Positions 1-64,000 of a DNA stretch of 64,000 nt are shown here, piece after piece. How positions within the stretch are numbered: position 1 is the first letter of the stretch; every line of letters starts with the position of its first letter. A program made the position numbers and the translations under genes. The DNA is taken from the NCBI RefSeq assembly GCF_900119895.1, contig NZ_FQLR01000004.1:1426001-1490000 (forward strand). The letters are read 5' to 3'. Under the pieces are notes generated by a model. It was not told the origin of the DNA and did no database searches. It saw nothing but the letters and a program-made list of their open reading frames with translations. Source of the stretch: Collinsella phocaeensis. Lineage in GTDB: Bacteria > Actinomycetota > Coriobacteriia > Coriobacteriales > Coriobacteriaceae.

Positions 1-1607
1 CCCGCGTGCGCGCCGCGCGCCTCGACTCCCCTTCCTGGTACAAGGAGAACCTCGACAACCTGATCCAGATCGCCCGCGCGCTCTCGAGCCGCTACACGCG
101 CTCCAAGGTCCGCAAGGCCATCCCGCATGACTACGCCTACATCATCGACGAGCTGCTGCACACGCATCCCGACGAGAACAACTACCGCGTGCGGTACCAC
201 GAGCGCATCATCGACTCCATCCTCGAGACCGCATCCGCCGACGACTTCATCCGCTCGCTCTCGGCTCTCATCAAGCGCCTCGCCGTCGATCACCTGCACC
301 TCGTCGGAGACGTGTTCGACCGCGGCGGCGGCGCAGCGAAGATCATGGACAGCCTGATGGAGTACCACTCCCTCGACATCCAGTGGGGAAACCACGACAT
401 CCTGTGGATGGGTGCGGCCGCGGGCGAGCCCGCCTGCATCGTGAGCGTGCTCCGCAACAACCTGCGCTACGACAACTACGAGATCCTGGAGAACGACTAC
501 GGCATCTCGCTGCGCGAGCTCGTCGCGTTCGCCGACCGGACCTATCGGGAGGACGATGGGCGCTCCCCTCTCATCAAGGCCATCAACGTGCTGCTCTTCA
601 AGCTCGAGGGGCAGATCATCGCGCGCCATCCGGAATTCGACATGGAAGACCGCCTGCTGCTGGACAAGATCGACGTCGACCGCGGAACCGTCTCCATCGC
701 CGGCACCGAGCACGCCCTCAACACCCGGGACTTCCCCACCCTCGATCCCGCGCATCCGTACCGTCTGACCGAGGACGAGCAGCGCATCGTCGACAAGCTC
801 GTCTACGAGTTCACCAGCGACGACCGCCTCAGCCGCCACGTGGAGTTCCTGTACAGCCACGGCTCGATCTACCTCGCGCGCAACGGCAACCTCCTGTTCC
901 ACGGCTGCGTCCCCATGAACGAGGACGGAACGTTCTCGAGCATGAACTGCATGGGCACCTGGCGCGCCGGCAAGGACTATCTGGACTTCTGCGACCGCAT
1001 AGCCCGCAAGGCCTGGCGCGACCGCGACCAAGAGGCCCTCGACTGGATGTGGTACCTGTGGATCGGCTTCAAATCGCCCATCTCGGGCCGCGTCGTCAAG
1101 ACCTTCGAGCGCTCCTATATCGATGACAGGTCCACCTGGGAGGAGCCCATGGACCCCTACTTCGAGCTGACGCACGACATCTACGCATGCGATGCGATCA
1201 TGCGGGAATTCGGGCTCATGCCCGGCTACGGCCACATCATCAACGGGCACACGCCCGTCAAGACCAAGAAGGGCGAGCAGCCCATCCGGGCAGACGGCCG
1301 CCTGCTCGTCATCGACGGCGGATTCTGCCAGGCCTACCACCCCAAGACGGGCATCGCGGGCTATACGCTCATCTCGAGTTCTCGCGGCATGCGCCTGAAG
1401 GCGCACGAGGCGTTCAAGAGCGTCGAGGAGGCGCTCACCCGCAATGCCGACATCCAGAGCGAGACCAACCGCTTCGACGTCGCCACGCGGCGGCTCATGG
1501 TCTCCGACACCGATACGGGCGAAGTCATCCGGGGGCAGATCAACGATCTGCGGTTGCTGCTCGACGCCTACCGCAACGGCACGATCGCGGAGCGCCGCCT
1601 GCGATAG
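1..1607 (+). CDS. fbp: Fructose-1,6-bisphosphatase class III, 5' truncated by window edge
   Basis: Hydrolyses fructose-1,6-bisphosphate to fructose-6-phosphate in gluconeogenesis, in the cytoplasm. The reading frame is open to the left edge. About 533 residues are visible against roughly 640-670 for the family, so the N-terminus lies outside the window. Metallophosphatase motifs are visible: GDVFDRGGG near residue 102 and GNHDILWMG near residue 126, followed by FKSPISGRVVKTFERSYIDD typical of the Firmicutes-type enzyme (FBPase_2 family) and a late NGHTPVK motif. The gene ends in TAG and is followed by a short hairpin. The family assignment is firm; the true start cannot be seen. Confidence 0.93.
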   Translation, partial: RVRAARLDSPSWYKENLDNLIQIARALSSRYTRSKVRKAIPHDYAYIIDELLHTHPDENNYRVRYHERIIDSILETASADDFIRSLSALIKRLAVDHLHLVGDVFDRGGGAAKIMDSLMEYHSLDIQWGNHDILWMGAAAGEPACIVSVLRNNLRYDNYEILENDYGISLRELVAFADRTYREDDGRSPLIKAINVLLFKLEGQIIARHPEFDMEDRLLLDKIDVDRGTVSIAGTEHALNTRDFPTLDPAHPYRLTEDEQRIVDKLVYEFTSDDRLSRHVEFLYSHGSIYLARNGNLLFHGCVPMNEDGTFSSMNCMGTWRAGKDYLDFCDRIARKAWRDRDQEALDWMWYLWIGFKSPISGRVVKTFERSYIDDRSTWEEPMDPYFELTHDIYACDAIMREFGLMPGYGHIINGHTPVKTKKGEQPIRADGRLLVIDGGFCQAYHPKTGIAGYTLISSSRGMRLKAHEAFKSVEEALTRNADIQSETNRFDVATRRLMVSDTDTGEVIRGQINDLRLLLDAYRNGTIAERRLR

Positions 1608-1639
1608 CCCTTACCGCTTGAACCGAGGCGCGCGATGCG

Positions 1640-1665
1640 GAATGCGCCCGATTGTGGGCGCATTC
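1640..1665 (+). terminator. Hairpin after fbp
   Basis: A perfect 10-bp inverted repeat (GAATGCGCCC / GGGCGCATTC) with a 6-nt loop lies 33 bp after the fbp stop. There is no clear U-run, so termination may be weak or factor-assisted. Confidence 0.4.
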
Positions 1666-1778
1666 TGATGACTTGGCGGGATCTGGTACGGCACCTTACA
1701 TTCTCTTTGCATATGGGATAGAGTGGTTGCGCTCGACGAGCCGAGTTGTCCATGGGAAACCGTACCGAGGAGGAGCAC

Positions 1779-2186
1779 GTGCGCGCAGCGCTCAGCAGCA
1801 CCGCGACGAAGCAGTTCGGCAGATTCGCCGTCGTGGGCCTGGTCTCCCTCGCCGTCGAATACTCCCTCCTGCTGTACATGGTCGAGGTCCAGAGCATCAA
1901 CTACCTGGTCGCCACCACCATTTCGTTTTTCGCCTCCGTCGTGGTGAACTACCTCCTGTCCATGCGGTACGTGTTCGAGCGCCGCGAGGACATCAGCCGC
2001 AAGCGCGAGTTCACGATTTTCGCCGTCCTCTCCGCCATCGGCCTCGGACTCAACGACCTGTACATGTTCATCGGCGTCGGCGTGCTCAACATCGGCTACC
2101 AAGCGATGAAGCTCATCTCCACGTTCTTCGTGACGTGGTACAACTTCTTCTCCCGTCGTCGATTCCTGGACGCCGGCAAGGCATAG
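1779..2186 (+). CDS. GtrA-family small membrane protein
   Basis: A roughly 135-residue protein of the GtrA/DPMS family, four-helix membrane proteins linked to cell-surface polysaccharide or undecaprenyl-linked sugar transfer. The typical motif FGRFAVVGLVSLAVEYSLL opens the first helix, followed by three more hydrophobic stretches and the family ending TWYNFFSRRRF. I chose the GTG at 1779 because GAGGAGG ends 5 nt before it. The upstream ATG at 1752 and TTG at 1746 have no such site and would add 9-11 polar residues. The gene is monocistronic: a perfect 11-bp stem terminator follows directly. The exact substrate cannot be read from sequence. Confidence 0.85.
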   Translation: MRAALSSTATKQFGRFAVVGLVSLAVEYSLLLYMVEVQSINYLVATTISFFASVVVNYLLSMRYVFERREDISRKREFTIFAVLSAIGLGLNDLYMFIGVGVLNIGYQAMKLISTFFVTWYNFFSRRRFLDAGKA

Positions 2187-2193
2187 GACCGCC

Positions 2194-2220
2194 AAGCGGA
2201 CCGGCTCGACCGGTCCGCTT
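2194..2220 (+). terminator. Rho-independent-type terminator after gtrA
   Basis: Perfect 11-bp stem AAGCGGACCGG / CCGGTCCGCTT with a 5-nt loop, 8 bp after the stop codon. It is followed by ATTTC, so the U-tract is short. Confidence 0.65.
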
Positions 2221-2415
2221 ATTTCAACTCGTGGAGGTCGCAACGGTCCGCTCGCGAGGCGAGCGCGGCGCGCGCCAGGCGGAATCCGGGCATCGCCGCG
2301 CTGTGCGACGGTCGCGCGTCGGCGAACCGCCGGAATTGCGGCGCGCACGGAAAGGCATGGCATGGCGTAACAGGGTCGAAATGTTCACTGCCGTCATCGC
2401 CTGATGTCTTTACTG

Positions 2416-2424
2416 TGCTATAGT
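2416..2424 (+). promoter_or_regulatory. Candidate extended -10 promoter of the ECF operon leader
   Basis: TG-C-TATAGT (TG at 2416, hexamer 2419-2424) resembles an extended -10 element. It sits about 70 bp upstream of the leader ORF, which would place the transcript start near 2431. No convincing -35 is seen. The rest of 2221-2415 holds no gene or clear repeat that I can recognise. Confidence 0.4.
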
Positions 2425-2491
2425 GCACATCGACGCGGAAAGCACCGCGTCTTGACGATTGACCTCGCTCACGCAGAAAGGAGCCACCAAG

Positions 2492-2563
2492 ATGATCTCG
2501 AACGTTTCCGTTTCCCTCAACAACTGGTGGTGGCGTGATGCGATTGCGGTCGGTCGACTGTAG
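2492..2563 (+). CDS. Tryptophan leader peptide (23 aa) of the ECF importer operon
   Basis: A 23-codon ORF with three consecutive Trp codons at 2525-2533 (context NNWWWRD), ending in TAG at 2561-2563. AAAGGAG at 2477-2483 lies 8 nt before the ATG, an excellent ribosome site for a peptide this small. Trp is rare in average proteins, so three in a row directly ahead of an attenuator-like RNA is the signature of a ribosome-stalling leader of the trpL type. Its role is regulatory: the moving ribosome reports on charged tRNA-Trp. It is too short for ordinary gene callers. Leader peptides of this kind are known ahead of trp genes in Actinobacteria and enterics; here the target is a transporter. Confidence 0.85.
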   Translation: MISNVSVSLNNWWWRDAIAVGRL

Positions 2564-2625
2564 GCTCCCTCACGCCTGTTTTCATCAGCATTCGTGAAGC
2601 CTCCGGTTTGACCGGGGGCTTTTTT
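2532..2625 (+). promoter_or_regulatory. Ribosome-mediated transcription attenuator (Trp)
   Basis: Three mutually exclusive stems can be drawn. Stem 1:2 pairs GGCGTGA (2532-2538, overlapping the third Trp codon) with TCACGCC (2570-2576). Stem 2:3, the antiterminator, pairs TCACG (2570-2574) plus GGCT (2563-2566) with CGTGAAGCC (2593-2601). Stem 3:4 is a terminator: AGCCTCCGGT (2598-2607) with ACCGGGGGCT (2611-2620), one G-U pair, then six T (2620-2625). A ribosome stalled on the Trp codons masks segment 1, frees 2:3 and permits read-through. A ribosome that reaches the stop codon covers segment 2 and lets the terminator form. Confidence 0.85.
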
Positions 2626-2700
2626 GCTGTCTCGCAGCAGCGAACGCCCCCCCCCCGGCCCCGCATCGCATCGCGCCCGCATCCATCGAAAGGAAGCGCC

Positions 2701-3264
2701 ATGGACACCCCGACCACCCAGCCCCGCACCGTCTCGACTTCTCAGCAGGAGGGCGGCCTCGACATCCGCTCCCTCGTCCTGCTCGCCATCCTGCTCGCCG
2801 CCGGGTTCATCCTCAACTTCACCGTCGGCCGCGCGATCTCGAGCGTCTCCGGCGGCCTCATCAGCCCCGAGTTCATCATCTCCGCCTTCTGCCTCACCAT
2901 CCTCATCGTCCGCCCGAGTGCGGCCCAGGCCCTCGCCATCGGCCTCATCTCGGCCGCCGTCATCCAGGTGACCACCACCTCCCCGTTCATCGACTTCGCC
3001 GCCGAAGGCGTCGCGGCCGTCGTCATGGCGCTCATCGTCAAGGCGGGCATGCGCGTCGGCGGCGAGAAGCTCGTCCCGCTCGTGGGGACCTTCGTCACGA
3101 CCGTCCTGTCCGGTCTCGTCTTCATGGTGATCAAGATGGCCCTCATCGGCGCGGTCATGGAGCTCGCCGCCGCCATGGTGCCCGTCATCGTGGCGACCGC
3201 CGTGTTCAACGCCATCCTCGTCCAAGCGCTCTACATCCCGCTGCGCCGCGTCCTCAAGGCTTAA
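2701..3264 (+). CDS. ECF transporter S component 1 (predicted tryptophan-specific)
   Basis: A 187-residue, highly hydrophobic membrane protein with about six predicted helices. It fits the size and layout of an ECF S component, the substrate-binding subunit that docks on a shared T/A/A' module. The ATG at 2701 follows GAAAGGAAG; an in-frame GTG/TTG start further upstream would fall in the attenuator and is rejected. It resembles TrpP-type proteins in general character (IRSLVLLAILLAAGFILNFTVG). The Trp leader upstream makes tryptophan or a close relative the most likely substrate, by inference. The next gene is an obvious paralogue. The fused ATPase and T subunit follow, so the operon is a self-contained importer. 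Confidence 0.8.
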   Translation: MDTPTTQPRTVSTSQQEGGLDIRSLVLLAILLAAGFILNFTVGRAISSVSGGLISPEFIISAFCLTILIVRPSAAQALAIGLISAAVIQVTTTSPFIDFAAEGVAAVVMALIVKAGMRVGGEKLVPLVGTFVTTVLSGLVFMVIKMALIGAVMELAAAMVPVIVATAVFNAILVQALYIPLRRVLKA

Positions 3265-3289
3265 AGGGGCCAGGCGAAGGCCCCTTTAA
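3261..3289 (+). terminator. Intercistronic hairpin between the two S-component genes
   Basis: Perfect 11-bp stem TTAAAGGGGCC / GGCCCCTTTAA with a 7-nt loop. Its left arm contains the TAA stop of the first gene. With no U-run after it, it may act as a partial terminator or an mRNA-stabilising element that sets the ratio of the two S components. Confidence 0.5.
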
Positions 3290-3341
3290 GCCTCACCCAT
3301 CAACCGCCATCTCGAACCCTGACATGAGCCAGGAGCCATCC

Positions 3342-3896
3342 ATGGACATCGATCCCAGCACCCAGGCGCGCACCGTCGCCTCCCCCATCCGCCGCGAAGC
3401 CGCCATCGGCTCGCTCGTCCTGCTCGCCGTCCTGCTCGCCGCCGGCTTCATCCTCAACCTGACCGTCGGCAACGCGCTCGCCGCCACCGGCATCAAGCCG
3501 CAGTTCATCATCTCGGCCTACACGCTCGCCATCCTGCTCACGAGTGCCGACGTGAGCCAGGCGGCCGTCTTCGGCCTCATCTCCGCCGCCGTGATCCAGT
3601 TCTCCACGTCCATCCCCGGGCTCAACTTCGCCACGGAACTCGCAGGGGCGACGTGCGCCGCCCTGATCGGACGGGCGGGCCTGCGCATCGCCGGGCGCGA
3701 CGTGACGCCCCTGGCGGCGGGCGGCCTCGCCACGCTCGTCTCCGGCACTCTCTTCGCCGTCGCCGGAACCCTGCTCATGGGCGCCGCGCTCCCCACCGTG
3801 CTGGTGAAGGTCCCGCTCGTGCTGGGAACCGCCGTCTTCAACGCGCTGGTCGTCCAGTGCCTCAGCGCCCCGCTGCGCGCCGCGCTCAACCGATAG
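3342..3896 (+). CDS. ECF transporter S component 2, paralogue of the preceding gene
   Basis: A 184-residue integral membrane protein clearly homologous to the preceding gene along its length. Shared blocks include SLVLLA.LLAAGFILN.TVG, FIISA, GLISAAVIQ and a common C-terminal GTAVFNAL.VQ-type segment. The ATG at 3342 is chosen because AGGAG lies 6 nt upstream and the resulting N-terminus (MD..P.TQ.RTV) lines up with that of the paralogue; the ATG at 3324 lacks this. Two S components ahead of one energising module suggest either two related substrates or a two-S complex. Substrate is not proven. A GC-rich hairpin (3909-3933) separates it from the ATPase gene. Confidence 0.8.
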   Translation: MDIDPSTQARTVASPIRREAAIGSLVLLAVLLAAGFILNLTVGNALAATGIKPQFIISAYTLAILLTSADVSQAAVFGLISAAVIQFSTSIPGLNFATELAGATCAALIGRAGLRIAGRDVTPLAAGGLATLVSGTLFAVAGTLLMGAALPTVLVKVPLVLGTAVFNALVVQCLSAPLRAALNR

Positions 3897-3908
3897 CCCC
3901 GCCCCGCG

Positions 3909-3933
3909 CCCCGACCGCACGATGCGGCCGGGG
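3909..3933 (+). other. Intercistronic hairpin before the ECF ATPase gene
   Basis: CCCCGACCGCA and TGCGGCCGGGG pair over 11 bp with one A-C mismatch and a 3-nt loop. No U-run follows. It lies inside the operon and could modulate read-through or mRNA decay. Confidence 0.35.
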
Positions 3934-3959
3934 CGGCTCCGTCCATCAGGAAGGCCTCC

Positions 3960-5729
3960 ATGGAACCGATCATCAGCATCGAACACGTTACGTTCCGCTA
4001 TGCGGACGCCACCGACCCCGCGCTCGTCGACATCGACCTCTCCATATCCGAGGGAAGCGTCGTCGGCGTCGTCGCGGCGGCGGGCGCCGGCAAGTCGACC
4101 CTCGCGGCGCTGCTCTCGGGAGCCGCGCCGCACCACTATGCCGGCGAGTTCTTCGGCGCCGTCCGCATCGCGGGCGCAGACACCTGCGACGTCTCGCTGA
4201 CCGACATCTCGCGCACGGTCGCAAGCGTCAGCCAGGACATCGATGCCCAGATGGTCGCATCCGTCGTCGAGGACGAGATCCTGTTCGGCCTCGAGAACTT
4301 CGGCGTGCCACACGATGAGATCGAGGGCAGGCTCGTCAGCGCGCTCGAGAACGTGGGCATCGCCGATCTCCGCGACCGTGAGATCGCGACGCTCTCGGGC
4401 GGCCAGAAGCAGAAAGTCGCCATCGCCGCCGCCCTCGCCCTTCGGCCCCGCGTGCTCGTGCTCGACGAACCCACCGCCGCGCTCGACCCCGTCAGCTCCC
4501 GTTCGGTTTTCGAGACCCTGCGGCGCGTCAACCGCGATCACGGCGTCACCGTCATCGTGATCGAGCAGGCAGTCGCCCTGCTGTCCGCCTATTGCGACCG
4601 CGTCGTCGTGCTCGATCACGGACGCGTCGCCCTCGACGGCGGCCCGCGCGAGGTCTTCGCGCAAGGCACGCGGCTGCGCCGGATCGGTGTCGACAGCCCA
4701 CGGTGCGCGCGCATCTCCAACAGTCTCGCTGCGGAAGGAATCCTCGAGGATCCCCTTCCGGCCCTCGACGTGGCATCGGCGCTCGCGCAGATCGATCGGA
4801 TCCTGCGCGCCCACGGGGTCGAGCCCGAGCCCCGCGCGACGGGCGCGGCGCGACCCCGCGTCCGCACCGCGGCGGGAGCAGGCGAGCCGGGCCCCGCTCC
4901 GCGCCCCGCGGTCCTGGAGCTGTCCGGCGTGGATTTCCGCTATCCTGCGGGCGGAGCCGGGGTGAGCGACCTCGCGCTCACAGTGCGCGCCGGCGAGATC
5001 ATGGGCGTCGTTGGCCAGAACGGAGCGGGCAAGACCACCCTCACCAAGCTCGTCAACGGCCTGCTCAAACCCTCGCGCGGCAGCGTCGTCGCGGCCGGCA
5101 TGGATACCGTCTCCGTCCCCGTCTCGAAACTCGCGACCCGCGTCGCCACGCTCTTCCAGAACCCGGACCGGCAGCTCTGCCAAAACACCGTCCTCGACGA
5201 AGTCGCCTTCGGGCTCATGCTGCACGGCACGCCGCGCGACGAGGCCCTGGAGCGCGCCCGGGCGGTCATCGACCGTTTCGGCCTTCCGGCTGCGGAAGCC
5301 CCCTTCTCGCTGTCGCGCGGCCAGCGCCAGCTGGTCGCCCTCGCGAGCACGGTCGTCCTCGACCCGGCCCTGGTGATCCTCGACGAGCCCACGAGCGGAC
5401 TCGACTACCGTGAATGCATGACCGTCATGGGGACCGTTCGCGAGATGGCGGAGCGCGGCTGCGGCGTGCTCATGGTCTGCCACGACATGGAGGTCGTCTC
5501 GGATTTCGCCGACCGGATCGCGGTCATGGCAGACGGCCGCATGCTCGCTTGCGGCCCCTCGCACGAGATCTTCTCCGACGCCGACCTCATGGCGCGCGCC
5601 TCGATTGCGCCCCCGAACGTGATCGACCTGGCCGCACGGCTTGCCGCCGAGGGCTATACCGCCTTCGCCGGCATCGAAGAGGTGTCGGGGATCGTCGACA
5701 CCGTGAAGGAGCTGATCTTCCATGACTAA
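3960..5729 (+). CDS. ECF transporter ATPase, two nucleotide-binding domains fused
   Basis: A 589-residue cytoplasmic ATPase that powers the importer. Domain 1 (about residues 1-240) has Walker A AAAGAGKST, signature LSGGQKQ and Walker B VLVLDEPTA. Domain 2 (about 315-560) has Walker A GQNGAGKTT, signature LSRGQRQ and Walker B LVILDEPTS, so the second signature is slightly atypical (R for G). In many bacteria the two ATPases are separate genes (EcfA1, EcfA2); here one chain carries both, joined by an Ala/Pro/Arg-rich linker. AGGAAGG precedes the ATG. The 3' end overlaps the T-component start by 8 nt, consistent with translational coupling. Confidence 0.92.
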   Translation: MEPIISIEHVTFRYADATDPALVDIDLSISEGSVVGVVAAAGAGKSTLAALLSGAAPHHYAGEFFGAVRIAGADTCDVSLTDISRTVASVSQDIDAQMVASVVEDEILFGLENFGVPHDEIEGRLVSALENVGIADLRDREIATLSGGQKQKVAIAAALALRPRVLVLDEPTAALDPVSSRSVFETLRRVNRDHGVTVIVIEQAVALLSAYCDRVVVLDHGRVALDGGPREVFAQGTRLRRIGVDSPRCARISNSLAAEGILEDPLPALDVASALAQIDRILRAHGVEPEPRATGAARPRVRTAAGAGEPGPAPRPAVLELSGVDFRYPAGGAGVSDLALTVRAGEIMGVVGQNGAGKTTLTKLVNGLLKPSRGSVVAAGMDTVSVPVSKLATRVATLFQNPDRQLCQNTVLDEVAFGLMLHGTPRDEALERARAVIDRFGLPAAEAPFSLSRGQRQLVALASTVVLDPALVILDEPTSGLDYRECMTVMGTVREMAERGCGVLMVCHDMEVVSDFADRIAVMADGRMLACGPSHEIFSDADLMARASIAPPNVIDLAARLAAEGYTAFAGIEEVSGIVDTVKELIFHD

Positions 5730-6468
5730 CGTCATCGACTACCTTCCGGGCGAAACCGTCCTGCACCGCCTGAACCCGGTCGCCAAGCTCGCGCTCGCCG
5801 CATGCATCATCCTTGCGACCTTTCTGGCCCAAAGCTTCCCCGCGCTCGTGGGGCTGCTCGCGCTCACGCTCTGCATGGGCGCCTACGCAGGATCCCTCGA
5901 ACGTCTTCTCGCGCTGCTCAAAGTGCTCGTTCCGCTCGGCGTCCTCATGCTCGTCCTGCAGACGCTCTTCGTGCGCACGGGGACCCCGCTCGCGCTCGGC
6001 ATCACCGACGAGGGGCTCGCGTCCGGAGCGCGCACGGCGCTGCGGCTGCTCGGCGTGGCGCTTCCGCTCATCCTCATGCTCACGGTCACGAAGCTCAACG
6101 ACCTCGCCAACGCATGCGTCGAGGTGCTCCACGTGCCCTACCGCTACGCCTTCACCTTCACCACCGCGCTGCGCTTCGTCCCGGTCTTCTCCCAGGAGAT
6201 GAACGCGATCATGGAGGCGCAGACCGCGCGCGGGGTGGAGTACGACACCCGAAACCCCATCAAGAAGCTGCGCCTCATGCTGCCGCTCTGCGTGCCCCTG
6301 CTTATCTCGAGCGTCGGCAAGACCGACGCCTGCGCGCTCGCGGCCGAGCAGCGCGGCTTCTACCTCAGGACGCGTGCGAGCAGCTACAAGCGCTACCCCC
6401 TGCGCGCCCTCGATGCCGGGGCGCTGGCGCTTGGCGTCGCGCTCGTTGCGGCCGCAGCGCTCCTGTAG
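5722..6468 (+). CDS. ecfT: ECF transporter transmembrane (T) component
   Basis: A 248-residue membrane protein of the CbiQ/EcfT family that couples the ATPases to the S components. It starts DYLPGETVLHRLNPVAKL, a recognisable EcfT opening, with several hydrophobic helices and two Ala-Arg-Gly-type coupling motifs in the cytoplasmic region: QTARGVEYDTRNP near residue 170 and AEQRGFYLRTRAS near 210. The ATG lies inside the end of the ATPase gene (8-nt overlap), so it is the last gene of the Trp-attenuated operon. A weak hairpin follows at 6484-6511. Confidence 0.9.
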   Translation: MTNVIDYLPGETVLHRLNPVAKLALAACIILATFLAQSFPALVGLLALTLCMGAYAGSLERLLALLKVLVPLGVLMLVLQTLFVRTGTPLALGITDEGLASGARTALRLLGVALPLILMLTVTKLNDLANACVEVLHVPYRYAFTFTTALRFVPVFSQEMNAIMEAQTARGVEYDTRNPIKKLRLMLPLCVPLLISSVGKTDACALAAEQRGFYLRTRASSYKRYPLRALDAGALALGVALVAAAALL

Positions 6469-6483
6469 CAGCCCGCACCCCCG

Positions 6484-6511
6484 CGCCGCATCCGCGCAAA
6501 CGGATGCGGCG
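6484..6511 (+). terminator. Hairpin after the ECF operon
   Basis: 11-bp stem CGCCGCATCCG / CGGATGCGGCG with a 6-nt loop, 16 bp after the ecfT stop. It lacks a U-run. Confidence 0.45.
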
Positions 6512-6607
6512 GCGCGGCCGCAGGGCCACCAAGCCGCGCGACGTGCCGAGCGGCCGGTCTTTCGCTACTATTGAAACCCCTAAGCGAACGAACCGTCCGG
6601 AGGGACC

Positions 6608-7564
6608 ATGAACGAATCCATCGATCGCGCCGAGTCGATTCCGGCGTTTCTCGTCGAAGCCGTCGAGGAGGCCTACGGAACCGATGACGCGCGGCGTGCG
6701 CTCGAAGGCATGCGCGACGCGGCCGAGCGGCCCGTCACGCTGCGCGCGAACACCCTGAAGGCGACTGCCGACGAGGTCGCACGCGCCCTGGATCGGGCAT
6801 CCATCGCCTATGAGCGGTGCCCATGGTATGAAGAGGCGTTCGTTCTCGACGCCGTGCGTGAACGGGCCGTCTGGGACCTCGATATCTATCGGGACGGCAA
6901 GGTCTACCTCCAAAGCCTGTCCTCCATGCTGCCCCCGCTCGCGCTCGGACCCCGGCCCGGCGCCGACATCCTCGACATGTGCGCGGCGCCCGGCGGCAAG
7001 ACGAGCCAGATAGCGGCCATGCTGGGCGGGGCAGCGCGCCTCACCGCCTGCGAGATGAATGGCCCGCGCGCCGAGAAGCTGACCTACAACCTGGCCAAAC
7101 TGGATGCAAGGAACGTGCAGGTCATGCACTGCGACGCACGCAAGCTGGACACATTTTTCTCGTTCGACCAGATCCTGCTCGACGCGCCCTGCACGGGCAG
7201 CGGCACCATAAGGGCGGGAGATGCCCGCGCGGCGCGCCATATGGACGCAAGGAGCCTCGAGCGCAGCACCCGCGCGCAACGCGCCCTGCTCGACCGCGCC
7301 CTGCGCGTACTCAAGCCCGGCGGAGAGCTGCTCTACTCCACATGCTCGATCCTTCCCGCCGAAAACGAGGAGCAGGTCGCGACCGCGCTGGCGCGGCATC
7401 GCGACTGCGAGATCGTCCCCATCGCGCTCGAGGGGGACTGGGAGACGCTCCCCTGCGGCGTCGAGGGAGCGCTCGTCGTCTGCCCGTCCCGTGAGTTTGA
7501 GGGCTTCTTCATGGCGAAGATGCGAAAGGACGCCAAGCCGGGGAACAGGGCGCGCCGGTCCTAG
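6608..7564 (+). CDS. RsmB/NOP2/Sun-family RNA m5C methyltransferase
   Basis: A 318-residue SAM-dependent methyltransferase expected to make 5-methylcytosine in rRNA (or possibly tRNA). The SAM-binding motif DMCAAPGGKT is near residue 122. The motif IV catalytic segment DAPCTGSGT lies near 195 and the motif VI segment STCSILPAENE near 245; the two cysteines of these motifs are the usual nucleophile and release cysteine. Length suits a minimal family member without the N-terminal NusB-like domain of RsmB or a long C-terminal PUA domain, so the exact target base is not assigned. GTCCGGAGGGACC precedes the ATG. The stop overlaps the end of a small convergent gene. Confidence 0.88.
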   Translation: MNESIDRAESIPAFLVEAVEEAYGTDDARRALEGMRDAAERPVTLRANTLKATADEVARALDRASIAYERCPWYEEAFVLDAVRERAVWDLDIYRDGKVYLQSLSSMLPPLALGPRPGADILDMCAAPGGKTSQIAAMLGGAARLTACEMNGPRAEKLTYNLAKLDARNVQVMHCDARKLDTFFSFDQILLDAPCTGSGTIRAGDARAARHMDARSLERSTRAQRALLDRALRVLKPGGELLYSTCSILPAENEEQVATALARHRDCEIVPIALEGDWETLPCGVEGALVVCPSREFEGFFMAKMRKDAKPGNRARRS

Positions 7565-7752
7565 GCGCGACGGCGTCCTCCCGGGGCGCCCGCGGAACCG
7601 CCGCGCAGGGCGTCGAGCTCGCGCCGGCGCTCCCGTCGGCCCTTCACGGCGGCGACGATGCCGTAGAGCGCCGCCGCCACGCAGATCGCACCCAGGCAGA
7701 GAAGCACCGGCGTTGCTATTTCCATGATGCCCATACCGCTCACCGTCCTCAT
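7561..7752 (-). CDS. Small single-pass membrane protein, unknown function
   Basis: A 63-residue ORF with one long hydrophobic segment (about residues 8-34) followed by a strongly basic tail (GRRERRRELDALRGG... GGRRRA). That is the layout of a small membrane protein with a cytoplasmic positive tail. The start could be the ATG at 7752 or an internal ATG six codons later; ribosome sites are weak for both. It is convergent with the methyltransferase and the two stop codons overlap. I do not recognise a family. It may be a real small gene or a fortuitous frame in GC-rich DNA. Confidence 0.45.
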   Translation of the reverse strand: MRTVSGMGIMEIATPVLLCLGAICVAAALYGIVAAVKGRRERRRELDALRGGSAGAPGGRRRA

Positions 7753-7947
7753 CGTTCACGCGCGGGCGCGAACGGGTATCGTAGTTGCTTCCGAAGAAGC
7801 CTAGCAGATTGACCGGACGCGCCGCACGCGGCGCACCACGCCGCAAAACCCACGCATCCTTCCGCACGCCAGTGGCCGCGCCGCGTGAAGCCGACGCGGG
7901 CCGAGGCGTTGCGGCCATCTACGACTCTGTGTACTGAGGAGGTCACC

Positions 7948-9087
7948 ATGAGCGATGAGATCGAAACGACGTCGGGCGCCGATGCGCCGCAGAAGGCTCC
8001 CGCAAGCCCTGCCGCAACCGAAACCGGCGGCACGGTATCCGATGTGTGGGAGATTCCCTGCACCTCGGCGCCCGAGGCATGCGGGGAGGCGGACGCCGAG
8101 GCCTGCGCCGGCGAGCCCGGCCACGCCCCCGTCACCGTGCCCGCCGAGGTCCCGGAGGACATCATGGCGACCATAGACTTCTCCGAGGTCGACCTCGACC
8201 CCGCCCTCACCAGCGCCCCGCACGCCGTCACCCCCATGGGGGTCCTGCCCATGGAGCCCTCCCCCATCGAGGGACATCTGCGCAAGGCCGCCATCCGCGT
8301 CCCCTACGAGATCGAGGAGGTCGGGGGCTTCACGCTCTTCGGCCGTCGCATCCAGTCCATGATCTACTCCACCGACGTGGCCGTCATCCGCAACTCGAAC
8401 GCCGACGCCGTGTTCGCGGTCTACCCGTTCACCGCCCAGCCCGCGATCACGCAGGCCCTGCTCACCGCCGCCGAGTGCCCCGTCTTCGTGGGCGTGGGCG
8501 GAGGCACCACCACCGGCAAGCGCTCGGTGCAGCTCGCCGCGGTATCTGAGATGCAGGGCGCGGCGGGCGTCATCGTCAACTCCCCCGCATCGCCCGAGAT
8601 GGTCGAGCAGATCGTCGCCATGGTCGACATCCCCGTGATCGCGACGGTCGTGCGCTGCGACGCCACCGCCCACGCGAAGGTGCGGGCGGGTGCGAAGATC
8701 CTGAACGTCGCCGCCGGCAAGGACACGCCGGAGGTGCTGCGCCAGCTGCGCGAGCACTATCCCAACATCCCGCTCATCGCCCCGGGCGGCAAGACCCCGG
8801 AATCCATCCGCGAGACCATCGCTGCCGGCGCCAACGCCATCATCTGGACGCCGCCCTCGGCGCAGATGCTCCAAGCCGACATGATGCTTCGCTACCGCAA
8901 GCAGGCAGACGCAGGCGAGGCGCCCGTCGTCTCGATCGACCCGGTTTCGGCAGGCGAGGTCAACCCGCTCGATAACGTCCGCCCCGACGTCGCCTTCCCC
9001 GACGAGGTCATCGAACGGGTCGCGGCGACCGCGGAGCGCGCCCAGAAGCGCCGCCGCCTGCTCTTCGCGCGCGGACGCAAACGCTAG
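7948..9087 (+). CDS. Conserved beta/alpha-barrel-like protein of unknown function
   Basis: A 379-residue protein. Residues 1-100 are an acidic, Ala/Pro-rich, probably disordered extension. The rest resembles a conserved Firmicutes family often labelled only hydrolase or barrel protein, with blocks such as NADAVFAVYPFTAQPAITQ, PVFVGVGGGTTTGKRSV, GAAGVIVNSPASPEM, AGAKILNVAAGKDTPEV, and APGGKTPESIRETIAAGANA ahead of a TPPS motif. The glycine-rich loops look like phosphate-binding loops of a TIM barrel, but no reaction is established. The ATG at 7948 follows GAGGAGG by 5 nt and fits better than upstream frames. The gene stands alone. Confidence 0.75.
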   Translation: MSDEIETTSGADAPQKAPASPAATETGGTVSDVWEIPCTSAPEACGEADAEACAGEPGHAPVTVPAEVPEDIMATIDFSEVDLDPALTSAPHAVTPMGVLPMEPSPIEGHLRKAAIRVPYEIEEVGGFTLFGRRIQSMIYSTDVAVIRNSNADAVFAVYPFTAQPAITQALLTAAECPVFVGVGGGTTTGKRSVQLAAVSEMQGAAGVIVNSPASPEMVEQIVAMVDIPVIATVVRCDATAHAKVRAGAKILNVAAGKDTPEVLRQLREHYPNIPLIAPGGKTPESIRETIAAGANAIIWTPPSAQMLQADMMLRYRKQADAGEAPVVSIDPVSAGEVNPLDNVRPDVAFPDEVIERVAATAERAQKRRRLLFARGRKR

Positions 9088-9179
9088 CGCACTCGGAGGC
9101 CGGCCTTGCGCGACCTCGACGCATCCCCGCGCTCATCGCAGAGGGGCCTCAGGCGCCGCCGTCGCGTCCGACGCCGATC

Positions 9180-9331
9180 TCTCACCCCCGAAGTGAGTGG
9201 CAGGCATCGGGAATATCGCACGAGGTGCCTCCTCAACGGTACTGAATGCAGCATCTTCCCAGATGGGCGCTCCATCGCAGTGGAGCGCCCATCCGCGTCT
9301 CAGGAACCATCCACTCACTTCAAGGGGTAGA
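9180..9331. repeat. 152-bp element with imperfect terminal inverted repeats (copy A)
   Basis: The left end carries CTCACCCCCGAAGTGAGTGG (from 9181). The right end (9311-9332) is the reverse complement of this with a few changes in the C-run. Inside is a perfect 10-bp hairpin, GGGCGCTCCA / TGGAGCGCCC. A second element with the same ends and almost the same length lies at 51859-52009. No coding frame is convincing, so this is a MITE-like non-autonomous repeat or a structured RNA locus. It fills most of the 342-bp gap between the barrel protein and the Rrf2 gene. Confidence 0.65.
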
Positions 9332-9429
9332 GCCCGAGATGCGCTTGCGAACGTGTCGACCAGGGGGCCGAAAAGGCACGTCGAGGTCGACGCCAGGCAG
9401 AGTCTGAAACGTGATGAGACGAAGGGCCC

Positions 9430-9900
9430 TCAGGCGTCCGCGCCCGGGTCCCCGGCGCCACCGAAGGCGGACGCATCGATATGGATGTCGAGCTCGGGCA
9501 CATGGGCCAGGTCGGCGAGCGAGACACCGTCGACGTACGCATCGATGGCGGCCTCGAGCCCCGTCCAGAACTTGACCGTGGAGCAGAGGTCCGCACGACC
9601 GCACGAGCCCTCGAGCCCGTCGCAGGCGACGGCGGCCGTGGAGCCCTCCGCCGCTCGCAGGATCTCGCCCGCGCTGATATCGCCCGCCGGGCGGGCGAGC
9701 ATGTAGCCGCCACCCTTGCCGCGCACGCTGCGCAGCAGGCCCGCGGCCATGAGCGGGCGGACGAGCTGCTCGAGATATTTGAGCGAGATGCTCTCGCGCT
9801 CGGCGACCTCGCGCAGGGCGATCTTGCCCTCATCGTCGCCGAACGCGGCGATGAAAATCATGAGGCGCAGCGCGTAGCGCCCCTTAGAGGAAATGAGCAC
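9430..9900 (-). CDS. Rrf2-family Fe-S-sensing transcriptional regulator (IscR/SufR-like)
   Basis: A 156-residue regulator with an N-terminal winged helix-turn-helix (ISSKGRYALRLMIFIA... LREVAERESISLKYLEQL). Three cysteines follow in CDGLEGSCGRADLC, close to the C-x5-C-x5-C cluster ligand set of IscR, so it likely binds a [2Fe-2S] cluster. The GTG at 9900 is preferred because GGGAGG lies just upstream; the longer frame to 9942 has no ribosome site. It is divergent from sufC across about 175 bp holding a promoter flanked by an inverted repeat. By family knowledge it should repress or tune suf expression according to Fe-S status. Confidence 0.88.
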   Translation of the reverse strand: MLISSKGRYALRLMIFIAAFGDDEGKIALREVAERESISLKYLEQLVRPLMAAGLLRSVRGKGGGYMLARPAGDISAGEILRAAEGSTAAVACDGLEGSCGRADLCSTVKFWTGLEAAIDAYVDGVSLADLAHVPELDIHIDASAFGGAGDPGADA

Positions 9901-9967
9901 GTCTGCCTCCCTCGATTCATGTCGGCGCCCCACGCGGCCCATGCCGTCGCTTAATCTTAGTGGAGCA

Positions 9968-10017
9968 CTCGGGTTAAAGCTTGACTCATGCGCGGTTCAT
10001 CTTATCCTTAATCCGAG
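9968..10017 (+). promoter_or_regulatory. suf promoter flanked by an inverted repeat (candidate Rrf2 operator)
   Basis: TTGACT (9981-9986) and TATCCT (10003-10008) are spaced 16 bp and point to sufC. The pair is bracketed by CTCGGGTTAA (9968-9977) and TTAATCCGAG (10008-10017), inverted repeats that match at 9 of 10 positions. Their placement over the -35 flank and -10/start region would let a dimer block the promoter. The neighbouring Rrf2 gene is the obvious candidate; no binding is proven. Confidence 0.5.
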
Positions 10018-10075
10018 AGAATTCCTAGAGATTAGCCGCCTCGGCTCTGATCGAACCATTCGAGAGGGGACCTCG

Positions 10076-10855
10076 ATGTCAACGAACCCGCTGCTCAGCA
10101 TCAACAACCTTACAGCATCCGTCGACGAGAAGACCATTCTGCACGGCATTGACCTCAATGTCGCGCCCGGCGAGACCCATGTCCTCATGGGCCCCAACGG
10201 CGCCGGCAAGTCCACCATGGGCCATGTCATCATGGGCGACCCGGTCTACACCGTGAACGAGGGCTCCATAACCTTCGACGGCGCCGATATCACCGAGCTC
10301 ACGCCCGACAAGCGCTCCCGCGCCGGCCTCTTCCTCTCCTTCCAGGCGCCCGTGGAGATCCCCGGCGTGCCGCTGTCCAGCTTCCTGCGCGCGCAGATCG
10401 CCGGGCGCCCCGGCCTCGAGATGCGCGGCAAGGAGTTCCGTCGCCGCGTGAAGGAGCTCGCCGCCGAGCTCAGCATGGACACCGCCTATCTCAACCGCGA
10501 GCTGGGTGTCGGCTTCTCCGGCGGAGAGAAGAAGAAGGTCGAGATGCTGCAGCTGCTGCTGCTCCAACCCAAGCTCGCCGTCCTCGACGAGACCGACTCG
10601 GGACTCGACGTCGATGCGCTCGGCGTGGTGTCGCGCGGCATGGACGCCTACCGCAAGGCCACCGACGGCTCGCTGATCATCATCACCCACAACACGCGCA
10701 TCCTCGAGCACCTCGAGGTCGACCGCGTCCACGTCATGGTCGACGGACGCATCGTCCGCGAAGACGACGCGTCCCTCATCCCCTGGATCGACGCGAACGG
10801 CTTCGACTCCTTCGAGCGCGAGGCCGCCGCGGCCGCCGCGGGCGAGACCCGCTAG
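10076..10855 (+). CDS. sufC: SUF system ATPase SufC
   Basis: A 259-residue ABC-type ATPase that drives Fe-S assembly on the SufBCD scaffold. Walker A is GPNGAGKST near residue 40, signature FSGGEKKK near 145, Walker B LAVLDETDSGLD (D-E-T-D is the SufC-specific form) and the switch ITHNTRIL. The ATG at 10076 follows GAGAGGGGACC. It is the first gene of sufC-B-D-S. The order C-B-D-S-U is the common one in Gram-positive bacteria. No membrane segment; it acts in the cytosol with SufB and SufD. Confidence 0.96.
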   Translation: MSTNPLLSINNLTASVDEKTILHGIDLNVAPGETHVLMGPNGAGKSTMGHVIMGDPVYTVNEGSITFDGADITELTPDKRSRAGLFLSFQAPVEIPGVPLSSFLRAQIAGRPGLEMRGKEFRRRVKELAAELSMDTAYLNRELGVGFSGGEKKKVEMLQLLLLQPKLAVLDETDSGLDVDALGVVSRGMDAYRKATDGSLIIITHNTRILEHLEVDRVHVMVDGRIVREDDASLIPWIDANGFDSFEREAAAAAAGETR

Positions 10856-10866
10856 GAGGTCCATCC

Positions 10867-12279
10867 ATGGCAAAGAACCGCACCGAGGTCGCGGACATCG
10901 ACCGCAGCCTCTACGATTTCTCCTACGGGGAGGAAGGCTTCGAGCGCCTGGACGCCGGCCTCACCCCCGACATCGTGACCGAGATATCGCAGCGCAAGAA
11001 CGAGCCGCGGTGGATGCTCGACCTGCGCCTCAAGTCCCTCGAGATCTACCATCGCATGCCCAACCCCACCTGGGGCCCCGGCATCGAAGGCCTCGACATG
11101 GACAACATCGTCACGTACGTGAAGCCCAACACCGAGCAGAAGAACGACTGGGACTCCGTGCCCGACGACATCAAGGACACCTTCGAGCGCCTGGGCATCC
11201 CCGAGGCCGAGCGCAGCTACCTGGCCGGCGTGGGCGCGCAGTACGACTCCGAGCTCGTGTACCACAACATGCAGGACACCGCCGCCAAGATGGGCATCGT
11301 CTACTCCGGCATCGAGGAGGCGCTGCACGAGCCCAAGTGGGAGGCGATCATCCGCGAGAAGTTCATGACGCTCATCCCGCCCACCGACCACAAGTTCGCC
11401 GCGCTGCACGGCGCCGTGTGGTCCGGCGGCTCCTTCGTCTACGTGCCGAAGGGCGTCAAGCTCGACTTCCCGCTGCAGAGCTACTTCCGCCTGAACGCCA
11501 AGGGCGCCGGCCAGTTCGAGCACACGCTCATCGTGGTCGAGGACGATGCCGACCTGCACTTCATCGAGGGCTGCTCCGCGCCCAAGTACAACGTCGCCAA
11601 CCTGCACGCCGGCGCCGTCGAGCTCTTCGTGGGCAAACGCGCCCACTTGCGCTACTCGACCATCGAGAACTGGTCGAAGAACATGTACAACCTCAACACC
11701 AAGCGCGCGCGATGCGAGGAGGAGGGCGAGATCGAGTGGATCTCGGGCTCCTTCGGCAGCCACGTGGGCTACCTCTACCCCATGAGCGTGCTCGCCGGCC
11801 GCAAGAGCCGCTCGAACTTCACCGGCATCACCTTCGCCGGCACCGGCCAGAACCTGGACACGGGCTGCAAGGTCGTGCTCGGCGCTCCGGACACCACCGC
11901 CACGGTCGAGACCAAGTCGATCTCCAAGGGCGGCGGCATCTCCACGTTCCGCAGTTCCATCGTGGCCACGCCGGCCGCTGAGGGCGCCGCAGCGAGCGTG
12001 TCCTGCCAATCGCTCATGCTCGACGACATCTCGCGCTCCGACACCATCCCGGCGATGGACATCCGAGCCAAGAACGTCGACATCGGCCACGAGGCCACGA
12101 TCGGCCGCATCGGCGACGACAAGATCTTCTACCTCATGAGCCGCGGCATCTCCGAGGAGGAGGCCCGCACCATGATCGTCAACGGATTTGCGAACCCCGT
12201 CTCCAAGGAGCTTCCCCTCGAGTACGCGGTCGAGATGAACAACCTGATCAAGCTCGAGATGGAAGGGGCGATCGGATAA
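10867..12279 (+). CDS. sufB: Fe-S scaffold protein SufB
   Basis: A 470-residue scaffold subunit on which nascent clusters form. Highly typical blocks are visible: YDFSYGEEGFERLDAGL near the start, FMTLIPPTDHKFAALHGAVWSGGSF mid-protein, IEGCSAPKYNVANLHAGAVEL, and the C-terminal FYLMSRGISEEEARTMIVNGF. It starts 11 bp after sufC with AGGAGG in the gap. A 145-bp intergenic stretch with a structured repeat (12312-12397) separates it from sufD, unusually long for this operon. Confidence 0.97.
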   Translation: MAKNRTEVADIDRSLYDFSYGEEGFERLDAGLTPDIVTEISQRKNEPRWMLDLRLKSLEIYHRMPNPTWGPGIEGLDMDNIVTYVKPNTEQKNDWDSVPDDIKDTFERLGIPEAERSYLAGVGAQYDSELVYHNMQDTAAKMGIVYSGIEEALHEPKWEAIIREKFMTLIPPTDHKFAALHGAVWSGGSFVYVPKGVKLDFPLQSYFRLNAKGAGQFEHTLIVVEDDADLHFIEGCSAPKYNVANLHAGAVELFVGKRAHLRYSTIENWSKNMYNLNTKRARCEEEGEIEWISGSFGSHVGYLYPMSVLAGRKSRSNFTGITFAGTGQNLDTGCKVVLGAPDTTATVETKSISKGGGISTFRSSIVATPAAEGAAASVSCQSLMLDDISRSDTIPAMDIRAKNVDIGHEATIGRIGDDKIFYLMSRGISEEEARTMIVNGFANPVSKELPLEYAVEMNNLIKLEMEGAIG

Positions 12280-12311
12280 TGGCCCCGCTACTGCAAAATG
12301 CTACGGCCTTT

Positions 12312-12397
12312 CACAGTGCCCCAGATTGGCGCAAAAGAGGAGCCCGCACGCCTCGCGTGCGGCGGGCGACGATTGAGCGCCAAGGTGGGGTGCTGTG
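12312..12397 (+). repeat. Structured ~86-nt element between sufB and sufD (copy 1 of 2)
   Basis: Outer arms at 12312-12332 and 12377-12397 pair at 17 of 21 positions: CACAG/CTGTG, CCCCA/TGGGG and TTGGCGC/GCGCCAA, interrupted by two 2-nt internal loops. An inner stem GCCCGCACGC / GCGTGCGGCGGGC is flanked by GAGGAG on the left and CGACGA on the right. A second copy at 46764-46855 has the same loops and flanks but different paired bases. Confidence 0.7.
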
Positions 12398-12424
12398 GGT
12401 GGCCGATGGGATGAGGTCGATAAA

Positions 12425-13687
12425 ATGAAGATGCCAGGTATGACCATCAAGCACGCATCCGCGATGCCCGCGCCCACCTGGAGCTGGCTCAAGATGAACA
12501 ACGTGAAGATCGAGATCCCCGACGGCCTGGAGCGCAACTGCCAGGTCGAGATCGACGCGGGCGATGCGCTCGACAACGCCGCGAGCTTCGAAGGCTCCGT
12601 GGCGAGCCTGCAGGAGCGCATGGACGCCGCGCGCGCCGAGGCGCCCGCCGACGGCCGCGCCATGATCGACGCCGCGACCGGGGCCGACCGCGGTGCCGAG
12701 AAGCTCGACGTCCCCGCGCTGTCCGCCTACGAGCACCGCGCCGTGCGTTCCGAGATCGCCTGCGATATCGCGAGCGATTTCGAGACCGGCGTGGGCACCG
12801 ATATACGCGCCTACCTCAACTTCCTCGCAGGCGGCACCGCCGTGCTCGCCGCCGAGGAGGACGAGGACGCCGAGGCCGCGATCCGCGTCACCACCCGTGC
12901 AGGCGAGGCGTCGGGCGCCAGCGTCGACATCGTCGCGGCGCCGAGGTCGACCTTCTCCGTCACGCTCTCCCTCGACAGCTCCGCCGACGCCCCCTCGTTC
13001 ATGGGATCCACCATGCGCGTGTTCGCCGACCGGGGCGCGCGCGTGGACATCACGGTGTACCTCACCGCCTCCGACGCCGTGACCTGCGTCGAGGACTCCG
13101 GCTTCGTGCTGGCAGAGGACGCGCGCGTGACCGTGCGCCATGTGGTGCTGGGCGGAGCCTTCACCGCGACGGGTCTTTCCGCCGACCTGCGCGGAGACCG
13201 CTCCCGCATCGACGTCGATACGAGCTATCTCGCCTCCGGCGCGCAGCAACGCGACTTCAACTACGTCATCCGACATCGCGGCCGCAAGACCGTCTCCAAC
13301 ATGGACGCCAACGGCGTACTCACCGGCATCTCGAAGAAGTGCCTGCGCGGCACCATCGACCTCGTCCACGGGGCCAAGGGCGCCGAGGGCAACGAGCGCG
13401 AGACCGTGCTGCTCGCGAGCAGGGGCGTGGACAACAAGACCATCCCCAACATCCTGTGCGACGAGGACGACGTCGCGGGCAACCACGGCGCCACCATCGG
13501 CCACGTGCGCCCAGAGCAGCTCTTCTACGCCGCCTGCCGCGGCCTGTCCCAGGAACAGACCGAGGCGCTGTTCCTGTCCGCGAAACTCGAGGACGCCGCC
13601 CTGCGCGCGCCCGACGAAGCCGTCCGCGCGAACGTCGTGCGTCTCGGCAACCAGATCATCCCGCATTTCGAGGAGGAGATCGCATGA
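12425..13687 (+). CDS. sufD: Fe-S assembly protein SufD
   Basis: A 420-residue SufB paralogue and partner in the SufBC2D complex. The C-terminal half carries the shared beta-helix features: LSADLRGDRSRIDVDTSYLA, GRKTVSNMDANGVL, NHGATIGHVRPEQLFYAACRGLSQEQTEALFL. The N-terminal region is more divergent, as usual. The ATG at 12425 has GAGG 8 nt upstream; the GTG at 12395 is possible but lies in the structured repeat. The stop overlaps the sufS start (ATGA), implying translational coupling. Confidence 0.93.
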   Translation: MKMPGMTIKHASAMPAPTWSWLKMNNVKIEIPDGLERNCQVEIDAGDALDNAASFEGSVASLQERMDAARAEAPADGRAMIDAATGADRGAEKLDVPALSAYEHRAVRSEIACDIASDFETGVGTDIRAYLNFLAGGTAVLAAEEDEDAEAAIRVTTRAGEASGASVDIVAAPRSTFSVTLSLDSSADAPSFMGSTMRVFADRGARVDITVYLTASDAVTCVEDSGFVLAEDARVTVRHVVLGGAFTATGLSADLRGDRSRIDVDTSYLASGAQQRDFNYVIRHRGRKTVSNMDANGVLTGISKKCLRGTIDLVHGAKGAEGNERETVLLASRGVDNKTIPNILCDEDDVAGNHGATIGHVRPEQLFYAACRGLSQEQTEALFLSAKLEDAALRAPDEAVRANVVRLGNQIIPHFEEEIA

Positions 13688-15027
13688 TCGATACCGAGAA
13701 CGTGACGTGCGACACCTGCACGGCTCCATCTGAATTCATCTTCGACGCATCCGACGAGATCAGCCGCGGCTGGCCGCGCGTCGACATCGACATCAACCCC
13801 TTCAAGGGCGATTTCCCCCTGCTCTCCCAGCACCCCGAGATCGCCTTCCTCGACAGCGGCGCCACCGCCCAGCGTCCGGCTTGCGTGCTCGAAGCCCAGA
13901 AGCGCTTTTACGAGACCATGAACGCCAACCCGCTGCGCGGCCTGTACTCCCTCTCCGTCGAGGCGACCGAGGCCATCGCGCGCGTCCGCGCCCAGATCGC
14001 AGGGCTCATCGGCGCCGTGGACGAACGCGGACGCGCCCGCGCGAATGAGATCGTCTTCTGCCGCAACGCCAGCGAGGCGCTGAATATCGTGGCGAAGGGC
14101 TTCGCGCCGCACGTGCTCGAACCCGGCGACGAGGTGGTCATCTCCATCATGGAGCATCATTCCAACCTCATTCCCTGGCAGCAGGTCTGCCGCGAGACGG
14201 GGGCGAAGCTCGTCTATCTCTACCCCACCAAGACCGGACGCATCACCGACGAGGAGATCGCCGCGAAGATCGGATCCAAGACCAAGATCGTTTCCTGCGG
14301 ACACATCTCCAACGTGCTCGGCGTCGAGAACCCCATCGCCAAGCTGGCCGCGGCGGCGCATGCCAACGGCGCGTACATGGTGGTCGACGCCGCCCAGTCC
14401 ATTCCCCACATGGCGCTGGATGTGAACGCCCTCGATGCGGACTTCCTCGCCTTCTCCGCCCATAAGGCCCTCGGCCCCATGGGCGTCGGCGTGCTTTGGG
14501 GGCGCCACGAGCTCCTCGACGCGACCGATCCCGTCTACACCGGCGGCGAGATGATCGATTCGGTAACCGAGCAGGACGCCGTCTGGGCACCCGTTCCCGA
14601 GAAGTTCGAGGCGGGCACGCAGGATGCCGCGGGCATCTACGCCACCGGCACCGCCCTTGACTACCTCGTGGACCGCGTGGGCTACGAGACCGTCCGAGAG
14701 CGCGAAGCGGCGCTCGTCCACTACGCGATGAGCCGCATGGTGGAGCTCCCCTACGTCGACATCATCGGTTCGATCTACTGGGACCAGCACCACGGCGCCA
14801 TCAGCTTCAACGTGCGCGGCATCCATCCGCACGACGTCGCAAGCATCATGGACATGGACGGCGTCTGCATCAGGGCGGGCCATCACTGCGCGCAGCCGCT
14901 CCTCACCTGGCTGGGCGTGGAGAACCTCGCCTGCTGCCGCTTGAGCGTTGCCTTCTACAACGACAAGCACGACATCGACCAGTTCATCGAAAGCCTCGAT
15001 CACGTCTGGCACGTCTTCAACGGATAG
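13684..15027 (+). CDS. sufS: Cysteine desulfurase SufS
   Basis: A 447-residue PLP enzyme that takes sulfur from cysteine for cluster assembly. The PLP lysine is in FSAHKALGPMG (K261) and the persulfide cysteine in RAGHHCAQPL (C402). MEHHSNLIPWQ and VDAAQSIPHM form the cofactor pocket. The short loop around C402 marks the group II (SufS/CsdA) type, which needs a partner such as SufU. The N-terminal 35 residues, containing three cysteines, are longer than in most homologues; a later start is possible but no better ribosome site is seen. Overlaps sufD by 4 nt. Confidence 0.95.
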   Translation: MIDTENVTCDTCTAPSEFIFDASDEISRGWPRVDIDINPFKGDFPLLSQHPEIAFLDSGATAQRPACVLEAQKRFYETMNANPLRGLYSLSVEATEAIARVRAQIAGLIGAVDERGRARANEIVFCRNASEALNIVAKGFAPHVLEPGDEVVISIMEHHSNLIPWQQVCRETGAKLVYLYPTKTGRITDEEIAAKIGSKTKIVSCGHISNVLGVENPIAKLAAAAHANGAYMVVDAAQSIPHMALDVNALDADFLAFSAHKALGPMGVGVLWGRHELLDATDPVYTGGEMIDSVTEQDAVWAPVPEKFEAGTQDAAGIYATGTALDYLVDRVGYETVREREAALVHYAMSRMVELPYVDIIGSIYWDQHHGAISFNVRGIHPHDVASIMDMDGVCIRAGHHCAQPLLTWLGVENLACCRLSVAFYNDKHDIDQFIESLDHVWHVFNG

Positions 15028-15045
15028 GCCGCACCGGGCGGAGAC

Positions 15046-15228
15046 GCCCGCCTCAGATTCGGGACAGGCACCGATTTGAGGCGGGCGATTTCGGGGTGAG
15101 AGCCTGCGTGCGCCCCTGCAAGTGCAGCTTTCGCTCCACGGCGCATGCCTCAAATTAATGCCTGCCCCCCTTCTGAGTACCATGCCTCCAGGAAGGCGCC
15201 TCAGAAAAGTGCCTGTCCCCTTTTTGAG
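15046..15228. repeat. Cluster of three REP-like hairpins between sufS and sufU
   Basis: Unit 1 (15046-15086) has a 10-bp stem GCCCGCCTCA / TGAGGCGGGC around GGGACAGGCACCG. Unit 2 (15149-15176) is degenerate. Unit 3 (15200-15228) runs CTCAGAAAAG...CTTTTTGAG around GTGCCTGTCCCC. The core GGGACAGGCACC is shared with copies at 55 and 56 kb. They separate sufU from sufS and could act as a partial terminator. Confidence 0.7.
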
Positions 15229-15263
15229 AGTTCGCCGAGGGCCAGCAGACGAAAGGAACCCCC

Positions 15264-15686
15264 ATGGGAAACCTCTACACCTCAACGACCTTCATGGAGC
15301 ACAGCTCCCACCCCGACTACAAGTACGAGATGGCCGCGCCCACCCATACGCACGACGGCATCAACCCGAGCTGCGGCGACGAGCTCACCCTCTCGCTGCG
15401 CGTGGAAGACGGCGTCGTCGAGGAGGCCGCGTTCACCGGCCACGGCTGCGCGATCAGCCAGGCGTCCGCCGACATCATGGCAGAGCTCATCACCGGCGAG
15501 AGCGTCGAGGAGGCCAAACGGCTCTCCGCGCTCTTCCTCGCCATGATCCGCGGCGAGGAGCTCTCCGAGGACGACTTCGAGGACCTCGACGAGGCCGCCC
15601 AGCTGAAAGACATCTCCCATATGCCTGCGCGCGTGAAGTGCGCCGAGCTGGCCTGGCGCACGCTCGACGGCATGCTGGCCGAATAG
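15264..15686 (+). CDS. sufU: SufU-type sulfur-transfer / scaffold protein
   Basis: A 140-residue SufU family protein. In Gram-positive bacteria SufU is a zinc protein that accepts persulfide sulfur from SufS. The three conserved cysteines are visible in NPSCGDEL, GHGCAISQ and VKCAELAW, with the extra helical insertion between the second and third that distinguishes SufU from IscU. AGGAACCCCC precedes the ATG at 15264. It follows sufS after 236 bp of REP hairpins, so it may be transcribed by read-through or from its own promoter. Confidence 0.93.
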   Translation: MGNLYTSTTFMEHSSHPDYKYEMAAPTHTHDGINPSCGDELTLSLRVEDGVVEEAAFTGHGCAISQASADIMAELITGESVEEAKRLSALFLAMIRGEELSEDDFEDLDEAAQLKDISHMPARVKCAELAWRTLDGMLAE

Positions 15687-15745
15687 CGCGACCACCCAAC
15701 ACGCGACCTGATATGAAGGGTCGCCATGCCACCATTGGAGCATCT

Positions 15746-16399
15746 TTGATCGAACAGGTCGCGACATATTTCACCGAGCACGGAGGGTCGTGGCTCCAGA
15801 TGCTCATGGAGCATCTGGCCATCAGCGGCATCGCCCTGCTCGCCGCAGCCGCGCTCGCCATCCCCCTCGGAGTCCTCTGCAGCTCGCGCGCTTGGACCGA
15901 GCGCGCGGCGACGGGCGTCGCCAGCGTGCTCCGCGTCGTCCCGAGCCTGGCCGTCCTCATCCTGTGCGTACCGTACCTCGGCGTCGGAACGCTTCCCGCG
16001 GTCGTCGCGCTCACCGTGCTCGCGATCCCGCCCATCCTCATCAACACGGCCGTCGCGTTCCGCGGCGTGCCCGCGAGCGCCCTCGAGGCGGGACGCGCCA
16101 TGGGGATGTCGCCCCTCCAGCTCTTCTGCACCGTGCGGGCACCGCTGGCGCTCCCCGTCGCGTTCGCGGGCGTCCGCACCGCCGCGAGCGAGGTCGTGGC
16201 CTCCGCATCCCTCGCCGCCTATATCGGCGCCGGCGGGCTCGGCGTCCTCATCTACACCGGAATCGGAGCCATGCGCTTCGACCTGCTGTGGATCGGCGGC
16301 CTCTCGGTCGCCGGCCTGTCCCTTGTCGTGAATCGCGCCCTCGCAGCCATCGACGCCCGCATGCGCCGCTGGCAGACCGTCGGAGCGCCCGCGCACTAG
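15746..16399 (+). CDS. OpuC-type glycine betaine/carnitine/choline ABC permease 1
   Basis: A roughly 217-residue membrane permease of the BPD_transp_1 family with five to six helices. The EAA-type coupling loop is ASALEAGRAMGMSPLQLFCTVRAPLALP, followed by AAYIGAGGLGVLIYTGI, both characteristic of OpuCB/OpuCD-type osmoprotectant importers. The start is uncertain: TTG at 15746 has GGAG 5 nt upstream, while ATG at 15713 lacks a ribosome site. It opens a four-gene set: permease, binding protein, ATPase, permease. A strong hairpin (16402-16437) lies between it and the binding-protein gene. Confidence 0.88.
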   Translation: MIEQVATYFTEHGGSWLQMLMEHLAISGIALLAAAALAIPLGVLCSSRAWTERAATGVASVLRVVPSLAVLILCVPYLGVGTLPAVVALTVLAIPPILINTAVAFRGVPASALEAGRAMGMSPLQLFCTVRAPLALPVAFAGVRTAASEVVASASLAAYIGAGGLGVLIYTGIGAMRFDLLWIGGLSVAGLSLVVNRALAAIDARMRRWQTVGAPAH

Positions 16400-16401
16400 C
16401 C

Positions 16402-16437
16402 TCGTGGCGTCTCCCCTGCGCACGGGAGACGCCACGA
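16402..16437 (+). other. Perfect 14-bp intercistronic hairpin
   Basis: TCGTGGCGTCTCCC pairs with GGGAGACGCCACGA around an 8-nt loop, immediately after the first permease stop. No U-run. Such elements often protect or limit the downstream binding-protein mRNA, which is needed in excess. Confidence 0.5.
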
Positions 16438-16472
16438 AGACCCCTCTGCACCTCGCCACCGAAAGGAACCAT

Positions 16473-17375
16473 ATGGCTGCATCCATCACGCGTCGCGGAG
16501 CCCTCTCTCTTATTGGCACCGCAGCACTATCGTTTACGGGCCTGACCGCGCTTCCCGGCTGCTCCGGCAAGAACGCCGCCGCCGTGACTGTGGGCTCCAA
16601 GTCCTTCACCGAGGGCGTCATCCTCTCCGAGCTGTACGCGCTCGCGCTCGAGGACGCCGGCATCCCCGTCGAGCGCGCCTTCGAGATCTCGGGCTCCCTC
16701 ATCCACGCCGCGCTCGTAGAGGGCGATATCGACCTCTACCCCGAATACACAGGCACCGGCCTCATCTCCGTCCTGCAGATGGAGCCCATAACCAATCCCG
16801 ACCAGGTGTACGACACCGTGAAGGACGAGTACGCCAAGCAGTTCGACCTGGTCTGGCTCGCCAAGTCCGAGGCGGCGGACGACCAGGGCCTCGTCATCCG
16901 CACCGAGGCGGCGAAGAAGTTCGGCATCAAGACCATCTCCGACCTCCAGGCCCACGCGAGCGAGCTGCGCTTCGCCAGCCAGGGCCAGTTCGACGAGCGG
17001 TCCGACGGGCTGCCCGCGCTCGAGGCGACCTACGGCCCCTTCGACTGGGCGGAGCACGAGGTCTACGACGAGGGCCTGAAGTACCAGGTCCTCGAGAACG
17101 ACCAGGCCGACGTCACGCCCGCCTACACCACCGAGGCCCAGCTCACGAACGACGCCTTCACCCTGCTCGAGGACGACAAGCACGTCTGGCCGCCCTACAA
17201 CGTCGCCCCCGTCGTGCGCCGCGAGGTCCTCGAGGCGCACCCCGAGATCGAAGACGCGCTGGCCCGCGTGGACGACGCCCTCACCACCGAGAAGCTCACC
17301 GAGCTGAACGCCCGCGTCGACACCGACAAGGAGGAGTACGAGGACGTCGCCCGCGATTTCTTCGAGACCCTGTAG
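16473..17375 (+). CDS. Osmoprotectant-binding lipoprotein (OpuCC/OsmF-like)
   Basis: A 300-residue extracytoplasmic substrate-binding protein. It has a signal peptide with twin arginines (ITRRGALSLIGTAALSFTGL) and a lipobox ending LPGC, so it should be lipid-anchored. The mature start VTVGSKSFTEGVILSELYALAL and DLYPEYTGTGL are the classic OpuAC/OpuCC signatures for glycine betaine, choline or related quaternary amines. GAAAGGAACC precedes the ATG at 16473. It works with the flanking permeases and ATPase. Confidence 0.92.
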   Translation: MAASITRRGALSLIGTAALSFTGLTALPGCSGKNAAAVTVGSKSFTEGVILSELYALALEDAGIPVERAFEISGSLIHAALVEGDIDLYPEYTGTGLISVLQMEPITNPDQVYDTVKDEYAKQFDLVWLAKSEAADDQGLVIRTEAAKKFGIKTISDLQAHASELRFASQGQFDERSDGLPALEATYGPFDWAEHEVYDEGLKYQVLENDQADVTPAYTTEAQLTNDAFTLLEDDKHVWPPYNVAPVVRREVLEAHPEIEDALARVDDALTTEKLTELNARVDTDKEEYEDVARDFFETL

Positions 17376-17427
17376 CCCCGACATGCGGGGCCGGCGTCGC
17401 GGCCCCTTTCTCGAACAGAGGAGCACC

Positions 17428-18165
17428 ATGACCCCTGCGGTTGAATTCATTGACGTCACCAAGCGGTTTCCAGGAGCCGCCGCGCCCGCTTTGGACCACG
17501 TCGACCTCGCCATCGAACCCGGAGAGCTCGTCTGCGTTCTCGGAACGTCCGGAGGCGGCAAGACGACGCTCATCAAGCTCATCAACCGCCTGCACGAGGC
17601 GGACGAGGGAAGCGTGCGCGTAAACGGGGTCGACGTGCGCGACGTGGACGCCATCGAGCTGCGACGCGGTATCGGCTATGTCATCCAGCAGTCAGGGCTC
17701 TTTCCGCACATGACGGTGGCCGACAACATCGCATGTGTCCCCAAGATCCTGAAGTGGGACCGCGCGCGCATCGACAAGCGCGTGGACGACCTGCTCGAAC
17801 TCGTGCACCTCGCCCCGCACGAGTTCCGGGACCGCTACCCCGCGCAGCTATCCGGTGGACAGCAGCAGCGCGTCGGCCTCGCGCGCGGGCTCGCCGCCGA
17901 GCCCGACATCATGCTTCTCGACGAGCCGTTCGGCGCCGTCGACGCGATCACCCGCAAAAGCCTTCAGAACGAGCTGCTCCGCATTCACCGCTCCAGCGGA
18001 AAGACCTTTATCTTCGTGACGCACGATGTCGCCGAGGCGCTCAGGCTCGCCACGAAGGTCCTCGTCATGGATGCGGGCCGGGTGCAGCAGTACGGAACGC
18101 CCGAAGAGCTCCTGCAACGCCCCGCGACGCCCTTCGTCGCCGAGCTGTTCGGAGCGCGCACATGA
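17428..18165 (+). CDS. Osmoprotectant ABC transporter ATPase (OpuCA-like)
   Basis: A 245-residue ABC ATPase. Walker A is GTSGGGKTT near residue 38, signature LSGGQQQRVGLARGLA and Walker B IMLLDEPFGAVDAITR. The wording of the Q-loop and PF-G-A-V-D region matches the glycine betaine/proline uptake subfamily. It ends just after the ABC fold and lacks the C-terminal CBS domains that give OpuCA its ionic-strength sensing. AGAGGAGCACC precedes the ATG. The stop overlaps the next ATG by 4 nt. Confidence 0.93.
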   Translation: MTPAVEFIDVTKRFPGAAAPALDHVDLAIEPGELVCVLGTSGGGKTTLIKLINRLHEADEGSVRVNGVDVRDVDAIELRRGIGYVIQQSGLFPHMTVADNIACVPKILKWDRARIDKRVDDLLELVHLAPHEFRDRYPAQLSGGQQQRVGLARGLAAEPDIMLLDEPFGAVDAITRKSLQNELLRIHRSSGKTFIFVTHDVAEALRLATKVLVMDAGRVQQYGTPEELLQRPATPFVAELFGART

Positions 18166-18800
18166 TGGAGACGATCTCCTACCTCATCTCCCATGCCGAC
18201 CTCTTCCTCGAGGCGACGGTCGAGCACGCCGCGCTCGTCGCCTCGACGCTCCTTATCGCGAGCGCCGTGGCGGCCGCGATCACATTGGCCTGCCTGCAAT
18301 CGAGGCGCGCCGCGAACGCTGCGGTCGAGCTCCTCGGCGCCTTCTACTCCATCCCCAGCATCGCGCTGTTCGCCCTCCTCATTCCCCTCACGGGCCTCGG
18401 CGAGACGACCGCGGTCATCGTGATGGTCGCGTACTGCCAATTCATCCTCGTCCGCAACGCGCTCGAGGGCCTGAACGGCATCGACCCCGCCATCATAGAG
18501 GCTTCCCGGGGCCTTGGGATGACCCCTGCGCAGACGCTCCTCCGCATCCGACTCCCCCTCGCGGCGCCCGCCATCATAGCAGGGCTCCGCATGGCGGCAA
18601 TATCCTGCGTGGGCATCGCCACCGTCGCGGCCACCATCAACGCCGGAGGGCTCGGGAGCGTGCTCTTCAGCGGGCTGCGCACCCTCAACGTCCCGAAGAT
18701 CCTCGGCGGAACCGTTTGCTGCGTCGCGCTCGCCCTTGCCATCGACGCCCTGCTGCGCACCGTCGAGCGGCTCGTCTTTGCACGTACCGGCCTTCGTTAG
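18162..18800 (+). CDS. OpuC-type osmoprotectant ABC permease 2
   Basis: A 212-residue membrane permease paralogous to the first permease of this set. The coupling loop is DPAIIEASRGLGMTPAQTLLRIRLPLAAP and the GLGSVLFSGLRTLN segment matches OpuCD-type subunits. It overlaps the ATPase gene by ATGA, so it is translationally coupled. With the other permease it would form the heterodimeric channel. A hairpin at 18840-18879 may end the operon. Confidence 0.9.
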   Translation: MMETISYLISHADLFLEATVEHAALVASTLLIASAVAAAITLACLQSRRAANAAVELLGAFYSIPSIALFALLIPLTGLGETTAVIVMVAYCQFILVRNALEGLNGIDPAIIEASRGLGMTPAQTLLRIRLPLAAPAIIAGLRMAAISCVGIATVAATINAGGLGSVLFSGLRTLNVPKILGGTVCCVALALAIDALLRTVERLVFARTGLR

Positions 18801-18839
18801 ACGACAGTCGCGCCCGCTGCGCGACATGCTTTGACCTTC

Positions 18840-18879
18840 TGCCGTTCTTGTGCGATTCGCCTTCTCCGGCAGAACGGCG
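18840..18879 (+). terminator. Hairpin after the OpuC-type operon
   Basis: GCCGTTCT (18840-18847) pairs with AGAACGGC (18872-18879), a perfect 8-bp stem with a long loop containing further short pairings. No U-run. Confidence 0.35.
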
Positions 18880-18944
18880 CAGTGACGGGTAAACTTCCTA
18901 GGTGTGCGCGCTTCCCGAGCGCCATGACCGCAACGGAGGCTAGG

Positions 18945-20318
18945 TTGGCACCCAACACCGAACACGACATGAAGCATCCCGATGCCGCCCAGGCATCCTC
19001 AGGCTCGTCCGCATCGAAGCGCCACGAGCGCACGGCGCCCCGCATCACCGTAGGCGACCGCACCTCCGCAAACGACCGCGAGGCGGACAGCTCCTCCATG
19101 AGGCAGGTCCGGACGACCTTCATCTTCCTCGGCTTCGTCGCAGTCGTCTATGTCGCCTACCTTATCCTGAGCGGCCAGGTCGACGACTTCTTCCGCGCGC
19201 TTTCCGGCGTCGACCCCCAGTGGCTGCTCTTCGGCACCATCTGCTTCCTGTGCTACTACGTCTTCGGCGTGCTCGCCTATACCGCGATCATCGTCGTGGA
19301 CCATGACTCCCCGGTCGGCTTTCGCGACCTCATGAGCGTCGAGGCCTCCGGCGTCTTCTTCATGCGCCTCACCCCCGGCGGAGCGGGCGTCATCCCGTCC
19401 CAGATATACCGCCTCACCCGTGCCGGGCTGCCGCTTGCCGACGCCTCGGCCCTCCAGTTCGTGCGCTTCACGCTCTACGAGGCGGGCGAGGGCGTCTTCG
19501 CCGCCATCATGCTCCTGTTCTGCGGCGACTACTTCCTCAAGACGTTCGCCGACGTCACGATCTTGGGCCTCAACGTGACGTTTATCGGCATCTTCATGTT
19601 CGCCTACAAGTTCGTCCAGGTCGGCGGCGTGCTGCTGCTCTGCATACTCCCCGGCCCGATCCAGAAGCTCGGGCGCATCGGTCTCAAGATCGGACGCGCG
19701 CTCCATATCCTGAACGACGAGCGCTTCGAGCGCTACAGCGAGGTCGTCGAGACGCAGGTCTCCAACTTCTCCCAGGCGTTCAGGAGCGCCGCCTCGAACT
19801 GGCACGTGCTTCCCGTCGTGGAGCTGCTCACCCTGCTGCAGCTCGGCTGCATGTACGCCTTGCCGTATTTCGTGCTCCGCGCGTTCGGACTCGAGGCCGA
19901 CCTCCTCATCTGCCTCGCCTCGGGATCCATGGTCGAGCTGCTCGTGAACGCCATCCCACTGCCGGGCGGCGCGGGCGGCGCCGAGGTAGGCTTCACGTAC
20001 CTCTTTCGCGACATGTTCGGCTGGCACCTCTCCGCCGGCCTCGTTATCTGGCGCTCGATCGAGTACCTGCTGCCCGTCATCATCGCCGCCCCCTGCATGG
20101 GTATGCGCTCGACCACCGGCGAGAGCATCTACCACCGTTGGAACCGCCGCTTCGGCAACACGCGCCATCTCATCCGCGGCGATTGGAGCGGCATGAAGCG
20201 GCCGGCGGGGGTAACGTATCACCCGAAGGCGAAGAAGGCACCTTCCGCCTCCCAGCCGCTCGAACGCAACGGAGCGTCACGCGAGGAGACGGTCGCCGGA
20301 CCCGACACCAAGGGCTGA
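18945..20318 (+). CDS. Flippase-like integral membrane protein (LPG synthase TM domain / UPF0104 family)
   Basis: A roughly 457-residue protein. The first 55 residues are polar and basic, then about eight hydrophobic helices follow. FFMRLTPGGAGVIPSQIYRL and LPGGAGGAEVGFTYLFRDMF match the lysylphosphatidylglycerol synthase transmembrane (flippase) domain, known from MprF and from stand-alone UPF0104 proteins. There is no C-terminal synthetase domain, so it probably moves a lipid or lipid-linked precursor rather than aminoacylating one. Start: TTG at 18945 has CGGAGG 5 nt upstream; ATG at 18924 and ATG at 18969 are alternatives. The C-terminus (about 60 residues) is basic and polar. Confidence 0.82.
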   Translation: MAPNTEHDMKHPDAAQASSGSSASKRHERTAPRITVGDRTSANDREADSSSMRQVRTTFIFLGFVAVVYVAYLILSGQVDDFFRALSGVDPQWLLFGTICFLCYYVFGVLAYTAIIVVDHDSPVGFRDLMSVEASGVFFMRLTPGGAGVIPSQIYRLTRAGLPLADASALQFVRFTLYEAGEGVFAAIMLLFCGDYFLKTFADVTILGLNVTFIGIFMFAYKFVQVGGVLLLCILPGPIQKLGRIGLKIGRALHILNDERFERYSEVVETQVSNFSQAFRSAASNWHVLPVVELLTLLQLGCMYALPYFVLRAFGLEADLLICLASGSMVELLVNAIPLPGGAGGAEVGFTYLFRDMFGWHLSAGLVIWRSIEYLLPVIIAAPCMGMRSTTGESIYHRWNRRFGNTRHLIRGDWSGMKRPAGVTYHPKAKKAPSASQPLERNGASREETVAGPDTKG

Positions 20319-20350
20319 TGGTCGCCATGCATATGGATGCCATTCGAGAC

Positions 20351-20384
20351 GAGGGTCGCCCGGCGGGACGGCCCTCGCCCTTTT
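20351..20384 (+). terminator. Terminator after the flippase-like gene
   Basis: GAGGGTCG.CC pairs with GG.CGGCCCTC (one mismatch, one G-U), with TTTT at 20381-20384 a few bases beyond. Confidence 0.55.
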
Positions 20385-20660
20385 CCCACAATTTCCCCTA
20401 TCGCCCCTGACGTGCATCGGCCACCCGACAGCCCGACACCGGAACGGGGCACCTGGCCATCGATCGTCCCGCGCCCTCGCATCTTACCCGGCCATCCAGC
20501 GGCATCGTCCCCGCCCGCCATGCCAGAAATCAAGCTGTAGACCCTGCTGTCGCGACATACGGCGCAACATCGGCGAGCGAGTGCAGGGAAACGGCAGACG
20601 GTCCTCGCGCCCATCAACGTTTTACCAGCTCATCGATGCCCGTGGCCCTTTGGATTAACC

Positions 20661-20774
20661 CTCAAGCTGAACTTGAGACTCCAGATATTCTCAACAATTC
20701 ATCAAATGGGCAGCTCATAACCCATCCTAAACCTTCAACTTGACCCTTAAAGATGCCTAAGGTTCAAGTTGAGG
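20661..20774. promoter_or_regulatory. Cluster of CTCAAG/CAACTTGA half-sites upstream of the secreted protein gene
   Basis: The gap 20319-20853 has no gene. Its last 200 bp are AT-richer and hold a palindrome CTCAAGCTGAACTTGAG (20661-20677) and a 17-bp inverted repeat (20733-20749 with 20758-20774, 15 of 17 matching) whose arms contain CAACTTGA/TCAAGTTG. A TATACT hexamer follows at about 20789. The repeated half-site ahead of one gene suggests an operator array. Confidence 0.45.
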
Positions 20775-20853
20775 TCTAAGCGTGTCGTATACTGCTTCTC
20801 GTAAGGCAGGTGCGCCCCTCCCGGACGCCCCAAGCAGACCGTTAGGAACGTGT

Positions 20854-21960
20854 ATGCAGGCATCTCGCTCTCATATTGCCTTCTTGATGAACAGGCCCGC
20901 GCGCGCCGTCACGTGCGCCGCACTCGCTGTCGCACTCACCGCGACCCCGGCCCTTCTCCCCCTTCAGGCCCACGCCCTCTCCAGCAGCACCGAATACGAG
21001 CTGTCCGAGACGCAGCAGGAGGTCGAGAAGGCCACCGAGGCATACGAGGAGGCCCAGGGCAACCTCGCCGCGCTCCAGCAGAAGATCGATGAGAACACCG
21101 CCTCCATCGCCGAGCTCGAGGCCCTGCTCCCCGAGCAGCGCCAGCGCGCTTCTGCGGCCATGCGCGACCTGTACAAGTACCAGAAGAGCAGCAACACGCT
21201 CATGGGCATCGTGCTGCAGACCACCTCGTTCGACGAGGCGATCTCCACGGTCGCCTATATGAACCAGATCCAGGAATCCAGCAATGCCGAGCTCGAGCGC
21301 CTCACGGCCCTCGAAAGCGAGCTCGAGACGAAGCGCACCGAGCTCGATCAGGCAAAGGCCAAGGCGACCGCCGAGGAGCGGGCCGCGGCCGAGGCGCTCG
21401 CCGAGGCGCAGGAGCTCCGCAGCGCGGCCCAGGCCAAGGCGGAGCGCGAGCGCGCCGAGGAGACCGCCCGCCTCGCTGCCGACACCTCCGCCGCATCCGG
21501 CGCCGGCGCCGATTCCGGCAACGGCTCAAACACCGCCAACACGCCCGGCCAGTCCATCGGCGTCGAGGTCTCCGGTTCCGTAAACTGGAACGTCACCTAC
21601 GATGAGTTCATGGCCGAATGGACCCCGCGCATCGATGCGTACCTCTCCGGCTCCCCCCTCGCGGGCTATGGCAGCACCTTCGCCGACGCCGCCTGGAGCT
21701 CGTCCGTCGACCCGCGCTGGTCGCCCGCCATCGCCTGCATCGAGAGCACCAAGGGCACCTACACCTTCCGCCCGTACAACGCATGGGGCTGGATGACCAG
21801 CCGCCGCTTCGGCAGCTGGGACGAATCTATCCGCGCGCACGTCTCCTTCCTCGGCAGCGTGTACGGCGCCACGCTCACCCCCGCCGCAGCCCAGAAGTAC
21901 TGCCCTCCCACCTGGCAGGACTGGTACAACAAGGTCGGCGGGCAGATGAGCCAAATCTAA
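20854..21960 (+). CDS. Secreted coiled-coil cell-wall protein with lysozyme-like C-terminus
   Basis: A 368-residue exported protein. A signal peptide (AVTCAALAVALTATPALLPLQAHA) is followed by a long Glu/Ala/Gln-rich coiled coil (about residues 45-215) of the PcsB/CwlO N-terminal type, which in those families contacts FtsEX. A Ser/Gly/Asn linker comes next, then a roughly 135-residue C-terminal module with SPAIACIESTKGTYTF and AWGWM. The C-terminal module resembles lysozyme-like or Rv-type lytic domains with an early Glu (ACIES) rather than NlpC/P60. Probable role: peptidoglycan remodelling. Start ATG 20854 has TTAGGAACG upstream. A strong terminator follows. Confidence 0.75.
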   Translation: MQASRSHIAFLMNRPARAVTCAALAVALTATPALLPLQAHALSSSTEYELSETQQEVEKATEAYEEAQGNLAALQQKIDENTASIAELEALLPEQRQRASAAMRDLYKYQKSSNTLMGIVLQTTSFDEAISTVAYMNQIQESSNAELERLTALESELETKRTELDQAKAKATAEERAAAEALAEAQELRSAAQAKAERERAEETARLAADTSAASGAGADSGNGSNTANTPGQSIGVEVSGSVNWNVTYDEFMAEWTPRIDAYLSGSPLAGYGSTFADAAWSSSVDPRWSPAIACIESTKGTYTFRPYNAWGWMTSRRFGSWDESIRAHVSFLGSVYGATLTPAAAQKYCPPTWQDWYNKVGGQMSQI

Positions 21961-21982
21961 ATCAAAGCCTTTGACGAGCTTC

Positions 21983-22014
21983 AGACGGCGGGACCTTATG
22001 GGGTCCCGCCGTCT
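21983..22014 (+). terminator. Strong terminator after the secreted cell-wall protein
   Basis: Perfect 13-bp stem AGACGGCGGGACC / GGTCCCGCCGTCT, 6-nt loop, then TTT. Confidence 0.8.
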
Positions 22015-22186
22015 TTCATGGCGGCCCGCCCGCGGGCACGTGATGCCTGACCTCGCAAGCGCCCGCGCGGGACCGCTCGTCATCCTGCGGCGCCGCGGCG
22101 GCGCCGTCCCGTCCCTCTCGCAAGAGCGCGATGCGACAGCAGCGCTTGCGATAGAATCACCCACAGGCGATAAGGAGGGATCACCT

Positions 22187-22912
22187 ATGGCATACGGTCG
22201 CATACTCGTCGTAGAGGACGACGCGGACATCAACGAGATCGTCACCACCCACCTCGCACGCAGCGGCCACACCTGCATGCAGGCGTTCTCGGGAACCGAG
22301 GCGATGCTCGCGCTCGAGGCCATCGAAAACGCGCCGTTCGACCTCATCATCTGCGACCTGATGCTCCCGGGCCTGTCCGGCGAACGGCTGATCGCGACCG
22401 TGCGGGAACGTGACCGCGAGGTCCCCATCGTGGTGATATCCGCGCGAGGAGAGGCGCCCGACCGCGTGGATCTGCTCAGGCTCGGGGCAGACGACTACCT
22501 CGTGAAGCCCTTCGACCTCGATGAGCTCACGGCGCGCACCGAGGTCCAGCTCAGGCATCGAACGGCGCGCACGGCGGCCGCCGCATCCGAGCTCGAGCGC
22601 GACGCGTCAACGGGAACCCTGGTGTTTCGCTCTTGGAAACTCGACCCTTCCTCCCGGACCTTCCGCGTCGACGGCAGTCCGCTTGCCCTCACGCGCACCG
22701 AGTTCAACCTCCTCGAAACCCTGATGCGCCAGCCGAAGCGCGCGTTCTCCAAACGCGACCTGTTCGAGGCCGCCTGGGGCGAACCCTCGTGCGAGGACGA
22801 CAACACCGTCGCCGTGCACGTATCCAACATTCGCACGAAGCTCAAGGCATCCGGCACCGACCGCTACATCAAGACGGTCTGGGGCATCGGTTTCAAGCTC
22901 ACGGAAGAATAA
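22187..22912 (+). CDS. OmpR/PhoB-type response regulator
   Basis: A 241-residue two-component regulator. The receiver domain carries acidic residues EDD at 10-12, phospho-acceptor D57 in IICDLMLPG and the conserved lysine in VKPFD. The C-terminal winged helix contains TRTEFNLLETLMRQPKRAFSK and VHVSNIRTKL. AAGGAGG precedes the ATG at 22187. Downstream lie an ABC exporter and a histidine kinase in the same orientation, the usual arrangement of peptide-antibiotic or lantibiotic response loci, so the ABC genes are its probable target. Confidence 0.92.
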   Translation: MAYGRILVVEDDADINEIVTTHLARSGHTCMQAFSGTEAMLALEAIENAPFDLIICDLMLPGLSGERLIATVRERDREVPIVVISARGEAPDRVDLLRLGADDYLVKPFDLDELTARTEVQLRHRTARTAAAASELERDASTGTLVFRSWKLDPSSRTFRVDGSPLALTRTEFNLLETLMRQPKRAFSKRDLFEAAWGEPSCEDDNTVAVHVSNIRTKLKASGTDRYIKTVWGIGFKLTEE

Positions 22913-23071
22913 GGCGACGGGTGCAGCCGTTTTCGACCGCTCCCGCCGCTCATCTCCGGCATCAACGAGAGGTTCCGTCTTTATCCTTTCTTTAACCTTG
23001 CTTCAGGCTTTTTCAAAGCGCATGCCGCATCCTGAAACCATACCGATACCTTGGGAGGCAAGGAGGAAGAC

Positions 23072-24064
23072 ATGAACGTCATCGAGACGCGTTCCCTCAC
23101 CAAGACCTACGGAGGCAAACGGGCCGTCGACGCCCTCGACATGCAGGTGCCCGCCGGCGAGATCTACGGCTTCGTGGGCAAGAACGGCGCCGGCAAATCG
23201 ACCGCCATGAAGATGATCGCAGGGCTCGTTCGCCCGTCCGCCGGCGAGATCGAGCTGTTCGGCGAGGCGCACGACGCGGACGAGCGCACGCCACATGGCC
23301 CGCAGCCGGGCTTCTCCCGCATCGGCGCCCTCATCGAAGATCCCGGGGTGCTGCCCACGTTCTCCGCGCTCGAGAACCTCATGGGCAAGGCGATCGCCAT
23401 CGGGGTCGTCCGTGCCGAGGCGCACTGCCGCGAGCTGCTTGAACTCGTGGGCCTTGCCGACACGGGGTCCTTGCGCGTCAAGAAGTTTTCCCTCGGCATG
23501 AAGCAGCGCCTGGGACTCGCCCTCGCGCTCGTGGGCAACCCGGAGCTCCTGCTGCTCGACGAGCCCTTCAACGGATTGGACCCCGAGGCCACGCGCTCGA
23601 TGCGCAACGCGCTGATGCGAATCAACCGCGAGCGCGGCGTGACCATGGTCATCTCGAGCCACGTGCTCGATCAGCTCGACCGCATGGCGACGCGCTTCGG
23701 CGTGATCCGCGCCGGGCGCATGATCCGCGAGCTCTCCGTGGACGGCCTGCATCGGGAATGCGGCAGCTCGATCCGCGTGAAGACCGCCGACCCCGCACGC
23801 TCGCTCGCCATCCTCGAGGAGCATCTTCCCGCAGCGACGTTGCGGGCCGAACCCGACGGGGCGATCCTCGTGAGCGGGGCCGCACGGCACGCGGCGGCGT
23901 GCTTCGGCGGGGCAGCGGGCGACGCTACGGCATCCGGGGCACCGTCGGCCGAGGAGGTCTCGCGCATCCTGGGCGAAACCGGCCTTCTCATCCTCGAGCT
24001 CACGCGCATCGAGCGCGATATCGAGGAATTCTTCGTCGAGCTCATGGGCGGCTCCGATGCTTAG
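23072..24064 (+). CDS. ABC transporter ATPase (bacitracin/lantibiotic-export type)
   Basis: A 330-residue ABC ATPase. Walker A is GKNGAGKST near residue 37, signature FSLGMKQRLGLALAL and Walker B LLLLDEPFNGLDPEATR. LGMKQRL is typical of the DrrA/BcrA-like subfamily found with ABC-2 permeases in peptide-antibiotic immunity and resistance. The C-terminal 100 residues are a less conserved accessory domain. AAGGAGGAAGAC lies before the ATG. The stop overlaps the start of a 67-residue ORF by 8 nt. Confidence 0.9.
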   Translation: MNVIETRSLTKTYGGKRAVDALDMQVPAGEIYGFVGKNGAGKSTAMKMIAGLVRPSAGEIELFGEAHDADERTPHGPQPGFSRIGALIEDPGVLPTFSALENLMGKAIAIGVVRAEAHCRELLELVGLADTGSLRVKKFSLGMKQRLGLALALVGNPELLLLDEPFNGLDPEATRSMRNALMRINRERGVTMVISSHVLDQLDRMATRFGVIRAGRMIRELSVDGLHRECGSSIRVKTADPARSLAILEEHLPAATLRAEPDGAILVSGAARHAAACFGGAAGDATASGAPSAEEVSRILGETGLLILELTRIERDIEEFFVELMGGSDA

Positions 24065-24260
24065 CCCCGCGCTCCTCAGCGCGACCGCCGATCAGATCGG
24101 ACCGATTCACGCATCGCATGTGCTGATGGGGCCGCTCGGCCGCGTGGGCATTGCGTTCCCGACCCTGGGGCAGCTGACCCCCGCGATCAACCTGCTGATC
24201 GACGCCGCGCTCATCGCGCTTCTTCTCTACATCCTCCTCGCCGCCCGGAAAGGCAGGTAG
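24057..24260 (+). CDS. Small membrane protein coupled to the ABC exporter
   Basis: A 67-residue ORF starting inside the last codons of the ATPase gene (ATGCTTAG overlap) and ending 3 bp before the permease ATG. It has a polar N-terminus and one clear C-terminal hydrophobic helix (NLLIDAALIALLLYILLAA) followed by RKGR. Its position, coupling and helix argue for a real small subunit or accessory peptide of the exporter. I do not recognise the family. Confidence 0.6.
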   Translation: MLSPALLSATADQIGPIHASHVLMGPLGRVGIAFPTLGQLTPAINLLIDAALIALLLYILLAARKGR

Positions 24261-24263
24261 ACC

Positions 24264-25144
24264 ATGCTGAATCTTCTTCGCTCGGACCTTTATCGCTGCA
24301 CGCGCCTCCGCGGGCTCCGCGGGCCTTGTGGCAATATCTCTCGGTCGTGCTCGGCGTCGCGATCCTCGAGATCGGGCTCAACGCCCTCATCATCTCGCAG
24401 GGACTCGGCGAGCTCGAGGCGATCAACGTGAACGAATCCATCACCACGCCCTCTGTGTTTCTGGGCTCGTCCTTGTTCGGCTCCATCTCCCTAATAGGGA
24501 TCGCAAGCGCCTTCGGCATGGTCGAGTGGATATTTGCCGATCTGAACGACGGCTATATCAAATCCCTCGTGTCCTCGCTCACTGGACGCCTCTCCTATTT
24601 CACGGAGAAGGTCGTATTCTCGGGCATCTGGGCGGCCATGATGCTCGTCGCGGGCGCCGTGTTCCACCTTGCCTGCATGCAGCTGCTCCTCGCCCTTCCC
24701 CTGGGCCTTTCTTTCACCGCGCTCGACGGGGCCGCGGAGTTCGCGCTTTGGCTGCTCGGCACCTGGTTGGCCGTGTGGGCCCTCACGGTCATCCCGCTTT
24801 CCGCCGTGCTGCTCCTCCGCAAGAAGCTGCCAGTCTACGTCCTCACGTTCATTCTGCTCGCGGGCGTCACGCCAGTCCTTCTCGTTGCCATCTCCCATTC
24901 GAGCGGCGGCATTCTCGGCGCCCTCGCTCCCCTCGGACCTGCGCTCAACGCCATTGCAAGCTGGATGCCGAGCATGGTGGTCGCGCTGTTCAAGCTCGGC
25001 GCGGGCTCCATGTTCGACCCGGCGCAGACGCTGCCGCTCATCGGCTCCGCTCCCACCTGGCTGTGGGGCGCGCTCACGGGTCTCTTGTGGACCGCAATCG
25101 GCGGCGGCGCGTTCGTCCTCATCGGCCGCGCCCGCGACGTATAG
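24264..25144 (+). pseudogene. ABC-2-type permease with an apparent -1 frameshift near its 5' end
   Basis: From ATG 24264 the frame reads MLNLLRSDLYRCTRLRGLR, a standard opening for lantibiotic-type permeases, but then leaves frame and stops at 24429-24431. The rest of the protein (about 270 residues, six hydrophobic helices, from WQYLSVVLGVAILEIG) continues in another frame from about 24326 to 25144 with no good start codon of its own. A one-base loss near 24312-24325, beside a tandem CTCCGCGGG repeat (24306-24323), would explain it. Either the gene is disrupted, a sequencing or assembly error exists, or a programmed shift occurs. The rest of the permease is well preserved. Confidence 0.7.
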
Positions 25145-25360
25145 CCGAAGGATGCCTGGATAGGTCGACATGCTCGAGGAGCGACGTGCATGAGCTTCGG
25201 CCGCATGCGGTCGCGGGCAAGACCTGCACCCACCGGATATGAACCTCGACGTCCATCCGTCTGCTCGTCGCCGCCCGGCCCGCCAATCCGCTACCCTATA
25301 CCCAGTACGCCTTACCGCCCTCCCAACCGGAGGGCGGCGCTCTGCCCGGAGGGAAGATCC

Positions 25361-26287
25361 ATGTCGAACGGCCTGCTCGCCGCACTCATGCTCATCGTCG
25401 GTGTCGTCGCCGGAGCGCTCATCGCAGTCGCGGCCTACGCCCCCGAGCTTCGACGCATCGCGCGCTTCCTCGAGCGCCGTTCGACCGACAAGGGCGGCGA
25501 CGGGCGCGTCACCGTGAACACCAGGGCACCCGGCATCTCCGATCTTGCCGCGGCGATCAACGACGAGCTCGACCGCAGCGCGGTCGCGCGCATCGGAGCC
25601 ATGCGCCATCAGCAGGAGTTCCAGCGCGACCTTTCCGCGCTCTCGCATGACATCAGGACCCCGCTCACCGGGGCGAAAGGATACCTTCAGCTCGCATCCG
25701 ACGAGTCCGACCCCAAGCTTCGGCAGCGCCGCCTCGACGCGGCCGTCAAGCGCATCGACCGCACCTCCGAGCTGCTCGATGCGCTGTTCTCCTATACCAA
25801 GGCGAGCGACCCCGACCTCGAACTCGACCTCGAGCCCGTGGATGTGCGCGATATCGTGGAACGCTGCCTGCTGGCGCACTATCCCGAGTTCGAGGCGAGA
25901 GCGTGGGAGCCCCGCCTCGAGGGGTCGGGGGCGGCGAGGATCGTCGAGGCCGACCGACAGGCTCTCGAGCGCATCGTCGAGAACCTCGTGGTGAACGCCC
26001 TGAGACACGGAGCGAGGGCACCCCGCATCAGCCTGGGCGGGCCGAACGGAAACAGCACGCTGCTCCGTCTCTCGAACAGCGTCGACGACCCGGAGTCGAT
26101 CGACCCCGAGCGGCTCTTCGACCGCTTCTACCGCGCAGACGAGGCACGGACCGGCGGGGGAAGCGGACTCGGCCTCGCCACCGCCGCCAAGCTTGCCCGT
26201 GCCATGGGAATGGAGCTCGCGGCGCACATTGAAGGCGAGACGCTCGCTATCGAGCTGTCCGCCCGCAGCGAAATCGGCCGCGCGTAG
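25361..26287 (+). CDS. Sensor histidine kinase with minimal input domain
   Basis: A 308-residue kinase. A single N-terminal membrane helix or hairpin (residues 3-27) has no extracellular sensor of any size, then a HAMP-less linker leads to the H-box LSHDIRTPLTG (H96), the N-box NLVVNALRHG and the G-box GGGSGLGLATA. It resembles the small intramembrane-sensing-like kinases that pair with ABC exporters in peptide-antibiotic detection. GGAGGGAAGATCC precedes the ATG at 25361. It lies in the same orientation as the response regulator and ABC genes, and the ABC exporter may be part of the sensing complex. Confidence 0.88.
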   Translation: MSNGLLAALMLIVGVVAGALIAVAAYAPELRRIARFLERRSTDKGGDGRVTVNTRAPGISDLAAAINDELDRSAVARIGAMRHQQEFQRDLSALSHDIRTPLTGAKGYLQLASDESDPKLRQRRLDAAVKRIDRTSELLDALFSYTKASDPDLELDLEPVDVRDIVERCLLAHYPEFEARAWEPRLEGSGAARIVEADRQALERIVENLVVNALRHGARAPRISLGGPNGNSTLLRLSNSVDDPESIDPERLFDRFYRADEARTGGGSGLGLATAAKLARAMGMELAAHIEGETLAIELSARSEIGRA

Positions 26288-26341
26288 GCCCTCGGGCGGC
26301 GAATCGCGTACGCGCGCGACCGCGCCAACCCGGTCACGCCC

Positions 26342-27004
26342 CTACTCCTCAGCGATAACGAACCCGAGCAAGGTCGACAGGCTGAGCGCCTGCTCGGCAG
26401 ACACGACGGCACCGCGCAGCTCGCGGTAATCCGCCGAGAGCACCGGTGCCTCGAAGGCACACGTGGAAAGGTCGATTCCCGCGAGCTTGGTCCCGAAGAC
26501 GTCTAGGCGCGTCAGGTCGGAATCCGAGAAGACGAGACGCTTTGCCTTCACCGCCTGCATCGCCGCCTCCCGCAGACGCGAGGCGCGGATGGCAACGCGA
26601 TCGATCGAGGCCTCCGAGAGGTTCGCGTAGCTTAGGTCCGTCTCCTCGAACAGCACGCTCGACAGACGCGCCTGGAGCAGGTTGAGTCCGGGCGCGGAGC
26701 ATGAGAGGACGTCGCAACGGCTCAACCAGGCCCGCTCCATGGAGCAGCGGGTGAAGCGGCATCCCTCGAAACGCACGTCCCGGAAGGTGCAGCCGGAGAA
26801 GTCGACGCCATCGAACTCGCAGCCTCGGAACAGCACGGTGTCGAAGGTTGCGGATTCGGCGGCCTCGTAGGCGAGCGCCATCCCGCGGAACGCCGTGTTC
26901 GCGATGAGTCCCTCGCCCTCGGCGAATGCGTCCAGAAGCTCCTCGACGTCCATATGGGCGCCCAAGGCGTCCCCCACCCGCGCGAACCGAACCTTCGATG
27001 CCAT
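26342..27004 (-). CDS. Pentapeptide-repeat protein
   Basis: A 220-residue protein. From about residue 35 it shows the A(D/N)LXX five-residue periodicity: NTAFRGMALAYEAAESATF, LFRGCEFDGVDFSGCTF, RFEGCRFTRCSMERAWL, LSYANLSEASIDRV, FSDSDLTRLDVFGTKLAGIDLS. Such repeats fold into a right-handed quadrilateral helix; some mimic DNA and protect gyrase, many are uncharacterised. The many cysteines at the repeat core are common. Start ATG 27004 has AAGGGGA upstream. Convergent with the kinase gene. Confidence 0.85.
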   Translation of the reverse strand: MASKVRFARVGDALGAHMDVEELLDAFAEGEGLIANTAFRGMALAYEAAESATFDTVLFRGCEFDGVDFSGCTFRDVRFEGCRFTRCSMERAWLSRCDVLSCSAPGLNLLQARLSSVLFEETDLSYANLSEASIDRVAIRASRLREAAMQAVKAKRLVFSDSDLTRLDVFGTKLAGIDLSTCAFEAPVLSADYRELRGAVVSAEQALSLSTLLGFVIAEE

Positions 27005-27158
27005 TCCGTCCCCTTCGCCTTCGTCCCCGTGATCTGCCGCCGCCTCTGAGTCTATCGCATACCATGTCTCCGGCACGAGGCGCGCACACGACGCAGAGCA
27101 TTCCCGGCGCTCGGAGGCGGCTATACTGTGCGTTGAGCGGACGGTGAAAGGACTGGGC

Positions 27159-27458
27159 ATGGCGAGCAACAAGCGGTCGGCGCGGGCGAAGCAGCGCGCC
27201 GAGTTCGAATCGGGATTCGATGCCGGCGCCATGGGCGACCTCTTCGAGCGCGAGCATGCGCGCAACGACGCCCTCGAGGCGGCACATGACGCCGCGGTGC
27301 GCCGGCGAGCATGCGAGTCGAAGATGCGCTACGCAAGCCGCGCAGACGCCCTCGACGCCATCGCTGCGTGCGCCGAGCACGGACGTCGCGGCCTCTCCGT
27401 CTACCGCTGCCCCTACTGCAATGGCTGGCACCTCACGAGCCATCCTCGAAAGCCCTGA
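27159..27458 (+). CDS. Small protein with C-terminal zinc-ribbon-like motif
   Basis: A 99-residue basic protein. The N-terminal half is charged and probably helical (KRSARAKQRAEFESGF...). The C-terminus has ESKMRYASRADALDAI followed by VYRCPYCNGWHLTSH, a C-x2-C...H metal-binding-like motif seen in small actinobacterial and phage proteins of unknown role. AAAGGA lies before the ATG at 27159, and a TATACT hexamer (27122-27127) could be its promoter. Function is unknown; nucleic-acid binding is plausible. Confidence 0.65.
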   Translation: MASNKRSARAKQRAEFESGFDAGAMGDLFEREHARNDALEAAHDAAVRRRACESKMRYASRADALDAIAACAEHGRRGLSVYRCPYCNGWHLTSHPRKP

Positions 27459-27570
27459 CGTGCGATCGGACATTCCCCATCGGAAACGCCAGTCAAGTTT
27501 TAACGCGACAGGTTCCCAGGGCGTCCGGCGATCCTTGGGATATCCGACATCACGGCGATGCTCCAGCCGC

Positions 27571-27600
27571 CCCCTCAATTGAGGAGACGCCCCTTTTGAG
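27571..27600. repeat. Degenerate REP-like hairpin
   Basis: CCCCTCAATTGAGGAGACGC...TTTTGAG resembles the CTCAA...TTGAG hairpin family but has lost the GACAGGCACC core. It lies in the 306-bp gap before the ABC-F gene, whose remaining bases hold a possible TACACT promoter element (27629-27634) and the uORF/hairpin described separately. Confidence 0.4.
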
Positions 27601-27699
27601 GTCCGGTGCGAACGCCGTCGGTTCATGGTACACTCGCTTCGTCCGCCCGTCGGATTCGGGCCACATGCGAGGACGCCGCCGCGAAGAGACAAGGCCGCC

Positions 27700-27761
27700 A
27701 TGCGCTTCTAGACATCCCATCAACTGACCTGTTGACCTCCGATAGACAAGAAGGGGATGTC
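27700..27761 (+). promoter_or_regulatory. Possible uORF plus ribosome-site-sequestering hairpin ahead of the ABC-F gene
   Basis: A three-codon ORF (Met-Arg-Phe-stop, 27700-27711) with AAGG 5 nt upstream ends exactly where the left arm GACATCCC (27711-27718) begins. The right arm GGGATGTC (27754-27761) is its perfect complement and covers part of the AAGGGG ribosome site of the gene starting at 27765. A longer overlapping ORF (27665-27727) also reads through the left arm. A ribosome stalled on either uORF could open the hairpin. Short-ORF control is known for several ABC-F and erm genes; here it is inferred. Confidence 0.45.
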
Positions 27762-27764
27762 TTC

Positions 27765-29279
27765 ATGCAGCTTGCACTCTCGCGCGTGTCCTACACGCAT
27801 CCCGCGGCTCAAGACCCCATTTTGAATGATGTGACGCTCGCCTTCCCAGAAGGCTGGACCGGATTGCTCGGCGACAACGGCTGCGGCAAGTCCACGCTCG
27901 CGCGCATCGCCTGCGGCGCGCTCGAACCGGATGCCGGAGCGGTGAGCAGCGGGCTCTTCTGCGTCTACTGCCCCCAGGAAGCCGACGAGCAACCGGAAAG
28001 CCTGCCGGAGTTCGCGCTCGACTTCGGACGCGATGCCCGCAGCCTGCGCGAACGTTTCAACCTTTCCGACGAGATGGCCTGGCGCTGGAGCGAGCTGAGC
28101 TTCGGGGAGCGCAAGAAGCTTCAGATCGCCTGCGCGCTTTGGCAACGACCCGACGTGCTCATCGTCGACGAGCCGACCAACCACCTCGATGCCCCGTCAC
28201 GCGCCGAGCTCGCCGAGGTGCTGGGGCGCTTCCGCGGAATCGGCATCCTGGTCAGCCATGACCGCGCGCTGCTCGACGCGCTCGCCCAGCGGTGCATCTC
28301 GTTCGAGCCCACCGGCCCCGATGGCCAAACGCGCCTGGTCACGCGGCCAGGCGGCTACTCCGCCGCACACGCGCAGGCCGAAAGGGAGCGCGCGGAGACG
28401 GCTGCCGAGCGCCTTCGAGCCAAGAGCGAACATGCCCGCCTCGCATCCGAGCAGCGGAACCGGGCGCAGGAGGCCGCGCGAGCCGATGCAAGGCGGTCCA
28501 AGCGCCATCTCGATCCCAAAGACAAGAGCGGGCGCGCGAAGATCGACCTCGCGATCTTCACCGGCCAAGACGGCGCGCGCGGCAAGCTGCTGCGTCAGAT
28601 GGGCGGGCGCTTGGCGGCGGCCCGGGCAAGGGTGGACGCGACGTTCGTACCCAAACGCTACGACGGCAGCCTGTTCCTCGACGCGCGCGCCAGCCCCCGC
28701 AAGGCCGTGCTCCACATACCCGCGGGCACCATCCCCTGCGGAGAGGGCGCGCTCAAGCTTCCAGAGCTCTATGTGGGCAGCACCGAGCATATCGGCATCG
28801 TGGGGCCGAACGGAGCCGGCAAAACCACCCTGCTCGACCACGTGCGCAAGATCCTCGCCCGGCAAGCGCCCGAGCAGGGCGCGGACGGCCTCGCGATCCT
28901 CGACATCCCCCAGGAGCCGAGTCCCGGGCAACGCACCCGAACCCTTGCGGCCGTCCGCTCGCTCTCCCCTACCGATCGCGGACGGGTGCTCAGCTGCGTC
29001 GCGCAGCTCAACTCCGACCCCGATCGCATCTTGGAGGGAGCGGCCACCAGCCCCGGCGAGCTCCGCAAGCTCATGATCGCGCACGGGCTGCTGAGCGCCC
29101 CTGCGCTCATCATCATGGACGAACCCACCAACCACCTCGACGTGCACTCGGTCGAGGCGCTCGAGCAGGCGCTCGCGCAGTTCGGCGGCGCGCTGCTCTT
29201 GGTGAGCCACGACCGTGCGTTCCTCTCCGCGTGCACGAGCGCGACCTGGGAGATCGAGGGCGGAAAGCTCCACCGGTAG
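27765..29279 (+). CDS. ABC-F family ATPase
   Basis: A 504-residue soluble protein with two ABC domains and no membrane segments. Domain 1: GDNGCGKST, signature LSFGERKKLQIA, VLIVDEPTNHLD. Domain 2: GPNGAGKTT, a weak signature TSPGELRKLMIA, LIIMDEPTNHLD. The central region is an Arg/Ala/Glu-rich helical linker, as in ABC-F translation factors that act on the ribosome E site; some members protect ribosomes from antibiotics. The linker type alone does not tell housekeeping from resistance. The upstream uORF/hairpin hints at drug-inducible control. Confidence 0.85.
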   Translation: MQLALSRVSYTHPAAQDPILNDVTLAFPEGWTGLLGDNGCGKSTLARIACGALEPDAGAVSSGLFCVYCPQEADEQPESLPEFALDFGRDARSLRERFNLSDEMAWRWSELSFGERKKLQIACALWQRPDVLIVDEPTNHLDAPSRAELAEVLGRFRGIGILVSHDRALLDALAQRCISFEPTGPDGQTRLVTRPGGYSAAHAQAERERAETAAERLRAKSEHARLASEQRNRAQEAARADARRSKRHLDPKDKSGRAKIDLAIFTGQDGARGKLLRQMGGRLAAARARVDATFVPKRYDGSLFLDARASPRKAVLHIPAGTIPCGEGALKLPELYVGSTEHIGIVGPNGAGKTTLLDHVRKILARQAPEQGADGLAILDIPQEPSPGQRTRTLAAVRSLSPTDRGRVLSCVAQLNSDPDRILEGAATSPGELRKLMIAHGLLSAPALIIMDEPTNHLDVHSVEALEQALAQFGGALLLVSHDRAFLSACTSATWEIEGGKLHR

Positions 29280-29300
29280 CATCGGCGCAAGCCTGCGCGC

Positions 29301-29336
29301 AAAAAAGAGCGCCAGCCCCGCGATGGGCTGGCGCTC
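29301..29336 (-). terminator. Strong terminator of guaA (minus strand)
   Basis: Perfect 12-bp stem GAGCGCCAGCCC / GGGCTGGCGCTC with a 6-nt loop. The six A at 29301-29306 become a U6 tract for minus-strand transcripts. It sits between convergent genes and may also stop the ABC-F transcript. Confidence 0.88.
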
Positions 29337-29368
29337 CGGTTCACATGATGCGGCTATCGCGGATCAGG

Positions 29369-30352
29369 CTACTCGAACTCGATCGTACCGCAGGGCTTGG
29401 GGGTAAGGTCGTAGAGAACGCGGCAGATGCCGGGCACCTCGGAGGCGATACGGTCGCCGATCTTCTTGAGGAGCGCCCAGTCGAGCTCGGGCACCTCGGC
29501 GGTCATGGCGTCCACGGTGTTGACGGCGCGGATGAACGCCGGCCACTCGTAGAGGCGCTTGCCGTCTTTCACGCCGGTCACGCGGAAGTCCGGCACGGAG
29601 ACGAAGTACTGCCACACCTTGCCCTCGAGGCCTGCGTTCGCGAACTCCTCGCGCAGGATGGCGTCGGCCTCGCGAAGCGCCTCGAGGCGATCGCGGGTGA
29701 TGGCGCCGAGGCAGCGCACGCCCAGGCCGGGACCCGGGAAGGGCTGGCGCTCGACCATGTTCTCGGGCAGGCCGAGCTCGCGACCGACGACGCGGACCTC
29801 GTCCTTATACAGCAGGCGGACGGGCTCGCACAGCTCAAACTGCAGGTCGTCGGGCAGGCCGCCCACGTTGTGGTGCGCCTTCACGCCGTCGGACTCAAGG
29901 ATGTCGGGGTAGATGGTGCCCTGGGCCAGGAAGCTCACCTGGTCGCCGACCTTGCGGGCCTCCTCCTCGAACACGCGGATGAACTCGGCGCCGATGATCT
30001 TGCGCTTGGCCTCGGGCTCGGCCACGCCGTCGAGCAGGGAGAGGAAGCGGTCGGTCGCGTCGACGTACACGAGGTTCGCGTCGAGCTGGTTCTGGAAGAC
30101 GTCGACGACCTGCTCGGACTCGCCCTTGCGCATGAGGCCGTGGTTCACGTGCACGCAGATGAGCTGCTTGCCGACGGCCTTGATGAGGAGCGCCGCCACG
30201 ACCGAGCTGTCGACGCCGCCGGACAGGGCGAGCAACACGTTCTTGTCACCGATCTGCTCGCGGCACGCGGCCACCTGCTCTTCGATGAAGGCCTGAGCGA
30301 GCTCAGGGGTGGTGATGCGGACCATGTCGTCAGGACGCATGTTGAGATCCAT
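29369..30352 (-). CDS. guaA: GMP synthase, ATP-pyrophosphatase subunit (no glutaminase domain)
   Basis: A 327-residue enzyme that adenylates XMP and aminates it to GMP. The PP-loop SGGVDSSV is near residue 44. The C-terminal dimerisation/XMP-binding part carries RQPFPGPGLGVRCLG and KPCGTIEFE. The glutamine amidotransferase domain that normally forms the first 190-200 residues is absent, so this is the split form: ammonia must come from a separate glutaminase encoded elsewhere, or be used free. AAGGAGGAG precedes the ATG at 30352. Divergent from the amino-acid permease. Confidence 0.93.
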   Translation of the reverse strand: MDLNMRPDDMVRITTPELAQAFIEEQVAACREQIGDKNVLLALSGGVDSSVVAALLIKAVGKQLICVHVNHGLMRKGESEQVVDVFQNQLDANLVYVDATDRFLSLLDGVAEPEAKRKIIGAEFIRVFEEEARKVGDQVSFLAQGTIYPDILESDGVKAHHNVGGLPDDLQFELCEPVRLLYKDEVRVVGRELGLPENMVERQPFPGPGLGVRCLGAITRDRLEALREADAILREEFANAGLEGKVWQYFVSVPDFRVTGVKDGKRLYEWPAFIRAVNTVDAMTAEVPELDWALLKKIGDRIASEVPGICRVLYDLTPKPCGTIEFE

Positions 30353-30479
30353 GGATGCTCCTCCTTGAAACGGCGTTGAATTGCGCTCTTCGATTGTATC
30401 CGATACGGCATCCACCCGACTCACGTATACTGGGGTTTTGGAAGAAAGACCTCGCGCGGTCCACGACGCACGATCCGAA

Positions 30480-31829
30480 ATGGAAGGCATGCAAGACTCC
30501 ACCACCGCCATCGAGAAGCGCTACACCCTCACCACCGCCGTCTGCCTCATCGTGAGCATCTGCATCGGCTCCGGCATCTTCTTCAAATCCGACAACATCC
30601 TCGTCGCGACCGGCGGCAACGTCGCGCTCGGAATCGTCGTCTTCCTCCTTGCCGCCACGACCATCGTGTTCGGCGGCCTCACGCTCGCGCACTTCGCGTC
30701 GCGGAGCAGGGGCCACGGGGGACTCATCTCCTATGCCCAGGAGTTCCTCGGCCCCGTGCGCAGCACCCTTATCGGCTGGCACTACACCTTTCTGTACATG
30801 CCCGTGGTCTGCGCCGTGATCTGCTGGGTCGTCGGGGTGTACGCCTGCATGGTCTTCGGCCTCCCCTCGACGCTTCCCGTGCAGTCGGGCATCGGCCTCG
30901 CCTTCCTCGTGCTTTGCACGGCGTGGAACGTGCTGTGGCCGCGCCTCTCCGGATACTTCCAGAACCTCTCGACGCTCGCCAAGGCGGCACCGCTGCTCGC
31001 GGTCGGCATCGTCGGGATCGCGTTCGCGCACCCCGCCGACTATCTATCCCAGGGCATCGAGCAGGCGCCCTCCGCAGGGCTGGGTTGGATCGCGGCCGCC
31101 GCACCCGTCGCCTTCGCGTTCGACGGATGGAGCTCGGCGGTAAGCATCGCGCCCGAGCTCAAGGACGCCCAGCGCAACCTTCCTCGAGCGCTCGTGATCG
31201 GCCCCGCCGTCATCCTGGCGCTCTATCTCGCCTACTTCGTCGGCATCTCCTGCTTCCTCGGGCCCCAGGAGGTCATACGTGCCGGCGACGCAAGCCTATC
31301 GGAGGTCTTCGTCAAGCTGTTCGGCCCCGGAGCCGCCACGATCCCCAACGTCATCGCTCTCGTCGCCGTGCTCGGCACCGCGAACGGCATGGTCCTCGCC
31401 ACGCTCCGCATGCCGTTCTCGCTCGCGTTGCACGGCCAGATGCCCTGCGCGCCGCGCATCGCCCGCGTGAACCCCACGTTGAAGTTCCCCCTCGCGAGCG
31501 CGTGCATAGCGCTTGCATGCTCGGTCTTCTGGCTCGCGGCCCACACCGTCGTGACCGCCGCCGGCTTGCTGCCCAACGGGGACATCTCCGAGATCGGCGT
31601 GAGCCTCACGCTCTTCGTCCTCTGTCTCTTCTACGTCCGCGCCCTCTCGCACGCGCGCACCGAGAGGGACGCGAGGGGCCTCATCTCCCCAGCCATCGCG
31701 CTCGTCAGCTCGGTCGCCATCGGCGTCGCCGGGCTTTCCGACCCCACGCGCTGGCCGTTCGTCGCCGTCTACGCGGTCCTCCTCGCGTGCGGCGTAGTCG
31801 CATCCCGGCGCTCGGCCGCGTCGAGCTGA
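30480..31829 (+). CDS. APC-superfamily amino-acid permease
   Basis: A roughly 449-residue polytopic membrane protein with about 12 helices. The first helix motif ICIGSGIFFKSDNILVATGGN is the classic APC substrate-binding break (GSGIF), and FAFDGWSSAVSIAPELKD is the helix-6 to helix-7 region of the LAT-like group. Substrate is unresolved; amino acids or exchange of an amino acid for its metabolite are likely. The start is unclear: ATG 30480 is used, with a weak ribosome site; ATG 30489 is an alternative. A TATACT hexamer at 30426-30431 could be its -10 element. Confidence 0.85.
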   Translation: MEGMQDSTTAIEKRYTLTTAVCLIVSICIGSGIFFKSDNILVATGGNVALGIVVFLLAATTIVFGGLTLAHFASRSRGHGGLISYAQEFLGPVRSTLIGWHYTFLYMPVVCAVICWVVGVYACMVFGLPSTLPVQSGIGLAFLVLCTAWNVLWPRLSGYFQNLSTLAKAAPLLAVGIVGIAFAHPADYLSQGIEQAPSAGLGWIAAAAPVAFAFDGWSSAVSIAPELKDAQRNLPRALVIGPAVILALYLAYFVGISCFLGPQEVIRAGDASLSEVFVKLFGPGAATIPNVIALVAVLGTANGMVLATLRMPFSLALHGQMPCAPRIARVNPTLKFPLASACIALACSVFWLAAHTVVTAAGLLPNGDISEIGVSLTLFVLCLFYVRALSHARTERDARGLISPAIALVSSVAIGVAGLSDPTRWPFVAVYAVLLACGVVASRRSAASS

Positions 31830-31979
31830 GCCGCGAAACGCCTCGCTTTGGGGACGGGAGCCTTCCCAGGAGGCCCTGACACCCGACGGTATCGACCTGG
31901 GGAGCAGGCCGCCTCGATGCGGAACCCGCCCCTCAAGCGAGGTCTCAGGAATCTTTCCGCCCCCACCCGAAGCGAGCGG

Positions 31980-33665
31980 CTACTCTCCCGCCTGCTCCTC
32001 GCGTGCGGCGCGTGCCTCGTCGAACGCCGCCTTCATGGTCTTGTTGCCCCGCGTGAGCCTGCGGATCGTGAGGCCCTGGGCCTTATCGTTGGCGAGACGC
32101 AGGTTGTTCTCGCTGGAGATGAGGTTGTCCTTGACCTTCTGCAGGTGCTTTATGGTGGCGTCGATCTCGTCGATAGCCGTCTGGAACTTACGGCTCGCCA
32201 GGTCGTAGTTGCGCGCGAAGCCGTCTTGGAAGCTCAGGAGCTTCTCCTCGAACTGCGTCACGTCGATATTCTGCTGGCGCTGCAGTGCGAGCTCGCGCTT
32301 CGCCTCGAGGTTGGTCAGGGCGGCGTTGCGCAGCAGGGTGATGATCGGGATGAAGAACTGCGGCCGAATCACGTACATCTTCGGATAGCGGTACGAGACG
32401 TCCACGATTCCGGCGTTGTACAGCTCGCTCTCGGGCTCCAGGAGGGAGACGAGGATCGCGTACTCGCATCCCTTCTGGCTGCGGTCGTGGTCGAGCTTCT
32501 TGAAGAAGTCCTCGTTCTTGTGCTTGGTCGACGTGGTGTCGTTCTCGTTTTTCATCTCGAACATAATGGAGATGATCTCGTTGCCGTCCTCGTCGCACTC
32601 ACGGAAGATGAAGTCCCCCTTGGTGCCCTCGGACGCATCGTTGTCCTTCTCGAAGTACGCGCGCGGGAACGCCGTCATGCGCAGGCGGTTGAACTCCGTC
32701 TCGCAATGCTGCTCGAGCGTCTCGCCCACCATCTTGGTGGACAGGCGCGCCTTCATGTCGCGCAGGCGCTCGATCTCCTCGTCCTTGTAGCGCACGAGCT
32801 CCGCGTTCGCCTTGCGAGCCTGCTCGAGCTCGAGCTCGTGCGCGGCCTGGACCTGCTGCCGCTCCGACTCGCGCACCGCCTGCTCGCGCGCGAGCGCCGC
32901 CCGGGCGTCGTCGCGCTCGCGCTCGACGGCCGCGACGGCGCGCACGCGTGCGAGCTCGGACTCTCCCTGCTGAGACGCTAGGCGGCTCCGCAGGTCGGCA
33001 GCCTCTTGACGAGCGCGCGACACCTCCTCGGCCATCTCCTGCTGGACCTGTGAGGACGCCGCGCGGACCGCCAGCTCGCGCTGACCGGCCGCCTCGTCGA
33101 GCTGCGCCTGGAGCTGCGCGGAGCGAGCGGCCTCCTGCTGGAAGCGCTCCTGGAGCTCGCGCAGCTCGCGGTCGGCGCGCTCGCGCAGGCGCTCCCGCTC
33201 CGCGGCCGCCTGGGCGAGCGCCTCCTCGCGCACGCGGGCCTGCTCGAGCTGCGCCTCGCCGTCGCGCTGGGCGAGCCGCGATGCGAGCTCGTCCAGCCGG
33301 TGCTGCAGCTCCGCCGCCTCCTTCTGCGCCTCCGCGCGGGCCTGCGCCGCGGCGCGCTCGCTCGCCATGGCGCGCTCCCCCGACGCCGCCTCGAGCCGTG
33401 CCGTGAGCTCGGCGATCTGCGCATCGCGGCAGGCGGTCGCCTCGGCGAGCTCGGCGTCGCGCGCGGCCATGCGCTCCTGCAGCACGGCTGCCGCGTCGGC
33501 GCGCTCGAGCGCGATCGCCTGCTCGCGCTCCCGGGACAGCAACTCGACGCGCTCGGCGAGCTCGTCGTTGAACTCCTGGTCGCGCACCTGCTTCACGATG
33601 TCGGCGTATCCGCTCTCGTCGAGCTGGAACACCGTCTTGCACTTAGGGCACATGATCTCGTTCAT
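31980..33665 (-). CDS. DUF2130 coiled-coil protein with N-terminal zinc motif
   Basis: A 561-residue protein. CPKC at residues 6-9 is a small zinc-finger-like start. Residues about 30-310 are an extended Glu/Arg/Ala/Gln coiled coil. The C-terminal 230 residues match DUF2130 (ETLEQHCETEFNRLR, FEMKNENDTTSTKHKNEDFFKKLDHDRSQKGCEYAILVS), a fold related to restriction-endonuclease-like nucleases with a D/E-x-K-type element. The function of the family is unknown. GGGGAGGAGTCGGT gives a clear ribosome site for ATG 33665. Monocistronic. Confidence 0.88.
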   Translation of the reverse strand: MNEIMCPKCKTVFQLDESGYADIVKQVRDQEFNDELAERVELLSREREQAIALERADAAAVLQERMAARDAELAEATACRDAQIAELTARLEAASGERAMASERAAAQARAEAQKEAAELQHRLDELASRLAQRDGEAQLEQARVREEALAQAAAERERLRERADRELRELQERFQQEAARSAQLQAQLDEAAGQRELAVRAASSQVQQEMAEEVSRARQEAADLRSRLASQQGESELARVRAVAAVERERDDARAALAREQAVRESERQQVQAAHELELEQARKANAELVRYKDEEIERLRDMKARLSTKMVGETLEQHCETEFNRLRMTAFPRAYFEKDNDASEGTKGDFIFRECDEDGNEIISIMFEMKNENDTTSTKHKNEDFFKKLDHDRSQKGCEYAILVSLLEPESELYNAGIVDVSYRYPKMYVIRPQFFIPIITLLRNAALTNLEAKRELALQRQQNIDVTQFEEKLLSFQDGFARNYDLASRKFQTAIDEIDATIKHLQKVKDNLISSENNLRLANDKAQGLTIRRLTRGNKTMKAAFDEARAAREEQAGE

Positions 33666-33878
33666 ACCGACTCCTCCCCGCCGCACCGAGCGGCCCGTCG
33701 CTTATCGGATACCGTACCATCCCGTTCGGACAGATAGATGCATCCCCCCGGCCGGCACCGCCGAAAGCGAGACGCGGCCGCCGCGCGCCAAGACGACGCG
33801 AAGCGGCCGGAATCGAACGGGATGCGCCGCCGAGCCGCGGTACCCGTGCGAACCGCGGCACCCATCGGCGCCCCAGCG

Positions 33879-35144
33879 CTAATCGTCCAGCTTCTCCACC
33901 TGGTCGAGCAGTTTGTTCAGCTTCACCTTGGCTTCCGCCTTGGCCTTCTCCGCCTCGGCGCGGGCGCGCTCGGCATCCTTGCGCTTCTGCTCGGCATCCG
34001 GATCGGGAACCACCAGGTCAGACGCATTGTGGGCTTCCATCGTGAGCGCATGGTCCTCGCAGGCCTCGGCGCACAGGCCGCAGCCGACGCAGTAGGCGGG
34101 CTCGAGGGCGAAGCGGCCGGAGCCGAGCAGGTCGCACGCGTTCGTGGGGCACAGGCGAACGCATTCGCCGCACGCAGTGCACTTCTCGAAATCGCAGACG
34201 GGCGTGGAGACCTCGATGTTGCCGGCGAGCTCCGGATGGTCGCGCAACGTGGACAGCAGCAGCTCGCGGCTCTGCGTGAGCACGCGGCGGCGGCGCTGCG
34301 TCGTGGTCCCGCAGGCGTTGCTGAGGGTGCTCTCGATCGCCTTGAGCTTGTCGGTGTGATCCTTCAGCCTCTGGGTCACCGTGGCGAGCGCGGCGGTCGC
34401 GGGCGTGAGCTTGCTCACCGCGAGCCCCGTCTTGCGCACGATGTTGTCCATGAACTCCTTGCGCTCGTACTCACGGCGCTTCTCGCACTTCAGCTGCTTG
34501 GGGTCGACCTCGAGGTCCATGCCGCATCCGGCCCACTCCTCCGCCGTCGCGATGGCCTCTCCGAGCGCATCCTCGCCGCTCACCGTCTTGCAGTTGTCGC
34601 AGATGCCGAGCGGGAGGTACACGCTCACGTTGGGAAAGTCCACGAGCACGGAGAGCCAGGTCTCGGGCGTGATGTCGCCGATGCATGCGACGACGACCTC
34701 GTTTTCCCGCGGCAGGCGGCGCAGGGCCCGCGTGCAGGTGACGTACGCGTGTGTGTGGGCCACCGCGGCGCGCGCGATGTCATCATACAGCTTCTTGGGC
34801 TTGAGCTTGGGCGAGTTGAACGCCTCCGTGGGGCATGCCGCCACGCACAGCCCGCACTTGCGGCAGGTGTCGGCGATATCGATGCAGTACTCCTCGATGT
34901 CGATCGCGTCCACAGGGCAGACGTCCATGCAGCGGGTGCACGAGCTCTTCTCGTAGTTGCATACGAGGCAAGGGATGGAGTTCGCGCGCGGGCGCTCCTT
35001 GTAGTCGGCGGGGTTCCAATGCGGCGCCTCGCCCGTGGCCGTTCCCATGAGGGCGTCGGTGACGCCGCCGAGAGGGTTCTTGAGGGCGCTCAGGCCCTTG
35101 GATATATCGATGATGTCGTCGAACAGGTCGTGTTGCTGGGCCAT
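33879..35144 (-). CDS. Polyferredoxin-like 4Fe-4S protein
   Basis: A 421-residue cytosolic protein with several ferredoxin-type sites. The first pair is in CLVCNYEKSSCTRCMDVCP and CRKCGLCVAACP (about residues 59-106), and the second in CTACGECVRLCP and CVGCGLCAEACED (about 320-365). The middle holds scattered cysteines (CIGD, CDNCK, CGMD). The C-terminus is a Lys/Ala/Glu-rich coiled coil. It likely passes electrons or serves as a subunit in anaerobic redox metabolism; no catalytic domain is recognisable. GAAGGAGTAGC precedes the ATG. Divergent from the amylase, with a palindrome at the promoter. Confidence 0.8.
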   Translation of the reverse strand: MAQQHDLFDDIIDISKGLSALKNPLGGVTDALMGTATGEAPHWNPADYKERPRANSIPCLVCNYEKSSCTRCMDVCPVDAIDIEEYCIDIADTCRKCGLCVAACPTEAFNSPKLKPKKLYDDIARAAVAHTHAYVTCTRALRRLPRENEVVVACIGDITPETWLSVLVDFPNVSVYLPLGICDNCKTVSGEDALGEAIATAEEWAGCGMDLEVDPKQLKCEKRREYERKEFMDNIVRKTGLAVSKLTPATAALATVTQRLKDHTDKLKAIESTLSNACGTTTQRRRRVLTQSRELLLSTLRDHPELAGNIEVSTPVCDFEKCTACGECVRLCPTNACDLLGSGRFALEPAYCVGCGLCAEACEDHALTMEAHNASDLVVPDPDAEQKRKDAERARAEAEKAKAEAKVKLNKLLDQVEKLDD

Positions 35145-35162
35145 GAGGGCTACTCCTTCGAC

Positions 35163-35180
35163 AAAGTTCAGTCGAACTTT
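35163..35180. promoter_or_regulatory. Palindromic operator candidate at the polyferredoxin promoter
   Basis: AAAGTTC-AGTC-GAACTTT is a perfect 7+7 inverted repeat, 19 bp upstream of the minus-strand gene. On that strand TTGACG and TGAACT spaced 17 bp form a plausible promoter whose spacer and -10 are covered by the palindrome. Confidence 0.55.
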
Positions 35181-35379
35181 CAGTGTACGTCAACCGCATG
35201 CGGGCCGCCACTGAAGGGAGGCGTTATCCTTCGGCTCTCCGCGCAATCCGAATGCACCCGCTCGCTGGGCGAATAGTCGTCCGGTGCCAGGGCCGCCGGC
35301 GGTATCGTGTTGAGTGTTCGGCGACGCCACCACAGCGTTCCCGAGCACCTCGTTCTCGCACAGCGCAAGGAGCGCCGCC

Positions 35380-36891
35380 ATGTGGGTCTTCGATACCACC
35401 CTCTACCAGATCTACCCCCTGGGCATGCTCGGTTGCCCGTTCGACGCGCCGGACCTCGCCGACTCCGCCGGGATGGAGGGGCAAATTGAGCGCCATCGCA
35501 TCCGACAGCTCATAGACTGGGCCCCCTACCTCGGGAAGCTCGGTATCGGCGCGATTTTGCTCAACCCCGTCTTCTCCTCCGACACCCACGGCTACAACAC
35601 GCGCGACCTGCGCCGGGTCGATTGCCGCCTGGGAACCAACGAGGATTTCGCCGATACCGTCGCCGCCCTGCACGCGAGCGGTGTGCGCGTGATCCTGGAC
35701 GCCGTCTTCAACCATGTGGGACGCAACTTCTGGGCCTTCCGTGACGTCCGCGAGCGGAAGTGGGATTCTCCGTACAAGGATTGGTTCAACATCAGCTTCG
35801 ATGGCGACACGCATTTCGGCGACGGTTTTTGGTACGAGGGCTGGGAGGGCAACCAGGATCTGGTCAAGCTCAACCTGCGTAACCCCGCTGTCATCGATTA
35901 TCTGCTTGACGCCGTCAGCATGTGGAAGCACGAGCTGGGCGTCGACGGCCTGCGCCTCGACGTCGCCTACAGCCTCGACCGCGACTTCGTGAAGCGCCTT
36001 CATGGGCTCGCCTGCGAACTGGGGGCGGAAACGCGCTTCGATGGCGGCCCGGGCGATGGCTTCCCACTCATCGGCGAGGTCCTGCACGGCGACTACAACC
36101 TCATCGTCAACGACGAGATGCTCGACTCCTGCACCAACTACGAGTGCTACAAGGGCCTGTATTCGAGCTTCAACTCCATGAACATGTTCGAGATCGCCCA
36201 TTCTCTGCACCGCCAATACGGAGGCGACCCCTGGTGCATCTACCAAGGCAAGCATCTGGTGAGTTTCGCCGACAACCACGACGTCTCGCGCCTGGCCAGC
36301 ATCTTGACCGAGAAGCGCCACCTTCGCCCCGCATACGGCGTCTTGTTCGGCATGCCGGGCATCGCCTGTCTGTACTACGGCAGCGAATGGGGGCAGCTGG
36401 GTGAAAAGGGCACCGGCTACCTCGCCGACGTCGCACTGCGCCCGGCACTCGACGCCCCTGCCGCCGACGCGCTCGAGCACCTCGCGCCCGGCTGGGACGG
36501 CGGCAACGCCCCCAACGAGCTCACCGGCTACATCTGCGCGCTCAACCACGTGCGCCGCGCGTCGCGCGCGCTCTGCCACGGCGGCTACCGCAACGTCGTG
36601 ATCACGAACAAGCAGCTGCTGTTCGAGCGCGACGCATGCGCTGGCGCCGCAGGTGCCGCCGAGCGCGTCCTCGTCGCCGTCAACGCGGACGATGCACCCT
36701 TCACGTTCGGAGACGGTTCGCTCGCGGGACGCTTCGAAGTCCTGCTCGCCAGCGCGCCCGCCTACGACAACGCGTGCATCGAAGACGGCGCCGGGGAGCC
36801 CGCGCGGCTCGTCGCCGGAGACGTCCTCGAACTTGACGGATCACTTGAGATCCCGCCCTTCGGCACGCTCTACCTCAAGCAGCTCTTCTAA
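35380..36891 (+). CDS. GH13 alpha-amylase-family glycosidase
   Basis: A 503-residue cytoplasmic enzyme (no signal peptide) with the (beta/alpha)8 catalytic fold. The nucleophile aspartate is in GLRLDVA (about residue 191), the acid/base glutamate in LIGEVLHGDYN (about 230), and the third acid in FADNHDVSR (about 298); region I is DAVFNHVG. It lacks the N-terminal starch-binding domain of neopullulanases, so it is a short intracellular maltodextrin- or oligosaccharide-degrading member. Specificity is not assignable. CAAGGAGCGCC precedes the ATG at 35380. Confidence 0.9.
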   Translation: MWVFDTTLYQIYPLGMLGCPFDAPDLADSAGMEGQIERHRIRQLIDWAPYLGKLGIGAILLNPVFSSDTHGYNTRDLRRVDCRLGTNEDFADTVAALHASGVRVILDAVFNHVGRNFWAFRDVRERKWDSPYKDWFNISFDGDTHFGDGFWYEGWEGNQDLVKLNLRNPAVIDYLLDAVSMWKHELGVDGLRLDVAYSLDRDFVKRLHGLACELGAETRFDGGPGDGFPLIGEVLHGDYNLIVNDEMLDSCTNYECYKGLYSSFNSMNMFEIAHSLHRQYGGDPWCIYQGKHLVSFADNHDVSRLASILTEKRHLRPAYGVLFGMPGIACLYYGSEWGQLGEKGTGYLADVALRPALDAPAADALEHLAPGWDGGNAPNELTGYICALNHVRRASRALCHGGYRNVVITNKQLLFERDACAGAAGAAERVLVAVNADDAPFTFGDGSLAGRFEVLLASAPAYDNACIEDGAGEPARLVAGDVLELDGSLEIPPFGTLYLKQLF

Positions 36892-37039
36892 GCGGCTCCT
36901 CCAGGACAAAGCACCCCGCTTCGCCCCCGTGCGCGCGACAGCAATGGAAACCAAGAGAGGGCCGTAGACGCGACGCGCCGCATGCGACAGCACGATGGCT
37001 CGCCACTGCGGCGCTTCGTGCCCGCGGCGCATGCGGCGC

Positions 37040-37933
37040 CTACAGGCTATCGTCGGCGCAGCGCAGCGTCGCCACCACGAGCTCGGGCCGGTTGTTCACG
37101 CGCAGCGGCACGACGCTGGGACCCAGGCCGCGACTCACCACGAGCTGCGTTGCCCCCAGCGTGTGCACGCCCGCGGTGACCTTGGGAAAGAAACCCTGGC
37201 TGGGTGCGAAGAGCGGACCCACCGCCGGCAGGCGCACCTGGCCTCCGTGGGCATGGCCGGCAAACGCCACATCGATGCCGCGCGCCGCGTACACCGCGAG
37301 CAGCTCGGGGCGGTGCGTGAGCAGGACGGTGCAGGGCGCATGCTCGGCACCCGGTTCGATGCCGGCGCGAACCAGCACGTCCGCTAGCTGCGCATCGATG
37401 ATCTGGGGCGTCGCGCCGCGCGGATACGGACGGCGGAACACCGGGTCGGTCAGCCCGAGCAGCACGATGCGCTCGCCACCGCGCCGCAACGACACCGATG
37501 CATTCCCCAGCACCGTAACGCCCGCACGCTTCAGGCGAGAGACGATCTGCGGATACTCGCGAAGGCGCGCCTCGTGGTTGCCTGGGACGAAAAACACAGG
37601 GGCTATGTTCGCAGCCTGCGCCGCCACGTGCATACCGACGTCGACGCGCGTACGACGGGAGTCGACCAGGTCCCCCGTGATCGCGATGAAATCGGGCTTG
37701 ACGCGATGCAGGCGCTTGAGCAACCTCGCGTTGGCATGGCCGAGCTCCGCGTTATGAAGGTCGGAAATCTGGGCGATGCGCACGCCGTCGAATGCCCGCG
37801 GCAACCGAGGAACCGCGAGTTCATACTCGGTCGTCTGAATGCCGCCGTTCGACCATGCGACCCAGGCTGCCGCGGCGAGAGCACCGGCACCCGCCGCGGC
37901 GCCCTTCACCAGCATCCGCTTGCGTTCATCCAT
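37040..37933 (-). CDS. Membrane-anchored metallophosphoesterase (YkuE-like)
   Basis: A 297-residue protein. An N-terminal hydrophobic segment (residues 8-28, VKGAAAGAGALAAAAWVAW) should export and anchor it. The calcineurin-like fold follows: ISDLHNAELG, GDLVDSR, PGNHEAR, LTHRPELL and GHAHGGQVRLP, the full set of metal ligands. Related proteins act on phospholipid or lipid-linked pyrophosphates, but the substrate here is unknown. The ATG at 37933 has GGGGTGG upstream; longer frames to 38278 run into the groEL terminator and are unlikely. The gap 37934-38199 shows no gene. Confidence 0.85.
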   Translation of the reverse strand: MDERKRMLVKGAAAGAGALAAAAWVAWSNGGIQTTEYELAVPRLPRAFDGVRIAQISDLHNAELGHANARLLKRLHRVKPDFIAITGDLVDSRRTRVDVGMHVAAQAANIAPVFFVPGNHEARLREYPQIVSRLKRAGVTVLGNASVSLRRGGERIVLLGLTDPVFRRPYPRGATPQIIDAQLADVLVRAGIEPGAEHAPCTVLLTHRPELLAVYAARGIDVAFAGHAHGGQVRLPAVGPLFAPSQGFFPKVTAGVHTLGATQLVVSRGLGPSVVPLRVNNRPELVVATLRCADDSL

Positions 37934-38199
37934 GTTTACCACCCCGTATCCGCCACGCGCCGGCCGCCGCGCGGAGCCCTTTTTCGCATACAAGCACGCT
38001 GCCGCGCAGTACCGTTTCCGTACCCACGCTTTATAAGCAACGCGGAACCCGCACAGGACGCGGGGCCCGCGTGGGCACGCAGGCTCCGAGCAGGTACGCG
38101 GGCCCCGGGCGCCCCGGCGACGGATCGCGAACGGCAAGGGCGCGGAGCCGAGCGCACCAACCTCTTTTTTCCTCGCAAGCTCGAATGGCTTGAATGCAA

Positions 38200-38273
38200 A
38201 ACCCCGGAGGGATTCCTTGAGGGTGTTCTGAGAGGCTGAGCCTCGAACACACCCGCAAGGAACCCTCCGGGGT
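38200..38273 (-). terminator. Long terminator structure of groESL
   Basis: Arms of about 29 nt (38200-38228 and 38244-38273) pair almost fully, with AACCCCGGAGGG / CCCTCCGGGGTT at the base and a small GAGGCTGAGCCTC hairpin at the tip. On the minus strand the base is followed by TTTT. Unusually large for a terminator. Confidence 0.7.
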
Positions 38274-38299
38274 TCCAATGGGAGTTCTAAGCGTTTCGC

Positions 38300-40034
<1,735 letters not shown>

Positions 40035-40045
40035 TTGGGGGGGTG

Positions 40046-40333
40046 CTACTCGACGACGGCGTAGATGTCGTCAGCGCGCATGAGCAGGTAGTCCTCGCCG
40101 TCGACCTTGATCTCGTTGCCACCGAACTTGCCGTAGATCACCTTGTCGCCGACCTTCACGTCCATCGGCAGGCGCTCGCCGGCGTCGTTGAGCTTGCCGG
40201 CGCCCACGGCGACGACCTCGCCGCGCTGCGGCTTCTCCTGCGCGTTGCTGGCGATGTAGAGACCGGAAGCGGTCTTCTGCTCAGCGGCATCGGGCTTGAC
40301 CAGGACGCGATCTCCAAGCGGCTTGAGAGACAT
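40046..40333 (-). CDS. groS: Co-chaperonin GroES
   Basis: A 95-residue lid of the GroEL chamber. [15 protein letters not shown], the mobile-loop region around [10 protein letters not shown], and [24 protein letters not shown] are all typical. AAAGGAGGAAACAGC gives a strong ribosome site. It is the first gene of groES-groEL. The promoter lies about 66 bp upstream. No CIRCE or HAIR element is present. Confidence 0.98.
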
Positions 40334-40377
40334 GCTGTTTCCTCCTTTTGCTGGCGGCCGGTCCCTACCGACCGTCC

Positions 40378-40427
40378 ACGCGTTTGCTTACGCGTTGAAT
40401 AGTACCCACCAAGACAGACTTATACAA
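40378..40427 (-). promoter_or_regulatory. groESL promoter with paired ACGCGT sites
   Basis: On the minus strand TTGTAT (40427-40422) and TACTAT (40404-40399) are spaced exactly 17 bp. Just downstream of the -10, at the expected transcript start, are two ACGCGT palindromes (40390-40395 and 40378-40383) separated by 6 bp. This placement fits a repressor site in lieu of CIRCE. Confidence 0.6.
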
Positions 40428-40506
40428 CGGAACCGCAAAAAATCTTATGAATCGGCACTTAGATTTCCTGAGCGCTCGAACCCATGGGTCGCAGGATGCC
40501 CGGTCC

Positions 40507-42147
40507 CTAGCGGGAATAGACTTCCCGACCGCCCACGAAGGTCGCGAGCACGCGCGCGTCGATGATCTCCTCGGGGTCGCACGCGGTGACGTCCCGGTCG
40601 AGCGCCACGAAGTCTGCGAGGTATCCCGGCGCGATGCGACCGAGCTCGTCCTCGTGCTGGGCCGCGACGGCGCTGCCCGCCGTGTAGATGCGCAGCGCGT
40701 CGGCGGCGGAGATGCGCTCTTCCGGCAACCAGCCACCTTGCGGCCAGCGGCTCGCAGGGTCTCGACGCGTCACCGCCGCATACAGCACGTTCATGCTGTC
40801 CGGCAGCGTGATGGGGGAATCGGTGCCGAACGCCTGGAGCACCCCGCGGCGCAGGTAGGTCGCGAACGGCCACATGATGCGGCTGCGGTCCGGCCCCAGG
40901 TCGCGCTCGGGGCCGCCCGGGTCGAGCGTGATGTGGCACGGCTGGGAGCTCGCGACGACATCGAGATCGCGCAGGCGGTCGATATCCCCGGGCAGCAGGT
41001 TCTCGAGGTGCTCGAGGGTGTTGTGCCCGCTCGGCAGCGACCCGTAGAGCCGGCGCGCCTCCTCTAAGATATCGAGGGCCTCGTGGATCGCCCCGTCGCC
41101 GATCACGTGGATGCGCACCGCGTGGCCGCGCTCGGCGGCGGAGAGCACGAGCGCGCGCATGCGGTCGGCGCTCACGGTCAGCCTGCCGCGGTCGCCCGGG
41201 AAGCGCGGATTGCTGTAGGGCTCGATGAGGTACGCGGTATGCTCGCTCGAGACGCCGTCGAAGAACTGCTTGAAGCCCGGTGCACGCAGGAGGTCGCTGT
41301 TGCGGTAGCGCTCCTGCATGGCCTCAAGCCGAGCCTGGTCGTCGAGCAGCGTGGGGAACAGGTGCGCGCGCACCGTGAGCTGGCCCGCCGCCTCGAGGGC
41401 CTCGTAGATATCGTCCCGGATGAAGTCGCAGCCGGGCATCGGCATGAGGGACATGTCGCAGATGGAGGTGATGCCGAGCTCGGCCATGCGCGTCATCTGG
41501 GCGCGGTACGCATCGCGGATGCGCCCCTCGCCCATCCACTCCAGGCAGCGCGGGAGCAGCTGCATGGCGGCCGCCTCGTGCGCCACGCCCGTCAGCTCGC
41601 CGTCCTCGTCGTGATCGAAGCTGCCGCCCACGGGCGGCTCCGTGTCGCGCGTCACCCCGAGCAGCTCGAGCGCCCGGGCGTTGAGCCAGAGCGTGTGCCC
41701 GTCGCCCGAGTACATCGCGCAGGGTCGGTCGGGAAGCACCGCGTCGAGCGAGCGGCGCGTGGGGTGGACGGGTGGGTCCCACCGGTAGTCGCGCCACCCC
41801 TGGGTGACCACCCAGGCGTCATCGGGCAGCGTCGCGGCGAACGCCGCCGCCTTGGCGGCGAGGTCCTCTTCGCTTTTCCCCATCTCCATCAGCAGGAAGG
41901 GAGAGGAGCCGAGCGCCGTGTGGAAGAAATGCAGGTGCGCGTCATGGAAGCCCGGGCACAGGAGCGCGTCGCCGAAATCGCGCACAGGGGTCGCCGCGGG
42001 GACGGCGGCGAGGACGTCGTCGGGCGAGCCCACGAGGGCGATGCGCCCCGACGCCACCGCGAACGCGAGCTCACGAGGGGTCCGCTCCCCCGGGGAACTC
42101 GTGAACACGCGTGTCGAACGCACAACATAATCTGCCTTGAAAGCCAT
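40507..42147 (-). CDS. YtcJ-like metal-dependent amidohydrolase
   Basis: A 546-residue enzyme of the amidohydrolase-3 group. LLCPGFHDAHLHFF supplies the HxH metal pair, RIHVIGDGAIHEALDI a later histidine, and FGTDSPITLPDSMNVLYAAVTR the final aspartate. The C-terminal region (AALDIYT-type, EDELGRIAPGYLADFVALD) closes the beta-sandwich. Members hydrolyse C-N bonds of varied, mostly unknown, substrates. The ATG at 42147 is used, with a weak ribosome site. No operon partner. Confidence 0.88.
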   Translation of the reverse strand: MAFKADYVVRSTRVFTSSPGERTPRELAFAVASGRIALVGSPDDVLAAVPAATPVRDFGDALLCPGFHDAHLHFFHTALGSSPFLLMEMGKSEEDLAAKAAAFAATLPDDAWVVTQGWRDYRWDPPVHPTRRSLDAVLPDRPCAMYSGDGHTLWLNARALELLGVTRDTEPPVGGSFDHDEDGELTGVAHEAAAMQLLPRCLEWMGEGRIRDAYRAQMTRMAELGITSICDMSLMPMPGCDFIRDDIYEALEAAGQLTVRAHLFPTLLDDQARLEAMQERYRNSDLLRAPGFKQFFDGVSSEHTAYLIEPYSNPRFPGDRGRLTVSADRMRALVLSAAERGHAVRIHVIGDGAIHEALDILEEARRLYGSLPSGHNTLEHLENLLPGDIDRLRDLDVVASSQPCHITLDPGGPERDLGPDRSRIMWPFATYLRRGVLQAFGTDSPITLPDSMNVLYAAVTRRDPASRWPQGGWLPEERISAADALRIYTAGSAVAAQHEDELGRIAPGYLADFVALDRDVTACDPEEIIDARVLATFVGGREVYSR

Positions 42148-42482
42148 GCCCTGCCGCCTTCGTGTCGAGTGGACGATACGTCGCCGCTTCCCCACGGGGG
42201 GGGATGCGGCATGCCGGACCATCATACCGCCCGGAATCGATCGCTGAGCATATGGTTACGCCAGCGGTCGACTCGCCCGCCCGCGCCGGACCAAGCGATG
42301 GGACCCCGCCGAAAATGCGCTTGAACAGGATGCCGCCATCAAGCGGGCTGCCGGACGAGCTCGACACGTGAGGGACGCCGGGCTTCGGCGCCCTCCCCCC
42401 GGCGCCAACCGGACGCGGCAGGGGGCATAATCGGCGGCACGCACGCCCGCAGCCCGCCCCGTCGAGAGCAACGGGGATGCTT

Positions 42483-42690
42483 GCGGACTGAATCGGGGTC
42501 CGTAGCGGCCGCGAGGCTCCCCAAACCGGAATCGGGGACGACCGCGGACAAGGCCGGGCTTCAAGAGGGCCGCAAGGTTCCCCAAGCCGACAATGGGTGA
42601 CGCCTGCGGACGAATCCGAGGCCCATAGCGGCCGTAAGGTTCCCCAAGCCGGCATCCGGAGGCGTTTCCGGACGCCACGGCCGCATACGA
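42483..42690. repeat. Degenerate ~61-62-bp tandem repeat (three and a half units)
   Basis: Units begin with (G/C)CGGAC at 42483, 42544, 42606 and about 42668. Each holds a conserved block like AGCGGCCGTAAGGTTCCCC followed by AAGCCGGNAT. It fills the middle of a 707-bp gap (42148-42854) that otherwise has no supported gene; open frames across it merely reflect the repeat and GC bias. Confidence 0.6.
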
Positions 42691-42854
42691 CGAGGCGCCT
42701 CCCTCTCCCTACGGCGGGCCTCGCGCACCCCACGCCCCTCGCCTCGCCTCGCCTCACCTCGAAACAGGTTAAATAAACACGCCGGCATGCTTCACCGTGC
42801 TAGAGTTAGGGCAGCGTAAAGCATGTGCAAGCACGACGAGAGGATGTTTCAGGC

Positions 42855-44324
42855 ATGGTGAAGACGAAGGCGCAGCAGATCATGGCGGACCGCGAGGCGC
42901 GCAGCGAGCAGGAGGCGACGCGGGCGATCCTCGACATCGCGGCGGAGTTCGAGCCCTACATCATCCGGCAGCGCCGCCACTTCCACAAGCATCCCGAGCC
43001 GAGCCTCGAGGAGGTGCGCACGACCTCCGACATCGCCGGACAGCTCGATGCGATGAACATCCCCTACGAGCGCCCGCTCAAGACGGGCCTCGTCGCCACC
43101 CTACGCGGCACCGCCCCGGACGCCTACCGCGCCGACGGCACGCCGCGGCGACGCCTGCTCATGCGCGCCGACATCGACGCCCTGCCCGTCACCGAGCGCA
43201 CCGAGGAGGAGTTCGCGAGCGTCAACGAAGGCTACATGCACGCGTGCGGCCACGACTGCCACATCGCCATGATGCTCGGCTGCCTACAGGTCCTGCGCCA
43301 CATGACCGATGACATCCACGGCGAGGTCCGCGTCGTGTTCCAGCCCTCCGAGGAAAACGGGTCGGGTGCGAAGATGATGTGCGAGGCGGGGGTCTGCGAG
43401 GATGTCGACGGCGCCTTCGCGATGCATATCTGGAGCGAGGTCGACGCGGGCACCGTCAGCTGCGAGCCCGGCCCGCGCATGGCGAACACCGACTGGTTCC
43501 GCATCGACGTGCACGGAACCTCCTGCCACGGCGCCATGCCGCAGCGCGGCGCCGACGCCATCATGGTGGCCGCCGAGATCGTGAACGCCCTGCAGACCAT
43601 CGTGAGCCGCGACCTCTCCCCCTACGAGCCGGCGGTCGTGACGGTCGGCGAGCTCCACGGCGGCACGGCGCGCAACGTCATCGCCGGCTCGGCCTACCTC
43701 ACCGGCACCGTGCGCACCTACTCCGACGCGACCCACGAGATGATGCCGGAGCTCATCCGCCGCATCTGCACGCACACCGCCGCCGCGCTGGGCGCCGAGG
43801 CAGAGCTGTCCGACTACACGATCGCCAACTACAAGGTTGAAAACGAGCCCGCCGCGAGCGAGCGCTGCCGACAGGCCGTCCTCAAGGTGCTCGGCGCCGC
43901 GGGAGAGGGGCGCTACCGCGGAACGCTCTCGGGCGAGGACTTCTCGGAGTACCTCCGCCGCGTGCCCGGCGTGCTCGCCTTCGTGGGGTGCCGCAACCCG
44001 CAGGTGGGCGCCACGTTCGCGCAGCATTCCTGCTACTACCGGATCGACGAGTCGGTCCTCGCCAAGGGAGCCGCCGTCGCCGCGCAGTACGCCGTCGACT
44101 TCTTGGCGGAGCCCACGCAGGAGGAGCTCGACGGGCCGCTCGTCGCACGCATCGCCGAATCCAACCCGGCGCTCGCCGACACCGTGCGCTCCGCCCGGGC
44201 GGCGACCGTCGGGGCGCATCACGCCCTGAAAGACGCCCGCGAGGCGCGCATGACCGCCGCCCGCGAGCTGCGCCGCGCCCACGCGAAGTCCGAGGATGAG
44301 GCGGAGGACAAGCCGAAGGAATAA
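42855..44324 (+). CDS. M20-family amidohydrolase/peptidase (HipO/AbgB-like)
   Basis: A 489-residue zinc hydrolase. MRADIDALPV supplies the first aspartate and YMHACGHDCHIAMML the metal-binding cysteine/histidines. FQPSEENGSGAKMM contains the catalytic glutamate pair and SGEDFSEYLRRVPG a late motif. The lid domain (about residues 215-330) is present. The family removes acyl groups from amino acids or cleaves small amide conjugates. The C-terminus has an extra 55-residue charged tail (TVGAHHALKDAREARMTAARE...) not usual in the family. Start ATG 42855; AGAGGATG lies upstream. Confidence 0.9.
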   Translation: MVKTKAQQIMADREARSEQEATRAILDIAAEFEPYIIRQRRHFHKHPEPSLEEVRTTSDIAGQLDAMNIPYERPLKTGLVATLRGTAPDAYRADGTPRRRLLMRADIDALPVTERTEEEFASVNEGYMHACGHDCHIAMMLGCLQVLRHMTDDIHGEVRVVFQPSEENGSGAKMMCEAGVCEDVDGAFAMHIWSEVDAGTVSCEPGPRMANTDWFRIDVHGTSCHGAMPQRGADAIMVAAEIVNALQTIVSRDLSPYEPAVVTVGELHGGTARNVIAGSAYLTGTVRTYSDATHEMMPELIRRICTHTAAALGAEAELSDYTIANYKVENEPAASERCRQAVLKVLGAAGEGRYRGTLSGEDFSEYLRRVPGVLAFVGCRNPQVGATFAQHSCYYRIDESVLAKGAAVAAQYAVDFLAEPTQEELDGPLVARIAESNPALADTVRSARAATVGAHHALKDAREARMTAARELRRAHAKSEDEAEDKPKE

Positions 44325-44351
44325 GCTCCGCGCCATGCGCCCCGAATTGGC

Positions 44352-44392
44352 GCCCGCCTCGATTTAGGGGCTGTCCCAAAATCGAGGCGGGC
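44352..44392. repeat. REP-like hairpin with 14-bp perfect stem
   Basis: GCCCGCCTCGATTT pairs with AAATCGAGGCGGGC around AGGGGCTGTCCCA. The CTGTCCC loop relates it to the GTGCCTGTCCCC hairpins. Located just after the M20 gene. Confidence 0.65.
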
Positions 44393-44452
44393 TTTGGGGC
44401 GGGGCCCGATGGCCGCTTCCGACACGAGCCGATCGCCCTGAGCGAAACCGCA

Positions 44453-44497
44453 GGCGCCCCCTGGGGCCGACGCTCCCGGTCGGCCCCAGGGGGCGCC
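44453..44497 (-). terminator. 19-bp perfect hairpin between convergent genes
   Basis: GGCGCCCCCTGGGGCCGAC pairs perfectly with the segment 44479-44497 around a 7-nt loop. It lies 28 bp beyond the stop of the minus-strand YitT gene and is probably a bidirectional terminator, though neither side has a U-run. Confidence 0.55.
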
Positions 44498-44524
44498 GTC
44501 CCATCTTGCCGGTCGGCGGGCCCG

Positions 44525-45505
44525 CTAGTTGACGTAGCGGAACCCGTTGCCCACGATCTCGGAGCTGTCCACGATCGTGATGAACGCATCCGGCTCGATC
44601 TCGCGCACGTAACGGCGCAGCTTCACCGCCTCCCGGCGCGAGAGCACGCACATGATCACCGTCACGCTCCTCCCCGAGAACGCCCCGTAGCCCCGGCTGA
44701 TGGTCGCCGTCCTCTTGAGCTCCTTGACGATGAACTTCTCGACCGCGACCGGCTGACGGCAGATGACCGTGCACACCTTGCGCAGATGGATGCTCTCGAT
44801 GGCCTTGTCCACCACGAGGGTCTTCGCGAACAGGCCGAGCACGCAGTAGAGCCCCACGCGAGGGCCGTAGAGCACCGCGGCGATGCCGACGATTCCGATA
44901 TCGACGTACAGCAGGGCGCGGCCGATCTCCAGCGTGCTGTGGCGCTTCAGGATCATCGCGAGGATATCCGTGCCGCCGGTGGAAGCGCCGATGTCGAACA
45001 CCATCGCGCTGCCGATGGCGGGCAGCAGCACGGCAAAGCACAGGTCGAGCCACATATCGCCCGTAACCGAGGCCGAGGACGCGCCGGGGAAGAGCACCTC
45101 GAACAGCGACACGTACCCCGAGAGCGCGACGGACGCGAACACGCTCCAGAGAATGGCCCGGCGCTCGAGGAAGATGAGCCCGAGCACGACGAGCGCGATG
45201 TTGATGATCCACATGAAGGCACCGACGGGCAACGAGGGACAGAGCGTCGACAGGATGACCGAGACTCCCGAGGTTCCGCCGAAGGCGAAGTGGTTCGGCG
45301 TCTTGAAAACCACGATCGCCAGGGCCGTAAGGATAAGGCCGGCGTTCAACGTCATGAAAAAGCGCACGAAATGGGGGTCCTGGCTGCGGCGGCGGCCCTC
45401 CTGCTCCCCCAGTCTGATATCCTCGGGCGTCACCAGGCGCTCCATAGGTTCGACCGGAGCCCCCTCAGCCGCCCCTTTGCGCTCAGCGACTTCGCTCTCC
45501 CCCAT
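44525..45505 (-). CDS. YitT-family membrane protein (DUF161 + DUF2179)
   Basis: A 326-residue protein. A charged N-terminus of about 50 residues is followed by five to six hydrophobic helices (FAFGGTSGVSVIL, GSAMVFDIGASTGGTDILAMIL) and a C-terminal DUF2179 domain (AVEKFIVKELKRTATISRGYGAFSG... MCVLSRREAVKLRRYVREIEPDAFITI). The family is widespread in Gram-positive bacteria and its transported substrate is unknown. ATG 45505 is chosen for the AGAGGGGATGCAAG just upstream rather than the longer frame to 45568. Confidence 0.9.
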   Translation of the reverse strand: MGESEVAERKGAAEGAPVEPMERLVTPEDIRLGEQEGRRRSQDPHFVRFFMTLNAGLILTALAIVVFKTPNHFAFGGTSGVSVILSTLCPSLPVGAFMWIINIALVVLGLIFLERRAILWSVFASVALSGYVSLFEVLFPGASSASVTGDMWLDLCFAVLLPAIGSAMVFDIGASTGGTDILAMILKRHSTLEIGRALLYVDIGIVGIAAVLYGPRVGLYCVLGLFAKTLVVDKAIESIHLRKVCTVICRQPVAVEKFIVKELKRTATISRGYGAFSGRSVTVIMCVLSRREAVKLRRYVREIEPDAFITIVDSSEIVGNGFRYVN

Positions 45506-45693
45506 CTTGCATCCCCTCTCTCGCGCATCGGCCCCGATGCCTGTGATGGTAGCGCCGCGGGCGGACATTGCAATCCATCACGACGCAGTGACCGGGCGTG
45601 CGGCGCTCCGTCCCGCCCGCGCCAAACGAACGGCGGCCCGGCCGCACGAAGCGACCGGGCCGCGAGACGCTGAATCAGCCGATGCGGCGCAGA

Positions 45694-46557
45694 TTAGAAT
45701 GCGGGCAGGACGTCCTGGCCGTAGGTCCTCTCGAGATAGTCTTTGAAGTCGTCCGAGGTGAGCACGTCGACGAGCGCCTCGACCGTCTCGTTGTCCTCGT
45801 TCTCGGCGGTGACGCAGATGATGTTGGCGTACTGCTCGACGGCGGTGGAGCCGGCCTCCTCGTGCGCAAGAGCGTCCTTGACGTGGTAGCCGGCCTCGAT
45901 GGCGTAGTTGCCGTTGATCACGGCGTAATCGACGGACTCGAGGGCGCGCGGAACCGCAGCGGCCTCGAGTTCCTGGAACTGGATGCCGTGCGGGTTGTCG
46001 GCGATGTCGTTGGGGGTCGCCTCGAGGTTCTTGGGATCGGAGAGGGTGATCAGGCCGAGGTCCTGCAGGAGCAGCAGGGCACGGCCCTCGTTGGTGGGAT
46101 CGTTGGGGATGGCTATGGAGGCGCCGTCCACGATGGAGTCGAGGTCGGAGGACTTGCCGGCGTACACGGCCATCGGCTCGTAGTGGATGGCGCCGACGGA
46201 CACCAGGTCGGTGCCGTTCTCCTTGTTGTAGTTCTCCAGGTAGTTGATGTGCTGGAAGTAGTTGGCGTCGACCGCGCCGGAGCTGGTGTCCTTGTTGGGC
46301 AGGATGTAGTCGGTGTACTCCTTCACCACGAGGTCGATACCCTGGTCGGCAAGCTTGGCGGCGGCGAAGTCGTTCAGGATCTCGGCGTGCGGGGTGGGGC
46401 TCGCGGCGACGGTCAGCTTGGTCGAGGCAGAAGCAGAGCCCGCTGCGCCGTCGGACGCGCCGCAGGCGGCGAGGCCGCCGAGGGCGACGACGGAAAGGCC
46501 GGCAGCGAAGGCCTTGAGAGCGGAGCGACGGGAGACAGGAGCGTTGAGGACAGCCAT
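45694..46557 (-). CDS. metQ: Methionine-binding lipoprotein MetQ
   Basis: A 287-residue NlpA/MetQ substrate-binding protein. A signal peptide with twin arginines (SRRSALKAFAAGLSVVALGGLAAC) and lipobox LAAC indicates lipid anchoring. LTVAASPTPHAEILNDF, DANYFQHINYLENYNKENG and YAVINGNYAIEAG are diagnostic. It is the third gene, in transcription order, of metN-metI-metQ, but sits 304 bp after metI. That gap holds a structured repeat and a palindrome at a possible private promoter. GAAAGGAATCCCTC precedes the ATG. Confidence 0.94.
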   Translation of the reverse strand: MAVLNAPVSRRSALKAFAAGLSVVALGGLAACGASDGAAGSASASTKLTVAASPTPHAEILNDFAAAKLADQGIDLVVKEYTDYILPNKDTSSGAVDANYFQHINYLENYNKENGTDLVSVGAIHYEPMAVYAGKSSDLDSIVDGASIAIPNDPTNEGRALLLLQDLGLITLSDPKNLEATPNDIADNPHGIQFQELEAAAVPRALESVDYAVINGNYAIEAGYHVKDALAHEEAGSTAVEQYANIICVTAENEDNETVEALVDVLTSDDFKDYLERTYGQDVLPAF

Positions 46558-46604
46558 GAGGGATTCCTTTCTGAGATGGTGCGGGTCACTGCGCGGTACC
46601 GATT

Positions 46605-46625
46605 AACCTATCAGGAGCATAGGTT
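46605..46625. promoter_or_regulatory. Palindrome upstream of metQ
   Basis: AACCTAT (46605-46611) and ATAGGTT (46619-46625) form a perfect 7-bp inverted repeat with a 7-nt spacer, about 48 bp before the metQ start. On the minus strand TTGCAA lies directly upstream, so the palindrome would fall within a promoter. Candidate operator. Confidence 0.45.
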
Positions 46626-46763
46626 TGCAATCGGCCCGCGCCGATAACGTAACCCACCTGTAACGAACATGAATACGCAAGCAAGCACAGGACGGCGCCG
46701 CGGGCAGCAGCCATGCCCGGGCGACGCGGTAGGAAACGGAACGGGTAAGGGGCGAGAACGGGG

Positions 46764-46855
46764 CGCTCAGGTGCCGCAGGTTGCCCCGAACGAGGAGGGC
46801 GCGCGCCTTGCGTGCGGCGCCCGACGAGTAAAGGGCAAGATGCGGTGCCTGAGCG
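46764..46855 (+). repeat. Structured ~92-nt element between metI and metQ (copy 2 of 2)
   Basis: Outer arms at 46764-46786 and 46833-46855 pair at 19 of 23 positions: CGCTCAGG/CCTGAGCG, CCGCA/TGCGG, TTGCCC/GGGCAA, broken by two 2-nt internal loops at the same relative places as in the 12.3-kb copy. The inner part again has GAGGAG, a GC stem (GGGCGC/GCGCCC) and CGACGA. Relative to met transcription it is in the opposite orientation. Confidence 0.7.
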
Positions 46856-46861
46856 TTCCGC

Positions 46862-47527
46862 CTAGCGGTGGTCGACGCGGCGGGCGATATAGTTGCACAC
46901 GCTCTGGATCAGCTGCACGAGAACGACAAGCAGCACAACGGTCACGATCATGACCTCGTTCTCATACCGATAATAACCATAGCGGATGGCGATATCGCCC
47001 AAGCCGCCCGCGCCCACGGCGCCGGCGATGGCGGTATAGCCCAGCACGGCGATCAGGGTAACGGCGATGCCGCGCACGATGCTCGGCAGCGCCTCGGGCA
47101 GAAGCGCGGACCACACGATCCGCGGCACCGAGGCGCCACAGGCCTCGGCGGCCTCGACGGCGTCGCGGCTGACCTCGGCGAGCGACTGCTCGACCATGCG
47201 GGCAACGAAGGGCGCCGTCGCCACGACGAGCGGCGGGATGACGCCGCGCACGCCCGTCGAGGTGCCCACGATCGCCTGGGTCGCGGGCATGAGCGCGATC
47301 AGCAGGATGATGAACGGCAGGGAGCGGCCGATGTTGACGATCCAACCAAGAACCGCGTTGAGCGCGGGCATGGGACGCAGGCCGTCGGGAGCCGTCAGGT
47401 GCAGCACCACGCCGAGCACGATGCCGATCACGTAGGCGATCGCCGTGGAAGCGAACAGCATGACGAGCGTGTCGAGCGTTCCCTGCGCGAGAAGACCGGA
47501 GAACTCGGCCAAGAAATCGTTAAGCAT
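46862..47527 (-). CDS. metI: Methionine ABC transporter permease MetI
   Basis: A 221-residue membrane permease with five helices. The coupling segment VEAAEACGASVPRIVWSALLPEALPS and AIAGAVGAGGLGDIAIRYGYYRY are typical of MetI. ATG 47527 has GGAAGGG upstream; a TTG three codons earlier is an alternative. The start overlaps the metN stop by 8 nt, implying coupling. It forms the channel with MetN and receives methionine from MetQ. Confidence 0.94.
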   Translation of the reverse strand: MLNDFLAEFSGLLAQGTLDTLVMLFASTAIAYVIGIVLGVVLHLTAPDGLRPMPALNAVLGWIVNIGRSLPFIILLIALMPATQAIVGTSTGVRGVIPPLVVATAPFVARMVEQSLAEVSRDAVEAAEACGASVPRIVWSALLPEALPSIVRGIAVTLIAVLGYTAIAGAVGAGGLGDIAIRYGYYRYENEVMIVTVVLLVVLVQLIQSVCNYIARRVDHR

Positions 47528-48410
47528 CCCAATCAACCCTTCCGAGCAGCACGCGTGTCGCCTCGGCGGATGGCGCGTCGAAGACGCGCTCCACCGGCCC
47601 CTGTTCCACCACGCGGCCGTGCTCGAGCACGGCGACGTTCTTGCAGATCTTCTGCACGACGTCCATGGAATGGGTGATCACCACGAGGGTGACCCCGGTC
47701 TCGCGGTTGATGTCGCGGAGCAGCTTGAGGATCGTGTTGGTGCTCTTGGGGTCGAGTGCCGACGTGGCCTCGTCGCACAGGATGACCTCGGGCTCGCACG
47801 CGAGCGCGCGGGCGATCGCCACGCGCTGCTTCTGCCCGCCCGACAGCTGGCTGGGATAGCTGGAAGCCTTCTCCGCCAGGCCGACGCGCGCAAGCAGGCC
47901 GAGCGCGCGCTCGCGGTTCTCCGCCGTGACCTTGCCGTTGGCGGCCACGAACGGGAAGCAGACGTTCTCGAGCACGGTCTTCTGAGCGAGCAGGCCGAAG
48001 TTCTGGAAGATCATGGCGACGCGACGGCGATAGGCGCGCAGGTCGGCACCGGAAAGCTCGGTGACGTCCTGGCCGTCGACCACGATCCTGCCGGAGGTCG
48101 GGCGCTCCAGCAGGTTGATGGTGCGCACGAGGGTGGACTTGCCCGCGCCGCTCATGCCGATGATGCCGAAGATGTCCCCGTCGGCAATCTCCAGATTGAT
48201 GTCGGACAGGGCGCTGACAGTCCCGTCCGGAAGAACGGACGCGATCGTCGAGGCAGCCTCGTCGGTCGCCTGGACCACGCTCGCGGCGACCGCTGCAGGG
48301 TTTCCACTCACGGCTGCCGCATATGAGAAGTCGGCGCCTTTTCCGCGAGAACGGCGCCCACGCGTCGCAGGCACCGCGAAGGATTTAGAAATATGCTGAA
48401 TGCTGATCAA
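47520..48410 (-). CDS. metN: Methionine ABC transporter ATPase MetN, with an N-terminal insertion and no C-terminal regulatory domain
   Basis: A 296-residue ATPase. Walker A is GMSGAGKST, signature LSGGQKQRVAIARALA and Walker B VILCDEATSALDPKST, all matching MetN. Two oddities. About 47 extra residues, rich in Ala/Arg/Ser, lie between the first strand (ISIQHISKSFAV) and VSALSDINLEI. The chain also ends right after the ABC fold (RVLLGRVDW), so the usual C-terminal NIL/ACT domain that binds methionine and inhibits transport is missing. Loss of protein-level feedback fits with the Met-rich leader peptide controlling expression instead. The start is ATG 48410. Confidence 0.92.
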   Translation of the reverse strand: MISIQHISKSFAVPATRGRRSRGKGADFSYAAAVSGNPAAVAASVVQATDEAASTIASVLPDGTVSALSDINLEIADGDIFGIIGMSGAGKSTLVRTINLLERPTSGRIVVDGQDVTELSGADLRAYRRRVAMIFQNFGLLAQKTVLENVCFPFVAANGKVTAENRERALGLLARVGLAEKASSYPSQLSGGQKQRVAIARALACEPEVILCDEATSALDPKSTNTILKLLRDINRETGVTLVVITHSMDVVQKICKNVAVLEHGRVVEQGPVERVFDAPSAEATRVLLGRVDWDA

Positions 48411-48448
48411 AAGTGTATCTCCGCTCGAAGACGGCCAAATCGGAAGAA

Positions 48449-48514
48449 GGCGGGCTGACTCCCGCCGGAGACAGCCTATCAGGGCGCCCGGTCTCCGTCT
48501 AGCCGCGCGGGCGG
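48449..48514 (-). promoter_or_regulatory. Candidate Met attenuator upstream of metN
   Basis: Minus-strand reading. Terminator: GGCGGG (48466-48461), loop AGTCAG, CCCGCC (48454-48449), then TTCTTCC. Antiterminator: CGGAGAC (48497-48491) with GTCTCCG (48472-48466), extendable by CCGCC (48514-48510) with GGCGG (48466-48462), which would occupy the terminator's left arm. A ribosome at the leader stop codon (48501-48499) would cover CCGCC and favour the terminator. The U-run is imperfect. Confidence 0.55.
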
Positions 48515-48588
48515 CGCAGCAAAACAGAGTGCCCGGGCGAGGGCATCTCCATGACCATCATCGTGATATGTGCGGCAAACGTATCCAT
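48499..48588 (-). CDS. Methionine-rich leader peptide (29 aa) of metNI
   Basis: A 29-codon ORF with five Met codons, four of them clustered (ITMMVMEMPSPG), ending in TAG. AAGG lies 8 nt before the ATG, and the ORF ends 89 bp before metN. Met is among the rarest residues, so four elective Met codons within six positions, directly ahead of a methionine importer and followed by alternative hairpins, look like a ribosome-stalling leader, analogous to the Trp leader at 2.5 kb. No SAM riboswitch or T-box features (such as a T-box sequence) are visible in this region. Upstream 48590-48917 holds only a REP-like hairpin (48661-48689) and no gene. Confidence 0.7.
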   Translation of the reverse strand: MDTFAAHITMMVMEMPSPGHSVLLRRPRG

Positions 48589-48660
48589 GTGGCTTACCTT
48601 AACAGGCCCAGGCCGCATGGACAACCACGAAATCCATCGGAAACCCCTTCGACCCCGCGC

Positions 48661-48689
48661 CTCAATTGCCGGACGGCCCCTTAATTGAG
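48661..48689. repeat. REP-like hairpin upstream of metN leader
   Basis: CTCAATT (48661-48667) and AATTGAG (48683-48689) bracket GCCGGACGGCCCCTT. The outer stem matches the ebsC-flanking repeats; the core is diverged. Confidence 0.5.
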
Positions 48690-48917
48690 ATGGGGACGCG
48701 AAGCGCCCATGATGTAGAGAGCGTCTCGTCGACCCCGCGCGTTCGGTTGCCGGATACGCCGCCGGGCGCGCGACGCGCCTCAATTAGGGGCGAGCGCTTT
48801 TTAAAACAGCCATCAGGCGAGCCGGTCCATCCGTTTGCCCGCGGTGCGATCCGCGCCCCTCCCGCAACACGGCTATACCGGACGCCCGGCCCCGATCGAA
48901 AGGGAGGTCTCGCAGGC

Positions 48918-49481
48918 CTACTCCTCGTCGTCCTCCGCGGACTCGGCGGGCTTGATGGTGTCCAGGAAGCGTTTGCGGCTCGCCTCGTACTCCTCGCGCG
49001 TCACGACGTCCTCGATGCGAAGGTTGATGCCGGCGACCTCGAGCCCGGTCATGGCCACGAGGCGCTCGGTGACCCGCTCCTTGACGTCCTCGAAGATGGC
49101 GGGCGCATAGCTGCCGTACTCGATGATGACCGAGATGTTCACGACGACCCGGTTGTCGTCGGTGACCTCGACCGAAACGCCCTTGGTGAGGTTCTCGGCG
49201 CCGAACTGCTCCTGGACGAAATGCATGAGGTTGCCCTTCATGCCCAGGACGTGGGGCACCTCGCGCGTAGCGAGCGCGACGATCTTCTCGATCACGCCGT
49301 TGGAATAGGTGAGGGAGTCCTCGGACTCATCCAGCTCGTCGTCCTCCGTCGAGCCCTCGCCGCCGGCATCGAGCACAGCGACCTCCGTGGCTGGGACCTC
49401 AGACTCCTTCCCGCTCTCGAGGCTGACGGCCGGGGCCGCCTCATCCGCGCGCTCGAGTTCATCCATCTTCTCGTCTGCCAT
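48918..49481 (-). CDS. Asp23/Gls24 family envelope-stress protein
   Basis: A roughly 187-residue protein. The first 60 residues are acidic and low-complexity. The Asp23 domain follows: LTYSNGVIEKIVALATREVPHVLGMKG, VVVNISVIIEYGSYAPAIFEDVKERVTERL, ITGLEV-like VAGINLRIEDVV. In Firmicutes Asp23 is anchored to the membrane by AmaP and linked to cell-envelope stress. Here it is the third gene after AmaP-like and DUF2273 genes, the same trio. ATG 49481 has GAGGAG about 10 nt upstream; GTG 49490 is an alternative. Confidence 0.9.
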   Translation of the reverse strand: MADEKMDELERADEAAPAVSLESGKESEVPATEVAVLDAGGEGSTEDDELDESEDSLTYSNGVIEKIVALATREVPHVLGMKGNLMHFVQEQFGAENLTKGVSVEVTDDNRVVVNISVIIEYGSYAPAIFEDVKERVTERLVAMTGLEVAGINLRIEDVVTREEYEASRKRFLDTIKPAESAEDDEE

Positions 49482-49529
49482 GACAATCACGCTCCTCGCT
49501 GATCGATATACACCGTGCCGGCAACGCCG

Positions 49530-49907
49530 TCAGTTGCCGCCGAACAGGCGGCGGAAGAAGTTGACGATTCCGTTATCCCCATCGCGGACCTGGCCCACGA
49601 TCGCCCCGATCGCGACGAACACGGTGATAACGATCGTGCTCCACAGGCCCAACCAAAGAATGAGGACGGCGACGACAAGACCCGTGAAGGCCCCCGCCGC
49701 CGTATGCGGATGAGATGTAACGTAGCGCCATGCTTCGCTTCCGATACCCGAGATGAAGCCCGCGGCCTCGTGGAGCCCGTCGTGCGCCGACGCGCCGTCG
49801 GCGTGGTCGCGGGAAGCGCCCCCCTCCGGAGCGGCCTGCGCGCTCTCGTCGTGAGACTCGACGGATAGCTTGGGGAGCTTTCGCTCACTGCTGTTAGATC
49901 CACTCAC
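49530..49907 (-). CDS. DUF2273-type small membrane protein of the Asp23 operon
   Basis: A 125-residue protein. A polar, acidic N-terminus of about 55 residues leads into two hydrophobic helices (YVTSHPHTAAGAFTGLVVAVLILWLGLW, STIVITVFVAIGAIVGQVRDG) and NGIVNFFRRLFGG, the DUF2273 pattern. The GTG at 49907 is preceded by AAGGAGG and overlaps the stop of the AmaP-like gene (GTGA), so translation is coupled. Family members sit beside asp23/amaP and are presumed membrane partners. Confidence 0.85.
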   Translation of the reverse strand: MSGSNSSERKLPKLSVESHDESAQAAPEGGASRDHADGASAHDGLHEAAGFISGIGSEAWRYVTSHPHTAAGAFTGLVVAVLILWLGLWSTIVITVFVAIGAIVGQVRDGDNGIVNFFRRLFGGN

Positions 49908-50446
49908 TGGTTGACCTCCTTGGAGAGGGTAACGGTCTTGCTCGGAAGAAAGCGAACGCGCACAGCTGTCGCCTCGATGCCCAACATGCGGTCGCAGGCG
50001 CGCTCCACGGCGCGTTGGACCTCCTCGGCGCGGGACTTCAAGTCCGAGTCCCCGAGATAGATCGCATCGATGGTGAAGCGAACCTCGTCGCGCGCCTTGC
50101 CGCACACGCGGGCATCGACGCGGTCGATGAGGACGTCCGGGTCCTCGGACGCAGCGGTGCGCGCGCACGACTCGATCGCCGCGAGGCGAACCTCGATATC
50201 CCCGTTGGCACCAAGACGAATGCTCGCAGGCTCCACGCCACGGGCGAGCGCCCGGATAAACATGATGAGCGCCGCGACGGCGACGAAGCACGCCATGGAG
50301 GCCGCAGCGATCCGCGCGGGCTGGTAGGCGACGATCTCCGTCGCCCCCGGAATCCGGCTCGGCCACAGGAAGGCGGCGAGCAGCACCGCGCAAAAGACGG
50401 CGGCAACGGCGTTCACGCCAGCGACGAGCTTTCGAACCACCCGCAT
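49904..50446 (-). CDS. AmaP-like membrane anchor of Asp23
   Basis: A 180-residue protein with two N-terminal helices (about residues 7-28 and 48-70) and a cytoplasmic C-terminal domain (GDIEVRLAAIESCARTAASEDPDVLIDRVDARVCGK... LSKEVNQ) related to the alkaline-shock AmaP family. First gene of the trio AmaP-DUF2273-Asp23. AAGGAGATGGT precedes the ATG at 50446. The 318-bp upstream gap (50447-50764) contains the yebC terminator and no other gene. Confidence 0.85.
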   Translation of the reverse strand: MRVVRKLVAGVNAVAAVFCAVLLAAFLWPSRIPGATEIVAYQPARIAAASMACFVAVAALIMFIRALARGVEPASIRLGANGDIEVRLAAIESCARTAASEDPDVLIDRVDARVCGKARDEVRFTIDAIYLGDSDLKSRAEEVQRAVERACDRMLGIEATAVRVRFLPSKTVTLSKEVNQ

Positions 50447-50678
50447 ACCATCTCCTTCGCACCCCGGGACGCACTGCGCGCGAATCCACTCGCACTGCAC
50501 GATTATATAGAACCGTGACGGCTCTGCCGGGGGTATCCGCGGAACCGTCGGCCTAACGAAATGGGATCGGCCCTCTGCTTGAACCCACGATACCCGCTTC
50601 GCGTCGCCGTAGGCCCCACAGCCAGATTCCACGCGGGAACCCCACGGGCGGCATGGCGGGCACGGAGGCCGACAACGC

Positions 50679-50712
50679 AAAAGGCCGGCCCGCGCTGCCA
50701 CGCGAACCGGCC
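50679..50712 (-). terminator. Terminator of the YebC gene
   Basis: GGCCGG (50683-50688) and CCGGCC (50707-50712) enclose an inner CGCG/CGCG pairing. On the minus strand the stem is followed by TTTT (50679-50682). Confidence 0.65.
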
Positions 50713-50764
50713 ATCATTCATATGCGCATGCGTCCTTCCGGACGCGCACGGACCCGATCGGGCC

Positions 50765-51571
50765 CTACTCCTCCTCGAGCGCGGCGATGACCTCGTCGGT
50801 CATGTCCATGGTGCTGTAGACGTCCTGGACGTCGTCGAGCTCCTCGAGGCGGTCGATGAGGCGCTGGACCTTCTTGGCGTCGGCGCCGGAGACGGCCGTC
50901 GGGGTGATGGGAACCATGGTGAGCTCGGCGCCCTTGACCTCGATGCCCTGAGCCTCGATACCCTTGGAGACGGCCATGAGCTCGTTGGCGGCGGTCCACA
51001 CGACCCAGTCCTCGCCGGCGTCCTCGTAATCGTCGCCGCCGGCCTCGGCGATAGCCATCATGAACTCTTCCTCGTCACCAGCGGCGCCGTTGGCCATCAT
51101 GGTTTCCTTCTTGGCGTTCGGGTCGAGGATCTCCTTGGAGACGACGACCTGGCCCTTGCGCTCGAACTGGAAGGCGACGGAACCGGAGGTGCCGAGGTTA
51201 CCGCCCGCATGGGAGAACGCGGAGCGAACGTCGGCGGCGGTGCGGTTGCGGTTGTCGGTCAAGCACTCGACGTACACGGCGACGCCCGCAGGACCGTAGC
51301 CCTCGTAGACGATGTTCTCGTACACGGCGGCATCGGCACCGGCACCGAAGGCCTTGTCGATAGCGGACTTGATCTTATCCTTGGGCATCGACTGCGCCTT
51401 CGCCTTGGCGACGGCGGCGGCGAGGGAGGCGTTGTTGTCCGGGTTGGGATCGTTGCCTAGACGGGCGGCAACGGTGATGTTGCGGCTCAGCTTGGAAAAC
51501 AGAGCGGAACGCTTAGCGTCCTGCGCGCCCTTGCGATGCTTGGTAGTTGCCCATTTAGAGTGTCCGGACAT
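50765..51571 (-). CDS. YebC/PmpR-family protein
   Basis: A 268-residue YebC family protein. It opens MSGHSKWATTKHRKGAQDAKR, the invariable start, and has NPDNNASLAAAVAKAKAQSMPKDKI, ENIVYEGYGPAGVAVYVECLTDNRNRTAADVR and GSVAFQFERKG. YebC proteins were long called transcriptional regulators; recent work on the family points to roles in translation of difficult sequences such as proline stretches. About 25 residues longer than typical, in an acidic insertion (ANGAAGDEEEFMMAIAEAGG). Confidence 0.94.
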   Translation of the reverse strand: MSGHSKWATTKHRKGAQDAKRSALFSKLSRNITVAARLGNDPNPDNNASLAAAVAKAKAQSMPKDKIKSAIDKAFGAGADAAVYENIVYEGYGPAGVAVYVECLTDNRNRTAADVRSAFSHAGGNLGTSGSVAFQFERKGQVVVSKEILDPNAKKETMMANGAAGDEEEFMMAIAEAGGDDYEDAGEDWVVWTAANELMAVSKGIEAQGIEVKGAELTMVPITPTAVSGADAKKVQRLIDRLEELDDVQDVYSTMDMTDEVIAALEEE

Positions 51572-51858
51572 GCGAGACTCCTTATCGATAACCCAGCCCG
51601 TCCGCATACCGCGGTTCGGGCCCTTGTTCACACACGTGGATGCATGATACTCCCAAGTCGGCGAGCTGAAAAGAACCGTGCATCCCTGCGCACGCAATAC
51701 GCATGCAGCACCCGCGCGGCCCGGAAACGGACGAATCGGATGCGCCCGGCCGACGCGATGCGCTGCGTCGAGACCCTGCGACAAGAGACCGCGGGGTAGA
51801 GGGAGGCCACCGCGCCCCCTCCGGACCTACAGCCATAAGGGAGGGGTCAGAGGAAACC

Positions 51859-52009
51859 TCTCACCCCCGAAGTGAGTGGATTTTGGCAAGGCTGCTGAAC
51901 AACAGGTCCAAAAGCGCCCCTGACACACAGTGAAACACCAGATAAGCGCTTTATCATGACGGAGTGTCATCGTTGAACCTGAGAAAATCCACTCACTTCG
52001 GGGGTGAGA
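51859..52009. repeat. 151-bp element with perfect 26-bp terminal inverted repeats (copy B)
   Basis: Arms at 51859-51884 and 51984-52009 are perfect reverse complements over 26 bp. They include CTCACCCCCGAAGTGAGTGG plus ATTTT, and each arm is itself a small CTCAC/GTGAG hairpin. The interior holds AAAGCGC/GCGCTTT and does not match the interior of copy A (9180-9331). No ORF of note. It lies in the 723-bp gap between yebC and lgt (51572-52294), where I see no gene. Confidence 0.8.
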
Positions 52010-52294
52010 GCTGCCCGACCCCCTCGCGAGCCGTAACGCGCCAAGGCATTGCCTACGCCCGGGAAGCGAGCAATAGCGAGGACCCCCGCATGTCCCGGGC
52101 TGTCTAGGCCCGCCATCAGGTGGACGGCATCCCGTGCCTGACATCCTGGCACAAGGCTCACGCCTAAAGGAAGGGAGGCACTTCCCTCTCGCTTGCAATC
52201 GTTAGCGCCACCCCGCCATCGACGCGCCCTTAGGATACGTCCCTTTTGGCGCGGGCCCGCCCCTTTTGGCACGACAGGCGCCGCGAACACGATC

Positions 52295-53128
52295 CTACTG
52301 CCTGACGGGTCCGCCGTCCAAATAGACGCGCTGAGGCCGATTCGCCCGACGCGCCCAAACGATCAGACCGGCACCGATGGCGAGCAGCGGCAGCGACAAG
52401 ACCTGACCCATCGTGACTACGCCGCCGAACAGATAGCCGAGCTGCGCATCGGGCACGCGAACGAACTCCACGAGGATGCGGGCGATGCCGTAGCCCAGGA
52501 TGAACACGCCCAGAAACGTACCCTGGGGCGGGACCGGCTTGCGGCGAGACAGAAGCTGCAGCACGACAAGCAGCACGACGCCCTCGAGAAGCGCCTCGTA
52601 GAGCTGGGAAGGATGGCGCGCGACGCCACCGCCCGTCTCGAACACGACGCCCCAGGGCAGGTCCGTCGGCTTGCCCCACAGCTCGCCGTTGACGAAGTTC
52701 GCGCAGCGCCCCAAGAACAGCGCGATGGGCGCCCCGGTCACCGCGAGGTCCGCGACGGTGAGGATGGACATCCGATACAGGCGGCACACGATCAAGCCGC
52801 CGAGCACGGCACCCACCAGCCCGCCGTGAAAGCTCATGCCGCCCTGGTTCACGGCGAAGATCTCCAGCGGATGCGCCCAGTAGTATCCGTCCCCGTAGAA
52901 GACGACGTAGAACAGGCGCCCCCCGATGATGAGACCGAACACGACGCCGACCACGACCGTGACCAAGTCGTCGACCGTGAGGTCCATCCCCCAACGGCGC
53001 TGGGTCCGGTACATGATGACCGCCGTCAGAATCGCCCCGAAGATGTACGCGAGGCCGTACCAGTAGATAGTGATGGGCCCCGCCGAGATCGCGACGGGGT
53101 CCAAGGCGTGGTAAAGGTCGTTCAGCAC
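52295..53128 (-). CDS. lgt: Prolipoprotein diacylglyceryl transferase
   Basis: A 277-residue membrane enzyme that transfers diacylglycerol to the lipobox cysteine of prolipoproteins, needed for the MetQ- and OpuC-type lipoproteins in this window. Key motifs: GRLFYVVFYG, NQGGMSFHGGLVGAVLGG, the signature LGRCANFVNGELWG with essential R/N/E, and RHPSQLYEALLEG. About seven helices. The CCCTAGGGAGGGCAG upstream gives a ribosome site. A hairpin separates it from the upstream NifU-like gene. Confidence 0.96.
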   Translation of the reverse strand: MLNDLYHALDPVAISAGPITIYWYGLAYIFGAILTAVIMYRTQRRWGMDLTVDDLVTVVVGVVFGLIIGGRLFYVVFYGDGYYWAHPLEIFAVNQGGMSFHGGLVGAVLGGLIVCRLYRMSILTVADLAVTGAPIALFLGRCANFVNGELWGKPTDLPWGVVFETGGGVARHPSQLYEALLEGVVLLVVLQLLSRRKPVPPQGTFLGVFILGYGIARILVEFVRVPDAQLGYLFGGVVTMGQVLSLPLLAIGAGLIVWARRANRPQRVYLDGGPVRQ

Positions 53129-53157
53129 GAGCTGCCCTCCCTAGGGTTGCAACGACA

Positions 53158-53187
53158 CGGGGCCGCGAGCATGCGCGCGCGGCCCCG
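53158..53187 (-). terminator. Hairpin between the NifU-like gene and lgt
   Basis: CGGGGCCGCG (53158-53167) pairs with CGCGGCCCCG (53178-53187), a perfect 10-bp stem and 10-nt loop. No U-run follows on the minus strand. Confidence 0.5.
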
Positions 53188-53204
53188 CGATCCGGCAGGA
53201 AGGA

Positions 53205-53492
53205 TTAGAACGGAGCATACTCGTCGTACAGGTCCGCGGCGGCAGACGAGCCGCCCATGTCGTTGACGGCGACGACACGGGTGACGCCCGGGACGTGCTC
53301 CTTGAGGATGCGCTCGACGCCCATGGAGAGGGTGAGCTGACTCATCGGGCAGCCGGCGCAGTGACCGAGCAGCTCAAGCGACACGACGCCCTCGTCGTCG
53401 ACGCCGACGTAGGCGAGGTCGCCGCCGTCCGCCTGCAGGTTGGGGCGGATCTCCTCGAGCACGGCCTTGAGAAGCTCTTCGTTAACAGCCAC
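53205..53492 (-). CDS. NifU C-terminal-domain Fe-S carrier (NfuA/YutI-like)
   Basis: A 95-residue single-domain NfU protein. VNEELLKAVLEEIRPNLQADGGDLAYVGVDDEGVVSLELLG is followed by HCAGCPMSQLTL, whose CxxC binds a [4Fe-4S] cluster for delivery to apoproteins. GTG 53492 is preferred because AAAGGAG ends 5 nt before it; the ATG five codons upstream is itself inside that ribosome site. It complements the sufCBDSU genes as a downstream carrier. Confidence 0.93.
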   Translation of the reverse strand: MAVNEELLKAVLEEIRPNLQADGGDLAYVGVDDEGVVSLELLGHCAGCPMSQLTLSMGVERILKEHVPGVTRVVAVNDMGGSSAAADLYDEYAPF

Positions 53493-53697
53493 GTGGGCTC
53501 CTTTCATCGCATAGCAACCCGGCGCGGCGCGCTTGGGCCGGCCGGAGCGAACCGACAGGCGGCCCGCAGGTGGTCATTCATGATACTACACTGCAGCTGG
53601 TACCCGAAACGAAGGAGGATCAGTCGGGAAGACGAACATACGCCCGGTCGGACAGCACGCCCCGAGCTTCCGGCTCGGAACCAGCCTCAGCCGCCCC

Positions 53698-54168
53698 TTA
53701 TTTGTGGTACGGCTCCCCGCGCATGATCTTGAAGGCACGGTAAGCCTGCTCGAGCAGCACGACGCGGGCGAGGTTGTGCGGCAGCGTTATGCGCCCGAAC
53801 GAAAGGCGCTCGTCGGCGCGAGCGTAAACCTCGTCCGACACGCCGCACGAACCGCCGATGACGAACGTGATGGAACTCGAGCCGCGCACCATGAGGTCGT
53901 CCAGGCGCGCCGCGATCTCCTCGCTCGACCGCTCCTTACCGGCGACGTCGAGCAGGATGACGTGGCTGCGATCGGGGATCGCGGCGAGGATCGCCTTGCC
54001 TTCGAGCGCGCGAGCGCCGTCCTCCCCGCCCGACTTGGCCGGATCGCGGTCGGGCACCTCGAGCACCTTCACCGTCGCGTACCCGCCCAGGCGCTTGACG
54101 TACTCCGCGCAGGCGTCGGACCAGAACCGCTCCTTGAGCTTGCCGACGGCGACGACGGTGATCTTCAT
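53698..54168 (-). CDS. rlmH: 23S rRNA pseudouridine-1915 N3-methyltransferase RlmH
   Basis: A 156-residue SPOUT methyltransferase that modifies pseudouridine 1915 in helix 69 of 23S rRNA. It begins MKITVVAVGKLKERFW and ends with the conserved trefoil-knot segment LPHNLARVVLLEQAYRAFKIMRGEPYHK; FVIGGSCGVSDEV is the SAM-binding loop. Full length for the family (about 155-160). ATG 54168 is chosen by homology; AAAGGTCACGCAC lies upstream. Confidence 0.96.
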   Translation of the reverse strand: MKITVVAVGKLKERFWSDACAEYVKRLGGYATVKVLEVPDRDPAKSGGEDGARALEGKAILAAIPDRSHVILLDVAGKERSSEEIAARLDDLMVRGSSSITFVIGGSCGVSDEVYARADERLSFGRITLPHNLARVVLLEQAYRAFKIMRGEPYHK

Positions 54169-54237
54169 GTGCGTGACCTTTCGAACTCGGTGACCCATCC
54201 GCCGATGATAGCGCACCGACGCCGCAGCGGCGACGCA

Positions 54238-55218
54238 TCAGATGAAATCGTACGGCATGCGGCGAAAGAGCAGGAAAAACAGGGCGAGCGCAGGAAATGC
54301 GACCGGGGCGAAGGCAAAGGCGGCCCACAAGCTGGCCACGCGCACCGCGAGGAACACGACCCGGCGGGCGGGCGGGCGCTCGCGCGTCTCGCACGTCATG
54401 CGCACGAACGCCCCGCCCGGCGTGCGGCCGCCCCGCGCGAACGGCACCGCGAACTCGACCAGAAAGAACATGGCAGCCGGCAGCACGCCCAGGCAGGGCC
54501 CTTCGGCAAGGCAGCGCCTTTCCCCGTCGGGCAGAGCCAGCATCGCAAGCGACCAGATGAGCAGCGTCGCCGCCCAAACCAGCAACATGTCGAGCGAGAA
54601 CGCCACGCCGCGTCGCACGAAGCCCGGTGCGGTCGTGACGCCGCCCTCGTCGCGCTCGACGGGCGGCAAGACGCGTGCGAGGGCCTGCGCCGCCCACCAT
54701 CCGATGACCGCGCCGCCGGCGTTCCACATAAGGTCGTTCACGTCGAAGGTGCGGTACGCGTGCGGGTAGAGCCAGAACAGACCGGTGAGCTGAGCGGTCT
54801 CGACCAGCAGCGAGATGGCAAGGCCGAGCGCGGCCGTCGAACGCAGCCGCATCCCGAACGCGCGGGCGCAGATGAAGCCGAGCGGCATGAAGAAGATGAT
54901 GTTCATGACGATCTGGAGCACGGCGGTGACGCCGTCCTTGCGAATATCCGCTATAAATGCCAACGGGTCGAGCTGGGGCGCGATGCCGTAGGTGATCCCG
55001 AGCCCGGCATCGCCTGCAGGCAGAGGATAGAGGGTGAAACAGCCCAGACCGAGAAAGTACAGGACGATGAGGTAGGCCCCCACCGCGGACCAGAAGCGCA
55101 AGCGGCCGTCGCGGTGGTAGAGGTGCGCGAGGATGGGAAGCGTGAGCATGAACGAAGCAGCCGGCCAAAGCCCAAGCGCCACGATGAACTTGTCCGTGAA
55201 GCTCAAGAGAAACCCCAT
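54238..55218 (-). CDS. VanZ-like / RDD membrane protein
   Basis: A 326-residue polytopic protein. The N-terminal about 190 residues match VanZ (YLIVLYFLGLGCFTLYPLP, NIIFFMPLGFICARAFG, SLLVETAQLTGLF, DVNDLMWNAGGAVIGW). The remainder has an RDD-type pair of helices (GFVRRGVAFSLDMLL ... GGRTPGGAFVRM). VanZ itself lowers teicoplanin sensitivity; most family members are uncharacterised. No partner genes suggest a glycopeptide-resistance cluster, so a general envelope role is likelier. Confidence 0.85.
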   Translation of the reverse strand: MGFLLSFTDKFIVALGLWPAASFMLTLPILAHLYHRDGRLRFWSAVGAYLIVLYFLGLGCFTLYPLPAGDAGLGITYGIAPQLDPLAFIADIRKDGVTAVLQIVMNIIFFMPLGFICARAFGMRLRSTAALGLAISLLVETAQLTGLFWLYPHAYRTFDVNDLMWNAGGAVIGWWAAQALARVLPPVERDEGGVTTAPGFVRRGVAFSLDMLLVWAATLLIWSLAMLALPDGERRCLAEGPCLGVLPAAMFFLVEFAVPFARGGRTPGGAFVRMTCETRERPPARRVVFLAVRVASLWAAFAFAPVAFPALALFFLLFRRMPYDFI

Positions 55219-55386
55219 GTGCGCCCCCGATCGTCACTCCGCGTCCGCGCACTCGCGCCGTCGACGGCGGCGGGCCCATGCCGCGCCGTGAGGCCATCTT
55301 CCCAAACGTCCGGAGACGCTGCCATCGATATGCCTTACAGGGCCCTAACGGAATCGTAAGGTACGCTCCGCCCTTCCCCGCCGCGC

Positions 55387-55545
55387 CTCAATTTGGGGAC
55401 AGGCACCGAATTGAGAGTTCGCTGTCGTCGCCGAGCGGATGTCGTCCCCGCGCGGCAGGCCGCAGATTTACAGATCGACTACGTCCCAGATCGGCAGCCA
55501 CGTTCCCGCGGTCGCCTCAGAAAAGGGACAGGCACCGAATTGAGG
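55387..55545. repeat. Composite REP pair, left of ebsC
   Basis: Two hairpins in the same orientation, 128 bp apart: CTCAATT..GGGGACAGGCACC..AATTGAG (55387-55415) and CCTCAGAAAAGGGACAGGCACC..TTGAGG (55515-55545). Between them is a segment with CGACTACGTCCCAGATCGG. An inverted homologue lies at 56308-56463 on the other side of ebsC. The rest of the gap 55219-55589 shows no gene. Confidence 0.8.
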
Positions 55546-55589
55546 GGCCGCAGATCCCGGCGCCACGAGCCTCGCGAGCAGAAGCCGCC

Positions 55590-56060
55590 TTAGCCCACGA
55601 GCTTGCACACGTCGACCCACTTCACGAAGGAGATCGCCCCCTCGAGCTCCCGCGGCGTGAGGCGAACGGCGCTGTTGGAACTGCCGCATGCCGGATATAC
55701 GTGCTCGAACCTGCGGATCGACTCATCGAGGTACACGGAGACGCCGCCTGGCACGGAGAAGGGGCACACGCCGCCGGGAGCATGCCCCACCAGCTCTTCC
55801 ACCCGATCGCCCGGGACCATCTTCGCCTTCGTATGGAATTCGGCCTTGAACTTAGGGTTATCGACCTTCGTATCGCCCGCGGCGCACACCAGCACCGCGC
55901 CGTCGCCCACCATGAACGAAAGGGTCTTCACGATCTCGCCCTCGGACGCACCCACGGCGTGAGCGGCCTGCGCGACGGTCGCCGAGGATTCATCGAACTC
56001 CATGATCCGGTCGCCGAGGCCCCTGCTCTCGAGATATTCCTTTGCAAGCTCAAACGACAT
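55590..56060 (-). CDS. YbaK/EbsC-family aminoacyl-tRNA deacylase
   Basis: A 156-residue protein of the YbaK/ProX editing-domain family, which hydrolyses mischarged aminoacyl-tRNA (for example Cys- or Ala-tRNA-Pro). Typical blocks: GASEGEIVKTLSFMVGDGAVLVCAAGDTKVDNPKFK, the nucleotide-site GHAPGGVCPFSVPGGVSVYLD and a late SNSAVRLTPRELEG. The GxxPGG(V/I)xP motif is intact. It is isolated and bracketed by inverted copies of a composite repeat. Upstream AGAGGGGCGCGCC gives a ribosome site. Confidence 0.9.
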   Translation of the reverse strand: MSFELAKEYLESRGLGDRIMEFDESSATVAQAAHAVGASEGEIVKTLSFMVGDGAVLVCAAGDTKVDNPKFKAEFHTKAKMVPGDRVEELVGHAPGGVCPFSVPGGVSVYLDESIRRFEHVYPACGSSNSAVRLTPRELEGAISFVKWVDVCKLVG

Positions 56061-56307
56061 ACCGGCGCGCCCCTCTCAAACGATCCTGCTGAACGGACAC
56101 CATTATTGCCCCTTCCGGCGCGCTTGCCGGCCGGCGGCCCCGATTGGAAAGAACGGTTAACACAATCCGGTTTCCGCAAGCCGTCCGCACCCATCCGCGA
56201 CGACCGAAGCGCCCGAACGCACCGGAGCTACACGCAGTGGCGCGGCTCCTTCCTCGCACCCTCTTCGCAAACCGCTATCGCGATCGTCCCACCGGCGACC
56301 CCCGGGC

Positions 56308-56463
56308 CCCTCAATTCGGTGCCTGTCCCCATTTTGAGGGCTGCGGCCCCCTCGATTACCAATCGGGGACGTAGTCGTTCTGCAAATGCAGACGTCGCCG
56401 CGCGGCGCACCCGGGCGGGCGAGCCGCCGCAGCTCTCAGAAAGGTGCCTGTCCCCTTTCTGAG
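56308..56463. repeat. Composite REP pair, right of ebsC (inverted copy)
   Basis: Hairpins CCCTCAATTCGGTGCCTGTC...TTTTGAGGG (56308-56340) and CTCAGAAAGGTGCCTGTCCC...CTTTCTGAG (56435-56463), 127 bp apart, in the opposite orientation to the pair at 55387-55545. The segment between, read on the minus strand, contains CGACTACGTCCCCGATTGG, matching the other composite. It occupies the 548-bp gap (56061-56608), which has no gene. Confidence 0.8.
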
Positions 56464-56608
56464 GGGCGTCGTAGCCGTTTCGCACAAAGTTGTTAAGATA
56501 CGCGAATGATTTCGAGAAATCGCCCGACGTCCCTCACAATGAAGCCTGCGCTGACTTCGCGGGGAGCACCCCCGCATCGAGGACTGCGCACGCGAGAAGG
56601 GAGGCGCC

Positions 56609-57130
56609 ATGAGGACCAGGCGAGACGGCATCCCGTCGCAGGAGCCCGCCATCGATGAAGTCGCGCGCATCGCGCGCGAGCTGGAGTCGCACGGCAGATT
56701 CGGGCTTACGCGCGGCTTCATCCAGCACGGCGACGTGAGCGTGTACGAGCACGTCGTCTCGGTCGCGCGCGCGAGCGCCGCGGCGGGCGCGTTCCTCGAG
56801 CGCATGGGCGTTCGCGTCGACCGCCCCTCCCTTATCCGCGGGGCCCTGCTACACGACTACTTCCTTTACGACTGGCACGACCCCGACCCCAGCCATCGCC
56901 CGCACGGCTTCACGCACCCCGCGACCGCGCTCACCCGCGCACTGGAGGATTTCGAACTCACCGAACGCGAGCGCAACATCATCGCGCGCCACATGTTCCC
57001 CCTGGTGCCCATCCCCCCTACCTGCCGCGAGGCGTGGATCGTGTGCATGGCCGACAAAGCGTGCGCCCTGCATGAGACGATCGCCGCCCGCCTGCCCGGA
57101 CGTCGTGGCGGAAGGACCGCATGCGCATGA
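56609..57130 (+). CDS. HD-domain phosphohydrolase-like protein
   Basis: A 173-residue protein with HD-superfamily features: YEHVVSVARAS (first His), GALLHDYFLYDW (the HD pair), the region HGFTHPATALTRAL, and ERNIIARHMFPLVPIPPTCREAWIVCMADKACAL ending with the last metal aspartate. Such proteins hydrolyse phosphate esters of nucleotides or related compounds; the substrate here is unknown. GGGAGGCGCC precedes the ATG. Its end overlaps the next gene by 10 nt, so the two are probably co-translated. Confidence 0.85.
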   Translation: MRTRRDGIPSQEPAIDEVARIARELESHGRFGLTRGFIQHGDVSVYEHVVSVARASAAAGAFLERMGVRVDRPSLIRGALLHDYFLYDWHDPDPSHRPHGFTHPATALTRALEDFELTERERNIIARHMFPLVPIPPTCREAWIVCMADKACALHETIAARLPGRRGGRTACA

Positions 57131-58113
57131 TAGTTCTACAGGACATCGCATCGGAGCTGGCGGCGACGGGCGCGCCGATTTCAGCTCTGTTCATTTCGTT
57201 TCTGACCTTCTCGTTCATAGGCTGGCTCTACGAATCCACCGTCTGCGCGCTCGCCAACTACGGGCACTTCGCGAACAGCGGCTTCCTCCTCGGCCCGTGC
57301 TGTCCCATCTACGGCGTCGGTGCGCTCGCATGCTGGCTGCTGCTGCGCAACATACCCAGCGTTGCGGTACAGTTCCTCGCTGCTGCCCTGTTGTGCAGCG
57401 CGATCGAGTACACCGTGGGAGCCCTGCTCGAGCGGATCACGGGCGCGCGCTTCTGGGACTACTCGAAGCTCCCATTCAACATAGACGGCCGGGTCTGCCT
57501 GTACGGAGCGATGCTCTTCGGAGCGGGCGCGGTGGCGATCTGCCGCTTCGCGGAGCCGGCTCTGCTCAGCGTGCTCTCCCGCGTGCCGAGAGAAGCCCTG
57601 GCGTGTGCCGCGGTCGCATGCGCAGGCCTGCTCGCGCTCGATACCGCATGCACCCTGGTGAGCTGGCGTCAGCTCTCGCAGCATCTCGAGCTGCTCCGCA
57701 TCGAGATAGCCGATAGGATCAACGAATCGCTCAAGGACGCCTCCGAATCGCTGCTCGATAAGGTGCCTGAATCCGCGCTGGAATCCGCAGTCGAGCTGAA
57801 GGCACGCAGCAAGGAGGTCAACTCCTGGCTCTCCGAGATGTCCGACGGCGCACTGCAGGCTATGCGGAGCAGGGTCGAGATACCGTCGTTCGTCTCCGAG
57901 GGAGAGCGAAACCTGCGCTTGGTCACACGGCGCGCGCGAACTATGACCCAGCACGCCGAGAAGGCCGCGCCCGAACGGCTCAAGACGCTGATGTCCCGCC
58001 GCGAACTGCGCTTCTTCAACGCCTTCCCCGAGATCAAGCTGAAGTCCTACGAGGGCGTCATCCGCGCCACCGGCCTGAAGGAGCGGGCGCGCGAGCTGTT
58101 CTACAGGAAGTAG
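57121..58113 (+). CDS. CmpB-type putative ABC-transporter permease family protein
   Basis: A 330-residue protein. The first about 180 residues hold five to six helices and match the ABC_trans_CmpB family (FLTFSFIGWLYESTVCALANYGHFANSGFLLGPCCPIYGVGA, GARFWDYSKLPFNIDGRVCLYGAM). The C-terminal 150 residues are cytoplasmic, charged and helical. Despite the family name its members are not known to work with an ATPase. It starts within the HD gene. Across Firmicutes CmpB and HD genes are often neighbours, so the two may act together. Confidence 0.85.
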   Translation: MRMIVLQDIASELAATGAPISALFISFLTFSFIGWLYESTVCALANYGHFANSGFLLGPCCPIYGVGALACWLLLRNIPSVAVQFLAAALLCSAIEYTVGALLERITGARFWDYSKLPFNIDGRVCLYGAMLFGAGAVAICRFAEPALLSVLSRVPREALACAAVACAGLLALDTACTLVSWRQLSQHLELLRIEIADRINESLKDASESLLDKVPESALESAVELKARSKEVNSWLSEMSDGALQAMRSRVEIPSFVSEGERNLRLVTRRARTMTQHAEKAAPERLKTLMSRRELRFFNAFPEIKLKSYEGVIRATGLKERARELFYRK

Positions 58114-58153
58114 GACGGGTCTCGGTTCCGATCAGCGGAGCCGTCTGCGCTCA

Positions 58154-58169
58154 TGCCCATGCATGGGCA
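58154..58169. repeat. 16-bp perfect palindrome
   Basis: TGCCCATGCATGGGCA, 41 bp after the CmpB gene. It may be an isolated protein-binding site. Nothing else is recognised in 58170-58389 of the 428-bp gap. Confidence 0.35.
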
Positions 58170-58389
58170 ACCAAGCACAGATAAGGCCGGAATCTCACGG
58201 TATGAAGCAAAGGACCCTCTACGGGGCTTCGTGGGTTAGGCGCAGTCTTGAGTCAGCCCGGCTTACCACATTCATAGGAGATTCCGACCTAGCTGCACCT
58301 TACCGGACCGACCCGCGTTTCATTCGCGCATTCGGCAAACGGCGCGAACGCAACGCCCAGACGACCCGAGCGCCTCGATCCGCAGGCCC

Positions 58390-58420
58390 GCTCCCCGGCC
58401 TGACCCGTAGGCCGGGGAGC
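58390..58420. terminator. Bidirectional hairpin between convergent genes
   Basis: GCTCCCCGGCCT pairs perfectly with AGGCCGGGGAGC around a 7-nt loop. No U-run on either side. Confidence 0.45.
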
Positions 58421-58541
58421 ATCGGCAGCATCGAACCCGTCAAGACGGCTGCGACCGTCGGCCCGTGCGCGCACAGCCCTCAAGAGTCGAAACGTCTCCC
58501 CATAAGCGAAACTGGGCCGTGCGCACGCACGCGGCGACGAC

Positions 58542-59186
58542 CTAGTTTTTGGCCGGGGCGTCCGCGATCTTCAGCACGAACATATCGGCGGGATCGGTAT
58601 GCCACTCGACGTACCTTGGGAACATGCCCTTGAAATGCTCCTTGATCGCGGTGAAGCCGCTGTCCTTCTTGCTGGAAGACGAGGCGATCTCGAAGGTATC
58701 CATCTTCCAGTAGTCGTCGTTCCTCCATCCGCCCTTCGTGAACTTCTCGGATGTGATGAGGTACTTCGCCGTGGAGAACCCGACCTCTTCAAGCTCGGAT
58801 TTGAGCGTCGCGTCGCCGCGCAGGCGTTCCTGCATCTTCTTCACATCGGAAGTGCCCATGTACCGGGTCGTCCACTCCACATCGAGATAGAGCTGCGCTC
58901 CCTTGCCGGCCGTGTGGCGGCCGAACGGCGACGAGGCGTTCCACTGCTCGTAGCTTTTCCCATCAAGCTTGCTCTGATGCTCCAACGCGTCGTTCCACTT
59001 GGATGCCGTATCCGATGCCTTGAACGTCGTGTACCATTTGCCCGTCGTGTTGCAGTAGTAGATCCGGGGCGCCGCATCGCGCTGCTGCTGCTCGAGCGCC
59101 TCCTGCTTGCGGATCCCCTCCTGAACCGCCGTCCAGTGGGCGAGGTCCTCGTCGCTGATGTAGAACTCCCAGTGCTCGTACGGCAC
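58542..59186 (-). CDS. Hypothetical protein, possibly 5' truncated
   Basis: A 214-residue soluble protein rich in aromatic and charged residues (PYEHWEFYISDEDLAHWTAV, RIYYCNTTGKWYTTF, LYLDVEWTTRYMGTSDVKKMQERLRG, WHTDPADMFVLKIADAPAKN). I do not recognise a family. The frame stays open and coding-like for about 33 codons upstream of the GTG at 59186 (YYEGIEVDLAG... ERQPAWFPEED) until a stop that falls in the last codons of the upstream ATPase gene. This suggests the original 5' end was replaced when the ATPase gene arrived. A weak GAGGAA lies before the GTG. Confidence 0.6.
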   Translation of the reverse strand: MPYEHWEFYISDEDLAHWTAVQEGIRKQEALEQQQRDAAPRIYYCNTTGKWYTTFKASDTASKWNDALEHQSKLDGKSYEQWNASSPFGRHTAGKGAQLYLDVEWTTRYMGTSDVKKMQERLRGDATLKSELEEVGFSTAKYLITSEKFTKGGWRNDDYWKMDTFEIASSSSKKDSGFTAIKEHFKGMFPRYVEWHTDPADMFVLKIADAPAKN

Positions 59187-59269
59187 GTCTTCCTCGGGGA
59201 ACCAGGCGGGCTGCCTCTCGACCTTGCTCGGCGCGCCGGCGAGATCGACCTCAATCCCCTCGTAGTACG

Positions 59270-60403
59270 TTAGGGAACGGGGCTAGATTCTTCGATGCCG
59301 AAGCGCGCCAAAAGCTGAGCGCGATTCTTTCTTAAATATTCGCGAACAAAGGGAATGGCGAACGCAACGTAGCCGTACGCAGTCGGCTCGATGATCTGCC
59401 GTTCGATAAGTTGCGAACGGGCCGAGGAGAGCGACGTACTCGCTACGCCCAGGCGTCTGGCGATGTCCGACGTTGAAGAAACGCGCCGGTCTTCCGCCAT
59501 CGCGAGCAGATACCTTAGAGCCATCTTCCCAATACCGGCAATGGCGGTTTCTAAAACAGCGCGGTCATATTCCGCCATTGCGTTTGAGATTCCAGTTTCA
59601 ACATCTTCAGGCGAAACTACGGAGCCTTCATTGCGACGTGCCGCAGTTCGCCACACGTTATAGCCAACAAGCTGGACAAGATAGGCATATCCCGCTGTCG
59701 CCTCGGCCGCCCGCATAAGCTCAGTTTCCCTTATTTCCAAACCATTTTGCCTGATCGTTTCGCCCAAGGACGCAGCCACCTCATCGATGGGGATCTCTTT
59801 GAGCTCTTCCAAATAGGCGCGACGCAAGAAGGTTGGCCCACCCTCCGCCAGCAAGCTGTTCACACCCGAGGTGATGCCCGCAAAGGCAAAGGCGATGTTC
59901 TTTTTCTCGCGAATAAGGTGCTGCACAGCGACGGCAATGCGATTAACATCCTCTTTGCTGGCGTTTTGCACCTCATCGATGGTAACAAGCAATCCTTTGC
60001 CCTTCTTGGTGAGAGGAGTGACAACGCTGTCGAGCGCATCGCGAATGTCCAGCGTCTGTCCATCGCTGGACTTCTTGACGGAAGCGTGAATCAACTTAAG
60101 ATCGACCTCAAAAGAAGCATCGATTCTGTCTTCTTTAGTCAAGCGCCTGCAAAGATCCTCAACCCAAGCTTGATGGACCGTCTCATCGACGACCTTCCAG
60201 GAGTGCTTGCGGGCAATTTCGCCCAGCTCATTAAGAAGAACGGTTTTGCCCGAACCGCGAGGCCCCGTGATACGCATGAGACGAGCGGGCGACCCAACAC
60301 CGGCTAGTAGGGATTCTTCGAAATCATACAGAACGTCATCACGGCCGATAAGCGATGGGGGCTCAACTCCCGCAGATGGGGTGAACGGATTGACTTTTCT
60401 CAT
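59270..60403 (-). CDS. AAA-type ATPase with C-terminal winged helix, lower-GC island gene
   Basis: A 377-residue P-loop ATPase. LIGRDDVLYDFEESL is followed by Walker A GPRGSGKTVLLNEL (about residues 45-58), Walker B GLLVTIDEVQN (about 138-148) and a sensor-like FAFAGITSGV. The C-terminal 80 residues form a winged-helix-like region (SSTSDIARRLGVASTSLSSARSQLIERQII). The layout is that of the AAA_16/Orc1-Cdc6-like or archaeal-type ATPase group seen on mobile islands. Base composition is visibly more AT-rich than the neighbours. GGGAGATCATT precedes the ATG. Six 9-bp tandem repeats lie 49 bp upstream. Confidence 0.82.
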   Translation of the reverse strand: MRKVNPFTPSAGVEPPSLIGRDDVLYDFEESLLAGVGSPARLMRITGPRGSGKTVLLNELGEIARKHSWKVVDETVHQAWVEDLCRRLTKEDRIDASFEVDLKLIHASVKKSSDGQTLDIRDALDSVVTPLTKKGKGLLVTIDEVQNASKEDVNRIAVAVQHLIREKKNIAFAFAGITSGVNSLLAEGGPTFLRRAYLEELKEIPIDEVAASLGETIRQNGLEIRETELMRAAEATAGYAYLVQLVGYNVWRTAARRNEGSVVSPEDVETGISNAMAEYDRAVLETAIAGIGKMALRYLLAMAEDRRVSSTSDIARRLGVASTSLSSARSQLIERQIIEPTAYGYVAFAIPFVREYLRKNRAQLLARFGIEESSPVP

Positions 60404-60451
60404 AATGATCTCCCTAGATTCCCAGTGACCATTTCACGTGGAGTTAGTCAT

Positions 60452-60505
60452 CTACTTATTCCACTTATTCTAGTTATTCTACTTATTTGAATTATTCTAC
60501 TTATT
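60452..60505. repeat. Six phased 9-bp tandem repeats (CTACTTATT)
   Basis: Consecutive 9-mers from 60452: CTACTTATT, CCACTTATT, CTAGTTATT, CTACTTATT, TGAATTATT, CTACTTATT. On the minus strand they read AATAAGTAG and each contains a TAGAAT-like hexamer at the junction. Located just upstream of the ATPase gene. Possible operator, iteron or target array. Confidence 0.8.
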
Positions 60506-60593
60506 CAGTCACATCGGGTACGCGAGAACCTTTGATGACCGTAGGCCCGCCCTCGAACACAACCCCCGTCGTAGTTGCGTTCTGGTCGGACAT
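60501..60593 (-). pseudogene. 30-codon ORF, possible remnant of a displaced gene
   Basis: Reads MSDQNATTTGVVFEGG then PTVIKGSRVPDVTE and stop. The sequence looks protein-like rather than random GC frame, and the stop falls in the 9-bp repeats. The frame is open a little further upstream (VHLFR). It may be the 3' end of a gene lost at the island boundary. No family recognised. Confidence 0.3.
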
Positions 60594-60678
60594 GCGGAAC
60601 AAGTGCACGGTGTTTTCATCCTGTTTTCATCCGGCGGAGCGTGGAAGCGCCCTTTCATCCTGGCGGTCCAATAAGGAG

Positions 60679-60709
60679 AAAGGCCACCGTCCAAAGACGA
60701 TGGCCCTTT
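60679..60709. terminator. Bidirectional terminator in the island
   Basis: AAAGGCCACCGTC pairs with GACGATGGCCCTTT (one mismatch, one extra base) around a 4-nt loop, with A-run and T-run on the two sides. The remaining gap up to 61148 has no supported gene. Confidence 0.6.
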
Positions 60710-61148
60710 CCATCCCCCGCCTCACTTAGAGCCCACAGGGCCTCATCACTGACATAAAGATACTTCGAACAGAAGGCATTTCAAGTTTCAGCGACCGAGG
60801 ACTGAAGTATCACGGCAATCAACCCATGCGTCTCCTTTCGCGAATCCTCGGCGCTTCTGCGCCCTCGTAGGAGGCTTTGCATATTTCGAGAGGGCGCCGG
60901 CGCGGCCGCCGCCCGCCAGAAAGAACCGTCGGGCCTTCGCGGGGGCGGCTCCAAGACGCTGCCCAGACAGCTCGCACCGCGACGACGTAGCGCCCGAAAT
61001 CCAGCACGCAAAGCCGATCGGAACGTCAGCGGCGGCACCCCAGGCGTGCACCCCCCGATTTAAGACGCGCTTAAGCCGCAGCTCGGCACCCGTCCGTATA
61101 ATGAGCACGACGGCAGGCCCGTAAAGCGTTTCCGCAGATTGGACACTC

Positions 61149-61322
61149 ATGATCATCCTCGGCAACATCATCTGGATGCTATTCGGCGGCATTTTCACCG
61201 CACTTTACTGGCTTCTCGCCGGATGCTTGTTCTGCATCACCATCATCGGCATCCCCTTCGGGCTGCAGGCCTTCAAGATAGCGAAGCTCTCATTGCTTCC
61301 CTTCGGGACCCGCGTGGTGTAA
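61149..61322 (+). CDS. YccF-domain small membrane protein (single domain)
   Basis: A 57-residue protein that is almost entirely one YccF domain: ILGNIIWMLFGGIFTALYWL, LAGCLFCITIIGIPFGLQAFK, IAKLSLLPFGTRVV. The GN-IIW start and ITIIGIPFGLQ are diagnostic. Two hydrophobic helices. E. coli YccF has two such repeats in about 148 residues; here only one is present and the next base-pairs show no second copy, so this is either a minimal form or half a gene. It is too short for many gene callers. The function of the family is unknown. Confidence 0.8.
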   Translation: MIILGNIIWMLFGGIFTALYWLLAGCLFCITIIGIPFGLQAFKIAKLSLLPFGTRVV

Positions 61323-61528
61323 CGGCCGCACGCATCGGACGCCGCATCGCGGCGCCCCCATCCGACCTTGCCGCCGCGATGCGGCATAGAGCGCGTCGGG
61401 AAAACATCCATGCTGCACGCGCCATCGCGCCGTGCCTTCCGCAGGGCAGCGGTACAATGCGGCAGTCGAGTAAACCCGCCGCCGAGCCGCCCCGCGCTCG
61501 CCGGCGCCCCAGGCAGGTGAGCACAGTG

Positions 61529-62662
61529 ATGGACCGCGACGCCATGCGGCAGAAGTACATCGAGCGACATCGCAGGCGGCACGGTCAGCGCCCCGCCGCA
61601 GACGTCGCGCTTCGCGAAACCCAGCGCTTCCTCAGGCGCGTCTTCAATATCCGCGAGGGCCGCGCACCCTACCACGTCATACGCAAGCGCTTCGTCAACG
61701 GCGCGCGACTCACCGGCACGCATCTTTGCATCCTTATCGTCGCCATGGTCATCGCGTGCATCGGCCTCGACACCGACTCGCAGATCGCCATCGTCGGAGC
61801 GATGCTCATCTGCCCCATCATGGGCTCGGTGCTCGCCATAGCTTACGGAACCGCCACGCTCGACCGGCCGCTGGCGCGCGACGCCGTCGCGGGCCTTCTG
61901 CTCCAGATGGTGTTCTGCCTCATCACCTCGACGATCTACTTCAAGCTCTCCCCGGTTGCCGGCATGACGGCGGCCATCGCTGACAACTCGACCCCGACGG
62001 TATGGAACCTGCTCCTCGCGCTCGTTGGCGGTTTTGCCGGCGGCCTCGGCATGTCGCGCGACCAGGAGCCCGCCACGCTCATCTCGGGTGTCGCGGTCGC
62101 CACCGCGCTGATGCCTCCGCTCTGCGCCGCGGGCTACGGAATCGCCGCCGCGGACCTGACGCTGTTCCTCTCGGCGCTCTACGAATTCGGCATCAACGTC
62201 GTGTTCATCGCGCTGTCCGCCGAGGTCGTGCTGCTGCTCCTCCGCGTGCCCCTCAAGCGTGACCTCAATGACGACGGGATCGTCACCGAGGCAGAGGACG
62301 CCCAGGCGCAGGCGCGCTCGCGCACGCTCCGCAGCAGGATCGTTCTCGCCACCGTCGTCTTCGCCCTGCCCTGCATTATGCTTACATCCAACCTGGTCAA
62401 GGCCGCCGACGATGCGACGCCCGACTCCTTTGGCGCAGCCTCGACCGCCGAGGAGCTGGCAGTCGTCTGCCCCGGCTTCAAGGAGTACACCGTCGGCATG
62501 CGCACGAGGGCGGATGCGGAAGGCGCCGGGACGACACACGAGGAATTGGTTGCCCGCGTGGTGACGGACGCGGAGCTCTCAGCCGACGAACAGAATACGG
62601 TGCGCAAGCTCATCGAACTCGACGTCGAAGGTCTCGACCGCGTCGAGTTCTCGGTGGAATGA
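61529..62662 (+). CDS. DUF389 membrane protein
   Basis: A 377-residue protein. After about 75 basic residues come six to seven helices with the DUF389 core: SQIAIVGAMLICPIMGSVLAIAYG, GGFAGGLGMSRDQEPATLISGVAVATALMPPLCAAGYGIA, LYEFGINVVFIALSAEVVLLLLR. The glycine/proline-rich ATALMPPL motif is the family hallmark. The C-terminal 130 residues are soluble and acidic. Function unknown. Start: ATG 61529 or GTG 61526/61517; AGGTGA lies in between. Confidence 0.88.
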   Translation: MDRDAMRQKYIERHRRRHGQRPAADVALRETQRFLRRVFNIREGRAPYHVIRKRFVNGARLTGTHLCILIVAMVIACIGLDTDSQIAIVGAMLICPIMGSVLAIAYGTATLDRPLARDAVAGLLLQMVFCLITSTIYFKLSPVAGMTAAIADNSTPTVWNLLLALVGGFAGGLGMSRDQEPATLISGVAVATALMPPLCAAGYGIAAADLTLFLSALYEFGINVVFIALSAEVVLLLLRVPLKRDLNDDGIVTEAEDAQAQARSRTLRSRIVLATVVFALPCIMLTSNLVKAADDATPDSFGAASTAEELAVVCPGFKEYTVGMRTRADAEGAGTTHEELVARVVTDAELSADEQNTVRKLIELDVEGLDRVEFSVE

Positions 62663-62817
62663 CCCATCAACCTGCACCCTCGCTCCCGTTCGCAGCCGCG
62701 GTGCATGCAGACGAGAAGCGGTGCGCCGAGCGGTCAAATGAGCCACATCACCGACGACCAAGGGGTCCCAACCGAGCCCGAGCGGCGCAAAGCAGACGAT
62801 CGCCCCCGCTTGGTCGA

Positions 62818-62963
62818 CGCATCTATAGCGTTTTTCGTATTCATATCGGAATGACCCGAGTAGCCGCACGGCCCGCTGCAAGAAAGACGCAGGTCACGAA
62901 ATTGCCATGTGGTCGGTATACAAAAGGGTTCCCGGCAACAGTACGAAAAACGCTATCGATGCG
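62818..62963. repeat. 146-bp element with 22-bp terminal inverted repeats
   Basis: Arms at 62818-62839 and 62942-62963 are reverse complements with one mismatch; they contain ATAGCGTTTTTCGTA / TACGAAAAACGCTAT. Size matches the elements at 9180 and 51859 but the ends differ. No ORF. It fills much of the 400-bp gap 62663-63062. Confidence 0.7.
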
Positions 62964-63062
62964 CATGCGGAACCTGCCTGCCCCCATGTTGAAGACGACC
63001 GCGCGAGGGCGCCCAACCGAAATCGAGACGCCCTCGCACAACCTTCGCTTCGCCGAGGGCGA

Positions 63063-64000
63063 CTACCGGCCCTCGCCCGCGGGATGATGCGGCTTCATGC
63101 GGCTCGTCACCGAGTCGCGGCGCTCCATCGCGATGGGCTCCATAACGAAGCCCTTGCCCGCGCGCAGATTCTCCTTCGCCACCGAGATCATGAGCTTGAT
63201 GCGATTGAGCTGATTGACCTCGGACGCACCGGGGTCGTAGTCGACCGCGACGATGTTGCTCTCGGGGTGCTGACGGCGCAGCTCCTTGATCACGGCCTTG
63301 CCCACCACGTGGTTGGGCAGGCACGCGAACGGCTGCGTGCAGATGATGTTCGGAGCGCCATGGTCGATGAGGTCGAGCATCTCGGCCGTGAGCAGCCAGC
63401 CCTCGCCCATGTTGTTGCACAGCGACAGCACCCGGCTGGCCTTCTCGGCCATCGTGGAGATGGACTCGGGGCGCTCGAAGCGCTCGCTGCGCTCGAGCAT
63501 CTCGTCCACGGGTTTACGCATCCAGTCCACCAGGCCGATCGCAGCGTCCATGCTCGTGCGCGCACCCAAGGAACTCCCGAGCTCATCCTTCTGCACCTGG
63601 GCGTTGCTCATGGAGTACAGGAAGAAGTCGAGCAGGCCGGGCACCACAGCCTCGCAGCCCTCGTTCTCGATGACCTCGACCACGTGGTTGTTCGCCGTAG
63701 GATGGAACTTCACCAGAATCTCGCCGACTACGCCGACGCGCGGCTTGGAGCCCTCGCCGACAAGCGGCATGGTGTCGAACGCCGTGATAGCCTCACGGGA
63801 CAGCTTGGTGAAGCTCTTGCGCGTGAACTTGGGGGCGAGCCGGCGCGCCCGCTCCATATAGTCCTCGAACAGCTCGTTTGCAGCCCCCGGCTCGGCCTCG
63901 TACGGACGGCAGCGATAGAGCATCTGCATCATGAGGTCACCGAACAGCACGCTGTAGACGGCAGCCTTGAGCAGCGGCAGCGTGAGCTTGAAACCAGGGT
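63063..64000 (-). CDS. 2-hydroxyacyl-CoA dehydratase activase-like protein, 5' part beyond window
   Basis: About 312 C-terminal residues are visible and the frame is open to the right edge (FKLTLPLLKAAVYSVLFGD). Blocks such as PRVGVVGEILVKFHPTANNHVVEVIENEGCEAVVPGLLDFF, LCNNMGEGWLLTAEMLDLI, NIICTQPFACLPNHVVGKAVIKELRR and NIVAVDYDPGASEVNQLNRIKLMI belong to the large acyl-CoA dehydratase activase-related proteins (HgdC/HgdB-like fusions of over 1000 residues) common in anaerobes. CxxPxH-type cysteines (CTQPFACLPNH) may bind a cluster. Exact role unknown. Confidence 0.85.
   Translation of the reverse strand, partial: PGFKLTLPLLKAAVYSVLFGDLMMQMLYRCRPYEAEPGAANELFEDYMERARRLAPKFTRKSFTKLSREAITAFDTMPLVGEGSKPRVGVVGEILVKFHPTANNHVVEVIENEGCEAVVPGLLDFFLYSMSNAQVQKDELGSSLGARTSMDAAIGLVDWMRKPVDEMLERSERFERPESISTMAEKASRVLSLCNNMGEGWLLTAEMLDLIDHGAPNIICTQPFACLPNHVVGKAVIKELRRQHPESNIVAVDYDPGASEVNQLNRIKLMISVAKENLRAGKGFVMEPIAMERRDSVTSRMKPHHPAGEGR

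Follow-up and report, generated by a model that had tools for sequence, protein, structure and literature searches.

A putative leader-peptide attenuator responsive to tRNA-Trp charging ahead of a TrpP-like ECF importer operon in Collinsella phocaeensis

In Collinsella phocaeensis, a reading frame of 23 codons that contains three consecutive tryptophan codons stands ahead of an operon for an ECF importer. This arrangement raises two questions: whether the frame and the RNA around it adjust expression of the importer to the supply of tryptophan, and whether tryptophan is what the importer carries. The locus lies in a stretch of 64,000 nucleotides of the genome (contig NZ_FQLR01000004.1), all of which was analyzed and which is called the window below; coordinates are those of the window, and all features of the locus are on its + strand. 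Coriobacteriia, the class to which this organism belongs, include many human gut and oral bacteria. We conclude that the locus very probably attenuates transcription in response to the charging of tRNA-Trp and thereby controls a TrpP-like tryptophan ECF importer.

The leader frame (2492-2563, with a TAG stop at 2561-2563) encodes MISNVSVSLNNWWWRDAIAVGRL and is preceded by AAAGGAG, a ribosome-binding site read from the sequence at 2477-2483. Its three tandem Trp codons, the presumed stall site, occupy 2525-2533, and the third is TGG in all 76 leaders aligned below. The NWWW motif presumably echoes actinobacterial TrpL. Across the 2.1 Mb genome, AACTGGTGGTGG occurs once, at this leader. The 141-nt leader folds better than its dinucleotide shuffles (z -2.6), with 2 of 200 shuffles doing as well. 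No Rfam family, Trp_leader included, matched anywhere in the window at gathering scores, and at E values up to 10 there were matches to four unrelated families only (best E 0.45); a T-box at this locus was rejected on these searches. No promoter-like site was detected. Between the terminator and the ribosome site of the first structural gene there is a run of ten C (2647-2656); none as long occurs among the other leader-to-S1 stretches compared, and it could be slippage-prone or an assembly effect.

Three mutually exclusive conformations were computed for the RNA of the window. A pause stem at 2532-2576, in which 2532-2538 pairs with 2570-2576, forms in the ribosome-free fold. An antiterminator, obtained by folding and alignment, spans 2551-2614 (2551-2574 with 2593-2614); its outer helix joins CGGUC (2551-2555) to GACCG (2610-2614), and its inner helices join 2556-2574 to 2593-2609. 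An intrinsic terminator at 2596-2625, found by a terminator scan and by folding, has a 12-pair stem (2596-2622) that runs into T6 (2620-2625). The scan and the folds bear out the original prediction of a 23-codon frame with Trp-Trp-Trp, a ribosome site, three exclusive stems and a T6 terminator. The structural marks of a trpL-type attenuator are present: a tandem-codon frame with its ribosome site, a terminator before the structural genes and, by computation, an antiterminator exclusive with it and released by a stall at the Trp codons.

Homologues of S1, the first gene of the operon, are present in 203 of the 396 Coriobacteriia genomes searched. We compared 89 homologous loci, comprising the 30 best-scoring S1 loci and 59 picked by hand for diversity from the list of 203 matching genomes. 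A WWW leader is found at 79 of them, a leader with two Trp codons at three (L033, L048 and L068), and a probable T-box at five (L070-L074). No sensor was found at the other two, L066 of Olsenella profusa and L065 of a congener, where the leader frame is absent upstream of the S gene and a terminator with GACCGGG is kept; both genomes have trpB over the cutoff. The original prediction had named homologous operons without leader Trp codons as evidence against it. Such operons do exist, as these two loci and as the T-box loci, and in the latter UGG lies in the specifier loop.

A further set of 80 named loci, kept from at least 284 relatives, gave 62 WWW leaders, one two-Trp leader, ten T-box motifs and seven loci with neither in the stretch searched. 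Of the last group, L171 and L185 have no more than 21 nt of upstream sequence, and in L190 a T-box lies beyond the stretch searched. L184 corresponds to the second S gene in the operon of L067, and L183 to the locus already counted as L066; for L172 and the Treponema locus L201, no sensor was found in the upstream stretch searched. At L172, where this stretch was 750 nt and contained neither a Trp leader nor a T-box motif, what resembles a gene for RNase P RNA lies 460 nt upstream of the S gene. The T-box of L190 (1108-1355) lies about 1.6 kb upstream of its S gene, so that this gene may belong, as one of the later ones, to a longer operon under T-box control.

The leader is also retained, as judged by coordinates, in eight relatives that have a trpB match over the cutoff. 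When the spaced leader pattern was sought in 12 trpB-bearing genomes, it was found at 14 places in 11 genomes. Nine of these places are S-operon leaders (eight by coordinates, and G277 C3 from reading downstream), and G157 C6, G301 C2 and G277 C9 stand outside the tally of leaders and chance matches. The matches in G178 and G169 precede a different locus, secretion-related by eye, and are probably due to chance.

Removal of six identical leaders, the five T-box loci and the two leaderless loci from the 89 left 76 distinct leaders for alignment. Six of these were added with relaxed terminator matching, and the register of the Trp block was set by hand for L033, L048 and L068, each of which lacks one of the three Trp codons. 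For the window, the antiterminator was folded from the RNA 3' of a ribosome stalled at the Trp codons and ending at 2614, and the terminator was folded with the first 54 nt of the segment masked, as by a ribosome at the stop codon. The footprint was assumed to reach about 15 nt downstream of a stalled codon and 12 nt at a stop.

Across the 76 leaders, the antiterminator formed in 71 of the stall-state folds ending at GACCG. The terminator formed in 76 of 76 folds in which the region up to the stop was masked, a treatment that excludes the antiterminator by construction. In ribosome-free folds, 68 of the 76 leaders had a stem comparable to the pause stem and covering the third Trp codon. GACCG contacted the first 20 nt of the stall-state stretch in 76 of 76 native folds versus 533 of 1520 folds of shuffled stretches, the shuffle routine yielding the original stretch on failure and being biased by this only toward a higher shuffled count. 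The antiterminator was already present in 48 of 76 folds of ribosome-free RNA ending at GACCG. In full-length RNA downstream of a stalled ribosome, the terminator is more stable than the antiterminator in 69 of 76 leaders; antitermination must therefore be kinetic, taking place before the 3' arm of the terminator is complete.

All 76 leaders have the antiterminator arm, [CT]GG[TC][CT], at one distance, its start lying 26 nt past the first codon of the aligned Trp block, and in all of them the stop codon falls in a single alignment column. The arm pairs with GACCG, a stretch shared by the loop and the 3' arm of the terminator, and at the five core positions this pairing holds in 378 of 380 cells. 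When seven pairs are considered, 91.2% of 532 cells are paired versus 11-45% for slid versions, with mismatches at pair 38-104 in 20 leaders and at pair 39-103 in 25. Covariation in relatives had been proposed as a check on the structure: the pairing of the arm proved conserved, but covariation proper is weak. Two of the seven pairs change on both sides, which is matched by 167 of 500 shuffles, and shuffled columns are 89.6% paired already; the covariation score of 0.144, versus 0.116, was reached by none of 500 shuffles in a control that ignores relatedness. It is therefore conservation, and not covariation, that carries the case for this pairing. G2610 is a loop base in the terminator of the window, yet its column is G in 76 of 76 leaders, an invariance that the antiterminator pairing explains.

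Codon choice in the arm points to a constraint at the level of RNA and not of peptide. At the arm, 75 of 76 leaders use GGT, a codon chosen for 10% of the glycines in the S genes of the same loci. The following codon, where it encodes Arg, is CGA in 52 of 58 leaders, against a CGA usage of 4%; in other leaders it is CAA or a TGA stop. In L105, L107 and L111 the frame ends four codons past WWW. Here it is an arm of unrelated sequence, CGGATYA, that pairs with the terminator loop; it lies outside the frame, at a distance of 25-26 nt from the first Trp codon.

These observations bear on a reading in which the conserved C-terminal VGR acts in the manner of TnaC, so that the nascent chain would be sensed instead of tRNA charging. 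The peptide after WWW looks conserved in many leaders, as such a reading has it, but the bias is one of codons, the position after GGT may be CGA, CAA or even a stop, and in the three loci with short frames the arm lies beyond the end of the frame. We rejected an arrest peptide on the codon bias and the short frames, and consider it very improbable. Nothing except the small size of the frame speaks for its being a chance frame ahead of an ordinary terminator, a view whose probability is negligible given a WWW leader at 79 of 89 homologous loci and a motif that is single in the genome. The leader might also be a relic, with the terminator by itself setting a constant low expression and no response to tryptophan, and the loci of O. 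profusa and its congener, which keep the terminator and have no leader, fit this idea. Fixed spacing, together with near-invariant Trp codons and a near-invariant arm across Coriobacteriaceae and Atopobiaceae (our assumed name for the group of Olsenella and Atopobium), is not expected without selection, and makes a relic highly unlikely. Attenuation through translation of the Trp codons is thus the preferred reading, and the leader-peptide attenuation of the original prediction is supported both by the Trp codons at the 79 loci and by probable T-boxes with UGG on homologous operons, described below.

In the attenuator that we propose, a shortage of charged tRNA-Trp would stall the ribosome at 2525-2533, where it would cover the 5' arm of the pause stem. 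CGGUC at 2551-2555, just past the footprint, would be left free to pair with GACCG (2610-2614), which spans part of the loop and 3' arm of the terminator. The inner helices would then capture the 5' arm of the terminator, and transcription would proceed into the structural genes. With tryptophan plentiful, a ribosome at the stop codon would mask the antiterminator arm, and the terminator would form.

The gene order after the leader is S1-S2-A-T. S1 (2701-3264) encodes a TrpP-like ECF S component and S2 (3342-3896) a second S component with 48% identity to it; A (3960-5729) is a fused double ECF ATPase, A-A', that matches TIGR04520 and TIGR04521 above cutoff, and T (5722-6468) is a CbiQ-type ECF T component (Pfam CbiQ, E 1e-28, above cutoff). 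The S-component fold, the A-A' ATPases and the T component that make up an ECF importer are thus found in one operon. Elsewhere in the window, genes at 9430-12279 look, from their translations and by eye, like an Rrf2-type regulator and SufC/SufB iron-sulphur genes. Tandem repeats are seen at 60451-60506 (TCTACTTAT, a nine-base unit in 6.2 copies) and at 42503-42656 (a 62-base unit in 2.5 copies).

S1 matches Pfam TrpP (PF17099) over most of its length with E 0.0025 and 18.1 bits, below the cutoff of 27.2, and S2 matches it with E 0.21; at E 0.001, PF17099 has no match in the genome of C. phocaeensis. A comparison of 57 diverse family members with TrpP gave matches at E up to 0.1 for 40 of them, the best at 1.1e-12. 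On these sequence comparisons S1 is likely homologous to TrpP, and we do not claim formal TrpP membership for it. Neither S1 nor S2 matched an NCBIfam model at E up to 1, and no solved structure was found by sequence search.

The structure model of S1 has six helices (pLDDT 91). A Foldseek search of this model against the PDB gave no match at E 0.001, and the call of an S-component fold therefore rests on VIA-align Z scores, which are 16.6 for PanT (rmsd 3.0, 173 aligned), 15.9 for the pantothenate ECF entry 4rfs and 14.4 for ThiT, to be read against a chance Z near 14 for helical bundles. The first 18 rows of that search comprise 17 S components and one CbiM chain (5x3x). S helix 1 carries an AXXXA motif, in which A29 is at least 90% conserved and A33 is invariant among the 57 members; AXXXA in this helix has been described as a contact with the T component (PMC11109136).

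An ECF transporter with two S components had been predicted, and it is present here as S1 and S2, but the pair is not the rule, two S matches being found in only 34 of the 203 genomes with a match; in one of these, G275, they may be one gene in two pieces. The pair had further been described as otherwise unassigned. This does not hold altogether, since both S components are distantly related to TrpP; S2, an occasional paralogue, may have another substrate. TrpP itself has been annotated, in one table row of PMC12021177, as the subunit that gives a tryptophan ECF transporter its substrate specificity, and PMC11487621 names tryptophan among the nutrients of ECF transporter uptake. The TrpP of Corynebacterium glutamicum, an SdpI-like protein according to PMC11995493, has no bearing on the S1 family.

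Models for trpA and trpB at E 0.001 found no match in the genome of the window, which is 98.8% complete, and the organism is therefore probably a tryptophan auxotroph dependent on import. Across genomes, the S gene and trpB occur together in 25, the S gene only in 178, trpB only in 108 and neither in 85 (p 6e-21, phylogeny ignored); since this p value ignores phylogeny, we gave the inverse association no weight.

Evidence on the cargo also comes from operons with T-boxes. A family search around G074 in the Raoultibacter group, which we take to be Eggerthellaceae, found the S gene in 94 of 138 genomes. Thirty loci were fetched from these 94 genomes, five of them repeating genomes among the 89 loci above; 26 have the T-box motif GGTGGCACCGC and four have a WWW leader. 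The specifier position, as placed by the Rfam alignment, is UGG in all 26 loci with the motif. The Rfam T-box model RF00230 matched in 21 of 21 Eggerthellaceae locus scans with 56-76 bits (E 1e-9 to 1e-14), below its gathering score of 93. It also matched in seven of ten further relatives, all seven being Clostridiales, Clostridia or Ruminococcus, and the two sets together range over 56-85 bits (E 1e-9 to 1e-17), again below the gathering score. In the three alignments inspected from these further relatives, the specifier follows GAA and reads UGG. Relatives in Gardnerella have a WWW leader of different sequence.

The presence of two unrelated devices, each probably tied to tRNA-Trp, on homologous importers is in our view the strongest evidence for tryptophan as the cargo, which the original prediction had thought likely and which the similarity to TrpP and the lack of a trpA or trpB match further support. 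What such a regulator reports is the charging of tRNA-Trp and not the cargo, however, and a real attenuator could govern the uptake, by S2 or by both S components, of a Trp-derived or Trp-sparing compound such as indole, a Trp dipeptide or another aromatic amino acid. S2 alone stands at E 0.21 to TrpP, and two S matches in 34 of 203 genomes leave room for divergence. Against this, UGG T-boxes and Trp leaders are found on one S family, that family matches TrpP, and a genome lacking trpA and trpB matches needs tryptophan itself; indole is of no use without trpB. We regard a cargo of this other kind as rather unlikely, and L-tryptophan as the probable one.

A quick tree, in which many forks are unresolved and the Gardnerella branch is long, requires at least three changes between T-box and leader. 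A wider reading of these sequences can be offered tentatively, with somewhat less than an even chance of holding in full. Tryptophan ECF importers may have swapped T-box and leader-peptide control at least three times, in a direction that is not fixed, and unrelated leaders may have converged on one layout, in which an arm 25-29 nt after the first Trp codon captures the terminator loop. The leader versions concerned are that of Coriobacteriaceae and Atopobiaceae, that of the Eggerthellaceae genus g42 and that of Gardnerella, whose arm, GTTTACTC, lies 29 nt from the first Trp codon. In the leader of the Eggerthellaceae locus L118, the arm starts by its fold 22 nt after the first Trp codon, outside this range, which lowers the probability of convergence a little. 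As far as the sequences tell, layout is what recurs among the leader versions, more than sequence. If the wider reading is true, the ribosome footprint would impose the spacing as a design rule, with which attenuators could be found de novo.

The proposed attenuator assigns a testable substrate, tryptophan, to a distant TrpP-like S family that is present in about half of the Coriobacteriia genomes searched. It suggests how members without trpB may adjust their uptake of tryptophan, a matter of relevance to the competition among gut bacteria for this amino acid. Two unrelated sensors of tRNA-Trp would thus sit on homologous operons, and the fixed distance from ribosome to antiterminator is a possible handle in searches for other attenuators. 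Among the open-access literature matches listed, none described an ECF importer controlled by a leader-peptide attenuator; this set does not extend to subscription papers, among them the original comparative genomics of ECF transporters. Within the same matches, the target class, the fixed spacing and the exchange with T-boxes are apparently new.

Several known systems resemble the present one in part. Bacillus TrpP (PF17099), which is under TRAP control, is probably a homologous S component with the same presumed substrate; S1 differs from it in falling below the cutoff, in having dedicated A and T genes in its operon and in its leader-peptide control. The Trp T-box (RF00230) likewise would sense tRNA-Trp and is found on homologous importer operons in Eggerthellaceae and Clostridia, but it acts without translation, uncharged tRNA pairing with the specifier codon. 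Leader attenuators in Corynebacterium and Streptomyces precede trp operons and trpS; like the present leader, they combine a run of two or three UGG codons with an antiterminator and a terminator (PMC1262725), and the word "transporter" is absent from the text of that paper. In contrast to those attenuators, the one described here precedes an ECF importer, its genome lacks a trpA or trpB match, and its antiterminator engages not only the 5' arm of the terminator but also the loop and part of the 3' arm. Finally, His T-boxes and His attenuators exchange on related targets in different lineages of Firmicutes, according to PMC9413887. In both cases different RNA devices serve one amino acid across lineages, but the Firmicutes exchange concerns histidine genes and hisXYZ transporters, whereas the one described here would concern tryptophan and an ECF importer.
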